Origin: Cliona cf. orientalis
Taxonomy: Eukaryota; Porifera; Demospongiae; Clionaida; Clionaidae
Direction: 5' to 3'
DNA: 64,000 nt
Assembly: GCA_963930775.1 (NCBI GenBank)
Contig: OZ005699.1
Coordinates: forward strand, 2,253,501-2,317,500
The number at the start of each line of letters is the position of its first letter. The first letter of the stretch is position 1. The notes beneath the pieces are model-generated. The model was not told where the DNA came from. It saw only the letters and a list, made by a program, of their open reading frames with translations, and did not search any database. Shown one piece after another: positions 1-64,000 of this stretch. A program made the position numbers and the translations under genes.

Positions 1-44
1 CCCCCCTTGATCTCTCTCTCTCCCTTCTAATATTTTAAATACAG

Positions 45-438
45 AAGCCAAATCTCATTCTGAATGTTGATGGAGTTATTGCTGTATCATTTGTTGACCT
101 CTTGAGACAAAGTGGAGCATTCACACCGTTAGTGAGCAATAGTTGTGACAACTGAATAATTGTTGCCCTTTGACCTCTGTAGGGAGGAGTGTCAGGAGTA
201 TGTGGACATAGGATCACTCAATGGCCTCTTTGTACTCGGGAGGACAATGGGATTTATTGGTATGCATTAATTATTACGATGCAGAGGGGGATCAACGGGA
301 AGCATAGTAGTACAATGTAATGCTTATTATCTTGTGTTTGCTTCAGGTCACTATCTAGATCAGAAGCGGTTGAAGCAAGGTCTGTACCGCCATCCCTGGG
401 ACGACATCTCATACATCTCCCCTGACATGCTGCAGTAA
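45..438 (+). CDS. ACLY: ATP-citrate lyase, C-terminal end (first copy, partial)
   Basis: This is the last part of ATP-citrate lyase, the cytosolic enzyme that makes acetyl-CoA and oxaloacetate from citrate. Three exons can be read: 45-127, 183-259 and 347-438, with GT-AG borders and matching phases. The protein runs [10 protein letters not shown], then [15 protein letters not shown], then [15 protein letters not shown], then [19 protein letters not shown] and stops at TAA. This matches the citrate-synthase-like C-terminal domain as I know it from animal ACLY. The rest of the gene lies upstream of the window. Its reading frame is undamaged, unlike the second copy near 5.3-6.7 kb, so this is probably the tail of the working gene. 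Confidence 0.85.
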
Positions 439-1084
439 CAATCTTTTGGCAATAATGTTATGGTAATATTAGGAGTGTTTTATTCCATATAAAATTAATG
501 TCATGGTAGCTTGCAACTCTATAGTTGAACAGCTTCTATTGTAGTTCTCTTAATTTTTGCATCACCCCTTGTTAGAATTGATTCTGCCATTTCCTGTGAT
601 TATGATAATCACTGAGTGTACTAATATTGTTCTTTTGCATGACTGTAGCCTCTTTACAATGTCATGACTTAATTTTCTGTGTTTTCTATTTGAAAGTAGC
701 CAATTAATCTATCATTCTACTAAAATTAATTAAAATTGCAGGTAATTAATGGTCATGCTTGTCCTTGTGTTACAATAATATTATTATTATTATTATTATT
801 ACAAGAAGACTGACCGCATCCTAAGTGGAAAAAGTGTGTTCATTTAGCTAGAAAACATCTGCATTAGGAGGAACAAACTGAATCTAGAGCATGAAGCAGC
901 CAATGACGATCTTTACCTAACTTTGCTTCACTCTAGTATTTAGCGTAAATATTGTCATTGGCCTAAACTGTGTATTGATGATGATGCATCAGTATACATA
1001 CTAGTATTTAATCTTTTATTATCCAATATACATGTAAGACAACCTTTCCCAGCATCATTGGCTGTTTAAAAAGAGTTGGAAAAA
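439..1084. other. intergenic, no gene seen
   Basis: AT-rich stretch after the lyase stop codon. It contains a short TTA microsatellite near 776-802. A stretch at about 897-925 is the reverse complement of one near 50762-50776, so a dispersed repeat probably extends beyond the tRNA-like part that follows. I see no coding region. Confidence 0.5.
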
Positions 1085-1378
1085 AAAAATCGGCCCTGGC
1101 GGGATTCGAACCGGGGCGCGCATTTCACACTGCCTGGCAGACTCAGAGCTTAACCTAGTACCTCTGGACAGTAGTATAGTTGTGGCTTTTGTGTTTTGAC
1201 AAGGACATTTTCGCTTATAACTCGACAATGAAAGTGAAATTGAAAATTCTGGAACGTGTAAATTTTTGGTTTTTTTTTATGCTCTATCTGCTGGTCTTTG
1301 AATTATGTTCGTAGCATGTTCTGGGGCTGACATTACATTACATTACATTACATTGATTTTATTTTTCTTCCCACTTAG
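1085..1378 (-). mobile_element. SINE-like element with tRNA-like module and ATTAC repeats
   Basis: Read on the minus strand, 1091-1174 resembles a tRNA, with a B-box-like GGTTCGAATCCC and an A-box-like segment, and a possible GCC anticodon loop like tRNA-Gly. The other end carries four copies of CATTA near 1331-1353. The same body occurs in the opposite orientation at about 50460-50740, sharing the tRNA-like part, a middle with AAGGACATTTTCGC (or its complement) and the ATTAC tail. This is typical of a short interspersed element moved by a partner LINE. It is not likely to be a working tRNA gene because the stems are poorly paired. Confidence 0.55.
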
Positions 1379-2012
1379 GATGTAATTATTGTGACAGTAT
1401 AGCTACAAGTTGTGCATGCATGATAATATTATGAACGTTAATAATAATAATTATAATAAACGCCCATGCATACACTGCTATAATTTCAACAATAATATTA
1501 TTAGTGGTACTGCCACTGGTGAATCCGCCAACTACCATCACCTCATTAGTTGGGAGGACTGCATGCAACAAGACAGCAATAATGAACTTGGTACCAACTT
1601 CTTCAGTGATAGTATGTGGCTATACATGCATGTACATAAGATAAGGGGTTGGGATGGGAGGGGACAGCTAGTTAAATTAACTGCAGAAGCTAGGCCTGTA
1701 CGACCTTAGTCTTGCTTGGTACCGCTGAACAGTCAAAATTAATGCAACTGACTAATAATTAATTAAGTATAATAGTCCTGATTTACTGCACTACAAGACA
1801 CTCCTCCGCGTATTAACTGTGCATGCTCAGGCTTCCAAATGTACTTATCCGCGCCCTATTAACTCCATTCAATGGAACATTAAACTCCATTAGTATAATA
1901 CAATTATTATATACATTATCTCCAATTTTCAGTCTTTTATAAAAATTTTGTGACATTACTCAACTAGTACATGTGCACATTATAGAGCTGGCTGCTTGCA
2001 TAAGTTTTAGAC
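1379..2012. pseudogene. kelch-gene remnant and spacer
   Basis: At about 1500-1571 the minus strand encodes a short run, LPTNEVMVVGGF, that matches the last kelch repeat of the two kinase-kelch genes (ILPTDEMMVVGGH in the second gene). It is cut off on both sides, so it is a dead fragment left by an extra round of duplication. The remaining sequence to 2012 is AT-rich and shows no gene. Confidence 0.55.
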
Positions 2013-4241
2013 CTAAGGATGCGCTATCTCAACTTTATCAGTAAGAAATTGCCTAGGACCAGTGCCAATACCTCCACCAACTATCATCACTTCATCAGTT
2101 GTGAAGACTGTAACAAGAGGGGAACATCGAGCAGTCGGCATATTGCTGATGATATCCCAGGAGTTAGTGGTTGGGTTGTATTTATGAACAGATGATGTGG
2201 CTTTGTGTTTTGCATCATTTCCACCAACTGCCACTAGCTCTCCACTGACAGCTGCACAGGTGGACTGGTACACTGGGACATCAGCGATTCTAAGCCACAC
2301 TGAATCGGGTGATGTTTCGCTGCATGACTGCAGGAGCTTTGTCAGTGAACAGGTCAGCACTGACTTTATCTCAGCACCACCCTTGTCAAATCCTCCCAGC
2401 ATGTAGAGCTGATCCCCACAGATGGTTGCTGATGCTTGGGAGTAGGGGTGAGGGAGGCTAGCTGCTGTTGACCAGACTAGAGTTTCAATGTCCATCACTT
2501 CCACCGTATCTAGTTGAGTCACCGTTGATAGACCACTCTTCCCACCAGCCACTATGAGGTGCTGTTTGGTGGTTACTGTAGCAGTGTTATGTCGCTCTGT
2601 TGGCATGGGTGGAAAGTGCTCCACCCAATTTCTATTTTTAAGGCTCAATAATTTGTTGTAATTATTGTCTTTACTTAGACTATCTCCACCAATACCCGTG
2701 AGGAGACCTTTGACAATTGCTAAACTGCTGTACCAGTAGGGATATTTTGGAAGCTTACTCCACTTCCGTGTAGCTGAGTCATATGAATACATTTGACCGG
2801 CATAATTCATAAAGTAAGCCACATTCGCATCCACAACAGCAGCTCCTCTAGCCATTGTATTTGGTGCACTCCCCCCCTCTCTCCATTCTCTTAATTTTCT
2901 CTCTTTTAATGGTAGAAGTGATTTTTCTTCCCCTGGCTGATCCTGTTGGAGTTGTTTCCTCCCAATTTGAGCTCTAGGTGCACGTACGCGTAGTACTATA
3001 GATGGTGGCTGGGATGGCTTTGTTTTTCGTTGTGTTTGCTGACTCAGCTGTAGCTGCTGTTGTTCCACTTGTCTCTGTGGGGTATTGTTAGTCTGCTGGA
3101 TCTCAGCTATCACTTGCTCATGTACTTCAAGCTGTTGGGTCAACCTTTGATTTTGTCTCTCCAGCTGCTTTATATGAACATCCATTGATTGAATCTCACT
3201 CTGCTGTTGCTGGTTCTCATGGTGTAGCTCTTGTAGTTGCTGAATAGTTGCTGCTTCTCTTACTTGCATTTCCCTTCTCTGTCTTTTCAGCTGGGCTATG
3301 TCATTCGGCACCCTCTCAACTTGCTCTACACTCTCTCTGTACTCTCTAGTCTCCTTGAGACCAGCCAGCCTCTGACACAGCTCCTCACTCGAAGGTCTGT
3401 CATTCTCCTGGTAGTGGAGGCAGTCCACTGCAATCGGCAAGAGACCATGACCAGGGTCAATCATATCAATGTGGTTCTTTCTTCTCTCTGGCTCTAGCAC
3501 AGGAACATCCGTCATGCCAGTTGGTGATGCAGGGAATGGGACAGTTCTAGTGCGAGGTCCAGGCTCAGGCCACAGTCGGGTGCACACTTGTATCATGATC
3601 ACACCCTCAGAGAAGCAGTCCAATTTCTTTGTGTACACTGGTGGCTCCCTCAGTGCTTCTGGAGGCATGTAGGCTACTGTTCCTGGGCACATGGTGAGAG
3701 GGGTCATGCTTGGAGCTGCACCAGCTAGCTTAGACATGCCAAAGTCTGTCACTTTAGCTCTGCTCTTAGCCATGATCAGCACATTGTTGCTGGAGAGGTC
3801 TCGGTGGATGATGTCATTGGAGTGGAGGTAGGCGACTGCTAAAGCAATGTCATGGCAAATATCCACTTGAACACAGTATGGTAGTGATCGCTGTGAGTGT
3901 TCAAGCATTTTTGTCAAACTCTCATCAAGCAGTTCCATCAGCAGCACTGGTAGTCTGGACTCAGGGTCTCTGGTCATGTCAAGGTACTGCACAATGTTTG
4001 GGTGTCGGATGCTCTCAAGAAATGCACACTCTTGTTGAAATCTCTGCATCATCCTGCCTGCTCCTGGGTCATTGGGGTCTAGGATTGTTGGGTGGAGGAC
4101 TTTAGCAGCACAGGGCAGCTGGTCACACTTGGCCTTGTAGACAGCTCCATAGGCGCCATGTCCAAGGGGTTGGCTCTTGTTGATGTGGAAATTTCGATAG
4201 CGAAAGAGTTGCTGAGCCCTAATCTGCTCAGGATTCGCCAT
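2013..4241 (-). CDS. protein kinase with coiled coil and kelch repeats (copy A)
   Basis: Single-exon gene for about 742 residues. The start is placed at the ATG beginning MANPEQIR because the second gene has the same start; the frame stays open a further 27 codons upstream. Residues about 20-290 form a protein kinase domain: glycine loop GHGAYGAV (27-34), lysine in AAK (47), HRDLSSNN (146-153), DFG (166-168) and a PPEAL segment. All catalytic residues are present and the pattern is closest to tyrosine-kinase-like kinases. Residues about 310-430 are Gln/Glu-rich coiled coil. From about 480 to the end there are kelch-type repeats (VVGG, AVGG, LGG with spaced W/Y), expected to fold as a beta-propeller that binds partners. 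No signal peptide or membrane segment is seen, so it is probably cytosolic. Its target is unknown. Confidence 0.85.
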   Translation of the reverse strand: MANPEQIRAQQLFRYRNFHINKSQPLGHGAYGAVYKAKCDQLPCAAKVLHPTILDPNDPGAGRMMQRFQQECAFLESIRHPNIVQYLDMTRDPESRLPVLLMELLDESLTKMLEHSQRSLPYCVQVDICHDIALAVAYLHSNDIIHRDLSSNNVLIMAKSRAKVTDFGMSKLAGAAPSMTPLTMCPGTVAYMPPEALREPPVYTKKLDCFSEGVIMIQVCTRLWPEPGPRTRTVPFPASPTGMTDVPVLEPERRKNHIDMIDPGHGLLPIAVDCLHYQENDRPSSEELCQRLAGLKETREYRESVEQVERVPNDIAQLKRQRREMQVREAATIQQLQELHHENQQQQSEIQSMDVHIKQLERQNQRLTQQLEVHEQVIAEIQQTNNTPQRQVEQQQLQLSQQTQRKTKPSQPPSIVLRVRAPRAQIGRKQLQQDQPGEEKSLLPLKERKLREWREGGSAPNTMARGAAVVDANVAYFMNYAGQMYSYDSATRKWSKLPKYPYWYSSLAIVKGLLTGIGGDSLSKDNNYNKLLSLKNRNWVEHFPPMPTERHNTATVTTKQHLIVAGGKSGLSTVTQLDTVEVMDIETLVWSTAASLPHPYSQASATICGDQLYMLGGFDKGGAEIKSVLTCSLTKLLQSCSETSPDSVWLRIADVPVYQSTCAAVSGELVAVGGNDAKHKATSSVHKYNPTTNSWDIISNMPTARCSPLVTVFTTDEVMIVGGGIGTGPRQFLTDKVEIAHP

Positions 4242-4451
4242 AATATTGATCATGATTATCCAATATCCAAGTGTCGTTTCGGCAACTTTAGCAGTACTAA
4301 AAGCTGTCCTTTCGTGCCACACCCACGGGTCATATTGATCATCAATAGCGGTTTATACAAGGCGCATGCGTATTTGTGCAATCTGCACGTAAGCTAACGG
4401 GATTAGCAGGGTGTGATTCACAAGACCATGATTAACGCTCGGCGCATGCGC
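4242..4451 (-). promoter_or_regulatory. kinase-kelch A upstream region with GCGCATGCG motifs
   Basis: The region upstream of the start codon contains GCGCATGCG at 4362-4370 and the full palindrome GCGCATGCGC at 4442-4451. This is the known binding pattern of NRF-1-type factors. The first ~80 bases upstream of the start are similar to those of the second kinase-kelch gene, including a shared stretch around 4318-4333, so the promoter was duplicated with the gene. The regulatory role is inferred. Confidence 0.45.
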
Positions 4452-5287
4452 ACGAGGGTAGCAGTAGTCTGTCTGTCTGTTACTGCTCAACTGCCTGCGT
4501 AGGACATTTATGCAACAAAATGAACGTACCAGCCAATTTTGCGCCGAACTCTAAAGGTTTTCAATCGAGGGATTTCGCTAAAAAACTTTCTCTCACGAGT
4601 TTATAGCTTATTCTTTGTCTTTAGCATAGCCTCGGAAGTCAGCCATTTTTCAGTTCCCAGTATATAATATTATAGTAAACTATGATTAAGTCCCACTACT
4701 TGTAATGCCTATAACCATAATATATGGCTATAGGATACAGTTCATAAGTTATATAAAAGCCCACTATTCATCCTGGTCATAGCTTTTCCTGAACCTGCTA
4801 GATCACAGCTATGGTCTCATCATAGAATTGAGTGAGTTGCATACATGTACTCATTATCCTGTCATAGTTTTGTAGTGCATGAGGCCAAGCTTGCATGCAT
4901 ATGGTTGTATGTGTATCTTGAACAGTAACCGATAGCTGTCTGCAGTCTAGCAACCTGGCCAGTATTATACTGCTTTAATAAATAACAGCTCACACACATC
5001 AGCACAATTTAAATAATAATCACTGCAAGAATACTCCAGAACGTCATTTGCATAAAACTAGCTACTATTCCATCTTGACTTGTGACTCCCATTGCACATG
5101 CAATCTCAGCGTAATTATTAACCATCAACAGTATAAGTACTGTTTTAATATGCTGGGAGCATTTTGCACTTTAGTGCTTTCATTTATATTAGCACTAAGT
5201 AGCTTTTAACTCTGCCATTCCTCTCCCCCCCCCCCCCCCCCCCCACCCCCACCACCACCACCACCACAACCTACACACACACACAGT
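4452..5287. other. spacer with poly-C and CCA/CA repeats
   Basis: No gene seen. The 3' end is a low-complexity run: a long poly-C tract near 5225-5244, then CCA repeats and CA repeats to 5285, which also forms the pyrimidine-rich end of the intron before the next lyase exon. Confidence 0.6.
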
Positions 5288-6721
5288 GCAGCCAGTTGGT
5301 TGGTGAAGGAGTATATACCCCAGCCAGAGGTGGAACCCTCTACTGTCCCCATGGACTACAAGTGGGCCCAGGAGCTGGGACTGATCCGCAAACCAGCTGC
5401 CTTCCTCTCAAGCATCTGTGACGAGAGAGGAGAGGAGTTGCTCTATGCAGGGATGCCGATTTCCGATGTGTTCAAGGATGATATCGGTATCGGTGGAGTG
5501 CTGAGCCTGCTGTGGTTCCAGAGAAGGTTTGTGATGCTGTTCATGCATAATAGTTCATAGCCGTACGGCTACATGTACATGTACATGTATGATCTGTTGC
5601 TCTTGTAGCTACAGCTGTTTGGCAGTTTAAACGTGAATGAATGTTAAGGCCGGATCCATAATGTACATGTACCTCAACTATCATTCTCATTGCCAGGCAT
5701 TGTAGCTTGACAGACCTACCTGCATATACACGCATGTACATCTACATGTACATAATATTATATTATATGCGCCTTTCCAGGTTGCCTTCATATGCCTGCA
5801 AATTCCTAGAGATGTGTCTGATGGTGATAGCTGACCACGGTCCTGCTGTCTCTGGTGCCCACAACACCATCATTGCCTCTCGTGCCGGCAAGGATCTTGT
5901 CTCCCCGCTGGCCTCTGGTCTGCTCACCATTGGGGATCGGTTTGGAGGAGCGCTGGACGGAGCTGTTCGGGAGTTCTCTCAGGCCTACGACTCCAACATG
6001 ATCCCCATAGAGTTCGTCAACAGCATGAGGAAACAACACAAGCTCATACCTGGAATAGGACACAGGGTCAAATCGATGAGTGTGTTTTGAAATAGCTATG
6101 TGTTATTTGGCTATCTCAGATGTGATCAATGTTCTTTTTTGTAGCTCAATATAATCCAAACATGCGTGTTGTGATCATTAAGGATTATGTTAAAGAGCAC
6201 TTTCCGTCCACCCCTCTCTTGGATTATGCATTGGAAGTCGAGAAGATTAGCTACAACGTCCAAGGTTAAATCTCTTTCCCTCCCTCTCTCTCTCTCTCAC
6301 GCTTCCTCTCCCTTCTAATAATTTTTAAATGCAGAAGCCAAATCTCATTCTGAATGTTGATGGAGTTATTGCTGTATCATTTGTTGACCTCTTGAGACAA
6401 AGTGGAGCATTCACACCATTAGTGAGCAATCATGACATATTTGCCCCTTATACTTTGCCCTTTGACCTCTGTAGGGAGGAGTGTCAGGAGTATGTTGACA
6501 TTGGATCACTCAATGGCCTCTTTGTAGCTACTCGGGAGGACAATGGGATTTATTGGTATGCATTAATTATTACGTACGATGCAGAGGGGCTTAACGGGAA
6601 GCATAGTAGTACAATGCTTATTATCTTATGTTTTGCCTCAGGTCACTATCTTGATCAGAAGCGATTGAAGCAAGGTCTGTACCGCCATCCCTGGGACGAC
6701 ATCTCTTACATCTCCCCCTGA
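5288..6721 (+). pseudogene. ACLY: ATP-citrate lyase, partial second copy with lesions
   Basis: Exons of the citrate-synthase-like half can be read: about 5295-5526 ([44 protein letters not shown]), 5781-6079 ([18 protein letters not shown], with the histidine of the active site, and GIGHRVKS), 6145-6264 ([20 protein letters not shown]), 6335 on ([10 protein letters not shown]) and the tail. Compared with the copy at the window start, the tail has three changes: the intron donor after GAFT reads AT instead of GT (about 6418), four bases are inserted in the FVLGR segment (about 6523-6532), and one C is added just before the stop. The N-terminal half is absent. It is therefore probably a dead fragment duplicated together with the neighbouring kinase-kelch gene. 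Transcription of a truncated protein cannot be excluded. Confidence 0.75.
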
Positions 6722-7109
6722 CATGCTGCAGTAGTGCAACTGGGACAATAATTATTGTTTATTAATCCATAGAATGTCATAATAAGTGTGTTGCCCGGTA
6801 TGTCAATGTTTCATTATTATAAAGACTTAATTAGTTTAATAGCTATCTCCAATAATTATTTTCAAGATTGATCTATAGTATAAGCCCTTGCATGGTCTGT
6901 TATAATATTATTAATAATAATAATAATGTTATATTATTATAGTTAATTTTTATGATAATATAAATTTTTATTCAACTTACAATAATTATTGCTAAATTAA
7001 TTATTATCGGTTTATGTATAATATACATTCAATTTGGATCAAATAATAATTATGATTGTGCATCAATCTAGCTAACTATAGACCAATAATTTATAACAGT
7101 ACACATAGA
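6722..7109. other. AT-rich intergenic, no gene seen
   Basis: Very AT-rich, with ATT/ATA runs near 6900-6960. It separates the convergent ends of the lyase fragment and the second kinase-kelch gene. Confidence 0.5.
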
Positions 7110-9281
7110 TTATACGGTTTTTAGGAGTCTGCCTTTGAGATAGGCTATCTCAACTTTATCAGTAAGAAATTTCTGAGAACCTGTACCAATATGTCCACCA
7201 ACCACCATCATCTCATCAGTTGGGAGGATTGCAACAAGACACCTACATCGAGCAGTTGGCATGTTTCTGATGATATCCCAGGAGTCAGTGGTTGGATTGT
7301 ATTTGTGAATAGCTGATGTGGCTTTATGTTTTGAATCATTTCCGCCAACTGCTACTAGCCCTCCATTAACAGCTGCACAGGTGGACCAATACACTGGGGT
7401 ATCAGCAATTCTGTGCCACACGGAATTAGATGTTTTACTGCATGACTTCAGGAGCTTTGTCAGTGAACAGGTCAACACTAGCTCAGTCTTATCAAATCCT
7501 CCCAGCATATATAGCTGATCTCCACAGATGGCCGCTGATGCATAGGAGTAGGGGTGAGGGAGGCTAGCTGCTGTTGACCAGACTAGTGTTTCAGTGTCCA
7601 TCACTTCCACTGCATCCAATTCAATTGACATCCTCTCCCCTCCAGCAACTATGAGGTGCTGTTTAGTGGTTACTGCAGCACTAATCCTTCGTTTTGTTGG
7701 CATAGGTGGAAAGTGCTCCACCCACTTAAGAATCTGATTTTTTCCAACATCAATGCTTATCAATATGTTGACAACACTTGTATTGTTTCCACCAATAGCT
7801 GTGAGGAGACCTTTGACAACTGCTAAACTACTGTACCAGTAGGGACATTTTGGAAGCTCACTCCACTTCTGAGTAAATGAGTCATATAAATAAGTTTTAC
7901 CATCACAGTACATAAAGTAAGCCATAGTCCCATCCACAACAGCAGTTCCTCTAGATATCCCACATGGTGCATTCCCCCCATCTCTCCATTTTATGTCTTC
8001 TAATGGTAGGAATGATTTTTCATTATTTACTTCCACTGGCTGATCCCACTGGATATGTTTTGGCTTTGTGTTTTGTTTTGATTGCTGACTCAGCTGTAGC
8101 TGCAGTTGCTCCACTTGTCTCTGTAGAGTGTTGCTGGTCTGCTGGATCTCTGCTGTCACTTTCTCTTGATCTTCAAGTTGCTGATTCAACCTTTGAATTT
8201 GTCTCTGAAATCGCTTTATCCGAACAATCTCACCCTCATGTCTGTGCTGCAGTTGTTGGTTCTCATCACGTAGCTGCTGAATAGTTGTTGCTTCCTTTAC
8301 ATATACTTGCATTTCTCTCATCTGTCTTTCCAGCTGGGCAATGTCATTCTGCACCCTCTCAACTTGCTCTACACTCTCCTTGTACTCTCTAGTCTCCTTG
8401 AGACCAGCCAGCCTCTGACACAGCTCCTCACTTGAAGGTCTCTCATTCTCCTTGTAATGGAGGCAGTCCACTGCAACCAGCAAGATACCATGATCAGGGT
8501 CGATCATATCAATGTGTGTCTTCCTTCTCTCTGGCTCCAGGATGGGCATTTCAATGACTCCAGTTGGAGATGCAGGGAATGGGACAAGTTTAGTACGAGG
8601 TCTAGGCTCAGGCCACAGTCGGGTACACACTTGTATCATGATCACACCCTCAGAGAAGCAGTCCAGTTTCTTTGTGTACATTGGTGGCTCCCTCAGTGCT
8701 TCTGGAGGCATGTAGGCCACTGTTCCTGGGCACATGGTGAGAGGGGTCATGCTTGGAGCTGCACCAGCTAGCTTGGACATGCCAAAGTCTGTCACTTTAG
8801 CTCTGCTCTTAGCCATGATCAGCACATTGTTGCTGGAGAGGTCTCGGTGGATAATGTCATTGGAGTGGAGGTAGGTGATTGCTAAGGCAATATCGTGGCA
8901 AATATCCACTTGAACATAGTAGGCTAGTGATCGTTGTGAGTGTTCAAGCATTTTTGTCAAACTCTCATCAAGCAGTTCCATCAGAAGCACTGGTAGTCTG
9001 GACTCAGGATCTCTGGTCATGCCGAGGTACTGCACAATGTTTGGGTGTCGGATGCTCTCAAGAAATGCACACTCTTGTTGAAATCTCTGCATGATCCTGC
9101 CTGTTCCTGGGTCATTGGGGTCTAGGATTGTTGGGTGGAGAACTTTAGCAGCACAGGGCAGCTGGTCACACTTGGCCTTGTAGACAGCTCCATAGGAGCC
9201 ATGGCCAAGGGGTTGGCTCTTATTGATGTGAAAATTTCGATATCGAAAGAGTTGCCGAGCCCTAATCTGCTCATTGGCCAT
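7110..9281 (-). CDS. protein kinase with coiled coil and kelch repeats (copy B)
   Basis: Tandem paralogue of the gene at 2013-4241, single exon, about 723 residues from the ATG at MANEQIRA. The kinase half is nearly identical to copy A: GHGSYGAV loop, AAK lysine, HRDLSSNN, DFG and the PPEAL segment all intact. The coiled-coil and kelch halves have diverged more, including a shorter linker before the propeller. The frame is open 23 codons further upstream (MTRGCGTKG), so an earlier start is possible; the shared MAN start is preferred. The gene is head-to-head with the first deacylase gene, 391 bases away. Weaker conservation of the kelch part suggests partner recognition is what changed after duplication, but this is inference. 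Confidence 0.85.
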   Translation of the reverse strand: MANEQIRARQLFRYRNFHINKSQPLGHGSYGAVYKAKCDQLPCAAKVLHPTILDPNDPGTGRIMQRFQQECAFLESIRHPNIVQYLGMTRDPESRLPVLLMELLDESLTKMLEHSQRSLAYYVQVDICHDIALAITYLHSNDIIHRDLSSNNVLIMAKSRAKVTDFGMSKLAGAAPSMTPLTMCPGTVAYMPPEALREPPMYTKKLDCFSEGVIMIQVCTRLWPEPRPRTKLVPFPASPTGVIEMPILEPERRKTHIDMIDPDHGILLVAVDCLHYKENERPSSEELCQRLAGLKETREYKESVEQVERVQNDIAQLERQMREMQVYVKEATTIQQLRDENQQLQHRHEGEIVRIKRFQRQIQRLNQQLEDQEKVTAEIQQTSNTLQRQVEQLQLQLSQQSKQNTKPKHIQWDQPVEVNNEKSFLPLEDIKWRDGGNAPCGISRGTAVVDGTMAYFMYCDGKTYLYDSFTQKWSELPKCPYWYSSLAVVKGLLTAIGGNNTSVVNILISIDVGKNQILKWVEHFPPMPTKRRISAAVTTKQHLIVAGGERMSIELDAVEVMDTETLVWSTAASLPHPYSYASAAICGDQLYMLGGFDKTELVLTCSLTKLLKSCSKTSNSVWHRIADTPVYWSTCAAVNGGLVAVGGNDSKHKATSAIHKYNPTTDSWDIIRNMPTARCRCLVAILPTDEMMVVGGHIGTGSQKFLTDKVEIAYLKGRLLKTV

Positions 9282-9672
9282 ATTTACTGTACTGAGCCAG
9301 TTTGCAATTTCGAGTAGCACAACTCCTTTGGTGCCACACCCACGGGTCATATGATGAGGTAAGGGCTATATAGCTGTAGCTGTGAAGGCGCATGCGTTCG
9401 GTCCCCCTGAAAGCGGTCCCCCTGGACTGTCCCATAGCAACTATGGATAGTCCCCTGCCATTTATGAGAGGGGTTAGGGGCTGGGTTTCAGATATGAATG
9501 GTTATCAGTGTTAGTCTTAAGGGGTTTGTATGGCAGGGTTAGACTCCAGGGTCTGTATGGCAGGGTTAATAGTCTACAGGTTTTGTCCTGGGGGGACCAA
9601 ATATGGCGCAGTGGACAGTCCGGGGGGATCACAATTTTGGGGGGACTGCAATCAGCACAGGTACTAGCCAGT
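9282..9672. promoter_or_regulatory. divergent intergenic region, kinase-kelch B and deacylase 1
   Basis: Candidate bidirectional promoter. GCGCATGCG lies at 9388-9396, in the same position relative to the kinase start as in copy A. The middle (about 9410-9650) has inverted, C-rich/G-rich ends with a GGACTGTCC / GGACAGTCC pairing, which looks like a small inverted-repeat element inserted in the spacer. Confidence 0.45.
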
Positions 9673-12600
9673 ATGGCTCTCACTGGGTTCTCTCTGAAAA
9701 GCGATCGCTACGTTGCCTTGCTCGAGAAGCTGATTGGAGAGACAGAATTTCTTCAAGACAATCCGCCCAAGTTTGTACCGCAGGAGGACAAGTGAGTATA
9801 GGAACGCGTGGCCCTAGCCTCGAGCCTAGTCCAGGGTACCTCGAGCCCGCAAGAGCCCAGGCCTAGGCAGGCTTTCGGGGTTTATTTGACTATCGTGGCC
9901 CCATATGCATAAAAGGATCCTCCCTCTAGGGACAAGACTATTGTGAGGTAATTGTCTGCATATTGTCTGTATACCTGCAGAGCTGTGAAGCACCTTCTTG
10001 ACGTGCTGAAGCCACACTCTATTGAGAATGGCGGTCCCCTGAAGGTGGAGCACGTCTCCTTTGTCGAGGGAAGGGGCAACCTTATGATTACGTACACTCC
10101 TGAAGGGGCAAGTGGTAAGCAGGGCACTTACGATTGGCTCTAGTGACTAGCAGTACCACTAAATTACGGGATCTTTCTCACTCAGTTTGTGGTACCAGGC
10201 ACATGTGTTCAGCTTGAATATGACCACGTGACAATGGGACCCTCCCTTACTATTGGGTAGTGGCCAGCTAGGCATAGTGTTCCGAGCAAGCACCCACTCC
10301 AGGGTAAGTGCCTATGCACTGCATAATGTCTCAGATAAGTGCACATGGCCACTAACCCGGGATATATTGTAGAAGCTGCTACAGTAACCCCGCGATAATA
10401 ATATGGTGTTTGTTTGTGCTTATTGATTGTTATTTTAGGAACTGTTGCATTTGTTGGCTCTCATCTTGACGTTGTCCCTGCCAACCCTGAGACCTGGGAG
10501 AGAAATCCTTTCAAGCTTGCGATTGAGGTATTAAACTCTACCACTTGTAGGAGAATGATACATTCCTTGTCTATACATGTACTTGCCAGCTAGAAAATGC
10601 ATTGGGATGTTCCGTGGGTTAGTTGCATGCAAACCAATTGCAAGATGATTGTATGCTGATGTGCCATCATTAATTTTGATTATCCTGCTATTGAAAGTTT
10701 ACCAAAATACATGTATGAAAAAGGCTGCTGCCACAAACCGAAAACAAGATTACTGTGTATACTCCCCTAGAAAGTATTATGTTAATAGATGTGTACCCTG
10801 GGTTGATTGACTGGATTGACCTGTTTTTGGGATCCTATAGGAATGCCTTCTACCAATGAATAATAACAAAATTGATGATTAGTGAATTTGATAACAGGGT
10901 ACAAACGATTTATGAATATGCTTTATGACCTTTCATGAGTTAACCTATTTGTTTATATCCCAGGGAGACAAGTTGTATGGTCGTGGTACGACGGACTGCC
11001 TTGGTCATGTGGCCCTCATCACAGACCTCTTCATCCAGCTGGCCGAAACAAAACCAAAGCTAAAGCAGTCCATTGTGGCTGTCTTCATCGCAGCGTAAGC
11101 ATTAAAACAAAGCCTCATTAGTTAACATTGTAATATTGAATTAATTTTGTACTGTGGTTCAGTTACACACACACACACACACATAATTATGCACACATAA
11201 TGCAGTACTGCACTTGTGTGTACACTAGTGTACTTGGCATACGGAGTAGATATACCGTCCTTGAATGAAATGCTATCTACCCTTGCACTCCATTCACAAT
11301 GCAATACAGTAACTATTATAGTGTGCAAAAAAGCATAATATTGTCCTATACTACATGTAATTCCCATTTGCAGTTAAAGACTCATAAACATAGTTATATA
11401 CAGGGTCAACCTTCACTGTAATTTGATCTGACTGGCCTAAAATGCAACATAATTAAAGTTTGTTCTATTACGGTGTTCCTGGATCCATGTTCTTTTACTG
11501 CTCCTAACCATTCCCCCACAGGGAGGAATCGTTGGCCATCCCTGGTGTGGGAGTGGACAAGCTGGTAGAGACAGGGAAGCTGGATCATTTGAAGGGTGGT
11601 CCTCTCTTTTGGGTTGACTCCGCTGACAGCAATCCCTGCATGGGTAATGGAAAATAGAGTAGAGTACATGTACATGATAATATTATACAATTATCAGGGT
11701 GTAGTGTATTTCTGAAGGAGATACATGTACAAGAGGAAAACCACATAATAATGCATGTATATTTTAAGTCCTACTCTTGTTTGGGGGAACGGAGAAAATT
11801 TGAGTGTATTATAACATTTCTATTACCGTAAAGGTACATTTTTCTGCGTATGAAAAAATTATGCGAATCGGTCAAAACGGGCCTCTTGAAAAATTTACGT
11901 GATTTTGCGTTCCAACGTTGCATGCATTACAAACATAATATTATGGCGCGATAATATTTATGCGACCGCCGCTTGACTCGCATAATTCGCATTAACAAAA
12001 CTCGCGTAGAAAAATGTCACTTTACGGTATACAGTATTGTAGAGTATGGAGCCCATAATAATACGATGTTGGTATATAAAGTTGTCATAAATTTCTCATT
12101 ATATCTTTGATATTAGGTACTGCCTCAGCGGCCATGTGGACCCTCCGCACTGAGGGACGTCTCTTCCACTCTGGTCTACCCCACAAGGGCATCAACTCCA
12201 TAGAGCTAGGGATGGAGGCTATCGCTTACGTCCAGAACAAATTCTATCAAGATTTCCCACCCGTAAGTTTCAACATAGACTGCTACCACCAGCCTTTCGT
12301 CTTGTGTGGAAATGTGCCTTCCCCCTCCTCCGCCATAGGAGGAAAAGAAGAAGGGAGGGGGGTGAGAGAGAGAGGGAGTGTGGGAGAGAGAGAAAGAGAC
12401 TCCATATTATTTGCATGAAATGTTTTTCTTAGCATGCTGATGAGGAAAAGTACAAGTTTGCCACTCCTTCGACAATGAAGCCAACTCAGATCAAGTGTTC
12501 TGAGGGATCCATCAACCAGATTCCCCCCTGGACCGAGATCCAAGGGGACATCAGGCTCACCCCCTTCTACAACATCGATGAGTGTCTGGAGAAGGTTAAG

Positions 12601-13421
12601 GGATACATCCAAGATATCGGAAATGGTTAGTTTGAACTATAGATCAGGAAATTTGGCAGCAGGAATATCGTAGCAGTCTCTCCTGAAAGTGATGATGAAT
12701 CATTCTTGCTCTCCCATGCACTCTCTCCCTCTTTCCCTCTCTTCTTCCCTCCCTCCCTTCCTCTCTCCCTCTCTCCCTCTCTCCCTCCATCCTACAGATC
12801 TGTCTCTTCTGCCAACTCGTGGGCCTTGCAGCAAGTATGAGCTTGACATAGAAGAAGGCCAGTTTAAAGGGAAGTTAGAATTTTCTCTCACTGGCCCACC
12901 TCTGCGAGTAAGTAGAATGACATGCAGGAAGGGGTCTGATTTTCATCATTTTGCACATGGTAAACACCTAGCCTCATCGAACCCTTTTCCATCTGTGTTG
13001 CATTGAATAAACCACCAATATTTTTCTTGTCTGCAAAAATTAATAATTTTATGCCGATGTGGTGTGTGTGTACTCTAGTAGAGGGCACTTCCATAATTAT
13101 GAATTTTGCTCTTCCTAACTATCAATCAAAGTTCAAGTTTATTCAAACTTTTGTGTATAGGGCATAGCAGTCAACCTTGACTCCCCTGCCTTCAAGCACC
13201 TGCACACTTCCACTGGTGACGTTCTCGGAGAGAGCAAGCCTTACTCCATCACTGGCAGCCTCCCCCTGGTAGGAGACCTCCAGGCGGCCGGCTTTGACGT
13301 CCAGATCTGCGGCTACGGTCACTCCAGCGTCTACCATGGTGACAACGAATACTGCAGCCTCTCTGCCATGGAGAATGCCTTCAAGATCCTCTGTGGGATC
13401 ATCAACAAATATAACGAGTAG
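9673..13421 (+). CDS. M20 deacylase, acetylornithine deacetylase-like (copy 1)
   Basis: Nine exons with GT-AG borders and consistent phases: 9673-9791, 9981-10114, 10439-10527, 10964-11094, 11522-11643, 12117-12262, 12433-12625, 12798-12907 and 13161-13421, together 434 residues. It is a zinc peptidase of family M20. Metal-site residues are visible: SHLDVVP (His, Asp), GTTDCLGH (bridging Asp), the Glu-Glu after FIAA (catalytic Glu and metal ligand), DSADS (Asp) and YGHSSVYHGDNEY (His). HSGLPHKGIN marks the dimer lid. The whole sequence follows plant acetylornithine deacetylase, which removes the acetyl group from N-acetylornithine, more closely than aminoacylase or carnosinase as I know them. 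No signal peptide, so probably cytosolic. Substrate is not proven; another N-acyl amino acid is possible. Confidence 0.85.
11824..12029. mobile_element. short TA-flanked inverted-repeat element in deacylase 1 intron 5
   Basis: Ends CCGTAAAGGTACATTTTTC and the inverse GAAAAATGTCACTTTACGG are flanked by TA on both sides, which fits a Tc1/mariner-type non-autonomous element of 202 bases. It has no coding capacity. A related element with ends CCGTAGG is in intron 7 of the second deacylase gene. Confidence 0.65.
12695..12795. repeat. CT-rich simple repeat in intron
   Basis: Pyrimidine-rich CTCTCCCT/TTCC repeats directly before the acceptor of exon 8 of the first deacylase gene. The open frames here are low-complexity artefacts. 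Confidence 0.7.
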
Positions 13422-13965
13422 ACTGTTGATACTAGAGTAGTGTTATCGCTGCTGATGCTGCTTACTGAAGACTACTAAATTAATACTGCCCCCGCTATTT
13501 TTTTTGCTGATGTTATGTGAATTGCACCCCAATTTATTATGCTGCTGAACTGTAATAGGTGAAAATTATTTTTGATAAAAATTGTGTCGCATTATTATGC
13601 ATATCGGAATGGTACAGGGTCGACAGATTCTCTATTAAATTGCAGGGGGTCACCATTGCCCAGAATTTCCCCCTGGCCTCAAACTAATGCTTATGTATAT
13701 AGATAGGCGATAACTACAAACAGATGAGGTCTTACTCCGTCATTTTCTTTGCTTTAATATGAATCATAAAACCGCAGAATTTACATTGTTTTTCGATCGT
13801 TTTCTCCGAAGACCTGTACTGTCAGTAGATCATCGCTAGTGCGCGGTATTTGGAAGGTCAAAGTGGGCGTCGCTTTGAATTTTGTTCGCGCGCGCAAAGC
13901 ACACTAATTAGAGAAACCCCCAGGCCCTCATGAAATCCTGCCTACGCCCCTGAATTGCACCCAGT
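13422..13965. other. spacer between the two deacylase genes
   Basis: 544 bases including the 3' end of copy 1 and the presumed promoter of copy 2. CAGGGGGTCACC near 13644 and CCCCCAGGCCCTC near 13916 are C/G-rich and roughly inverted, so a degraded small element may sit here. No coding region seen. Confidence 0.4.
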
Positions 13966-16900
13966 ATGTCGGTCTCCGAGCTATCGTTGAATAAGGAGCG
14001 ATATGTGGAGGTCCTGGAGAAGCTGATAGGAGAGACAGAGTTCCTTCAAGACAGTCCACCGAAGTTTGTACCGCAGGAAGACAGGTTGACTATTCTATAA
14101 TTTATGTACCCATATTATTATTATTATCATGGCCAGGAAGTACATGCAATGTATAAATTATCTGATCTATGCTACCTGATGTTCCATGCTTTGCATAATA
14201 ATATATAGGGCTATCAAGCACCTTCTGGACGTTTTGAAGCCCCACTCTATTGAGAATGGCGGTCCCCTGAAGGTGGAGCACATCTCCTTTGTCGAGGGAA
14301 GGGGCAACCTTATGATTACATACACTCCTGAAGGGGCAAGTGGTAAGCAGGGCACTCACGATAGGCCCTAGTGACTAGCAGTACCACTAAATTACGGGAG
14401 CCTTCTCACTTAGTTTGCTTCAAAAATTACCAACTACCAAGCTAGTTTCGTGCGCCAGCCCCTTTGCATAGGAGGGGTTGGTGCGCAAGACTACATACTA
14501 CCAAACATGATATTGAAAGGAGAGTCTGAGCTTATTATCACTATGGTACTATAGTTTGGAGATGCTCTGAGAGCTCATCGGCAGCAAGATGTTCTTAATT
14601 TTTGTAGATATCAGAATGCACCCATAATCATTGTCACAGGAACTATTGGATTTGTTGGATCCCATCTTGACGTTGTCCCTGCCAACCCTGCTAACTGGGA
14701 GAGAAACCCTTTCAAATTAGTCATTGAGGTAATTAAGTGTCCTATTTTTATAGAATGCTGACAAAATTATGACATTTAATTTTTATATCCCAGGGAGACA
14801 AGTTGTATGGTCGTGGTACGACGGACTGCCTTGGTCACGTGGCCCTCATCACAGACCTCTTCATCCAGCTGGCCGAAACAAAACCAAACCTAAAGCAGTC
14901 CATTGTGGCTGTCTTCATTGCAGCGTAAGCAATGGTGAAGAATAATGTTGTTATTCTGACATGCATTGTAGTACCATAGTAGTGGGAAATATCCATTTTC
15001 TCAATCTAGTAGTTAGTCTGTTAACCTAAATAAACGCAGCGTAAGGTATGATTGTGCACATTCATGTCTAGCCTCGAACCCAGGCTCACTTTTGGAAGTG
15101 AGCCTGGGTTCGAGGCTAATTCATGACAAGTACATCATGAGACTATAATATCCATGAAAATTGAACCCTCGAAAGTTTCTATCTAGTATTATATTCCGTA
15201 CAAAGTGTTCTTGGTACCTCCAGTGAGGAGAGTCCAGTCATCCCTGGTGTTGGGGTGGACAAGCTGGTCAAGACTGGAAAGCTTGAAGGACTGAAGAATG
15301 GACCTATCTTCTGGGTGGACTCTGCCGACAGCAACCCACGAATTGGTATGTCTCCCATCTGCCACAGCAAAAAATAGTGAAAGTCCTAGCTGTTATTGCA
15401 CTATTTATATTGAGGGAAGGGGGGGGGGTGGATACTGTATCATAAATAATTAGTGTACTTTTGCTGCTCCTTAAGGTACAGCATCAGCAGCGATATGGAC
15501 GCTCCGAGCTGAAGGACATCTCTTTCATTCAGGACTACCCCACAAAGGGATCAATTCTCTTGAACTCGGCATGGAAGCTATTGCCTACTTGCAAAAACAA
15601 TTCTATCAAGACTTCCCACCTGTAAGTATATAATATGTCTCTCAGACAGAGGGAAGGAGAGAGGAGACAGAGAGGGAGGGATGGAGGGATGGAGGGAAGG
15701 AATATTTAATCCATGTGAACCTCATGCACAGCACCCTAAGGAAGACGTCTACCACTTTGTCATACCATCGACGATGAAGCCAACACAGGTGACCTCTGCA
15801 CCCTGTGGGATCAACCAGCTGCCTCCCTGGACAGAGGTCAAAGGAGATATCAGACTCACCCCTTTCTACGATATCGATGAATGTTTGGAGAGAATGAGAG
15901 ATTACATCAAGAAACTCAATGACAGTAATTAAAATTTAATTTATGTAGCGTAATGGATACCGTAGGACCGGTTTTAATTGCGTAGTTTAATAATTGCGTT
16001 CTTGTCAAGTCAGGCCAAATTGCGAATCCAATAATTGCGATGGACGACCCCGTACCGTACTGTAGTATATGTACACGTTTATGTTTGCGAATCTATTAAT
16101 TGCGAAACGTAGAAAAACTTGCAATTCGTAATTAATAGATACTTGCAATTAAAACCCGACCTACGGTAATAAGGAAATGAAGGGGTGTCTAATTCCAGTA
16201 GACCTGCTTCCTTTTTGTAGTGCAAGATACATCTGCTTACTACAGCCTGACATTGTCAAAATGCTATACCGGCATATCAAAACTGCTGCATGCAATATAT
16301 TAATATTATAGTATACCTGATGTCGTTTGATATCATATAATATAGTGATACAGATGCTCTCCTCTTTCTCCTTATCTTAATTCTCGGTTACGTCCCTAGT
16401 AATTTTCTTGCATTGAAAATATTGGTGTATTATACACTCTTAGTAAAGCATAGCATTGGTTTATATTCTATAATACTACAGATTTATCTCTGCTGTCAAC
16501 GCGTGGGCCTTGCAGTAGATACGAGATTGATACGCCAGAGGGGAGGGTCAGAGGTCAACTGGAGTTCACAATCAACGACAATATTATACTGAGGGTATGT
16601 TTTTGTTTAGCCAGGGTTTCATCCAGAATGAAATTTTAGGGGGAGAAGTGGGTGTGGCAGTTTCACGCACCGTGACCCCTCCCCGATTGATATGGATTAA
16701 TGATTGTGTTTTCTAATGTCACTGAGGTATTGCATAGTTTCATCTAGTGCTCTTAAATAATTGAGTCATGAAGTAGGAGACGTCCTATACTGATCACTTG
16801 CAATGCGACACAAAAATATACACGCTCCCCTCCCCCACCATGCACCTCTCTCTTTCTCTCTCTTTCTTTCTCTCTCTCTCTCTCTCCTTTTCCTCTTTTC

Positions 16901-17289
16901 TTCTTTCTCTCTTTCTTTTTTGGGGGGGGAAGCTTCCCCCCCCCCCACCCCCCCACTGGATGAAACCCTATTAGCAGCAGTGTGTACAATGTATGTAATC
17001 TATGTCTATGCATAATTTTTGTTATCAGGGCATTGCTGCTGACTTGGACTCCCCGGCATTCAAATATTTGAATGACTCCACTGCCGAGGTTCTCGGAGAG
17101 AGTAGGCCATTTGCCATGACAGGCTCCATCCCCTTAGCGGGCGACCTTCAGAAAGAAGGCTTTGACGTACAGCTGTGTGGCTACGGTCACTCCAGCGTCT
17201 ACCACGGTGACAATGAGTACTGCAGCCTCTCGGCCATGGAGAAAGGTTTCCAGATCCTGTGCGGAGTGATCAGCAAATACAATCACTGA
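13966..17289 (+). CDS. M20 deacylase, acetylornithine deacetylase-like (copy 2)
   Basis: Tandem paralogue of copy 1 with the same nine-exon layout: 13966-14084, 14209-14342, 14640-14728, 14794-14924, 15224-15345, 15476-15621, 15732-15924, 16482-16594 and 17029-17289; 435 residues. Seven of the first eight exon lengths equal those of copy 1; exon 8 is one codon longer. All metal and catalytic residues are kept (SHLDVVP, GTTDCLGH, Glu-Glu, DSADS, YGHSSVYHGDNEY). Exons 2 and 4 are nearly identical in nucleotide sequence to copy 1 while exons 1, 7 and 8 differ more, which suggests recent gene conversion over parts of the pair. Introns carry a 50-base hairpin, a TA-flanked element and a CT-rich element. 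Enzyme role as for copy 1. Confidence 0.85.
15069..15118. mobile_element. 50-base hairpin element flanked by 9-base repeats
   Basis: A nearly perfect inverted repeat, TAGCCTCGAACCCAGGCTC... and its complement, with 23-base arms and a 4-base loop. The flanks are ATTCATGTC on the left and ATTCATGAC on the right (8 of 9 identical), as left by insertion. The same hairpin occurs at 57849-57898 with perfect 9-base flanking repeats. Confidence 0.7.
15958..16168. mobile_element. short TA-flanked inverted-repeat element in deacylase 2 intron 7
   Basis: Ends CCGTAGGACCGGTTTTAATT and the inverse AATTAAAACCCGACCTACGG are bounded by TA on each side. About 207 bases, no coding capacity, Tc1/mariner-like by its TA target site. 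Confidence 0.65.
16613..16971. mobile_element. inverted-repeat element with CT-rich core in deacylase 2 intron 8
   Basis: Ends AGGGTTTCATCCAG and CTGGATGAAACCCT are exact inverses. The core contains GTGGCAGTTTCACGCACCGT, long CT runs and G/C homopolymers. A diverged relative at about 32272-32593 has ends AGGGTTCTATCTA and TAGATAGAACCCT and the same TTTCACGCAC segment. No coding capacity. Confidence 0.6.
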
Positions 17290-18772
17290 GCTACAATATT
17301 ATTATGTCATGTCAAGAGTGGATAAATGAATGCAGTGCACGTATGGCAACATTTATATTATAATTATTTTACACAATGTGCAACTAAGTAAGAGTAACCT
17401 GGAGAACATCTGCAATGCTACTTTCAAAGCGTTTGTATTGGTAAAGGGTTGTTAATCACTTTTGTGCATGCGCACACCAATTGTTCACGATAGTAACTGG
17501 CCCCCTACAACAGCAGCTTTCCCGTTATACTGGCAGGAAAGAGTGTACCCCTACACTATTTCCTCCCAGTAATATGCGGGCCCGCATTGACCTTTGTGTA
17601 CCCCCCACACTATTTCAACCCCCAATTTCACCGAGTCACACTGGCAGGAAAGAGTGTACCCCTACACTCTTTCCTGCCAGTTAACGCTGGAGTAAATCTT
17701 TGAATAGTGTAATATTGTATAGATTCCATTGGAAAATTTTATGTACGAACTTTGATCTCACGTAACATCATCTGGTAATACTCTATAATATTTAATATGT
17801 GACATAAAATCCTCCCATGATTAGATCATAACAGATTTAGAAGTCATGTGAAATCTTCCCATGAGACAGAATAATCGCAGTGATTGGCTGTTGATCATTA
17901 TTATGATGCATTTGCATCTCCAGATGTGATACTCAGCTGCTTAGATGGCTAGCTACATCTCGAGATACGGTGATTTTTGTGCTCATGACAACAACACGAC
18001 CACCCTTGCGCATGCGTGCGGGAGAACAGAAAATGCATGATTTGTAGTCTAGCGCTAGTACTAAAGCTATTCTTAGCAATTCGAAATGGGTAGAAACCAT
18101 TTTTTATCGATATCTATAATAATACCAATTCGTTGTGCTTACAGCATGCACAGATGCCTCATGGGTGTAGACACCCGAGGGGGGAGGGGGGCTTTGGGGG
18201 CTCCCCCCCCCCCCCCCCCAATTTTTCAGGCTCTACATTATATTTATTGGGAACAATTATTTCACTTGTTGGCTTCTAAAATGTAATTTTACACTACCAA
18301 ATTGATGAGAATTTCTCCTCAAAAGTGAATTTTTATGATATTTTTAATAACAGGGCAGAAATTTTCGGGCACTTCGCACGCAATGATCATCAAGCCCCCC
18401 CTCCCCACATTGCAAATTGTGTCTACGCCCGTGTGCCTAGAACTATAATAATATTATTATTATACATGCAGATTTAGTGATTTTCGTGCCGACCACTGCA
18501 TGCGCATGTGCACGGGGTGACGAGTAGGCACGTGGTCAAAAGTAATGATCATTGCTGCAATATTATAATTAAATGTATCTGCATAATTAATATGCAAGAG
18601 TTCATGACTGTGAATAACTATAGCTACAGCAAGGAGTTAGCTAATGCTAATAGCTAATTACATTGTTCGGTACTCAGAGCAGAAATTCTGACTATGATTA
18701 CGTAGTATGCAAATGTCATGACTATGCATAATAATTATTATAGCTACTAACAGCAACGAGTTATTGTATTGT
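17290..18772. other. intergenic with hairpins and C/G-rich element
   Basis: Between deacylase 2 and the convergent secreted-protein gene. At 17525-17572 and 17640-17681 are related hairpins built on ACTGGCAGGAAAGAGTGTA and its complement; the second is perfect with 19-base arms. At about 18160-18435 an element with ends GGGTGTAGACAC and GTGTCTACGCCC surrounds long G and C runs. GCGCATGCG-type motifs occur near 18009 and 18502. No gene seen. Confidence 0.5.
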
Positions 18773-19681
18773 TCACTGAACATAAAGCTCCAGTAGTTCA
18801 ATTAGTGTGTTTTCATTTTTTAATTTTTCATCGCCACAAATACTCACCTCTATATCATCGACTATCGGTGTAGGAATATCAACCGAAAACCAAGGGGGAG
18901 ACTTATCGGTGCAGCAGGTACCTTCGTTATCACATTGCTCACCATCCCACAACTTGTCACTGGTATATATATAGTTGTATCTATACATCTCATCCTTATT
19001 TGCGGATTCACAGAAGTACCTCTCACCTACAAATGAAGGTGGAGAGGAAGTGCCGGGAGAATCTGAACAAGGACAATTGTATATATTCGAATTGCGGTGG
19101 CTTATCTCACTCCAACCTCCGGCAAACGTCCATATGTGGTTACGAGGGCTAGAACCATATGTTACGCTTACGCCATCAACATATGCACTGTCAATTGACT
19201 CACTACCAGACTGGAATGCATCTGTACTTGCCAGTTGATAGGCAATGATCCTCCCGCACACTCTGCGATACTGACGACAGGTGGAAAACGTTTTACGCGA
19301 ACAAGCTGCAACTCGACCGCAACCTCTGATAGTATCTGCTGTGTCTGTGTATTCTGGCCATTCAACTGGGCAGTTTTGCTGTGGATCAGTCATATTAATG
19401 AAGGCAATTCGATGCCACTGACCTGGCCCACAATAATCATTTATAGCTGTCTGTTGTTGACTGTTGTTTAGTAACATATTATTGATATCATTGTTAATGC
19501 ACTCTACAGCGGCCTGTCTGACCTCATCAGATGGACAAGCGCTGGAGCTCCCTCCAGGTACGATCATAGGAGCTCTATAATCAATCCCCACGACCAGTGA
19601 TGAAGACAGCAGCAAGGCTACAGAGACAGCGAAGATGGCTTTGCTACATCTTTCAATAATATTATTATTGAAGCTGGCCAT
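18773..19681 (-). CDS. secreted Cys-rich protein, uncharacterised (intact copy)
   Basis: Single exon, about 302 residues from the ATG at MASFNNN; the upstream 16 codons are ignored because the second copy starts at the same Met. Residues about 10-32 form a signal peptide (AIFAVSVALLLSSSLVVGID). The mature part has many cysteines and recognisable blocks: DYCGPGQWHRIAFINMTD, CRQYRRVCGRIIAYQ, DGVSVTYG, HIWTFAGG, CPCSDSPG, PSFVGERYFC, LWDGEQCDN, CCTDKSPPWF and VDDIEVSICGDE near the end. I recall similar uncharacterised proteins in sponges and other invertebrates, but their function is unknown to me. It is probably exported and disulfide-bonded. An inverted, damaged copy lies at 32920-33826. Confidence 0.75.
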   Translation of the reverse strand: MASFNNNIIERCSKAIFAVSVALLLSSSLVVGIDYRAPMIVPGGSSSACPSDEVRQAAVECINNDINNMLLNNSQQQTAINDYCGPGQWHRIAFINMTDPQQNCPVEWPEYTDTADTIRGCGRVAACSRKTFSTCRQYRRVCGRIIAYQLASTDAFQSGSESIDSAYVDGVSVTYGSSPRNHIWTFAGGWSEISHRNSNIYNCPCSDSPGTSSPPSFVGERYFCESANKDEMYRYNYIYTSDKLWDGEQCDNEGTCCTDKSPPWFSVDIPTPIVDDIEVSICGDEKLKNENTLIELLELYVQ

Positions 19682-19744
19682 GTCTTCAGGGTAGGAATAT
19701 GTGAGATGTTGTGTTGTTCGATGTGTCAATTAAGTGCTAGCTAT

Positions 19745-19815
19745 AGCTACTTGCTCCAACCAGAAATCTGAGAGGCTCAGGTCAAGGCTACTCTATTTAA
19801 TAGATTTTCTCAGTA
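19745..19815 (-). promoter_or_regulatory. promoter of the secreted-protein gene
   Basis: Read on the minus strand, GAAAATCTATTAAATAGAGTAGCCTTGACC contains a TATA-like TATTAAAT and is shared with the region upstream of the inverted copy, where it reads CTATAAATAGAGTAGCC at 32790-32806. Conservation at the same distance from both genes supports a TATA-type promoter. Confidence 0.55.
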
Positions 19816-20137
19816 ACATAATAAACTTAGCTTGCTATAGCTATATAGGTGTATAACTAGCTAGTATAGCTATAGGTAGCTAGTTAATAGTGTGCAAATG
19901 CGAGTGTGCGTGAGCATGCACACGTGCGTGCGCGCCACTGTAAAAATAAAAATTTAATATTAATGGTTTGCCTTAGTTGCGAGAATGCCTCATGACAGTA
20001 GCTATATTATATAATCATACAGGTGCAGGTGTGCATGCACATACATAAGTATACATGGGAGTGTGAGGTTGTCAGATGGGGCTATAAGTGCTGTAACCCA
20101 TACTGTGCCTTGATTGATTGGTTGGTAGGTAGCCCTA

Positions 20138-20486
20138 CATAGGCGGCGGAAGGAAGCTTTGACTGGGGGGGGCAAACATTAACAATTGCGCGCGAAGCGC
20201 GCGCGAAAATTTTGGGGACACACCCCCTTAATTGAAGTTCAAAGGTCACTCGTGTCGATCGGTGGTGCTGCTACTGCCAGAAGCAAAGAAATCGGTGGAA
20301 ATTGTGCACTGTGATCGATTCTTGAAGCTATTCTAGGCAGCTTTTGTAGGTATTTTGGTATAGTTGTTGTGAAAAGTAGCTACTTTATGATATCTCTGAC
20401 TTGGATTTTGGGGGGCAATGCCCCCCCATCTCTGAAAGTGGGGGGGCGAGTGCCCCCCCCCTGCCCCCCCTGTTCCGCCGCCTATG
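20138..20486. mobile_element. inverted-repeat element with 5-base target duplication
   Basis: Ends CATAGGCGGCGGAA and TTCCGCCGCCTATG are exact inverses, flanked on both sides by CCCTA (20133-20137 and 20487-20491). The core has G-runs, C-runs and a GCGCGCGAAGCGCGCGCG block. It resembles two other ~340-base elements here (47329-47658 and 53418-53762) that also have 5-base flanking repeats. No coding capacity. Confidence 0.65.
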
Positions 20487-20534
20487 CCCTAGCACAGCAA
20501 TCATCCTAAACAAGTGTGTAATTTGTGAGTGGGC

Positions 20535-20620
20535 AAATAGGAAGAGACAACCACGTACACATTAGAAAACCCACCTATAGGTGGGTTTTCTAATGTGTAC
20601 GTGGTTGTCTCTTCCTATTT
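20535..20620. repeat. perfect 86-base palindrome without spacer
   Basis: Arms of 43 bases meet at CCTA/TAGG with no loop and no mismatch. It contains GTACACATTAG and its complement. It lies 11 bases before a second, longer perfect palindrome. Confidence 0.8.
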
Positions 20621-20631
20621 CTATTTCTTCC

Positions 20632-20873
20632 TATAGCTATAGACACATGCACTTACATGCGTGGCATACTATAATATTTATATGAAATTAAGTACTAGTA
20701 TAGTATTATTATTATACAGTGGCTATACTCATAATATTATGCTTGTATATAGCTATATACAAGCATAATATTATGAGTATAGCCACTGTATAATAATAAT
20801 ACTATACTAGTACTTAATTTCATATAAATATTATAGTATGCCACGCATGTAAGTGCATGTGTCTATAGCTATA
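20632..20873. repeat. perfect 242-base palindrome without spacer
   Basis: Arms of about 121 bases meet at TATAG/CTATA. I compared the arms base by base and saw no mismatch. Such a sequence can form a full-length cruciform or RNA hairpin. An assembly artefact is possible. Confidence 0.8.
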
Positions 20874-20925
20874 TAAGATATCTTTTAAGTTAGCTATTTA
20901 CTATTTTTGTGACCGCTGCACACAT

Positions 20926-22025
20926 CTAAGCAGCTGTGACTATTCTCCCCATGGAAGAATTTGAAATGTTCCTTGATCGAGTACTGCTAGCTGCTATAAC
21001 GTACTTCATGGTATTGTGTGGGGTTGACCATTGTGTGTGTGACAGTCTGCAATGTGTATTTTGTATAATCATAGAGTCGGTAGACTCTATAAGTAGGGAT
21101 GGCCCGGACACTCCATATACATAATACATTACAAATACCCAAATATCTCAAAACAGGTAACTCTGTGAAATTTCTAAGTGTCAAAATCAGAATCTCCAGC
21201 AAATTGTGCATCTAACAAGACCAAGATCATTCATCAAAACAATTGTACATGCTAGAACCAGATGTTCAAAAAATAGGCCATTTGTCAATCTTTCTTTCTT
21301 CTTTCTTTCTTTCTTTCTTTTTCATTACCAGGGCTAACTCAAGACTGCCTTGACCTCTCATCTTAGTTTAAGTATAAATCCACTCCATTTTGTAGCGCGC
21401 AGGTCCATGACAAGCTAGTTTTGCGTTATCTCTACAGCTATGTAATGGTGGGTGTGTACGGCGCTAGAAAAGGGTGTCTGATACGCCATTTTTGTCATAT
21501 AATGCGCATGCTCATAATATGTTGCCATGGTGAAGTCATGTGACTGTAGTCAGCGGCGCGCGCCACCGCCGCTAGCGTACGCGTATACCGTACTGTAGGT
21601 AGCTAGAGCTCGCTCTAGGGCTCGAGCGTAGCCAAGCTAGCGCCTATAGCTTAGCCATAGCTAAGCGCCAGGCTCTTGCGCGCGAGCTAGCTAGGCCAGT
21701 GTGAGCGTGATATAGCGAACCCTCGAGCGAACCTAGCTAGAGGCTGAGTGCTGTGCTAGGATATGGAGACTCGAGGCCTCAACGTACGGGAGCGGCACGG
21801 CCCTCAGCAGTCGGAATAACAGCCAGCTCAGCAGTTAAAGATAGTCGATAAATAAATGATAGCTACTAGAGTCTCATATCTACTTGGCCGCCTGAAACAG
21901 CCTTCTTTGGCATCTATGCTTTATCGAGTTAACGAGGGGCGTGGCTACTACTTTGCGCACGCGCGAACTCACCTCCCATCTTCTATAATTTTACTTACTG
22001 TATTTGCAATAAAAAAAGAGCAGAA
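20926..22025. repeat. repeat-derived spacer
   Basis: No gene seen. At about 21078-21200 is a dispersed repeat (ACTCTATAAGTAGGGATG, then AATACATTACAAAT and ATATCTCAAAAC) with a second copy at about 42886-43040. A CTTT microsatellite lies at 21289-21321. From about 21550 to 21720 the DNA is unusually GC-rich, with many CTAGC/GCTAG motifs and GCGCGC runs. Confidence 0.5.
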
Positions 22026-22415
22026 ACAAGTATAAAAAATAATTGAATAAAATTTAAGGATGAAGTAGGGATGGCAATGCCAAAAAGTATACAAACAAGA
22101 TTTGTAGGGATAGAGATAATCACAACCACTATACATCCCTACGCTTGCTTTTTGAGTAGCATGGGAATCATAAATATTAAAAACTGACTGACAGGGAGAA
22201 CATGAATTTCTTCCATATGCAAGTCAAGAACATTCCAAGGATAGTATGTCTTGAACAAGTCAACATCAATAGGTCTGTAATAATCGAGAAAAGCAAGCGT
22301 AGGGATGTATAGTGGTTGTGATTATCTCTATCCCTACAAATCTTGTTTGTATACTTTTTGGCATTGCCATCCCTACTTCATCCTTAAATTTTATTCAATT
22401 ATTTTTTATACTTGT
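22026..22415. mobile_element. fold-back element with 127-base inverted arms
   Basis: Arms 22026-22152 and 22289-22415 are inverse copies around a 136-base centre. They contain AAGTAGGGATGGCAATGCC and TAGGGATAGAGATAATC. Parts of the arm (AAGTAGGGATG, GTATACTTTTTG-like) recur near 43005-43040, so this is a dispersed family. No coding capacity seen. Confidence 0.7.
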
Positions 22416-22850
22416 ATTATTATGAACCCTTGACCATCTCCCCAGTAGCTCCATAGTGTAATGGTGCATGTGGTAAAAGGTCGACAATAGAATGCGTACA
22501 CATCGATCGATGCTCACCCCAGAAATCATGGAGATGGCGTCTAAGATCGACTCTCAGCCTTGACAGCGACAAATTTCGATGCTTCAATCACAGAGACGAA
22601 CTCGACAGTACAGTATTCCTTCCGAACTTCAGGTTGGTCACGCTGCTGCAGTCGCGCGCGGGACAGCCCCTTATGACAATGATGCGTACTATATATAGCG
22701 CATGCGCGCAAGGCAGAGGAGGTGCGAACACTACGTAGTAGTCACATGACAAGAATGCGCGTAGCGGACATAAAGGAATGCAGAGTGCGCGTGCGCGATC
22801 AATCGTTAATCGCGATCTATGTTAAGACCGCGGGCGCGGGAGATTCCGAA

Positions 22851-24380
22851 ATGGCAGCAGGTGCAGATGACAGAGAAGATCGGTGGACTCTAACCGAATA
22901 CACAACAAGCGAAGGAGAAGTGCGTGTCTTAGCTCCAGTGCTATCGTGTTCAACCGAGGTACATGTTTACACGATTCCCAGTTTTGCCGTTGTTCAGGTA
23001 CAATTGAGGCGAATCAAGTACCAGCTTATCAAATCACTCAGTCAAGCAGTAATGACATTGGATGGTCTGATTAGGCCACTCCAAATAAATTTCCTGTTTC
23101 CCGTCCTGGAAACAACTAATGTAGTATGCGGGCGGGCGGTAAATTCCATTATTTACATAGTAGCAAGGCCTACAGGAAACACTTAAACTAACACTGGACT
23201 AAAAATCAGATTTCCAATACTAGGAAATGTGCAGTGTAGGGCAAAATTTCATGTAGACTTTTCTGAAACTGAAGGAAATTTTGCCCTATACTGTACAATT
23301 TCCTTGACATTTCCTTCAACGCAGATTGAAGGAAATGCAACTTTTTTTCTAGTGTAATTAATTATCACTCACTTGAAGCAAGTATACTACGTGTACAAAA
23401 GTAAATGCGGATATTGCATACATGCAAAAGTACTAATAATGGAAAATTTCGTGACATGCCAGAAAAGGATGCGGGCGGTGGACGGGAAACAGGAAATTTA
23501 TTTGGAGTGGCCTTAGGGATGATCTTTCATTGGATCGGCTGTATCCTGCTGAATTGTCGTTTGCTGTGCCAGTAGACTTAAATTATCCTGCTTGCTATGT
23601 GAAGGTGAGTTGGAGATAGATTTAGTAATATGACTAGCTACCTCCATGCTATGATTCATGGTCAGAGTCAAGATGCCAAGTGTATGCACTGATTCACTAA
23701 CTACACCTGCATTGGCAACCATTTAATAGTATATGACTGACCGTAATATCTTGCAGGTTGCAGACTTGGAGGAGTGTCCAACTCTTGAGCCAGATCTTAA
23801 GAAGTTTGTGCTCTTCCCAAATGATGATGAAGTTTTAGTCATTTGGGACTGGAAGTGGAGTGACTGCGATAACACACCGAATGATGATGACGATCCAGAA
23901 GAAATCACTATCATTCCAGAGACACCACCAGAACCAGAATCTGATAGTGACACTGATGCCACTGAAAATAACGGCAGCACCTTTCCGGATGAAATTGAGC
24001 ATAGAGTAACCTTTAAATGTATAGGTTGCACCAAAGAACAACCATATCAACAAGCATTAATCCGTGCTGCTTAACTACGACGCGAAGGCACCAAGGTGGA
24101 AGTTAAAGTAGAGCCAGAGCCCACAAACCCCTTCGATGCGAAGGCTATCCAAGTTAAATGTAAAGTGGATGGGGAGTGGAAAAGGATCGGCTATTTGGTG
24201 TCCGAGGTTCTAGATGAAGTTCACAAGGCGCTTAACACCAATCGTATAGTAAGTGTCGATTTTGAGTGGATTAAGCTGATAGTAGTATGGAGGACACCTG
24301 GCTGGTATGCTGGAGTTAACATTACACGAAAAGGTGAATGGTCAAAAACTATACTGATTTCACAAAGTGCTAGAACATAA
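22851..24380 (+). pseudogene. HIRAN-domain protein of the transposon, interrupted
   Basis: Exon 1 is 22851-22958 (MAAGADDREDRWTLTEY...) and exon 2 begins at 23757, in phase. An acidic segment follows (PNDDDDPEEI, EPESDSDTDATE), then FKCIGCTKEQPYQQALIRAA and a TAA stop at 24072-24074. The same frame continues with VEVKVEPEPTNPFDAKAIQV, GEWKRIGYLVSE and a terminal WYAGVNITRKGEW. This last part looks like a HIRAN domain, a small DNA-binding fold known from HLTF-type repair helicases and from some mobile elements; the domain match rests on the short P-N-P-F-D-A-K-A-I and R-I-G-Y-L pattern. The in-frame stop splits the domain from the acidic part. The intron holds a Harbinger-like element. Confidence 0.6.
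23074..23512. mobile_element. Harbinger-like element with TTA duplication
   Basis: Ends GGCCACTCCAAATAAATTTC and its complement are inverse copies over more than 30 bases and are flanked by TTA on both sides. TTA/TAA target sites and GG ends are typical of PIF/Harbinger elements. A GCGGGCGG motif is present near each end. It sits in the HIRAN gene intron, so it entered after the large transposon. Confidence 0.7.
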
Positions 24381-24448
24381 GATTACATATTAATAGGTGT
24401 TACTGAATGGTCAAAAAGTGGTGCTAGAACATTAATAGTTAATACTGG

Positions 24449-27400
24449 TCATGTTGGGTTGGCATATGAATGCTCGTTGATTATATTATTGTGATTAGAA
24501 GAATCAGAGGGGGGTGGGGGGAGCTCAACTGGGACATTGTGATACTTAGTACGAATAGACCCTGCTCCTCGTTGCACCATAGAGAGGCGACCTCCTATAC
24601 CATCTTTCACAAGCTCTCTTCTGGCTACACGTTTTTTCTTTGCGGCATTCTTTGCTGGATAGCTGAAATCCAACATTTCTCCTTCATAGAAACGCTGGTG
24701 ATGTGAGGTGTGATAAAAAAATGGCAGGTCTGGGTCCAACCTCCTGGAGAATTCCATACATGTTCTTCTCCATCCATACATAACCTAGAAAGTAGAAATT
24801 TATTCATAAGTGCCCTTATAGATCACAAAAATCCTCCATACCTTCTTGTGTGTAAAATCTTTCCCTACCACATCACGTAACACACTAAAGAAACATTCAA
24901 CGTCATCCGAGGTGGAAGCCCGTGGATGTTCCATGGGGATGTTGTTGCATCTGTTAAACTTTCGCCTCCATTCTCGACTTTCTATATTGACAAGTAGAGC
25001 AGATAGTGTCTCCCTAGTGAAGCCCCTGATATTGGTAATATCCCTGCAAGATTATTATTGTTTTAATGTATTATATTTGAGGATTTAGTGGGCATCTGCT
25101 ATAATATTACTTACTGATTGACTTCAAGGGTGCTGTAATCTGATTGTTTGTACCATGGTATAAGTTCCTCCAGTATGTACTCGATCAAATCTTGATTAAA
25201 TCTGCTTCTCTCATCATCACTGAGCCCTCTTTCATCACATGACCTTCGCCAATTTCTAATAATCTTGACATAACGAGCTTCAAATTCATAATTCTTCCTC
25301 TCCATGAAGTTGAGTACACTCAGGCTGAAAATCTGTTCAACATCAGATACTGATTGCTTTCTAGTACCAATCATGGCATGATATGAGAGCTGAACTTCTG
25401 GATCCTGTACAGCTTCCATGAATCTCTCTAGCCTCAGCTCAGCAGGACCTCCTTCTCGTAAACTTTGTGCTATTCGCTGGATTACAATGAATGTACATTT
25501 TCTTATTATTTACAATAAATATAAATATAAAAAACAGACCTTGAAAACGTGTCCTTCATCTTCACGTTCATGAAATTCCATTTCAGTTATGGGATGAACC
25601 TCCGGAACATAAAGGTGAGAGCGAAAGCTGATCCCTTTAGCTTCATATTGCTCCACTAGATATTTGTAGTGCAGTTGGGAAAGGATGGATTTCAGCTGGT
25701 CAGTCTGAGTTTCTGTTTTCCCTACATTTATTTTTTATATCGTGCATAATTTGTTTTATTGATAATTAAGTTATATACCTGGTTTCCAAGTATGAAACTT
25801 ATAGCCATGAGGAACAGTCCTTTCCCTTAACCGGGCAATGACATCGACTTCCATCGCTCCCTCAAGTTTCCATAATAAAACCTCTAATAGCACCTGCTCG
25901 GGTACAGCAGGATTCTCCCTCACTGCTTTTATCGATCCACTAGCTGTAACATTACAAGTTATGATAATAGTATACATGTAATTAGCAGTTATGCTAAATC
26001 TTACATAATATTGGAGTAAACATCTCAATCATTGGTTTGTATGATTTATTCTTGTACTGTGCCCTACTGTCTGTTCTCAATTGAAGGATAGTGAGGGGAC
26101 GTGTGCGTCCATGCCAGCGCAGACTGTTAAACTCCCCATCCGTTGTTAATCCTATGTCATATTGACAAGACACATGCATGCATGGATGATAATAATACAC
26201 TGCAAGTACAAGTGCTTACCTGCAACTTTCATATTTCTTTTTGACATTTCTTTGATTATAGCATCAGCAAATTCTCTAACCTGTTTGTCCTTCAATCCAC
26301 GAATAGGTAGACGCTGCAGGGGTAGGGCATATGGCTTACGATTCCTTGATTCTGAACTGATCATCATAACAAAAATATGTGAGGCACTTCCTCGCTGATG
26401 CTTTGATAGTGCTTTCACAAATGAGGTCAGTTGACTTTTAGCGACCTGGCGATGTTCTCAACAACTGCATTGCACCCTTCATCTGAGAGACGCTCAATCA
26501 ACACTTGCATGTCCACTATGAGCTTTCTTCCCTGCTGAATGAGCTCCTCTACTTCTCTTACTGCCCATGCAAGCTTAAAAAGAGCTGATTCTCCAGCTTT
26601 AGGTGCTTCTACCTTTGATTCGTATGAGCTCTGGGCCTTTGTAAGTGCTACAATTATTGTAATAATATAGTGCATGGGCATTAATTTATTGAATGACGTT
26701 GGTAATTATTAATTTACCTGAGTATAAAAAGTTGAGATCATCACTAACTTTGGAGCATACCACCTTCAGTTTTTCAAGTAACTCACTGTGGTTCGATGAA
26801 GTTGTCATCTGTATTTCAGCTATTGATTGGAGACGCTGTTGTATTGACGTTGAAGGTCACCATTGTTATGATCAACATCACCGCTCCATATTCCTCTGAC
26901 TGACTCCCCCAGTCCTGGTAAAATATCACACCCATCGGCCTTTATCCACCACCAGATATCAGGTAGTATCTGAGACGCTTGATCTAGTATATGAATCTAT
27001 AGATTAAATTTACCAATCAATATATGGTCATAATATTAAAATAATAATGTAAGGCCAAACAAACTTAATTACTAGTTTCTCAGGCTTTCAAATTTCAAAA
27101 CCCATGCGGGAGGCGGCTTTTTATTTTATTTTTTAATGAAAAGTGGGCGTGACGATAATGGCCACGCCCATTTTCGCTAGTGCTGCACGTGGTTGATACA
27201 CAAACTAGTGCTGAAAATACAAGTATTGAAGTCTATCCAGAGAGAATATCTAGCCTAACAATCAAGTTTAGCTTTCTATATAGTAGAGAAAAGTTTCATC
27301 AGTCGTACTAACCTTGCAAGATGACAAGATTTAGCCTGCACCAGATGACGTCATCGTCTTTGAAGAAAATGGCTAGCTAGCTGCTGGCTAAATACCACTT

Positions 27401-29029
27401 TCACGGAGACTTAAGTTGTGAGATGTCAACTAAACTGTCTCGAGATGCCGGAAAACAGTTAGTTTCATGAACTCTTTACCGTGTATATTCCAATTTTTGT
27501 CCGTTAATTAAATTAATTAGCACGTGATTGCTCACGTGAAAAATAAATAAAAAAGTCTTGCTTTCTCAAAATTTGATGCGGGCGGGCCTGAGAAACTATT
27601 AATTAACTTTGCTTGGCCTAATACCCATATTAAACCGAATACTAGTACAGACCTGAATCTCTGGAGTAGCCGTGAAGTTTCCTGTGGCAATATCCTTTTG
27701 GATTTTACGTGCAGACAATCCAGGAATATTGACACGAGCCTAGATAATCATTAAGTAATCATCATAATTGATTTGATTAACTAACTAGTCTTACATCTTG
27801 AATGGCCCATGTTGTCTTTCCCAGATGCTTTGCTGCTCCTTGTTCGACTACAGCAACACTCCAAAAAGGACCATTGTATAAGCAGCACCATTTCCCCCCG
27901 AAGTGTGAGTACATGGTCGTAAGCCAAATCTTGTAGTCCTCTGGACATTTTCCAACCTTGTGAACGTATAATAATAATATATACACATGGACCGTCATTG
28001 CCATGCACACACACACACGCACACTGACGTAAGTGGCTAAATTAATGGCATGTTTGGTGTTTGTAGGCTGCCTTTAGAATAATTACAGTCATTCAAAAGA
28101 GTCTGTTGTACTAGTGTATATAGCCTCAAATGAAATACCGGTAATTTTAATCTTACCACAGTATACAACTAACCTTTGTTAGAGTTTTAGCAGAGAAAAA
28201 CTGCACTAGGTATTCTACTAAACCCATAGGCATTCTCTTTGCAGGCATTAGTGAGTCGGTCTTGTCTAGTCTCATTGTTCCAATGACTTTTGCTAAACCA
28301 TAGACCACATTGATCCGGATACAATTTTTCAAATGGTGTGTCGCTTGTAAGAAAAGCTGTAAAAAGTCATTGGAAACCGAGATCCCCTGAGAGTGAGCAT
28401 ATGCACTGAACATTTCAGATATAATTTTAAGCCGAGCAGATTCATCAAGTTGTGACACTGCAGACTTGATTGAATGTGTGCTATCGAGTGTCCTGGATGC
28501 TGCAGGAAGATAAGATTCTGTCTGTGTCGAAGCATCTACATGGCCAGTGCACATGGAGACATCCATTTCTTCACTTGTGTTTGTCCTGCCAAAATAGTGT
28601 TCTTCAGCCAATTTGGGAGTAGCAAATTGCCTTGGATATTTGGATATGACGCGAAGGCGACATGCTCCAGCTGTGTGTGACATAGTATATTAATATTATT
28701 AACATCTGAGTATACAAGCATAATATTATGGTAGCTACAAGTTTGCATTAGTTACCTGTCCGCTTAGTAGTAGATCTTCCTGCTCTCTGAATAAAAAGTG
28801 CAGCTTCAGACCAAAATTTACTATTTTTGGAATGTGATGGCCAGACATCTTCTGGACCATGGAATAAAACAAATTGCACCAACGCCTTGTTCTCTTCACT
28901 GCTCCATGTTTCAACAGCTTTGCCTAAACCCTGCTCGTCAGAAGAGAATAACCTTCTGCGTGCAACTGGTCGGATTGGATTCCGCTTTTTATTGGCCCGG
29001 GATTTCGGTCTTCTCTTAGGAGTATCCAT
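24449..29029 (-). pseudogene. multi-exon transposon gene, Myb-like start and HPRASTSDDVE end
   Basis: About 13 exons read right to left. Exon 1 (28756-29029) is basic and then Myb/SANT-like (WSSEENKALVQFVLFHG). Next come 28174-28670, 27795-27956 (WLTTMYSHFGGKWCC), 27653-27739, 26718-26996 (WWWIKADGCDILPGLGES, GIWSGDVDH), about 26447-26648 (helical), about 26224-26408, 26010-26155 (LTTDGEFNSLRWHGRTRPLT), 25783-25942, about 25560-25720, 25120-25480 (RIAQSLREGG), about 24842-25045 (HPRASTSDDVECFFSVL) and 24449-24785 (RLDPDLPFFYHTS). I recall proteins with this C-terminal signature as repeated, unnamed families in sponge and cnidarian genomes. The DGEF and DDVE acidic residues could belong to a transposase catalytic core. 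A frame change inside the fifth exon near 26835-26850 leads to a TAG, so the copy is probably dead. Confidence 0.55.
27053..27618. mobile_element. Harbinger-like element with TAA duplication
   Basis: Ends GGCCAAACAAACTTAATTAC and the inverse GTTAATTA...CTTTGCTTGGCC pair over about 35 bases with few mismatches, flanked by TAA on both sides. GCGGGAGG and GCGGGCGG motifs lie next to the inner borders. It interrupts an intron of the transposon gene. Confidence 0.65.
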
Positions 29030-29258
29030 TGATCTGCCTGCAGCTGCAACGAGCAGCCCCGCCCACCAAATTACCGCTCAGTTGGCGCGTGCAGGTATGA
29101 GGTACGGTTGGGTACAGGGTTGTTTTACGTACAGATTAGCATAAGACAATCCTATGCACCGTTAGACGGATAGAAATCGGAACTTACGCCTATATATATA
29201 TATGGGCACGTGTATGGGCAAAAATCCGGATCACGTGATGCGTTCGCACCTCCTCTGA

Positions 29259-29500
29259 GCGCAAGGCTAGCTTTATTTATCCACGGCATTACGTAAGCCA
29301 AGAAAACACGTGAAGTTCAACCAACAGTACTTCTCAGAGAAAGTAGCGCTCAGCTTGTAATCTATTCGCTGGATACACGCGTAAGATACTCTACATATTT
29401 ACTGATTTTCAAGTCCCAGAAAGGCTCCAGCGAGGCCCTGAATTTTCTCATAATTACCTCATAGATTACACCATAGGTTTCATCATAATTACACCATAAT
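29259..29500. other. spacer between transposon and satellite
   Basis: Holds the right target-site copy and the start of a TCATAATTACCTCATA-rich stretch that introduces the satellite. No gene seen. Confidence 0.4.
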
Positions 29501-31460
29501 TACCTCATAACCACAGAAAAGTAAATTGCTACTGGGGAGATAATGAACAACTTGGAGACTACGTCCAGAGTCCCTCATGAATAAGCCGCCATAAATTCGA
29601 ACTAGGACACATTGACAAACCGCGCATGCTCCGTATACGAGTACAATGTTGGGGCGTGCGGCTTGAGCCGGTTGACCTTCACCTGCCACGTGCTCGACTG
29701 AATAGGGAAATCCCCCTGCCCTGAAAGCGAGCTCGCTAGAGAAAGCGAACTGAGAGAAACGCCATAAGGATATCGTCGGATAGTCCACGATGTCTTCTAC
29801 GCTAGGCTCGAATTCTGGGCCCCAACAAGCTTTCATGCGTGCTAAACATTTTGAAACAGTCTTGACCTTCACCTGCCACGTGCTCGACTGAATAGGGAAA
29901 TCCCCCCGAGTGCGAGCTCGCCAAAGAAAGCGAACCGAGAAAATCGCCATATCTCATCGATAGTCCACGATGTCTTCTACGCTAGGTTCGAATTCTGGGT
30001 CCCAACAACCTTTCATGCGCGCTAAACATTTTGAAACAGTTTCACAGGAATTACATCATAAGTTTCATCATAGGTTTCATCATCATTTCATCATCATTTC
30101 ATCATAATTTCATCATAGCGAGAGCCGAATTCTTTGTTTCTAATTGGGACTCTGGACGTAATGAACAACTTAGAGACTACGTCCAGAGTCCCTCATGAAT
30201 ACGCCGCCATAAATTCGAACTAGGACACATCGACAAACTGCGCATGCTCCGTATACGCGTACAATATTGGGGCGCGCGGCTTGAGCCGGTTGACCTTCAC
30301 CCGCCATGTGCTCGACTGAATAGGGAAATCCCCCCGAGTGCGAGCTCGCCAAAGAAAGCGAACCGAGAAAATCGCCATATCTCATCGATAGTCCACGATG
30401 TCTTCTACGCTAGGTTCGAATTCTGGGTCCCAACAACCTTTCATGCGCGCTAAACATTTTGAAACAGTTTCACAGCAATTACATCATAGGTTTCATCATA
30501 GGTTTCATCATCATTTCATCGTAATTTCATCATAATTACCTCATCGCGAGGCCGAATTCTTTTTTGCGAATTGGGACTCTGGACGTAATGAACAACTTGG
30601 AGACTACGTCCAGAGTCCCTCACGAATACGCCGCCATAAATTCGAACTAGGACACATCGACAAACTGCGCATGCTCCGTATACGCGTACAATATTGGGGC
30701 GCGCGGCTTGAGCCGGTTGACCTTCACCTGCCATGTGCTCGACTGAATAGGGAAATCCCCCTGCCCTGAAAGCGAGCTCGCTAGAGAAAGCGAACTGAGA
30801 GAAACGCCAAAAGGATATCATCGGATAGTCCACGATCTCTTCTACGCTAGGTTCGAATTCTGGGTCCCAACAACCTTTCATGAGCGCTAAACATTTTGAA
30901 ACAGTTTCACAGCAATTACATCATAATTTCATCATAGGTTTCATCATTATTCATCATAATTACCTCATCGCGAGGCCGAATCGATTTGTTAATTGGGACT
31001 CTGGACGTAATGAACAACTTAGAGACTACATCCCGAGTCCCTCACGAAAAGTAGCCGCCATAAATTCGAACTAGGACACGTCGACGAACTGCGCATGCTC
31101 CGTACACGCGTATATTGGGGCGCGCGGCTTGAGCTGGTTGACCCGAACGTGACCTCCACCTGCCATGTGCTAGACTGAACAGGGAAATCCCCCCGAGTGC
31201 GAGCTCGCCAAAGAAAGCGAACTGAGAAAATCGCCATATCTCATCGAAAGTCCACGACGTCTGCTACGCTAGGTTCGAATTCTGGGTCCCAACAACCTCT
31301 CATGCGCGCTAAACATTTTGAAACAGTTTCACAGCAATTACATCATGAATTTCATCATAAATTTCATCATAAGTTACCTCATCGGTTTTCATCATCATTT
31401 CATCATCAATTACTCATCGCGCGGCCGAATTCTTTTTTGCGAATTGGGACTCGGGATGTA
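29500..31460. repeat. satellite array, ~430-base units
   Basis: About five tandem units, two of them shortened near 29860. Landmarks repeat in order: GACTCTGGACGTAATGAACA, then the inverse ACTACGTCCAGAGTC, CCGCCATAAATTCGAACTAGG, GAGCCGGTTGACC, CCGAGTGCGAGCTCG, GTCCACGATGTCTTCTACGC, AACATTTTGAAACAGT, and a tail of TTTCATCAT repeats. Each unit therefore starts with a short hairpin. Open frames in it, such as MAIFSVRFLWRARTRGDFP, recur with the unit and are not supported as genes. Confidence 0.8.
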
Positions 31461-32919
31461 ATAATCAGTAGCTTGCTTTGGATAGCTCTGGCAGCGCATA
31501 CTATTAAGCTCTTAGCTGATATAGTGTATGTGGGGGTTGTAGCTAGTGCTGCTTATAGGATTTTATCCTAATTTTATTAGGATTTTTAGCATCATGCAAT
31601 TTTGCTTCATTAGCATGTAAATTAGGAAGACTTTTTTTAGCCTTCTACTACCATAAGCTTAAGGTACTGTAACAGTGTTTTCCATGATTATCTCGGAATT
31701 TGGGGTATGTTAATTCCTTAGGATTTATTGTAATTAAAAAGATTGTGGGTTGGGAGAGGAGAGTGTGAGAGTGATAAAGAATACAGAGTGGCTATTGATC
31801 TGGCAGCCGGACGACCTTCACCAATGCTATAGATCCAGCAGAAATACATAGAAATTTTTCAAAAAAACTGACAATGACATATAAAAGAGGAGAAGCTGGA
31901 TTCAAACCCGTACCATCGGCCGGCTCCAGAACCCACATGACCGACTACTTTGTCCCCTTGCGCATGCGCGATAGTCTCACGCGTCAGCGCTGACCTGTGC
32001 GCGGGGTAATAAGAACAATTAATGCCAGACTGATAGGCGCAATTTTCCCAAAAATTTAATTAGAACAGCTATGATCTTTACATCCATAATTATAAGCACA
32101 TGGCAAAATTATGCTAGGTGACAAAGCATGGCACACTACCCTCTAGGCATCAATGGGGTAATTACCAGCTGTGTGGATTCGATATGTATACCTTGCTAGG
32201 CTCTGAGACAAGTTTAGTGTCTAGTAGCAAGACGTTAGCAATATTATTACAGTACATGAAAGCTATAGCAGGGTTCTATCTAGAAATTTTGGTTTGGGGT
32301 GGAAGGTGGTGTGGCACTTTCACGCACAGTCCCCTCCTCCTCCAAACCATTAATAGGTATTTGTGGGTTTTAGGTGTAACATAGTATACTCTTTGATGTT
32401 AATTTAGAGGAATGCTATTTACATGTATTATCATAGCACCCAAATAGTATACATTCCCCACCTCCTCCCTCTCTCTCCTCTCTTTTTCTCTTGCTACTCT
32501 TCTTTTGGGGGAGAAGCTGGGTGCTTTAGGGGGGGGGGGGGAAGCTTCCTCCTGCCCCCCCCCCCCCCCCCCCCCACCATAGATAGAACCCTGTATAGCT
32601 ACCTTAGTGCATTAGTAAATAATTTGTAAATTAGTAGTAAAGTAATTAGTAAGTAAAAGGAATAAATTTCCTGTTTGTGTAACCCCAGCTGTGTTTGGTC
32701 AAACATGTCTGACCAAGCACAGCTGGGGTTACACTCGGAAATTGTTGATTCGGACGACCCTGCACTGCAAATTTGGTATGTGAGAAAATCTATAAATAGA
32801 GTAGCCTTGACCAGATTTTCTATTTGAAGCAAGTAGCACTCAATAATTCACGAAGTGTGTACAACATCTCACAATCATAATAATATTATTATTGATTCCT
32901 ATACTCTTGATCTGAAGAC
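31461..32919. other. spacer with inverted-repeat elements and promoter
   Basis: No gene. At about 31885-31930 a minus-strand tRNA-like B-box (GGTTTGAATCC) suggests an old SINE. At about 32272-32593 is a diverged relative of the 16613-16971 element (AGGGTTCTATCTA and TAGATAGAACCCT ends). At 32681-32735 a hairpin GTAACCCCAGCTGTG with its complement occurs. At 32790-32806 CTATAAATAGAGTAGCC gives a TATA box for the following gene. Confidence 0.5.
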
Positions 32920-33826
32920 ATGGCCAGCTTCAACATTGAAGTATGTAGCAAAGCCTTCTTCACCGTCTCTGTGGCCTTGCTGCTGTCTTCATCACTGGTT
33001 GTGGGGATTGATTGTAGAGCTGCACTGAGTCCTATGATCGTACCTGGAGGGAGCTCCCGTATGTGTCCATCTGATGAGGCCAGACAGGGTGCTTTAGAGA
33101 GCATTAGAAATGATATCAAAATGCTACTAAATAACAGTCTACAACGGACAGCTATAAATGATTATTGTGGGCCAGGTCAGTGGCATCGAGTTGCCTTCAT
33201 TAATATGACTGATCCACAGCAAAACTGCCCAGTTGAATGGCAGGAATACACAGACACAGCAGATACTATCAGAGGTTGCATGCGGTCGAGTTGCAACTTG
33301 CTCACGTAAAATGTTTTCCACCGGTCGTCAGTATTCCAGAGTGTGCGGGAGGATTATTGCCTATCAACTGGCGAGTACAGATGCATTCCAGTCTCGTAAT
33401 GAATCAATTGATGGTCCGTACGTTGATGGCGTAAGTGTGACGTATGGCCACCCTCGTAACCACATATGGACATTTGCCGGAGGTTGGAGTGAGATAAGTC
33501 ATCCCAATTCAGATATAGTCAATTGTCCTTGTTCAGATTCTCCCGGCACTTCCTCTCCACCTTCATTTGTTGGTGAGAGGTACTTCTGTGAATCAGCAAA
33601 TAAGGATGAGATCTTCAGAAATAATTTTTTATATACCAGTGACAAGTTGTGGGATGGTGAACAATGTGATAACGAAGGTACCTGCTGCACTGATAAGTCT
33701 CCCCCTTGGTTTTCGGTTGATATTCCTACACCGACAGTCGATGATATAGAGGTGAGTATTTGTGGCAATGAAGATTTAGCAAATGAAAACTCACCGATTG
33801 AACTACTGGAGATTTATGTTCAGTAA
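32920..33826 (+). pseudogene. secreted Cys-rich protein, inverted copy with frameshift
   Basis: Same protein as at 18773-19681, in the opposite orientation, about 80-90% alike. It starts MASFNIEVCSKAF with a signal peptide (VALLLSSSLVVGID) and reads well to DTIRGC. There, near 33280-33284, four extra bases (ATGC within TTGCATGCGG) shift the frame and a stop follows 9 codons later. The remainder continues in another frame to IEVSICGNE...LLEIYVQ and TAA with all blocks kept (DGVSVTYG, HIWTFAGG, LWDGEQCDN). It is probably a recent pseudogene. A sequencing error or editing could also explain a 4-base change. Confidence 0.75.
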
Positions 33827-34726
33827 ACCATAATCAAAATTTCTGCACTGAGTTACTGAACAATGTGACATTAACTCCTTAATTGCTCTTGGTAGCTATA
33901 TAGTGATAGATAGTCATGCATGAACTCTTGACAATGTATAATATTATGGCATTATTTTTGTAAATTTTATCAAGTATTTGCATGATCATTAAAATTTAAT
34001 TTTGGCCACATGGCTACTTACGATTGATATTATTGTCACTACTCTAGAACATAATAATAATGATTGTGGAAAGATCAGCAGTATTAAAAAGTGATTACTA
34101 GTCTCGCAAATGCATAATTTTTCACAGAAGGATCTGGCTTAATTGCTTCACTTATAAACAGTCACATATCTCCAACCAAATTCGCAGACTTGGTATGGCC
34201 TCAAACCAATAGCATGCACAAGGAAACCTAATTATCTGAATTTTCCAGATTCCATAACAAAGATTTATTAGAACTTTACTGTATGGCTACTGTTTAATTA
34301 TCTGCTCCAGTAACCCACATAGTTAGCTACATGCAGAGGAGGGTATTTAAAAAGCATTGCATCATTTATGGTACACATTAATTTTTAGTTACTATTGAAT
34401 TAACCAATGTTCCAGATAAGTTGTTTATAATTAGTGCATAATAATAATATTATTAGGTTGAAATGCCTCTTTAGTTTTTACAGCGCACATGTACCCTCCC
34501 CAAGCAAAACTTGAGGGATGATAATAATAATAATATATGTATAGCAGAGCTTTATTTGGGTAACATGTACATCAAGCCTTTAGCACATGGACTCTACATA
34601 TACATAATATCATGCAATTGCCACAGCAAAGAATGGTAGTCAGACTCACGATAGTTTTCCACACACTTATGATACCTAATTGACACCTAATAGCTTTACG
34701 GAGGCCTTACTGTTTGTTTAATATCA
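33827..34726. other. intergenic, start of the segmental duplication
   Basis: No gene seen. From about 34480 the sequence (CGCACATGTACCCTCCCCAAG, then AAGCCTTTAGCACATGGAC) has a second copy starting at about 43463, marking the left edge of the duplicated block that carries the receptor gene. Confidence 0.6.
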
Positions 34727-34810
34727 GGGCATTGCTGCCGACTTGACTCTCCAGCATTCAAATAATATCTGAGTGACTCCACTGCCAAGGTTCTCGCTGG
34801 AGAGCATAGG
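34727..34810 (+). pseudogene. orphan fragment of deacylase exon 9 (first)
   Basis: ATCAGGGCATTGCTGCCGAC and the next ~65 bases match the acceptor and start of exon 9 of the deacylase genes. One base is lost in GACTTGGACTCT, bases are inserted after ATTCAAATA, and the match stops at a CATAGGCGGC sequence like the end of the 20138-20486 element. No other exon lies near, so it is a dead fragment. Confidence 0.65.
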
Positions 34811-35213
34811 CGGCTGCAGGCCAGAGCATACCAGGGCTACGCCTGGGTAGAGATTGGGGCATGCTTATTAAATATAGCCTAAAAAGTCAAAATCAACCAC
34901 TGTGGTAAAAATGTAGGTTAATGACTTGCCATGCCTGGGTTCCTTTTGTTCTTCAGGGTGGTCACAAAATTACTGAGCTATCATACCATAAAAATAGTCT
35001 TGCTATTATAAACATAGTGCATGTGGCGAGATTTATAAATTATTCATAATATTATTTTTGTACTATTGTGGCTACACAATTTGCATTAATTTTGTATCTC
35101 GAACATGCATCCATCGGTACAGGGTCGTCGAGCACTTTGCGCATGCGCACACGAATTAGCCAGAATGTGTACTGCGGTTCTCCGAGACTCGGTGTATTGA
35201 ACCAAGTTCATGC
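34811..35213. promoter_or_regulatory. upstream region of Ig receptor gene 1
   Basis: The part from 34975 to the start codon is repeated at 45478-45704 upstream of the second receptor gene. A shared block contains TCCATCGGTACAGGGTCGTCG and the palindrome GCGCATGCGC at 35139-35148, 66 bases before the ATG. This is the probable core promoter. Confidence 0.5.
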
Positions 35214-38200
35214 ATGAAGATGGTGGTCTTTTGCGTTCATCGCGTTGCTGATCCTACCAGGTGTGGAAGGCTGATTTCTATTGGCACACTGTTGCTCATA
35301 GCAGCATATCATGTTCCTCTTGCCACTGGACAGCAAGGTAAATAATAATATGACAAAGATAGTGTGCAAAAATTATAATCGATTGTCATTATATCCTACG
35401 TTATCTGGTACATAGAGTGCTCCCATGCAAAGAGAGAATGATTTGAAAGAAGGCCCAAAACAATAAAAATTACAATGCTTGTGGTTAACAGTATTTACAC
35501 TGTTATTATAAAGGGTTTGAGTACAAATTATTTCAAAGGAAGTTATGATCCCAAATCCAAAAATTTCTATATAAGTCGACTCTCTGTCCATGAAGCACTG
35601 CACGCGGATAAGGCAGAATTTTCCAAACTTATCACATCACATCCAAATTGTGTACAAAATCCATTATGTTAATTTGTCTAGTGATGTTTTCCAGCTCTCA
35701 TGTCACAGTGAATAATATTATTACTATTAGTATGGCAGTACAATAATTATTGTGTGACAATGATTATAGAGAGATCCCAACTTTGTTGTTATGAATAGAG
35801 TATTTGCATATGACTGAACCTTGTTTGATAGTGAAATTATAATATAATATTTTCTGTGTGCAAGCTGTGCCTTTGAACACGGATCCGGAGGCCACAGATG
35901 CCTAGTATATAGGTAGTGTCAGGAGTACATTACAAGGAGTATGCAACACACTCAGTAGTAGTACAAACATCTCTTTCCTATGGTGGCCCAGAAGTGTACT
36001 CGTTTTGGTCCTCAACTCACATGATCCTGATTCTGATTCTCCGACATGACTTTGATTTTGATTCTGATTTTCTGACTTGATTCTGAATCTCCAACTTGAT
36101 TCTTATTTAGATTCTTACTTCGATTTTATAAGTGGATTCTGATTCTCTAATGTGATTCTCATTGGGTTTTCTATTAATAATTAAGGGACCTGTATAGGGA
36201 AATTTTTAATGCCCCCCAAGATTAAAATTGCCAGAAGAGGCCCATAGAACCAATTAATTATTGCCAACAGGACCCTCATGCAAGAACTCATTAAGGTGTT
36301 TAAAAAGCCCTCTCTGGATATAATTATCACTCCTCAATGGGGGTGTAGCTATGCATGCCTATTATAATATTATGGAAAAGCCCATTTGCTGGTTTTTAGC
36401 AAAGCAAACAATCTCATGTTTTTCAATGTTGCATGCACATGCAATTAACGGTAATGGATGTATTACACCACACACAATCATTACATTTCTATGCAAGCAC
36501 ATTAACCAGCAAAAAAAATATTATATACTGCACAAGACCACAGAGTAGTCACTGTATCGCAAGGCAAGCTTTGAGGCAGAGTGATATTTGTGTACATGCG
36601 TCAAATTAAACTACCCATCAAAAGAACAGGACTGGCTTAAAGTAGCTAGCTGTCATGCTAGTGCACGGATGGGACCAACTCCTTTGGGACACTGAGGTTA
36701 CCCCGCGCTTAACTCAGTGGTTGCAGCGTAAGTACCCTCTAGTGATATTCATGCAGGCCCATGTACAATGATGGTTGTGATGTCAAATCTGGAAGAGATG
36801 TTTGTACTACTCAGGGGCTGATCCAGGGGGGTGGATAGGGTGGCTAGCCACCCCCCTTCACTAAGTTTTTTTTATGTAATGTAGTATAGGAGACATCCAC
36901 CATTATTAACTAGTCACCCCCTTGCACCAGTATAGTTTACTATGGTTAGCCACCCCATTAGCCACCTTCCATGCAAAATTTCTGGATCAGCGCCTGCTAC
37001 TACTATATGCTCCTCCTGGTAGTGTATATATAATAACATTTTGCACAACATCAGCTATTGGGACTAGCTCCTGTACTATCAACGCTTTCTTATATAGCCT
37101 TAAGTTGTTGCTCTAATGCATGGTCATGATTTTCTCTTTTGGTTTTAGATGTGGCTCGAGGGACCATTAAATTTTGTTCTTTATTCTATGTCGTGCTAGT
37201 ACAAATTCAAATTTTCTCATACATTTCTGTGGGGTGGCTGTACATCGGTGTACGGCATCACATGATTATGGACTTATGACGTCGACGTTATTATTGCTAA
37301 TGATGTATATAATATAGAGTAAGCAATAATAATAATCACCTTATCCAATATACAGTTGGTGTTTCTCTCAAGCTGCAAGGAACAGCAATACCCAATAACA
37401 GCTTAGTGGACGTTGAAGACATCCTTTATCGTGCATCTATTGATGGATATAGGGAAAAACCTTCAAACGCTAATCCCACTCTTCACGATGAAGCACTGTT
37501 GTGTGTGACCGACCTAGAAGATTGCTGTGAAACACCACGTACAGTGCGTGGCAATTGGTATTATCCTGATGGAAGGATAGTCAACATTAATAATTCCATA
37601 TCTGGGCCTACATTTCAGAGCAACAGGGGTCCAAATGAGCTCGTAAATAATAATCGACAATTTTATGGCTCAGTTCGTCTCTGGCGTAGATGGAGCAATC
37701 CACCTGAAAGAGGTCGTTTCCGCTGTGAGCTACCCAGCGCTGCTGATCCCAGTGTTAACCAGGTCCTCTATGCAAATCTTGGTAAAGTTATAATTTATGC
37801 TGGATCTATAATTATAGGTGATAAACTTTATATGGGTGCACAAGTCTATACAATCGCCCAAGATAAATGGAAAGGGCTGGATGTAAATACATATGTACAT
37901 GTGCATGAGATTGTATAAAAATTCTGTTTTACCAAACTATCCTTATGTTTCTATAGTGAATTTTGGGACACATCATGCAATTGACCCGGTGACTATCTCT
38001 CCGTCTGGACCTGGCATTACAGGAAACACGTTCTCACTGACATGCTCAGCTCAGCTTATTGATCCAATTCCTCTCCCACACAGTGTATCTTCGCCAAACT
38101 TTGAATGGTTCTTTGGTGAAAATGGTACTAGTGTTTCACTCCCCTCTGGTGTAACTCCCATGGAAACGGTTCTGAAAAGTGGTTATGCTTATTCCAGTAC

Positions 38201-41200
38201 CCTACAGTTTTCTCCCGTACTGAAGGAGTCCCATGCAGGGACGTACACATGCAGTCTTGGAGCAGGTCGACTGATCAACAGCATACTGGTCTCTGTAGAT
38301 GGTACAGTTTATAAGATAAGAATGCACAATCATGACTATAGTGTAGGCTAGCCTTGATCGTGGCCAGGCTTTAAAATGTTTTCCAAGAGCCTGGGTATAA
38401 GATTAAATTAATTAAGTGCATCTAAGACTGATTCAAAGCAGAATAATAATATTATGATCCTTGTTATGATTGTGATAGGCACACCATTCACTTAAATGGC
38501 ATCATTATCAATTTCTGTATAACAATACATCATGCAGTTGTTGCTGCCAGGGTAATTCCCAGTGGAACTCCAATGTTGGGACACGACAGCAACTACACAC
38601 TCACATGTAGGGTGTTTGTAACCAACAACTTCCGTAGTCCCTCCATAACCTACCAGTGGATTAAGAATAATGATACTCCAGCCGTACAAGTTGGAGGAAC
38701 CAAACCAGATACTTTTTCTTTCATTTCCTTCAGACTCTCTGATGCTGGGCTCTATACATGCTATGCTACTATTAGTTCATCTTCCCTTGGTAGTGACATC
38801 TCAGTGACAGCTTCTCATGAAGTCAAGATCCAGAGTGAGTTATAATAAAAATGAATGCACTTGAGTGCAGAACCCTCACTGCTACATGCATGCATGACCC
38901 ATGCGCATGTATAGCATGGCTCACTGTGTATGCTTGTTCAATATCAGGAAGGTTGAACTACATAGCTACCCTGCACCTGAACATTGTTATGGTACTGTTC
39001 AAGTCTCTTCAGAGTCAGTGCATGATCTAGAAAGGCACCTGGCTATGTCACTATACAAACTGAAAGCTTCTTGACTACCTAAACTGAATTATGCACTTGG
39101 GAGCCACTACCTGTTTACACTGTCACTGCACTGACAACTGACCAGCAGGCGCAGAATTGTAAATCAGTCATGTTGCTGAGGTAAGAGCCATGTAAACACA
39201 GACGGGCAACAGCTGCACACTACTACACCACTGGGCAGCACATACATGACCACTATTCCTTTGTAATTGTGTCCGGTATACCTCGAATGCGTACTTTCTC
39301 TCAGACGACCCTTACCATTTAGCATAGGACGGTTGCGACGGACAGAACGACAAAAATCGCCAAACGATAATTAATCCCTCCGCCTACGCTTTGCGGCGAG
39401 GGTTAATTATTGTGTCCTAACTTTCATGATAATAATACCTACGATTATTGTATGACATTGTGTATGTAGCGATGCGTTAATACCAACGTGCTCAGTAGCT
39501 CTTTACACTTGCACAATTCATTTCATGCATGCAATTGGTACAGCAATGATGCTCAAGTTTGGCAGTCCATGTTTCTGAAATATTTTAGCACCCACTTCGT
39601 TCCATAATAATTATTTCCATCTAGTTCCTGCCCCTACTTCTGTTGTGCCATCAGCTAGCAGTCCCACTCCTGTACAACAATATGGAACTATAACCTGCAC
39701 CGTTCGTATTGATCTAAGTCCAGAAATGGATATCCCATTGACAGTGAACACTGCATTAAGAAGACCAGGTGGATATTATACTATGACGAACACTTCACAA
39801 CCAGTTATTGGAGGTAGTATCGTGACCTACACCAGTACATTCATGATCAGCAGTTTGCTGGGAAGAAATCTGTCGGGGAACTACATATGTGTGGCTACTC
39901 TTAGCCCCACACTAGTTAGTGCTTACATCATCAGCAGCCATCCTAGAGAACACTCAGTTCAGTTTGTGAAAAATGGTAAGATACATTGTACAAATTTAAA
40001 TTAATACAAATTAAAACACGTAGCTACCAATTTTCGAGACTACTATTCTTTACTTTTACTTTTACAGGTGTTTATTTAATGCTGAGAAATCAATTCATTG
40101 CTAACAATAGTCAAGTTAATATTAGAAGCATTGGTGTATCTACTGACAGCCCCAGTGGTGCTCTACAGTGCATCACTGACAAGTTTCCATGCTGCATGAG
40201 CCAGGACCCTCAACACGGAGAGTGGTACCTACCAAATGGAGAACTAGTCCAAGGAATAGTTAATACTTCAACCACAGCACTCTATAGAAGCAGAGGTGAT
40301 AATGGAGAGGTGTCTTTGAATCGTCCTAGTAATATTACATCTCCAACTGGGAGGTATTGTTGTGCAGTGGCCAATGCAGCTAACATAAATCAAACCCTTT
40401 GTGTGATTATTGGTAAGGTTTTCGTAATTAATGTGCTTATCTAAAAAGATTTTTCTCTATAATACATTATGCATGCAGGTATAGTATCCATAACTCCCAT
40501 TGGCTCTCCCATTGCTGGTGAGGACTATTCTCTGGAATGTTCTGCAGGTGGATCTAAGGCAATTTTTGGATGGTTGGGACCACCTGATGGTAGAACAGCA
40601 GTTATTGACAGTCTCACTATAATCTCCAATTCTTCTACGAACCAACTTCGGTTTAGACCACTGGAGCAGTCCCACAGTGGCACATACTCATGCCATATTG
40701 AAATATTAAGTGGTAACTTGTCATCATCATTAGTGCTTAATGTGACTGGTAAGCTGAATGAACAATTTTATATTAAATTTTAACCTCATGAATCCTTTCA
40801 GCTCCCAACATGTCCATTGAGATCACTGACAGTGGAGGGGTGTTTCCTATGGCAGGACAAAATTACGACATAATCTGTGGTGTACGTGGAGCTGAAAATC
40901 TCAATTCTACCATCACCTATCAGTGGATAAGGAACAATAAAACTGGAAATAATAATTCTAAAAGCCTCTCGTTTGCTCCAGTTAGAATCTCCGATGCAGG
41001 AACTAGTTATTTTTGCTCGGTCACTGTTGTTTCAAACTATCTGTCAGTGACAGGACATACAGTGCTGTCTCCTAGATCTAAACTCATCATTAAAAGTGAG
41101 CTTATTGATTATTTTACTAATCTGCTATTAATTTTAGCTATTAATATTGATACCTGCATATTTAGTTCCAACTCCATCATTTATTACTCTGAGCAAATCC

Positions 41201-42067
41201 ACTGAATCAGATATTGCTTTAATCCTGTGTACTGTGGAGCTAAATCCAGCGATACTAGAGTCTGAGGTACCTTTACTGAGAGTAGGTGCACAGCTATCCA
41301 GGGATGGCGCTCTGCTAACTCTGGCTGGACCAACAGTAACCAATACAACCTTCACCTACACCACACAGCTGAATTTGACTAAGGAGAGTGATTATGGAAG
41401 CTACACCTGTACAGCTACAATTAGACCTAAGCTGTCCTCAATCTATCTCACAGGAATAGACAAATTATTATCTGATTCTCTTGCCATTGAACCTGGTAAA
41501 TTTGTGTTGGCTATTATTATGATAACTGAATGTGTTTTAACGGTAATTTTAAATACGTATAGTTATTCCTCCCCCTGTTGGTGTTCAAGCCACTCAATCC
41601 AGTTCCTCTGCCCCAGTGGAGATCAGCTGGAATCCTCCATCTTATCATGGACCATTCAAAATCACTGGATATAGAATCTTTTATGGAAATAGACGGAATA
41701 ATTATACTATATCAGTGTCCGTTGGTGCTACCTCCATTGGTGTAGGAGTGAATAAAAGTTATGATGGTCAGACAGTGTTCATTCGCTCTGAGTCCAACCA
41801 GTTGTACTATAGCGAGCTTGTGGTTGTTACTGTGACTATGGGTAAGTTGATTGCTGATTCGTAGTTATTGATTCTTAATGTTACAGAAGCTGATGACAGA
41901 TTTTGTTCTACATAATATTATGACATAGCCACGTGTTCTTGTAGCCGCAATCAGTGCTGGAGGGAAATAGGAACTACTGTTGGAGTGATGGTTTGTCTGA
42001 TTGTCATAACAGTAATTGTCATCATTGTGTTCCTGTGTTGGACCTGGTGGAGGTGAGCCAGTGAGTG

Positions 42068-42158
<91 letters not shown>

Positions 42159-42536
42159 TAAGAGAGTGAGATAGAGAAATTAGTAATACTAGGTGCATGC
42201 ATGCAATCCGTTTAGGCTATATCTATTTTTTGCACCAATCACCAAATCTGAAGATTTAACTACATAGGAATCATGCAGAGTTGTTTGTGTGTAGTGCACA
42301 TTACATGCTTTAAGCTAGAGACTCTAATTAAAGCCAGTAACTATATAGGATCTTGTTTGTGCAGAAGGAGATCACCTGCTAGAGAAGATATTGCTTTGTC
42401 CGATAATGTTGCCTACGAAGAAGTAACTTGGAAACCTAAAGCAGCTGTACATGCAGGAAATTACGAGAATGGTAGCATTGACAAATGCAATTGCCAAACC
42501 AACCCAACAGTAGGTTGGCCGACTGGATCACAGTAA
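35214..42536 (+). CDS. Ig/FN3 receptor with signal peptide and ITIM-like tail (gene 1)
   Basis: Twelve exons, the first ten joined in phase 1: 35214-35337 (signal peptide, LISIGTLLLIAAYHVPLA), 37356-37781, 37957-38301, 38538-38834, 39625-39975, 40068-40412, 40479-40748, 40802-41095, 41166-41495, 41563-41841, 41945-42052 and 42365-42536. Exons 3, 4, 5, 7, 8 and 9 each encode one Ig domain (for example LTCSA with FEWFF and GTYTC). Exons 2 and 6 encode an Ig-like variant with an extra CC (DLEDCC, GNWYYPDG; KFPCC, GEWYLPNG). Exon 10 is a fibronectin type III domain (VEISWNPPSYHGPF). Exon 11 encodes one membrane segment (VCLIVITVIVIIVFLCW) and exon 12 a ~55-residue tail with DNVAYEEVTW. One missing base in exon 11 puts a TAG at 41968-41970 before the membrane segment. 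Likely an adhesion or recognition receptor; ligand unknown. Confidence 0.8.
36020..36165. repeat. GATTCT-type simple repeat in receptor intron 1
   Basis: Degenerate tandem repeats of GATTCTGATT / TTGATTCT. No coding function suggested. Confidence 0.6.
36812..36996. mobile_element. short hAT-like element in receptor intron 1
   Basis: Ends CAGGGGCTGATCCAG and CTGGATCAGCGCCTG are inverse copies; flanks GTACTACT and CTACTACT agree at 7 of 8 bases, which fits an 8-base hAT target duplication. 185 bases, non-coding, with a GGTGGCTAGCCACC hairpin near the left end. Confidence 0.55.
42067..42160. repeat. GA microsatellite in receptor intron 11
   Basis: Long GA run shortly after the donor of the membrane exon, with minor interruptions. 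Confidence 0.85.
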
Positions 42537-43140
42537 GGAAACAATATCAAGCTAGGCACTACATACGTTTAGAGCATAGCTATATAATATAGTCACTGCA
42601 TGTAAGCAAACAATTGTAAACTCATTTGTTTTGGCCAATAGCAGAGCCATTGTTATTTTGTGTAACAAACAATCAATTAATTATGTACTTTTGACTCAAT
42701 TGTTGATGTTCAATTTCCTTATGCCGTTAATATCATTATTACGTAATATTACGTAATTTCCCATTATTATATAAATTGCTGTTTCAGTGACGAAGTGCAT
42801 GCTCAAGAGCTGCTGGGAAGAGATCGTTTACATTAAATTTGTTTGTAGATAACATTCTCTATAGTAGTTGTAGTCGTGACTTAGACTCTATAAGTAGGGA
42901 TGACCCGGATATGCTATTATGTAATACATTACAAATTCCAAAATATCTCAAAACTGGTAAAATTTCTAAGTGTGAAAATTGGAATCTCCAGCAAATTATC
43001 TATCTTGTTTGTGTACTTTTTGACCCTGCCATCCCTACTTCATCCTTCAATTTTAATACTTGTTTCTGTTCATTTTTATTAATTGCTCTTAGTATAATTA
43101 ATTTTATCAATGCCATCTTACATGATTTGCTCATTCAACT
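42537..43140. other. 3' flank of receptor gene 1
   Basis: No gene. A dispersed repeat (ACTCTATAAGTAGGGATG, AATACATTACAAAT, ATATCTCAAAAC) at about 42886-43040 matches 21078-21200. Confidence 0.5.
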
Positions 43141-43436
43141 CTCAAGTTTACTTCCACCAATGGCTGTGAGAAGACCTCTGATAACTGGTACACCAATAGG
43201 GACACTTAGGAGTTCATTCCACTTCTGAGTACAAAAATTGAATGAAAATACTTGATAACCAAAGCTGCTCATGAAATAAATCACATTCCCAATTACAACA
43301 GGAGCTCCGGATCCCCTGACATCTTAATTAGATAGTGCCTTCTTGCCAACTCTCCACTCTCCCAGTATCATATCTCTCTTGTAGGTGAGTGGCGGCATTC
43401 TTGATGACACACTTTCAAGGGGTTGGCTCTTGTTGA
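43141..43436 (-). pseudogene. kinase-kelch remnant
   Basis: Minus-strand sequence resembles two separate parts of the kinase-kelch genes. At 43145-43330 it matches the middle kelch repeats (on the plus strand CTTCCACCAATGGCTGTGAG, compare 7788-7807). At about 43420-43436 it matches the kinase start (AAGGGGTTGGCTCTTGTTGATG-like, the NKSQPLG segment). The stretch between has been deleted and the frame is broken, so it is a third, dead copy. Confidence 0.65.
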
Positions 43437-43708
43437 TGCATAAAATTAATTTTGATACTACAGCACACATGTACCCTCCCCAAGCAAAACTTAAGGTATG
43501 ATAATAATATAATATTATATTATGTATAGCAGAGCTTCATTCAATTCAGTGGGTAACAGGAGCATCAAGCCTTTAGCACATGGACTCTACATAATATTAT
43601 AATATGTAATTTCCACAGCAAAGAATGGTATATAATAGTCACGGTTCTCCACACATTTATGATACCTAATTGATACCTAATAGCTTTACAGGCCTTACTA
43701 TTTGTTAT

Positions 43709-44173
43709 CAGGGAATTGCTGCCGACTTGGACTCTCCAGCATTCAAGCATCTGAATGATTCCAATGCCGAGGTTCTTGGAGAGAGTAGACCATTTTCCAT
43801 GACAGGCTCCATTCCCTTAGCGGGCAACTTGCAGAAAGAAGGCTTCAAAGTGCAGCTGTGTGACGTGGCCATGGTCACTCCAGTGTCTACCTGGTGACAA
43901 TGAGTAAGGGATACAATTCTGAAACACTTAAGCAATTTTGTCTGTAACTTGCGTTAACTAGTGTCACAACTAACCATATTTAGACACAGGTAGCTAGGTA
44001 GTGTGCATACATGCACAATATTTCACTTTATACCTTAACAGCAACAAAAAAACCTCTTGATTTATGTTGGATATTTCATGTTAGGAGCTGTTTCATATTA
44101 TGGTACCTCTACCTTACTGTATCCCCTCGGCCATGGAGAAAGGTTCCAGATCCTCTGCAGGGTGATCAGCAAA
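43709..44173 (+). pseudogene. orphan fragment of deacylase exon 9 (second)
   Basis: Bases 43709-43909 match exon 9 of the deacylase genes from its acceptor, reading GIAADLDSPAFKHLNDSNAE and GSIPLAGNLQKEGF, but two changes near VQLC-DVAM break the frame and a TGA follows STW. The end of the exon (CTCGGCCATGGAGAAAGGTT, GGGTGATCAGCAAA) reappears at about 44128-44173, so about 215 bases were inserted between. A LINE tail is inserted directly after. The fragment has no other exons. Confidence 0.75.
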
Positions 44174-45470
44174 TTTTTTTTTTTTTTTTTTTGTATAATA
44201 ATTTGTTTTGCATATACTATGCATGGATACATAATAGCTATAAATAGAGCTAATACAAAATGCATCCAGGAAATATTATAACATAGAGTTAGCTAACTGT
44301 GAATAAAGTACATACCAGCCACATAAATTAAGAAACATGTTTTGATAAGTGATACTTAAATGAATCAATTGTGTTACACTTGGATAACTCATGATTAACA
44401 AGTAAGTGGTTCCATTTAGTAATAGTAGCAGGGAAAAAGGAGTTTTGGTGTGATGATGTATGAAAATATGGAATTGACAATGCTGCTGAATTTGCAGATC
44501 TAGAGTTGTAGTGGAACTCGCATTGCTTAATGGGGGCATTCGGAAAATCTGTAAGACCGAGAGGGTACAGAAGTTTGCCCTTAGAGTTTGTTTAAAGTCC
44601 TGGGATCCACTTGCAAGCTATAATGACCTGCTCACAGCGGCAAAGCTTCCAACACTACAAAGCAGGCGAGACCAATCCAGCATCTGCCATCTATTCAAAA
44701 TTGTTAATTATGTCAGCGATTTCACCTTTTAAGTGTGGATTCCATACAGCTGAGGAGTATTCAAGGTGTGGCCTGATGTAACTGAGATAAAGTTGGAGCA
44801 GAGTTTGGGAGCTGCAATTATTGTAGAAACGTCTATAGAATAAGCCAATTAATTTTCTAGTCTTATTACAAATGTTGGTGATGTGAGGTTTCCATGTTAA
44901 ATCGGATGTGATTGTTACACCCAGATATTTGTACTCGTTGGTACGTGTAAGGGCAGTTCCTTCAATTTTAAAACACGGTGGCTTGAGCGAATTCACTTTT
45001 TTCCTCGAAATAAACATTTGTCTGCACTTGCTAGCATTGAATTTCAGGTGCTTCCCTGAAATATATGAAGACACTGAGTTGATATCCGATTGCAACTGGT
45101 CAAAGTCAGCAGAATTCTTTATCACACGATATAAAACAATGTCATCTGCAAAGAGATTCAGATCACTATCACTGGAGACAACGGTTGTGACATCATTTAT
45201 AATTATTATATGAAATGAATAGCAGTGGCCCAAGGACAGAGCCTTGCGGTACTCCAGAAATAGCTGGTAGAGAGTGAGAGTTACATCCATTCACTCCAAC
45301 AAACTGCTCTCTGTGGAAAAGGTAGCTATAAATCCATCTCAATAGGTACTTATCCAGGCCTAATCTTTCCATGGTCTCCAGCAATGGTAGATGTGGAACT
45401 GTATCAAATGCTTTGCTTATATCAAAGAACACTGCGCAAACTTCATATCCTTGATCAAGAGCCTGTAAAT
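44174..45470 (-). mobile_element. 5'-truncated LINE with internal inversion
   Basis: The minus strand encodes the second half of a non-LTR reverse transcriptase: FFDISKAFDTVPH, SGVPQGSVLGPLLF, NLFADDIVLYR (catalytic ADD), LKFNASKCRQMF and TRTNEYKYLGVTI, then HTNLYL-type C-terminal sequence. It ends in a poly-A tail, seen as poly-T at 44175-44192. The frame shifts near 45205. A segment of about 165 bases (about 44554-44717) is reversed: its coding sense RVQKFALRVCLKSWDPLAS lies on the plus strand, while PNAPIKQCEFHYNSRS after it is again on the minus strand. The element is dead. Jockey/CR1-type affinity is likely but not certain. Confidence 0.75.
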
Positions 45471-45477
45471 TAATACT

Positions 45478-45704
45478 GAGCTATCATACCTATTATTATA
45501 ACATAGTGCATGTGACAAGATTAAATTCATATTTTTGTACTATTAATATTGTACATGTACACAATTTGCATTTGTATCTCGAGAATGCATCCATCGGTAC
45601 AGGGTCGTCGAGCACTTTGCGCATGCGCGCACGAATCCGAGACTTGCGTATTCCGATGCGGTTCGCCCCTGCTTAATCACAGTAAATCGCGATTCTGTTC
45701 GTGC
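45478..45704 (+). promoter_or_regulatory. upstream region of Ig receptor gene 2
   Basis: Repeat of 34975-35213. It keeps the TCCATCGGTACAGGGTCGTCG block (here with CGAGAATGCA before it) and GCGCATGCGC at 45619-45628, 77 bases before the start codon. Confidence 0.5.
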
Positions 45705-48700
45705 ATGAAGATGGTGATCTTTTGCGTTCATCGCGTTGCTGATCCTACCAGGTGTGGAAGGCTGTTTTCTATTGGCACACTGTTGCTCATAGCAGCATAT
45801 CATGTTCCTCTTGCCACTGGACAGCAAGGTAAATAATATATATTATGACATTGTGCAAACTTTTTTATAATCAATTGTCATTATAATATATCCTACATTA
45901 TCTGGTACATACAGTGCTCCCATGCAAAGAGAGTATAGCTATATATAGCTATGGCTGGTTTGAAAGAAGGCCCCAAAACACTGAAAATTACAATGCTTGT
46001 GGTTAACAGTATTATACTATTACTAAGACTTAGTATTAGCTATAGGGTTTGAGTATAATATGTGACCAGCTCCGAGAATAGGGACCATTCGGAATTTCGT
46101 GTTTGTCGTATGTACATGTAGCTTGTAATTGTGTGTAGGGAATAATAATGGTGTATCCGCTGTATGTTGGCGTCAATATCCTGATACAAGTATACTTACT
46201 ATACTACATCAAGTTTGTAGAAAGCAAGTTGATCATTGTCATGATAAAATTGGTTGTGTTTCATACTCTGTCTACTACCATGAACAGTCCCTTTTCTCAT
46301 AGCAGGTCACATATACTTGAAATTATTTCAAAAGGAAGTTATGATCCCAAATCCAAAAATTTCTAAGTTGACTCTCCATCTGTGAATATATAGGCCTGGG
46401 CCAAATACTCCTTTAAATTATTCGAATAATAATTTTTCACTTATCTACCCCATTATTCAAGAGAACGTACCTATTTTTCTTAGAAAAAGGTGACAAAATG
46501 CAAATGAAACATGAATATGACCAGAATGTACATGTACATTTTGGCCAATAAGTGCTGGATTACATGCAATTTCTCTTTTTATTATAAGTTCTGAGGCTAA
46601 AGGAACTTTTAGCACTCCCAAAAATGATCGACGACTAGTTATCTGAGCCGCTGTTTGCTCCAAGTGGCGTAATGTGCCAATTACCGACAGGTATCAACTA
46701 TCGGAAATACGGGTATCGTTTATCGACATAGGGCCTTAGTATAGGCAGTGGGCGTGGCGCGTTCATAACGAATGCCACTATGCGACGAGAAGCCCCATGA
46801 CCTTTGACCTCACGGTAAGCCCTTCAGTGCGCAAATTCATGCAGAAGTTGGAATTGCGCTCGGGACCTATATAGCTATATATATATGAGACTATTTGTAT
46901 AATTAGGTCCTTAGTAGCTATTAATTTTAGTTCCAGATTTTTTCAAGGATGACTGAAAATGACTCCGGTAACATCATAGCCCCCAAGTCACATGGCACAA
47001 CTTGAAACCTCAGAGGATACTGAACCATCTAACCTAGACTCTCACTTTAAGGTTAATTAGCTACTTGTGTATCCAAGTCTCCCACTTTGACACCATCATG
47101 CTGCTACAGTGGTACACCCAATTCTTCCTTTTAATACCACCTCCATGAAATGATCGTAATTATAAATAGCCTCGTAGCTACCCAGACGCTCGAACGCCTG
47201 GATACGAGGTTAGGTTATAATATAATTCCTGTAGCTACATGTACACGTATGATAGAATAATAATAATTTTTGTTTAGTGACTTTGTACTGGTCAATAATT
47301 GATGACAAAAGCTCATGATCAACACCAACAGGGGCGTAGCCAGGATTTTCGAAAAGAAAAAAATTTTGGACCGGAAACCACACCCACTAATTAAATCACG
47401 CGCTCCGTTTTGTGCCCTTTGAACTCATCAAACGTTCGAGATTCCTGACTAGACACTGCTCGATCGAGGCATAGCTCGAAAGTTTGTTTACAGATAGCTT
47501 TTTAGTCAGCTTTTTTGTGATGATTTTTGACTCTGAAGACTGCTGTAACAACTTGGTGCTGGTATTTATACGGTAAGAAGTGATAAATATTACATGACTC
47601 TGGGAAAAAAGGGGGGGCAAATGCCCCCTGTGCCCCCCCCCCCCTGGCTACGCCCCTGACCAAAGAATGGAGGGTGGTGCTGTTTGATCATTTCGCTACT
47701 GGTAGAAGAACCCAGCCTGCTGTGTGGTGTGGCATGCAAGATTGGTCACTCGAAGTTCGGTCTCTGATCCGTTCAATCATGATAGACTCTCCTCTCTTCA
47801 TTCCTTGGTAGCACGGTAGTGTTGCCAGGGGGGTGCATGTGTTGTTTTGTTGTTTACCTAATAGCCTGTCACAGTATACATGTTTCAATACACTGTCACA
47901 ACCAGTAATGTAACCATGTCATGTATAACTAGAGCTCTGTAGAGCACATACCCCGCGCGCACATTGCGCAATCTATAGATTTACTTTCGGTGCATGGCTA
48001 TAATTTTGTGAACTTCAGAGAAATAATGGAAATGCTGCTTAGTTGTACTGGGGATTACGGTGACGCTTGAAAAAGCGCTCTCTGCACCCAGACCTAGCCC
48101 AGACTAGAAAGATATGAATTTCTATCTATATTTGTTGTAACAATAGTAGTATAGCTATCTTGGTTCCATAGGGCAGTCACTATAGACTTAGAATATCGAC
48201 GATCTTTAGGCCATACCAAGTTAATTTTTTGTTTCTCGGATTCGGCGGGTCTGTTTTTGGCTGATTAGAAAAAAAAATAAAATTTTTTTAATTAACATTC
48301 CTCACATTATGATAGTGATAGGCCAGGAGTACTCGTTAGAAAGAGCACTCTTGGTCTGCTACTGATAGCACTGTAAGCTAAACGATCATCAAAACTGCTC
48401 TAGAATGCAAGTATTCACTACTAAAATCACATCTCCTCCTCTTTGCCGATGATTTAGCCCTCCTGGCGGATTCTCACTCAGGCTTGCAGACATCAATCGA
48501 TCTTCTAGAGGAATACTGCCTAACATGGGATCTGAAAATAAATATCGATAAGACGAAAACTGTTGCATTCAATAACAAAAAGGGAGGACCCCATTTTACA
48601 TTGAGCTCATCTCCACTTGAAGCTACAAACGAGTATAAGTACCTAGGCATCGTATTATCGGATACTGGATCCCTCAGACCAGCCATCTTAAGGGTGCTTC

Positions 48701-51207
48701 ACCACCGCCCACGCACATTTTTTGAGCGGTTGCTAGGGACTATATCTCGAAAACTATATATAGCAGCTACTTGAATGAAACAAGCGTCAGTTTGGAGACA
48801 GTGTAGAGCCTACTCTATATGCCAATCCCAAGCTCTTGAAGTATAACGGGGGTAATATTATAGATGTGACCAGCTACAACCTTCAAATCGATAAAACTCA
48901 CCTTGTGTACACTTTTAGGAGCTCAAATTTTTGTTACATGCATATCTCAACAAGGGCAATCCATTAACGGAGAGCTTTTGCCAGCGCTGTACTGGCAAGT
49001 TCGATTTTTCACACATGACATCATCGTTTTTACAAACTGGATGTGTATATTTGGAAAAACTCTCCGTTACGGTCTAGAGCATGCAACCAATAGTCTACAT
49101 TCCAAGCGTGGTCCCATTCTGATGAACACAGTCCGAGTTTTACACTGGAATGCAAGGTAAAGGGTCCTGAGTACAGCTAGTAATAGTATAGTATAGAGCT
49201 GCATAGTGCTTATCAATCATGAATATCATTATGCGTGTGGTTTGTGGTCTTGTAGCTTGTAGATAGCAACATGATAGTACATTCCTGCATACTGTAATGC
49301 GTTGCTATGGGAAGCACCCTTAACACTTGCGAATCAAACCAGGAAAGCTTGCTTCTCTCTTTTAAAGTCACTCTCCCATTTATCCCATCCCGATCCCTCG
49401 TTACAGTGCTACCTGTTTGACTCCTTAGTCCGACCTGTAGCTGAATATGGCTGTGAGATATGGGGTTATGCACGTGCCGAAGAATTGGAAGTCATTCACC
49501 GAAGATTCTGCAAATCTGCTCTCGGGGTGCCAATAACAACCACTAACTTAGCTTGCTATGGCGAGTTAGGCAGATCCCCGCTTATCATCAAAAGGAAGGT
49601 TCTAATGGTGAAGTACTGGCTGAGAGTTGCTGGCAGTTGGGACGTACCACCCTTGGTCAAAGAGGTCTATACTCTGGCAAAAAAACCACTCTCTACAATG
49701 GACTTCATATGTTAAACAGATCCTCGATGAAAGTGGATACTCGTATGTCTGGTCCCACCCATCTTCAGTCAACCCACATGCATTCGCTAACGAACTCAAA
49801 CAAAGACTTGAAGATCAGTACATCCAAGCATGGTCCAGTGAGCTTCAAGCTAACACAGGGAAGCTTAGAACATACAAGCTCATTAAACATGATTTCAAAA
49901 TGGAAAAGTACCTCAATCTTCCTCCCCATTTACGAGTTCCAACTGCAAGACTAAGAACAAGTGCCCATTCCCTTAGAATCGAAACTGGAAGATACAACCT
50001 CCCGACCCCAATTCCAGCTGAGGAGCGCTTTTGCTGGTTCTGTTCCAACCAACTAGTTGAAGATGAGCTACATTTCCTATTCGACTGCGACCTCTATAAA
50101 TCGATGCCGGAGAAAGATAAACTTATAGAGCACTGTTCAAGTGTAAACCATTCCTTCGCCTTTCTATCCAATTTAGAGAAATTCAAGTTCATCTCGTTTG
50201 CCGAGCAACCCAAAACCATATTTTTATTTTGCAAGTTTGTTGCCGCAGCCCTGGAAACACGAAAGTCTACTGTTCATATTATTGATTAGCTATTATCACC
50301 TATAAACAATATTATTATATCACTTTGATCGATTATTACTATTTGTGCACTCTAGTACAGCTATTTTTCAGACTTATGGGCCTCCTGGCCTCCATTGTCT
50401 ATAATTACATTACATCCTAAGTTGGAAAAAAAATACAATTAATCTAAATAATGTAATGTAATGTAAATAATGTAATTGAACTCAGCCCCAGAACATGCTA
50501 GAAACATAATTCAAAGACCAGCAGATAGAGCATAAAAAAACTAAGATTTTCTCCGTTCAAATTTTCTATTTTCACTTTCATTATCGATTTATAAGCGAAA
50601 ATGTCCTTGTCAAAATAAAAAAAGCCACAACTATGCTACTGTCCAGATGGTCTATTGGTTAAGCTCAGTGTCTTCCAAGCTGTGGCAATTGCTTGCACCG
50701 GTTCGAATCTCGCTTGCTCAAACCAATTTTTTTTTTTTTTTTTTGCCGCTATGTAGCGGTAGGTAAAGATCGTCATTAACCTGAGGATGAGTATATCTCA
50801 AACCAGAGCCTAGCCTCAGCATTCAGCTTCCAGAAAATGCTAGTGCACCACAGCGCTACTTGTGCACACGTGTGATTGGTTCAGTAGAAGCTCTTGAGGT
50901 ACTCATGGGCTTTCATCAATATCAAATGACTAGACAAGTGATTTTTTTTGCAAACTGAGCTATATAGCTACCTACTCAAAGAATGTTGAAGCCACTGAGA
51001 GTTGAAATAGAATCACTTCCAGAACATGATGATGCACGAGGACATTTATCTAAAAATAAAATTTGAAACATACTTGCAACGGCCTACACAGCTTGCCCCT
51101 CTAACGTATCCAGAGTTTTATAGATGGTGGCGTTCAGCATGTCCCATGCTCGATTCATAACATGGTAATGGTCGCCAACCCAACTTAGGATGCGGTTACT
51201 TTCTTGA

Positions 51208-51239
<32 letters not shown>

Positions 51240-51641
51240 TAGCTGGCTGGCTGTGGACTGGTGATGCGCACGATTTGCTAGGCCACACCTCCTGTTAATT
51301 AGTTTTTTTTTTTATTTTCATGCCGACCACCCTGGTCTGTTTCTAGCTCCTGTTTGTCCGAGAAACAAAACATCAAATTGGTATGGCCTTACCAGTCATA
51401 GGCTTGGCCACTTAGTTGTGCGCATGAGCAGAAAGCACAATTGGTATGCATATGCATTGATGGGCACTGTCGATAGGCGTGGCTACGGTGGCCAACAAAA
51501 AGGCACTATTTGTGACGTTCGTGGACCGTATCCCTCGATTCGACGCACACTGAAGCTAGTTTTTCGCCGAATTCGATCGATTGCTTGTGATTACGAGTCG
51601 CTTAGACGCCTTTATCTCGAAATAAGGCGATTTTTGTGCTA

Positions 51642-51673
<32 letters not shown>

Positions 51674-54600
51674 ACGACCGATTACTTTACCCCTTGCGCA
51701 TGCGCGCGGGGTAATAATATTGTATTACTATCTATAGAGAGATTCCGCAAATCGATTATCCCGTGGCGCTAATTAGCTAAGCGGCCGAAGTCGACGTTTT
51801 AATACGCCTACTGCCGTTCACAGGCTTGTAAGGATCGTCTTGGATACCAAGATCGACTGCTTGGAGCTTCTCTTTGTATCGATTCTTCGCTTTATTGCTC
51901 AGACCTTCGAAATAGTCGCTCGTTTTCGAAAAAAAACTTGACACGTTTCAATACAACAACATGCAGCAGTTGGCCTTTTTGCCCACAAAGGGTGTGGCAG
52001 TAGGCGTGGTACGTCGACTTCTGCCGCTTAGCTAATTAGCGCCGCGGGATAATCGATTTGCGGAATCCCTCTATACATGTACGCAGACTATCTACACATT
52101 ACACTTAGTCTATTTAATAGCTAATAGTACTACACTTCCGCTAGCTTTCTGCATCCACCTGTGTGGTTACTTTCGATAATTTGTACCCAGTTAAACAACT
52201 TGTAGCCCTGGCGACCTCCTACCTTTTGGTCGAAGTTCGAAGTTCAGGCGATGTTCCTAAGCAACAGCACACGCGGGAGAAAACGAGAGCTGTGCAGTAA
52301 TGGATCTTTATACTAGTTATACTCTTATATTATTATACTATTAAGGTTTATTACTTAATTATACATATTATATGTATAACATACTGTATAATAAAGCTTA
52401 AATTCGTATATATATATGACCAGCATAATTTGTCTATTTGAGTAGTGTGCTTCTCTTATTAGGCCATACCAAGTTAATTTTTTGTTTCTCGGATTCGGCG
52501 GGTCTGTTTTTGGCTGATTTGAAAAAAAAATAAAAAATTTTTAATTAACATTCCTCACATTATGATAGTGACAGGCCAGGAGTACTTTTCAAAAAGAGCA
52601 CTCTTGGTCTACTACTGATAGTGCTATAAGCTAAACGATCATCAAAACTGCTCGAGAATGTAAATATTCACTACTAAAATGATAGCTGGCTATCTGTGGA
52701 CTGGTGATTTACTAGGCCACACCTCCTGTTAATTAGTTTTTTTTTATTTTCATGCCGACCACCCTGGTCTGTTTCCAGCTCCTGTTTGTCCGAGAAACAA
52801 AACATCAAATTGGTATGGCCTTACTATAATATATTATACACTATACTGTATATAACTGTAGTCTATATTAAGTCTTTTGTGATTCCCTTGGTGTATAAAG
52901 TGCATAATTTGCATAACTATACGTCTTTAGATTACATTTATACATTATGTATAATTATACAGTATATTTGTATAACGTCTAATTTGCATAAAGTCATATC
53001 TCACTCTCTTGGAGGTGTATAAAGTGTATAATTTGCATAACTATACGTCTTTAGATTACATTTATACATTATATATAATTATATAGTATATTTGTATAAT
53101 GTCTAATTTGCATAAAGTCATATCTCACCCTCTCAAAGGTGTATAAAATGCATAATTTGCATAATTATACATCTTTAGATTACATTTATACACTATGTAT
53201 AATTAGGCCCCAATTCGTTGATTATTAGTTTCTCATCAACCGCCCGCATCAATTTTTCAAGTTAGAATTTATCACCATTATTTCATTAGTGCATTCCAAT
53301 GACGTAATAAAAGGCGTGGACAATCACGTGATCGACCGTGTGCAGCAGTTAGCTACAATGTTGTTGAAGAGCTAGGGGGGTGCTATGGCTCTGGTAAGCA
53401 TCTGTGTACTGCCTAACCAGTGGCGTGTCCAAGGGGGGGCTCAGGGTGCTCGAGCACCCCCCTCAGCTCTGGAACAACAGTCAGATCAGTAGCTCAGTGG
53501 CAACTATTTATGCCGATAATCGACAATTGGTAGCCAGAACCAACATTAAACTTACTGGCCTCTACAATTCGCTCTCTAAACAACTCTTTCTTGTCGCTAC
53601 TTGGCCAAAACAGCCTTCTTTACGGTCAGCCAGCTATCTTCAAGAACGCGTTAGCGAGGGGCGTGGTCAACGTTTTGGGGGGCGTGGCTTAAAATTTTGC
53701 GCGCGCGCTTTGCGCGCGATTGGCTTAGCACCTCCCTCCTTCAAATCCTGGACACGCCACTGCTAACCATGCTACTTTCATGACTGATACTCTTGATGCC
53801 ACTTTTGTGACTAGTATACTGTTTGTGTGTGCCAATAGCAATGTTTGCCCAGGCAGCACCATGCATTTTATGTGCCTTTCAAGTGTTGCATAAGTTGTGG
53901 TCAACATTAATTAAATAATGGTAATACCCGCCCGCCCGCATGGTATGTTGGGAAACTACCTGATGAGAAACTAATAATCAAGGAATTGGGGCCTTATACA
54001 GTATATTTGTATAATGTCTAATTTGCATAGTCATATCTCACCCTCTTGGAGGTGTATAAAATGCATAATTTGCATAATTATACATCTTTAGATTACATGT
54101 ATACATTATGTAGTATATTTGTATAATGTCCGATTTGCATAAAATCATATCTCGCCCCTCTTGGAGATGTTGTTATAATTACGTTGGATATGGACGTCTA
54201 AACTTAATTACGTCTGAAACGTGACACGGACGTCTAAACTTTAATTACGTCTGACATGCGACACGGATGTCTAAACTTAATTACGTCTGAAACGTGACAC
54301 GGACGTCTAAACTTAATTACGTCTGACATGCGACACGGATGTCTAAACTTAATTACGTCTGACACGTGACACGGACGTCTAAACTTAATTACGTCTGACA
54401 CTCGACACGGACGTCTAAACTTAACTACGTCTGACACGCGACTCAGACAATTAAACTTTATCTGACAGGCGACACGGACATTGAAATTAATAGTATACTA
54501 ATTATACATATTATACATTATACAGTTAGACTGTATAGGGTATACTATTGCATATTTGTTGTATAACGTCTATAATATTATAATTATGCACTTTATGCAA

Positions 54601-57223
54601 ATTATACTTGCCTTCAACACTGATACAATTATATATTATATGGACTATATATTTAGGCATAGTATTGGATTAGACAATTATACGCATACTTGAGGTATAT
54701 ACTTATGTATATTTGTATAATCCATTGGTTAGACAGTTATACGCATATTTGTGATATATTTTAGTATATTTTGTATATTGATCCAATCCTGCACCCTTAT
54801 GGAGAAAACCGTATGTCGATAATTGGCACTTTATGCTGCTTCCTCCATTTGCAATTGATCACAGACTCATGTCACATGACACAAAGTTTTCTATTTTAAG
54901 CACATAATATTATTATTGTGTATATGCACACTACTTTCTTGAGCGGTTGAAAAGCCCATTATTCAATTTCTTCAAGAAGCTGCCTATTATTTAAAAAAAT
55001 ATTCATGAATATTTGGCCCAGGCCTATCCGTGAAGCACTGCGGGTAAGGCAGAATTTTCCAAACGAAAAGAATGTATCACATCACGTCTGAATTGTGTAC
55101 AAAATCCAAATATTATTTGTCTAGTGATGTTTACCAGCTTTCATGTCACAGTGAATAATATAATTATTAGAATCTATGGCAGTAGCTACAATAATAATAT
55201 TATTGTGTGACAATGATAATGTTATTATAGAGAGATCACAACTTTGTTGTTACGAATAGAGTATATGCATACGTATATATATGACTGAAGTGTACACAAA
55301 TGTATATGTAGCCTTGATCGATAGTGAAAATCTTATTATTTCCGTGTGCAAGCTGTACCTTTGAACACGGAGGCCACGGATGCCTAGTACTAGGTAGTGT
55401 CATGCACAATATCAGTTATTGGGACTAGTTCCTGTACCATAAGATGCTATACTTTTATAGAATTAACAGAACACTTTCTGATAGCTTTAAGTTGCTGCTC
55501 TACTATATTGAATGGCCATGACTTTCTGTTTCTCTTTTAGTTTTAAATGTGGCTTGAAATTCTGTGACAGTCCTTTATTCCATATCACGCTAGAATAAAT
55601 TCAAACTTTCTCATACACTTCCATGGGGTGGCTGTATATTGGTGTACAACGTCACATGATTATGGACTTACGATGTATATAATAATAATATTGCAAAATT
55701 AATGATGTAAGCAATAATTACCTTAATTATCCAATATAGTTGGTATTACTCTCAAGCTGCAAGGAACAGCAATACCCAATAACAGCTTAGTGGACATTGA
55801 AGACATCCTTTATCGTGCATCTATTGATGGATATAGGGAAGAACCCTCAAACGCTAATCCCACTCTTCACGATGAAGCACTGTTGTGTGTGACGGACTTA
55901 GAAGATTGCTGTGAAACACCACGTACAGTGCGTGGTAATTGGTACTATCCTGACGGAAGAATAGTCAATCTCAATAATTCCATACTTACGGCTACATTTC
56001 AGAGCAACAGGGGTCCAAATGAACTCGTAAATAATAGCCGACAATTTTATGGCTCAGTTCGTCTCTGGCGTAGATGGAGTGGTCCACCTGAAAGAGGTCG
56101 TTTCCGCTGTGAGCTACCCAGCGCTGCCAATCCCAGTGTTAACCAGGTCCTATATGCAATTCTTGGTAAGTCATAAAATTAGCTAATAATTAATGCTGGA
56201 TCTAGGTCATAAAATTTAATATGGGTGTGCAAGTCTATATAATCACCCAAGATAATTTAAAAGCATTATTATGGAAAGGGCTGAACATAGATACATATTA
56301 TGTGCATGACTATTAATTTTTATTATCTATATCCTTAATATGTTTTCTATAGTGAATTTTGGGATACATTATGCAATTGATCCGGTGACTATCTCTCCCT
56401 CTGGACCAGGCATTGTGGGGAACACGTTCTCACTGACATGCTCAGCTCAGCTTATTGATCCAATTCCTCTCCCACGCCGCGTATCTTCACCAAACTTTGA
56501 ATGGTTCTTTGGTGAAAATGGTACTAGTGTTTCACTCCCCTCTGGTGCAACTCCCATGGAAACAGTTCTGAAAAATGGCTATATTTATTCCAGTACCCTA
56601 CAGTTTTCTCCTATACTGAAGGAGTCCCATGCAGGGATGTACACATGCAGACTTGGAGCAGGTCGACTGATCAACAGCATACTGGTCTCTGTAGATGGTA
56701 CAGTTTATAAGATAAGAATGCACAATCATGACTATAGTGACTATAGTGTAGGCTAGCCTTGATCGTGGCCAGGCTTTAAAATGTTTTCCAAGAGCCTGGG
56801 TACAAGATTAAGTGTAGCTAAGACTGATTCAAAGCAGAATATAATAATATTATGATCCTTGTTATGATTGTGATAGGCACACGATTCACTTATGGTATTC
56901 ATTGTCAATTACAATACATCATGCAGTTGTTGCTGCCAGGGTAATTCCCAGTGGAACTCCAATATTGGGACACGACAGCAGCTACACACTCACATGTAGG
57001 GTGTTTGTGACCAACAACTTCCACAGTCCCTCCATAACCTACCAGTGGATTAAGAATAATGATACTCCAGCCGTACAAGTTGGAGGAATCGAACCAGATA
57101 CTCTTTCTTTCATTTTCTTCAGACTCTCTGATGCTGGGCTCTATACATGCTATGCTACTATTAGTTCATCTTCCCTTGGTAGTGACATCTCAGTGACAGC
57201 TTCTCATGAAGTCAAGATCCAGA
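45705..57223 (+). CDS. Ig receptor, gene 2 (5' part, interrupted by large insertion)
   Basis: Duplicate of the receptor at 35214-42536. Exons 1-4 are present and in frame: 45705-45828 (signal peptide, LFSIGTLLLIAAYHVPLA), 55740-56165, 56353-56697 and 56927-57223. Lengths equal those in gene 1 (124, 426, 345 and 297) and the first two Ig-type domains are more than 90% alike (DLEDCC, GNWYYPDG; LTCSA, FEWFF; LTCRV, YQWI, GLYTCYA). Intron 1 has grown from 2.0 to 9.9 kb by nested insertions. Intron 4 contains a MULE-like element and then a retrotransposon that runs past the window end, so exon 5 on, including the membrane and tail exons, cannot be seen. Whether the gene still works depends on splicing over these insertions. 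Confidence 0.75.
47329..47658. mobile_element. 330-base element with 5-base ACCAA duplication
   Basis: Ends CAGGGGCGTAGCCAG and CTGGCTACGCCCCTG are exact inverses, flanked by ACCAA on both sides. The related sequence at 58590-58610 (inverse) lacks the element and one ACCAA, which proves both the insertion and its 5-base target duplication. Core with G-runs and C-runs, no coding capacity. Confidence 0.8.
48428..50290 (+). mobile_element. LINE fragment, second half of reverse transcriptase, broken
   Basis: Plus-strand coding remnants: LLFADDLALLADSHSGLQ (catalytic ADD), NIDKTKTVAF and NEYKYLGIVLS, then, after a 628-base insertion, KACFSLLKSLSHLSHPDPSL, EYGCEIWGYARAEELEVIHR and GELGRSPLIIKRKVLMVKYW. 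A frame change near 49630-49700 moves to the last part, VPTARLRTSAHSLRIETGRY, and a zinc-knuckle-like FCWFCSNQLVEDELHFLFDC. This differs from the LINE at 44.2-45.4 kb. 5'-truncated and dead. Confidence 0.7.
48692..49319. mobile_element. TTAA-flanked element inside the LINE
   Basis: GGGTGCTTC at 48692 and GAAGCACCC ending at 49319 are inverses, flanked by TTAA at 48688-48691 and 49320-49323. Removing it rejoins the LINE coding sequence. TTAA target sites are the hallmark of piggyBac-type elements. No transposase inside. Confidence 0.75.
50460..50740 (+). mobile_element. SINE-like element with tRNA-Gly-like module
   Basis: Starts with AATGTAATGTAATGTAA repeats, then a body shared in inverse with 1085-1378, then a tRNA-like part at 50641-50720: A-box-like TGGTCTATTGGTTAAG, possible TCC anticodon, B-box GGTTCGAATC, followed by a T-run. 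The tRNA-like part is at the 3' end in this orientation, the reverse of the usual SINE layout. Confidence 0.5.
51749..52073. mobile_element. TA-flanked element with ~57-base inverted ends
   Basis: Ends AGAGATTCCGCAAATCGATT and the inverse AATCGATTTGCGGAATC extend through GCTAATTAGC on both sides. The paralogous sequence near 58290-58310 reads straight through with one TA, so the insertion site is TA. Tc1/mariner-like, non-coding. Confidence 0.7.
52462..52820. mobile_element. Harbinger-like element, uninterrupted copy
   Basis: 359 bases with ends GGCCATACCAAGTTAATTTT and ATCAAATTGGTATGGCC, flanked by TTA. Same family as 48209-51388. Confidence 0.75.
53206..53993. mobile_element. Harbinger-like element in tandem repeat
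   Basis: Ends GGCCCCAATTCGTTGATTAT and ATAATCAAGGAATTGGGGCC, flanked by TTA. The empty site GTATAATTATACAG is visible in the tandem-repeat unit at 52951-52964. GCCCGC motifs lie inside each end. A second element (53418-53762) is nested in it. Confidence 0.8.
53418..53762. mobile_element. 345-base element with 5-base CTAAC duplication
   Basis: Ends CAGTGGCGTGTCCA and TGGACACGCCACTG are inverse copies flanked by CTAAC (53413-53417 and 53763-53767). Contains GGGGGGCTCAGGGTG and GCGCGCGCTTTGCGCGCG. Same type as 20138-20486 and 47329-47658. No coding capacity. Confidence 0.75.
54186..54480. repeat. 36-base minisatellite, about eight units
   Basis: Units of the form GTCTAAACTTAATTACGTCT followed by GACACGCGACACGGAC, with a few substitutions. 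Because 36 is a multiple of three the minus strand stays open (SDVIKFRRPCR repeats), but there is no sign of a gene. Confidence 0.85.
55025..55739. other. rest of receptor gene 2 intron 1
   Basis: Matches the 35590-37350 intron of gene 1 in pieces, for example GAAGCACTGC near 55033 and ACAGCAATACC further on. No extra gene. Confidence 0.6.
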
Positions 57224-57746
57224 GTGAGTTATAATAAAAATGAATGCACTTGAGTGCAGAACCCTCACTGCTACATGCATGCATGACTCATGCGCATGTA
57301 TAGCATGGCTCACTGTGTATGCTCGTTCAATATCAGGAATGTTGAACTACATAGCTACCCTGCACCTGAACATTGTTATGGTACTGTTCAAGTCTCTTCA
57401 GAGTCAGTGCATGATCTAGAAAGGCACCTGGCTATGTCACTATACAAACTGAAAGCTTCTTGACTACCTAAACTGAATTATACACTTGAGAGCACTGCCC
57501 GTTTACACTGTCACTGCACTGACAACTGACCAGCAGGCACAGACTGAGAATTGTAATCAGTCATGTTGCAGAGGTAAGAGCCATACACAGATGGGCAACA
57601 GCTGCACACTACTACACCAATGGGCAGCACTTACATGACCGCTATTCCTTTGTAATTGTGTCCGGTATACCTCGAATGCGTACTTTCTCTCAGACGACCC
57701 TTACCATTTAGCATAGGAGGGTTGTGACGGACGAAACAACAAAAAT

Positions 57747-59127
57747 GAATGCCACTATGCGACGAGAAGCCCCGTGACCTTTGACCTCACGTTAACCCCT
57801 TCAGCGCTCAAAAGGTGGCAAACAACAAAGCAGCTGAAGCAGATTTACTAGCCTCGAACCCAGGCTCACTTTCGAAAGTGAGCCTGGGTTCGAGGCTACA
57901 GATTTACCAGAACTGGCTTTGATGAGCAACTTAACACAAACATGTCTTCAGCGTGCGATAGGAGAGCAGCTGGCCCATAGGGCAGCCAACAGAAAGCCGC
58001 TAAGGTACTTGCGTACTTGTTTAGACGTTTATTGCTTTTGTTATCAGGGAAGAAAACAATTGAGTGCCTTCAAGTGATTACCGTTATAATTTTGATGTGG
58101 GGGGGGGGGGGGGGGGGGTGTGAACCAACTTATCAGAACTCCAGCCTGTAACAGTTGCGTGTCTAGGTATTAAATTGTTTAACTGGGTACAAATTATCGA
58201 AAGTAACCACACAGGTGGATGCAGAAAGCTAGCGGAAGTGTAGTACTATTAGCTATTAAATAGACTAAGTGTAATGTGTAGATAGTCTGCGTACATGTAG
58301 ATAGTAATACAATATTATACATGACATGGTTACATTACTGGTTGTGACAGTGTATTGAAACATGTATACTGTGACAGGCTATTAGGTAAACAATAAAAGA
58401 ACAAAACAACACATGCACCCCCCTGGCAACACTACTGCTACCAAGGAATGAAGAGAGGAGAGTCTATCATGATTGAACGGATCAGAGACCGAACTTCGAG
58501 TGACCAATCTTGCATGCCACACCACACAGCAGGCTGGGTTCTTCTACCAGTAGCGAAATGATCAAACAGCACCACCCTCCATTCTTTGGTGTTGATCATG
58601 AGCTTTTGTCATGAATTATTGACCAGTACAAAGTCACTAAACAAAAATTATTATTATTCTATCATACATGTACATGTAGCTACAGGATAACCTAACCTCG
58701 TATCCAGGCGTTCGAGCGTCTGGGTAGCTACGAGGCTATTTATAATTACGATCATTTCATGGAGGTGGTATTAAAAGGAAGAATTGGGTGTACCACTGTA
58801 GCAGCATGATGGTGTCAAAGTGGGAGACTTGGATACACAAGTAGCTAATTAACCTTAAAGTGAGAGTCTAGGTTAGATGGTTCAGTATCCTCTGAGGTTT
58901 TGTGCATGTGACTTGGGGGCTATGATGTTACCGGAGTCATTTTCAGTCATCCTTGAAAAAATCTGGAATTAAAATTAATAGCTACTAAGGACCTAATTAC
59001 AAATAGTCTCATATATATATAGCTATATAGGTCCCGAGCGCAATTCCAACTTCCGCATGAATTTGCGCACTGAAGGGCTTACCGTGAGGTCAAAGGTCAT
59101 GGGGCTTCTCGTCGCATTGTGGCATTC
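57747..59127. mobile_element. MULE-like element in receptor gene 2 intron 4
   Basis: Ends GAATGCCACTATGCGACGAG and the inverse CTCGTCGCATTGTGGCATTC pair over about 55 bases. Flanks AACAAAAAT and GACAAAAAT are 8 of 9 identical, and the empty site GACAAAAAT is present once at 39350-39358 in gene 1. Long terminal repeats and a 9-base duplication fit Mutator-like elements. The inside holds a 50-base hairpin insertion (57849-57898), a G-run at 58101-58118 and no transposase. Confidence 0.75.
57849..57898. mobile_element. 50-base hairpin element with perfect 9-base duplication
   Basis: Same hairpin as 15069-15118 (TAGCCTCGAACCCAGGCTC arm). Flanked by CAGATTTAC at 57840-57848 and 57899-57907, identical. 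Confidence 0.8.
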
Positions 59128-59245
59128 GACAAAAATCGCCAAACGATTGCAGTAACCCCTCCGCCTACGCTTTGCGGCGAGGGTTAATTATTGCCGGTGT
59201 CCTAACTTTCATGATGGTTACCATAATAATATATTATATACCTAC

Positions 59246-59539
59246 TGTAATGCGTGCATTTATATACTGAACTAACTTGACTATAATGTAATGTATAGGC
59301 CGATGTATTTTACTTGAGTTGTGCAATCACTTAAATTGGTTATGTTGTGTATCTGAGCATGCGTGTTGGTATATTATTCTTATGTCATCTTCCAGAACGT
59401 TCTGATCACGTGGGTCTGATCAGATCTTGAGTTTGAGTTGTGTGTCATTTTCTTTGATTGGAGATTTCGATCTGTTGTCTATCAATAAACATTGGATTAC
59501 ATATTACTAAGTAAAGAGGAGTGTGAACAGCTCTTTACA
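59246..59539 (+). repeat. 5' long terminal repeat of Ty3/gypsy element
   Basis: Starts TGTAATGCG and ends CTTTACA, so the ends are TGTAA/TTACA inverses. The start is exactly where the duplicated intron sequence stops matching gene 1 (ATACCTAC, then GATTATTG at about 39436). A polyadenylation-type AATAAA lies at about 59484. 294 bases. Confidence 0.7.
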
Positions 59540-59540
59540 C

Positions 59541-59558
59541 TGGCGTAGTCGGCAGGAT
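59541..59558 (+). promoter_or_regulatory. primer-binding site, tRNA-Ser type
   Basis: TGGCGTAGTCGGCAGGAT lies one base after the repeat. It is complementary to the 3' end of serine tRNA (…ATCCTGCCGACTACG plus CCA), as I know that tRNA from animals. Confidence 0.7.
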
Positions 59559-59621
59559 AACGCCCGGGAGTGAACTGAGATAATTAAATTTCGTGACTGT
59601 GAGAGACTGCCACGCTCGAGT

Positions 59622-62600
59622 ATGGCTACTGAGTCCGGCGACGGAGGCACCCCGGCTACCACTGCCCCGACCGCTAATCACCCCCGAACCTTTCTCAGGA
59701 ACCGGTATGTTCTCTGAGTGGATTGAGCACTTCGAGGCGGTAGCCGCCATTAATAAGTGGGACGAGGCCGCGAAGTTGTTGTGGTTGCGTGTACGGCTGG
59801 TGGGTGGAGCCCAGACGGCGTATGGTCGCCTGCCTACGGAAGCGAAGGAGAGCTACGTGGAGCTGAAGAAAGCGTTGAAAGGGCGCTTCGAACCCGAGGC
59901 TCTCAAAGAACGTCATCTGGCCCAATTCCAGGCTCGTAAAAAGACGAAGACAAGGCTGGGCCGAATTTGCTGATGCAGTGAAGCTGCTATGTGACAAAGC
60001 GTATCCAGACTTGGAAGAGAAGGCTAGGGAATGTCTAGCTCTTAATCACTATCTTGGACAAATTGACAATCCTCAAATTGCATTCAGCGTGAGACAGAGG
60101 CAGCCCAAGACCGTAATGGAAGCTGTAAGTGGCACAATTGAGATGGAGTCCTATCTGCAGCCAAAACCGAGCCGAATTGCTCAGGTGGAGCCAGAGCCAG
60201 CAGCAGAGTCCGTCATTGCGGCCATACAGAATCAGCAGACGGCCCTGCTGGGTGCCTTGGACAAGGTGATGGAACGCTTGGAAAAGCTGGAAGCCAAAGC
60301 ACAGGAGCCGCCCAAGGGACCCCCAGCTGCACCAAGGGGAAGCTCTGGCCAGAGGCCAGTAATTGTATGCCGAAAGTGCCATCGAGAAGGGCACTATGCT
60401 CGAGGATGTGCGTCGCAACCGTTACCCTCCGGAGCAGACAGGCGGGATCCAGAGCCTATGTCCTTACTCCCTGTGACTCACTCCTACCGCTTATCGGGGA
60501 CAGTAAACGGGGTTCCCACTACCTTTGTCGTGGATACCGGTGCATCCATCACTGTACTGGACGAGACCCTCTGGGAGAAAACCCACCGTGGGGAGTGTTC
60601 CCTGGAGCCATGGACGGGACGTCGTCTGGTTGGGGTTGAGGGTACCCCACTCCACATTTGTGGGGTCTCAAAGGTCGAGTTGAAGTTTGCTGGTGAGACT
60701 TTTCACTGCCCCGTGTTGGTGGCCCGCTCCTTGACCTTAGAGGCTATACTCGGACTGGACTTTCTGGAGGCAAATAATTGCACCTTGGAGATGGCAGATC
60801 GCAAGCTTACCTTTCTGGAGCGAGGAGTAGCTGTCTCCCTGTACGACTCTTCACCTGATCTGGAACTCCTCCAAGCACGAGTAACCATCGACGAAACATT
60901 GACTATCCCTCCGTTCAGTATGCTGGAAACCATGGCTAGAGTCAATGGGAAGGTACGGGGTCAGACGTGGCTATTGCAGGAATGCAGAACGAAGCAGTTG
61001 CCTGTAAAGATCGCTAATGGACTGGTAAACTCTACCTGTGACCAGGTGCCAGTCAGAGTGCTCAACCCCAGTCCAGACAGCCGGGTGGTGTACAAAGGTA
61101 CCAAGATAGCTACGGTGGAAGGGGTTAACGACGAACCCCGTCAACCCATTCTGGCTGTGCAACCTGAGGCAAGAGAAGTATCACGGACAAAGCGACAAGC
61201 ACTCAGCAAGATGATGGAGAAGTGTGCGAGCGATCTTGGGGCTGAGCAGAAGGAACAGCTTCTTCAACTACTGATCGAGTTTGCAGACATCTTTGCCGAT
61301 GAGGGTGAACTGGGTCGTACTGACCGAATCACGCACAACATTGATACAGGTAGTGCCCCACCGATCAGGCAGCCTGTCCGCAGAGTACCCGTGTGTCAGA
61401 AGGCAGAAGTCAAAGACCTACTTGCCGATATGGAGAAGAAGGATGTAATTCGACCATCCAATAGCCCCTGGGCTTCGCCTATCGTGCTGGTGCGAAAACG
61501 AGATGGCAGTCATCGATTTTGCGTAGACTACCGTAAGCTAAATGCCGTCACCCGGAAGGACGCATATCCCATCCCTCGGATCGATGACACCTTGGACACC
61601 CTGTCAGGTGCTTGCTGGTTCTCCACTCTGGATATGGTGAGTGGATATTGGCAGGTAGAAGTGGGGGAGAAAGATAGGGAAAAAACTGCCTTTTGCACGC
61701 CCTACGGGTTGTATGAGTTTAATGTTTTACCATTTGGATTATGTAATGGCCCTGCTACATTTCAGAGGTTGATGGACCTGGTGCTATCTGGTCTGCAGAT
61801 GTCGCAGTGCCTGGTCTACATTGATGACGTGATTGTAGTGGGACGTACCTTTGACGAGCACCTTTGCAATCTGCGAGACGTCTTTGGACGAGTGAGGGGA
61901 GCGGGACTGAAGCTCAAGCCGAGCAAGTGCGCTTTTCTCCAAGAGCGAGTGTACTACCTTGGACATGAAGTCTCTCGGAAGGGAGTAGCTACTGACCCTA
62001 CGAAAATCAACCAGGTTGCCCACTGGCCTGTGCCCCAATCAGTCAAGGATGTACAAAAATTCCTCGGTCTGGCAAGTTACTATCGCCGATTTGTTCGCAA
62101 TTTTGCAAGTATCGCAAAGCCATTACACCGACTAACTGAGAAGACTGCAACTTTTGAATGGACTGTAGAGTGCCAAGCAGCTTTTGCCGAGTTACGCCAC
62201 AAACTGTGCACGGCCCCAGTCCTGGCCTTTCCGGACTTCACAAAGCCTTTTATCCTGGACACCGACGCCAGCAACACCGGCATTGGTGGTGTGCTCTCCC
62301 AGCTTGATGAACAGGGTCAGGAACACGTCATTGCGTACCTACTGGGTCGCGAGTTTACTCTGAGAACCGACCACGGCTCTCTGTCGTGGCTGCAGTCATT
62401 CAAGGAGCCAGAGGGACAGTTGGCCAGGTGGTTGGAGAAACTGCAGGAATTCCACTTTCGGATTTTGCATCGCCCCGGGAAGAAACACACCAATGCCGAT
62501 GCCATGTCACGGCGGCCATGTGATCAGTGTGGACGGATTGATGAGGACTTGTTTGTTCCGCAACCATCGGTTGACCCAGAGGAGAACAGTATGGCTACCG

Positions 62601-64000
62601 TTAGCCCCGTCGTCATGGACGCCTCTCCGGTTGGGGATGGAACCCCTGCCAAGCTGCGACAGCTACAACTGGATGATTCTGATATCAAATTCGTTCTGGA
62701 AGCAAAGGAATCGGACACCCGGCCTGCAGACGACGTCGTCAAAGCCAAGAGCACAGAGGTCCGAAAATTGGTACAGATCTGGGACCAACTGGTAGTGGCA
62801 AATGGTGTGCTTAAGCGCCGTTTTGAAGACGAGGAAGGACAGACTGAGGTGTGTCAGTGGGTCGTTCCAAAGAAACAGAGGAAAGAGATTTTGCACCACC
62901 TGCACGATGGACCACTGGGAGCTCATTTGGGAGAGAAGAAAATCCTACAGAAGTTGAAGGAACGGTTCTACTGGCCAGGACATGCAACTGATGTCCGAAA
63001 CTGGTGTCATTCTTGTGAACCCTGTGCACAGAGGAAGACACCTATTCCAAAGCCCCGAGCTCCATTGGTCGGTATCCAAGTGGGACACCCCATGCAACTG
63101 GTAGCTACAGATATTGTGGGACCCTTTCCGGAATCCACATCAGGGAACTCCTATGTTCTAGTGGCAGCAGATTATTTCACTCGTTGGGTGGAAGCTTACT
63201 CGATTCCATGTCAAGAGGTGGCTGTGGTGGCGAAAAAGCTTGTGGATGAAATGTTCTGCCGGTTCTCCCCCCCAGAGCAACTTCTTTCTGATCAGGATCG
63301 CCAGTTCGAATCCCAGTTGCTAGCCGAAGTCTGTAAAATAATGGGGATCCAGAAATCCCGAACAACGCCCTACCACCCGCAGTGCGATGGTCTGGTCGAA
63401 CGCTGGAACCGAACGTTGCTGCAGAGCTTGGCCACTTCAGTTTCTGATCATCCGGAGAACTGGGACGAATTTATCCAGAAGATTTGTATGGCATATAATA
63501 CGAGTGTCCACCCCACTACTGGTTTCACTCCATTTTTCCTTATGTTCGGACGACAGGCCAAATTGCCGGTGGACTTGCTGTATGGAACACCAGAGCCGGA
63601 CCCACTGCCACCCTCACAGTATGCGGCAACACTAAAGACAGCCATGGATGAGGCCTACGAAAAAGTAAGGACCAAGACAACTCGACAGTTGAAGCACCAG
63701 TCGGACCTGTACAATCAGAAAGTACATGGCAACCCGTACAAGGTTGGAGATTTCGTGTGGGTTCTCTTTCCACAGACACCACGAGGGAAGTCAAAGAAGC
63801 TTTATCGACCTTGGAAGGGGCCTTTCGTGGTGGTGAAGAAGCTATCTGACGTCACCTACCGAGTGCAGGAAGTCACAAATCGGCGTCGCAGATTGGTCAT
63901 TCATTTCAATCGGCTGAAGCCCTTCAGAGGCACGGTCAGTGACAGACAACCCCAGCAGCAGGAACCACGCCCATCCGACGGGCACATGCAAGGAGAAGAG
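59622..64000 (+). pseudogene. gag-pol: Ty3/gypsy gag-pol, damaged, runs off the window
   Basis: The gag start (ATG at 59622) changes frame in a C-run near 59688 and again near 59950; the gag body then reads FSEWIEHFEAVAAINKWDE and AEFADAVKLLCDKAYPD. From about 59960 one frame is open to the window end. It encodes a zinc knuckle C-x2-C-x4-H-x4-C (from 60368), protease VVDTGASITVLD, reverse transcriptase (FCVDYRKLN, YIDD at 61817) and an RNase H missing about 35 residues between VIAY and LLGREF, which removes its catalytic Glu. Then comes integrase with an H-H-C-C zinc region and catalytic Asp (ATDIVGPF), Asp (LLSDQDRQF) and Glu (DGLVERWNR). The RNase H loss and gag frame changes make it non-autonomous. 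The 3' repeat lies outside the window. Confidence 0.85.

Follow-up and report, generated by a model that had tools for sequence, protein, structure and literature searches.

Members of the P superfamily make target duplications of 7-8 bp (PMC4168063), and lineages of Kolobok elements carry varied accessory proteins such as nucleases and a RecQ helicase; HIRAN is not among the accessory proteins named in the Kolobok passages of that source (PMC9587614). The HIRAN domain of HLTF binds the 3'-OH of single-stranded DNA, for which N90 and N91 are needed (PMC11237066). Among the papers listed, as judged from titles and the openings of abstracts, no eukaryotic transposon with a HIRAN protein was seen.

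The locus described here lies in a window of 64,000 nucleotides from Cliona cf. orientalis, the window being the whole stretch of DNA that was analysed. It is a cut-and-paste DNA transposon with two genes, one coding for a candidate transposase that appears distantly related to that of P elements and one for a small HIRAN protein.

Ends, target duplications and other copies

The borders of the element, the short sequences near its ends and two inserts nested within it are as follows.

22714..29257, no strand: whole transposon copy, defective, 6544 bp, delimited by its ends and by comparison with copies L008 and L009
22705..22713, plus strand: left 9-bp target duplication CGCGCAAGG, 8/9 identical to the right copy, with matching empty sites
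29258..29266, plus strand: right 9-bp target duplication AGCGCAAGG, with matching empty sites
22714..22729, plus strand: terminal inverted repeat on the HIRAN side, CAGAGGAGGTGCGAAC, exact over 16 bp
29242..29257, minus strand: terminal inverted repeat on the transposase side, CAGAGGAGGTGCGAAC, exact over 16 bp
22742..22749, plus strand: subterminal TCACATGA, candidate transposase binding site
29231..29238, minus strand: subterminal TCACGTGA, candidate transposase binding site
23073..23513, no strand: nested MITE-like insert with 34-bp inverted ends and TTA on both sides (by eye)
27052..27619, no strand: nested MITE-like insert with 34-bp inverted ends (91%) and TAA on both sides (by eye)

The exact 16-base inverted ends reported in the original prediction are indeed present. 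With up to 2 mismatches allowed, the window has these two matches to the sequence and no others, against a mean of 0.00 over 100 shuffles, and the 217-Mb genome contains 61 occurrences of the end motif CAGAGGAGGTRCGA against one of the reversed pattern; the shuffles and the genome excess rule out a chance inverted repeat. The flanking GCGCAAGG copies also exist, but they are not the duplication proper. Because its true length in other copies is 9 bp, the pair in the window reads CGCGCAAGG / AGCGCAAGG and agrees at 8 of 9 positions. Inside the HIRAN end, [TC]CAC[AG]TG stands at position 28, 29 or 39 in 7/7 elements from three families, and the box inside the transposase end stands at position 20 in the same number (7/7); the C14 copy has CACRTG at the place that matches the latter box. 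An Rfam search of the window gave no match.

Other copies with the same or similar ends were found in the genome, and they carry 9-bp target duplications. These are perfect at L008, L009, L052, L054 and the C14 copy. Among the 13 copies in which the duplication could be read, 9 are perfect, 3 agree at 8/9 and 1 at 7/9 positions, and in all 8 perfect copies tested the length is exactly 9 while the sequences vary. Aligned blocks of the window element and of L008 and L009 are 96.6-100% identical. L008 and L009 differ from each other at 9 of 5522 aligned bases, which indicates that movement was recent. Short non-autonomous relatives with the same or similar ends are present as well. Of 18 small loci that were read, 13 showed no duplication: for 11 of these a second end bearing a duplication was not found within about 500 bases, and the other two, L057 and L072, have both ends with no duplication in register. 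A single end at L010 (C18) matches over merely 84 bases at 87% and led nowhere.

Empty sites complete this picture. The search with the window flanks gave 1975 candidates, of which 40 were scored and 6 read and aligned; the joined flanks match a high-copy repeat across the full 228 bases at 40/40 scored places, with about 8 extra bases in the left flank of the window relative to the empty sites. The flanks of L052 match another repeat across the junction (3 read). A copy of the repeat at C4:1468446 reads AGCGCAAGG-CAG-AGCGCAAGG, with a 20-mer that is unique in the genome; this is the footprint expected of excision, seen at a single locus, for which a 13-bp tandem duplication minus a T is another possible origin. 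Inverted repeats common to copies at different sites, a duplication of fixed length and a matching empty site characterize TIR DNA transposons, and the transposon identity that had been proposed is confirmed by the copies, the 9-bp duplications and the empty sites.

The copy in the window is itself broken by frameshifts, by a stop in the HIRAN exon and by the two nested inserts, which the original prediction did not mention. Relative to L008 and L009 it has two 10-base gaps, in transposase exons 5 and 6, and each of these exons is split over two frames. The inserts are missing from L008 and L009, and the element measures about 5.5 kb once they are subtracted.

The candidate transposase and its relation to P elements

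The two genes are convergent, as had been predicted, with the HIRAN gene on the plus strand and the DDVE gene on the minus strand (locus L013). The latter is indeed a multi-exon gene, with 12 exons located by similarity.

28757..29029, minus strand: transposase exon 1, basic start and Myb-like segment
28174..28671, minus strand: transposase exon 2
27795..27956, minus strand: transposase exon 3
27653..27739, minus strand: transposase exon 4
26716..26996, minus strand: transposase exon 5, putative D1 motif KADGCD...WSGDVD, two frames
26221..26648, minus strand: transposase exon 6, P-like RNase H segment, two frames
26006..26152, minus strand: transposase exon 7, D2 motif TTDGEFN
25780..25944, minus strand: transposase exon 8
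25540..25719, minus strand: transposase exon 9, DxxH motif EREDEGHVFK
25114..25464, minus strand: transposase exon 10, first residues left out
24842..25042, minus strand: transposase exon 11, with HPRASTSDDVECFFSVLRD
24452..24784, minus strand: transposase exon 12, C-terminus

The DGEF and HPRASTSDDVE motifs on which the gene had been called a transposase are present, and the assignment is supported to the extent that the gene is the transposase candidate, with a predicted role in DNA binding and catalysis. The acidic residues had been thought to stand in place of a DDE core. The residues are there, but they are better read as a DDE layout, in which KADGCD would hold D1, judged by its resemblance to the motif, TDGEF would hold D2, as the profile indicates, and DDVE would hold E, judged by its position. 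The putative D1 is present in 7/7 rows that cover it, DxxH in 9/9, and the E of DDVE in 10/10 rows of alignment A3. D2 is N in 8/9 rows and in 6/6 further exons, thus in all 14 exon sequences from relatives, and D only in the window family; this replacement should harm metal binding. Two families differ at 162, 100 and 340 of the first, second and third codon positions over 567 codons, and the transposase coding sequence is constrained. The Myb-like start that had been suggested gave weak matches under the cut-off only, to PF00249 in a relative (E 0.017) and to PF13921 in the window family (E 0.08). Searches of PDB with the transposase profiles found no relative (A1 no match, A2 coiled-coil and other low-level matches with a best E of 0.011, A3 one match at E 0.5), and there was none among 57 pattern matches in viral contigs.

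The view that the element could not be placed in a known family was partly wrong, since the core matches PF21787 (TNP-like_RNaseH_N, P element/THAP9) weakly and has the DxxH motif. PF21787 was found in 9/9 relatives with a best E of 1.5e-4; the members of the group are related, so these are not nine independent tests. The match spans profile positions of about 60-129 of 137, and the two full-length scores are 20.2 and 18.7 bits, under the Pfam gathering score of 24.6. When P-like ORFs from this genome (three were used) were compared by hhalign, E was 6.7e-5 with D2 in register (best probability 64%), against E 0.11-0.22 for reversed controls; D1 lies outside the alignment, and no match was obtained for the C-terminal half (E 0.33). 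The GTP-binding and C-terminal RNase H models of P elements do not appear in the list of Pfam matches (E up to 10), from which the program's filters drop most weak ones. The list likewise contains no THAP match (E up to 10), with weak Myb matches instead; a THAP domain need not occur in all P elements.

Other superfamilies fit less well. Neither the MULE/MuDR transposase domain (at E up to 10) nor the hAT dimerisation domain is among the Pfam matches listed, the 9-bp duplication is not the 8 bp of hAT, and its length and varied sequences do not agree with the TTAA of Kolobok; these three candidates were rejected on the missing profile match among those listed or on the wrong duplication. Pfam matches to SAM_KSR1_N (0.0013), PRONE (0.0019), T2SSL (0.0037) and DUF3127 (0.0044) were taken as chance because each occurs in one member only.

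The HIRAN partner and possible mechanisms

The HIRAN gene occupies the opposite end of the element.

22851..24380, plus strand: HIRAN gene, with predicted start and splice sites
23988..24377, plus strand: HIRAN domain region, interrupted in this copy by an in-frame TAA (24072-24074)

As judged by eye, its first exon would start with an ATG near 22851 and the HIRAN-bearing exon near 23757. The exon in the window matches Pfam PF08797 at E 0.011, under the cut-off, and the HIRAN-like domain that had been predicted holds for the group, in which PF08797 matches 10/11 ORFs with a best E of 1.6e-7. The HIRAN sequences adjacent to DDVE genes at C1:33095263, C6:7566789 and C2:9337033 exceed its gathering score. 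In the NPxD motif of the group the N is kept in 11/11 and the D in 10/11 sequences, while the first N of the NN pair of HLTF is replaced by T, S, E, Q, D or H. In the group ORFs neither a helicase nor a RING domain was matched at E up to 0.1, and a search of PDB sequences with the HIRAN profile gave one match at E 0.14 and no HIRAN chain. A structural model made from one sequence was poor (pLDDT 58.8) and was not used as evidence.

The pairing of the two genes recurs in the genome. A DDVE place lies within 2 kb of 21/26 HIRAN places and the reverse holds for 21/26 DDVE places, whereas the chance of such proximity is about 0.0005 per place. For 5/26 places on either side the partner is absent within this distance, one such pair being 6.4 kb apart. 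The arrangement is convergent at 20/24 loci examined, with an intergenic gap of 221-495 bp. Unlinked single-copy host genes would have spoken against the original prediction; the linkage is reciprocal and there are multiple copies, so that a single-copy host gene is ruled out. The data support a HIRAN gene that is a recurrent partner, more than the passenger of one copy.

We consider it probable that the locus is a divergent P-related cut-and-paste transposon with a transposase on the minus strand and a HIRAN partner that may act at the ends. In the proposed mechanism, the transposase, in which a start that weakly resembles Myb is followed by an RNase H core whose motifs (KxDxCD, TDGEF, EDEGH, DDVE) are separated by long insertions, probably recognizes the CAGAGGAGGTRCGA ends together with the TCACRTG boxes just inside them, after which it would excise the element and insert it with a 9-bp stagger. 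The HIRAN protein would most likely be an end-handling factor within the same complex. In P-type transposition the excised element ends in 3' single-stranded tails, and since HLTF uses its HIRAN domain to hold the 3'-OH of such DNA, the partner may hold, protect or pass on these 3' ends. Alternatively, it may help to clear the transposase afterwards.

Several other readings deserve attention. The locus could belong to the P superfamily as an ordinary, if divergent, member and carry HIRAN as cargo without a part in transposition, an option that we regard as doubtful. The PF21787 matches in all nine relatives, the D2 in register with P-like ORFs and the abundance of P-type genes in this genome, where PF21787 has 127 matches at E up to 0.01, agree with it, but the 9-bp duplications and the absence of THAP, GTP-binding and C-terminal P domains among the Pfam matches listed do not, and HIRAN remains linked across families that are about 50% identical in protein, which is unlikely for an idle gene. 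Going further than the preferred reading, the group could form a separate, undescribed DxxH branch at superfamily level, with D2 replaced by N (NGE) in most families and HIRAN as a dedicated partner for 3'-end handling in the transpososome; we see this as possible on a tentative basis only. MULEs also make duplications of about 9 bp. C/DxxH occurs in MuDR too (PMC3706591), but an element of the MuDR/MULE type is very unlikely, because the list of Pfam matches (E up to 10) contains no such model and a P model does match.

It is also conceivable, if rather unlikely, that HIRAN shields the element from its host by anti-silencing or repair steering, with no direct role at the ends. A parallel exists in the TET/JBP dioxygenases of several fungal DNA-transposon superfamilies, which may act on silencing (PMC12730594). 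Of 149 genome HIRAN matches (PF08797, E up to 0.1), no more than 4 have a DDVE place within 2 kb, with coordinates compared by eye, and this is an undercount because the Pfam model misses many HIRAN sequences of the element's group. Against host protection stands the reported activity of HLTF HIRAN, which is binding of 3' ends, a structure that the transposon itself makes. The same excess of HIRAN matches away from DDVE genes could be taken to suggest two unrelated elements or host genes between chance inverted repeats; this has virtually no likelihood and is refuted by the reciprocal linkage, the ends common to several families, the 9-bp duplications flush with the ends and the empty sites.

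If the preferred P-related reading is correct, HIRAN, which serves fork remodelling and end recognition in HLTF/Rad5, would also have been taken up by a selfish element, in which it is stably paired with the transposase. The element could then serve as a small natural system for the effects of a 3'-end binder on excision, end joining or transposase release, and animal genomes might owe stand-alone HIRAN genes to it. The change of D to N at the second catalytic position in recently mobile families poses a sharp puzzle for the DDE active site.

Comparison with known systems

With HLTF/Rad5 the partner shares a HIRAN domain with an NPxD...AI motif; it differs as a short stand-alone protein with an acidic stretch, in which neither helicase nor RING was matched at E up to 0.1. 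Kolobok, hAT, MuDR and Dada elements resemble the present one in a C/DxxH between D2 and E and in long duplications, but Kolobok duplicates TTAA, Dada 6-7 bp and hAT about 8 bp (PMC9587614, PMC3706591), against 9 bp here, with no Pfam match listed to these groups. PIF/Harbinger elements share the two-gene organization with a Myb-like DNA-binding part, as described for Nuwa, whereas their duplications are 3 bp as a rule and Myb is in a separate protein (PMC12730594); no Harbinger model matched.

The P superfamily (Drosophila P element, Galileo, THAP9) is closest. The element departs from it in its weakly Myb-like rather than THAP start, in duplications of 9 bp instead of 7-8 bp, in the N at D2 of its relatives, in a second gene with HIRAN, and in giving no match to the GTP-binding and C-terminal P models. 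Its motifs are also further apart: in the L009 model about 227 residues separate D1 from D2 and about 153 separate D2 from DxxH, against 73 and 36 in P as calculated from residue numbers (PMC8230255). It shares with P elements a weak match to the N-terminal RNase H segment of PF21787 with D2 in register, the DxxH motif, a long stretch from DxxH to the last acidic residue, cut-and-paste movement and a long target duplication. On these similarities in sequence and behaviour, the element probably represents a P-like lineage that has diverged, its transposase starting with a segment weakly similar to Myb and HIRAN being encoded by an accessory gene.

Ends, copies and target duplications

The features of the window that bear on the element and its surroundings are as follows.

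22714-22729 and 29242-29257: terminal inverted repeats of the element, exact
23073-23513: MITE-like nested insert, 34-bp inverted ends, TTA or TAA on both sides
27052-27619: MITE-like nested insert, 34-bp inverted ends, TTA or TAA on both sides
22026-22415: inverted repeat just left of the element, 127-base arms perfectly complementary, 136-base spacer, hairpin or MITE-like
29672-31359: tandem array right of the element, repeat units approximately 180 and 428 bases long
2013-4352 and 7110-9365, minus strand: two related long ORFs, protein kinase joined to kelch repeats
18773-19729 (minus strand) and 33209-33826 (plus strand): two ORFs, similar by eye; the former gave no Pfam hit at an E-value limit of 0.001

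The exact 16-base inverted ends of the original prediction are thus present, and in the 217-Mb genome (149 contigs) from which the window was taken this terminal 16-mer occurs seven times, as three complete pairs including that of the window and one single end. The search for other loci with the same ends, which had been proposed as a check, accordingly yielded two more copies with both ends, L008 of 6021 bp and L009 of 5523 bp. Aligned to the window copy, both fall into blocks that are 96.6-100% identical to it; between the two, 9 of 5522 aligned bases differ, and both are flanked by perfect 9-bp duplications (TAGTAAGGC, AACGCGTGG). The flanking repeats of the window copy had been taken as 8 bp; a duplication is indeed there, but its true length is 9 bp with one base altered (CGCGCAAGG and AGCGCAAGG).

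Relative to L008 and L009 the window copy carries the two nested inserts, for which the TTA or TAA beside their ends suggests a PIF/Harbinger-type origin. Two 10-base gaps, one each in exons 5 and 6 of the transposase gene, leave these exons in two frames, and an in-frame TAA lies within the HIRAN exon. To judge from these lesions, the window copy is dead or dying. The HIRAN exon is open and exons 5 and 6 are in frame in L008 and L009, both of which have small breaks elsewhere.

A genome search with the last two transposase exons gave 38 matches at 26 places, with identity from 99 down to 37%. Two further families, each a pair 97-99% alike (L051/L052 and L053/L054), end in CAGAGGAGGTACGAC or CAGAGGAGGTRCGACA, one L052 end starting with CACAGG. 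Their 9-bp duplications are perfect in L052 and L054 and match at 8/9 in L053 and 7/9 in L051; a copy on contig C14 has a perfect one. The common end motif CAGAGGAGGTRCGA occurs 61 times in the genome, as compared to once for the reversed control. Among 18 small loci examined around ends of this type (L057-L074), five have a duplication (perfect in L058, L059, L061 and L070, 8/9 in L067) and resemble non-autonomous elements, 268-426 bp long. L057 and L072 have both ends and no duplication in register, and the remaining 11 showed no second end with a duplication within about 500 bases; six of these have a flank in common and represent one repeat. Extraction of target duplications, also proposed earlier, was thus possible for 13 copies (nine perfect at 9 bp, three with 8/9, one with 7/9). 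In the eight perfect copies tested for length the exact repeat was 9, no longer or shorter, while the window copy gave no exact repeat in this test because its first base differs.

A subterminal box, [TC]CAC[AG]TG, is found in 7/7 elements at position 20 of the transposase end; at the HIRAN end 7/7 have it too, with position 28, 29 or 39 as its place. The seven elements belong to three families and provide at most three independent cases. In the C14 copy the corresponding places read CACRTG; the box is absent from the short elements L057-L059 in the 70 bases inspected at each end.

Empty sites and a candidate footprint

When joined with a single copy of the duplication, the window flanks match a high-copy repeat across the full 228 bases at 40/40 scored places. 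In all six empty sites of this type that were read the sequence continues through the junction, and the left flank in the window is about 8 bases longer than the simplest of them. For the L052 flanks, dozens of matches to a different repeat span the junction, most of them with 80-88% identity; three such empty sites were read and aligned. One of the six sites matching the window flanks, a repeat copy on contig C4 (positions 1468446-1468465, L094), reads TATATATAGCGCAAGG-CAG-AGCGCAAGGCTAGC. Relative to the empty site it has one additional 9-bp duplication together with the element's first three bases; this 20-mer occurs once in the genome. Its letters are as expected of an excision footprint, which the site possibly is. 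The same letters would also arise from a 13-bp tandem duplication that lost one T, and the empty site on contig C11 has another small change at the matching position.

The HIRAN partner

The predicted linkage of HIRAN and DDVE genes is borne out in both directions. A convergent HIRAN ORF lies 221-495 bp past the 3' side of the DDVE gene in 20 of 24 DDVE loci and is missing within the 3 kb examined at L028, L032, L034 and L036. Searching the other way, from one HIRAN domain, gave 30 matches at 26 places, 21 of which are less than 2 kb from a DDVE place, as are 21 of the 26 DDVE places from a HIRAN place; the members of one additional pair, at the L034 place, are separated by 6.4 kb. PF08797 (HIRAN) matches 10 of 11 DDVE-adjoining HIRAN ORFs, and in the NPxD motif N is kept in 11/11 and D in 10/11. 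The HIRAN domain of HLTF has an NN pair, the first N of which is not kept in these ORFs.

The ends of a P element carry 3' tails after cutting by its transposase. According to PMC11237066, the HLTF HIRAN domain binds the 3'-OH of single-stranded DNA and is required by HLTF for removal of Cas9 from cut ends. Because of the 3'-OH binding and the 3' tails, handling of 3' ends would be the most economical guess for the role of HIRAN, made with moderate confidence.

HIRAN is common in this genome: 149 matches have an E-value of 0.1 or better, and by eye only four of them are no more than 2 kb from a DDVE place found with the last two transposase exons. Examples of other HIRAN loci are:

L049: 1345-1749
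L044: 1312-1764
L043: 1351-1785

Among the HIRAN loci read, with neighbours named by eye, one HIRAN match is next to a pogo/Tigger-like transposase ORF, a second is near a Myb/trihelix-like ORF and a third near a reverse transcriptase-like ORF. Other elements, too, may have acquired HIRAN.

The transposase core and its placement

Twelve transposase exons are readable, and the joined model from L009 has 1042 residues. Pfam searches with two full-length models gave TNP-like_RNaseH_N (PF21787) at E 0.0008 and 0.0023, below the gathering score. Myb models matched weakly, and the matches listed include no further transposase model. PF21787 matches 9/9 core pieces scanned singly (best E 1.5e-4). Alignment by hhalign of the core with three P-like ORFs, picked from the 127 PF21787 matches of the same genome, gave E 6.7e-5 (probability 64%) versus 0.11-0.22 for reversed-profile controls, with TTDG opposite the P-like D2. 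Since D1 lies outside the aligned part and the C-terminal half has no comparable match (E 0.33), D1 and E are placed solely from motif and order. In 7/7 rows covering D1 the residue is D, GD[VI]D is found in 8/8 and DxxH in 9/9, and the E of DDVE is kept in 10/10 rows of alignment A3; among the loci outside A3, L028, L033 and L036 have variant DDVE motifs. The equivalents in P transposase, as given in PMC8230255, are D230, D303, D339 (DxxH) and E531.

Only the window family has D at D2. The other 8 rows of alignment A2 have N, as do 6/6 further exons, some of them near-copies of A2 rows (14 relatives' exon sequences in total), and the E two places after it is kept in 15/15 exons read. Families with N moved recently, as the perfect duplications of L052 and L054 indicate. 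The comparison of L051 with L053, with 162/100/340 differences at codon positions 1/2/3 over 567 codons and changed codons at 228 of 378 identical residues, shows a substitution pattern of coding constraint in the families with N. Either N at D2 would be functional together with the E two places on, or these families would be mobilized by a D-type enzyme via the near-identical ends.

The element works like a P-type cut-and-paste transposon. The original prediction could not place it in hAT, MULE, KDZ or P; it is indeed not filed in P, hAT, MuDR or Kolobok, but the weak PF21787 matches make it P-like. Three features that were tested do not fit the P superfamily and kept the element out of it: target duplications of 9 bp, missing P domains and N at D2. 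With novelty judged from literature listings and this one genome, we call the element a divergent, P-like lineage within the DxxH group.
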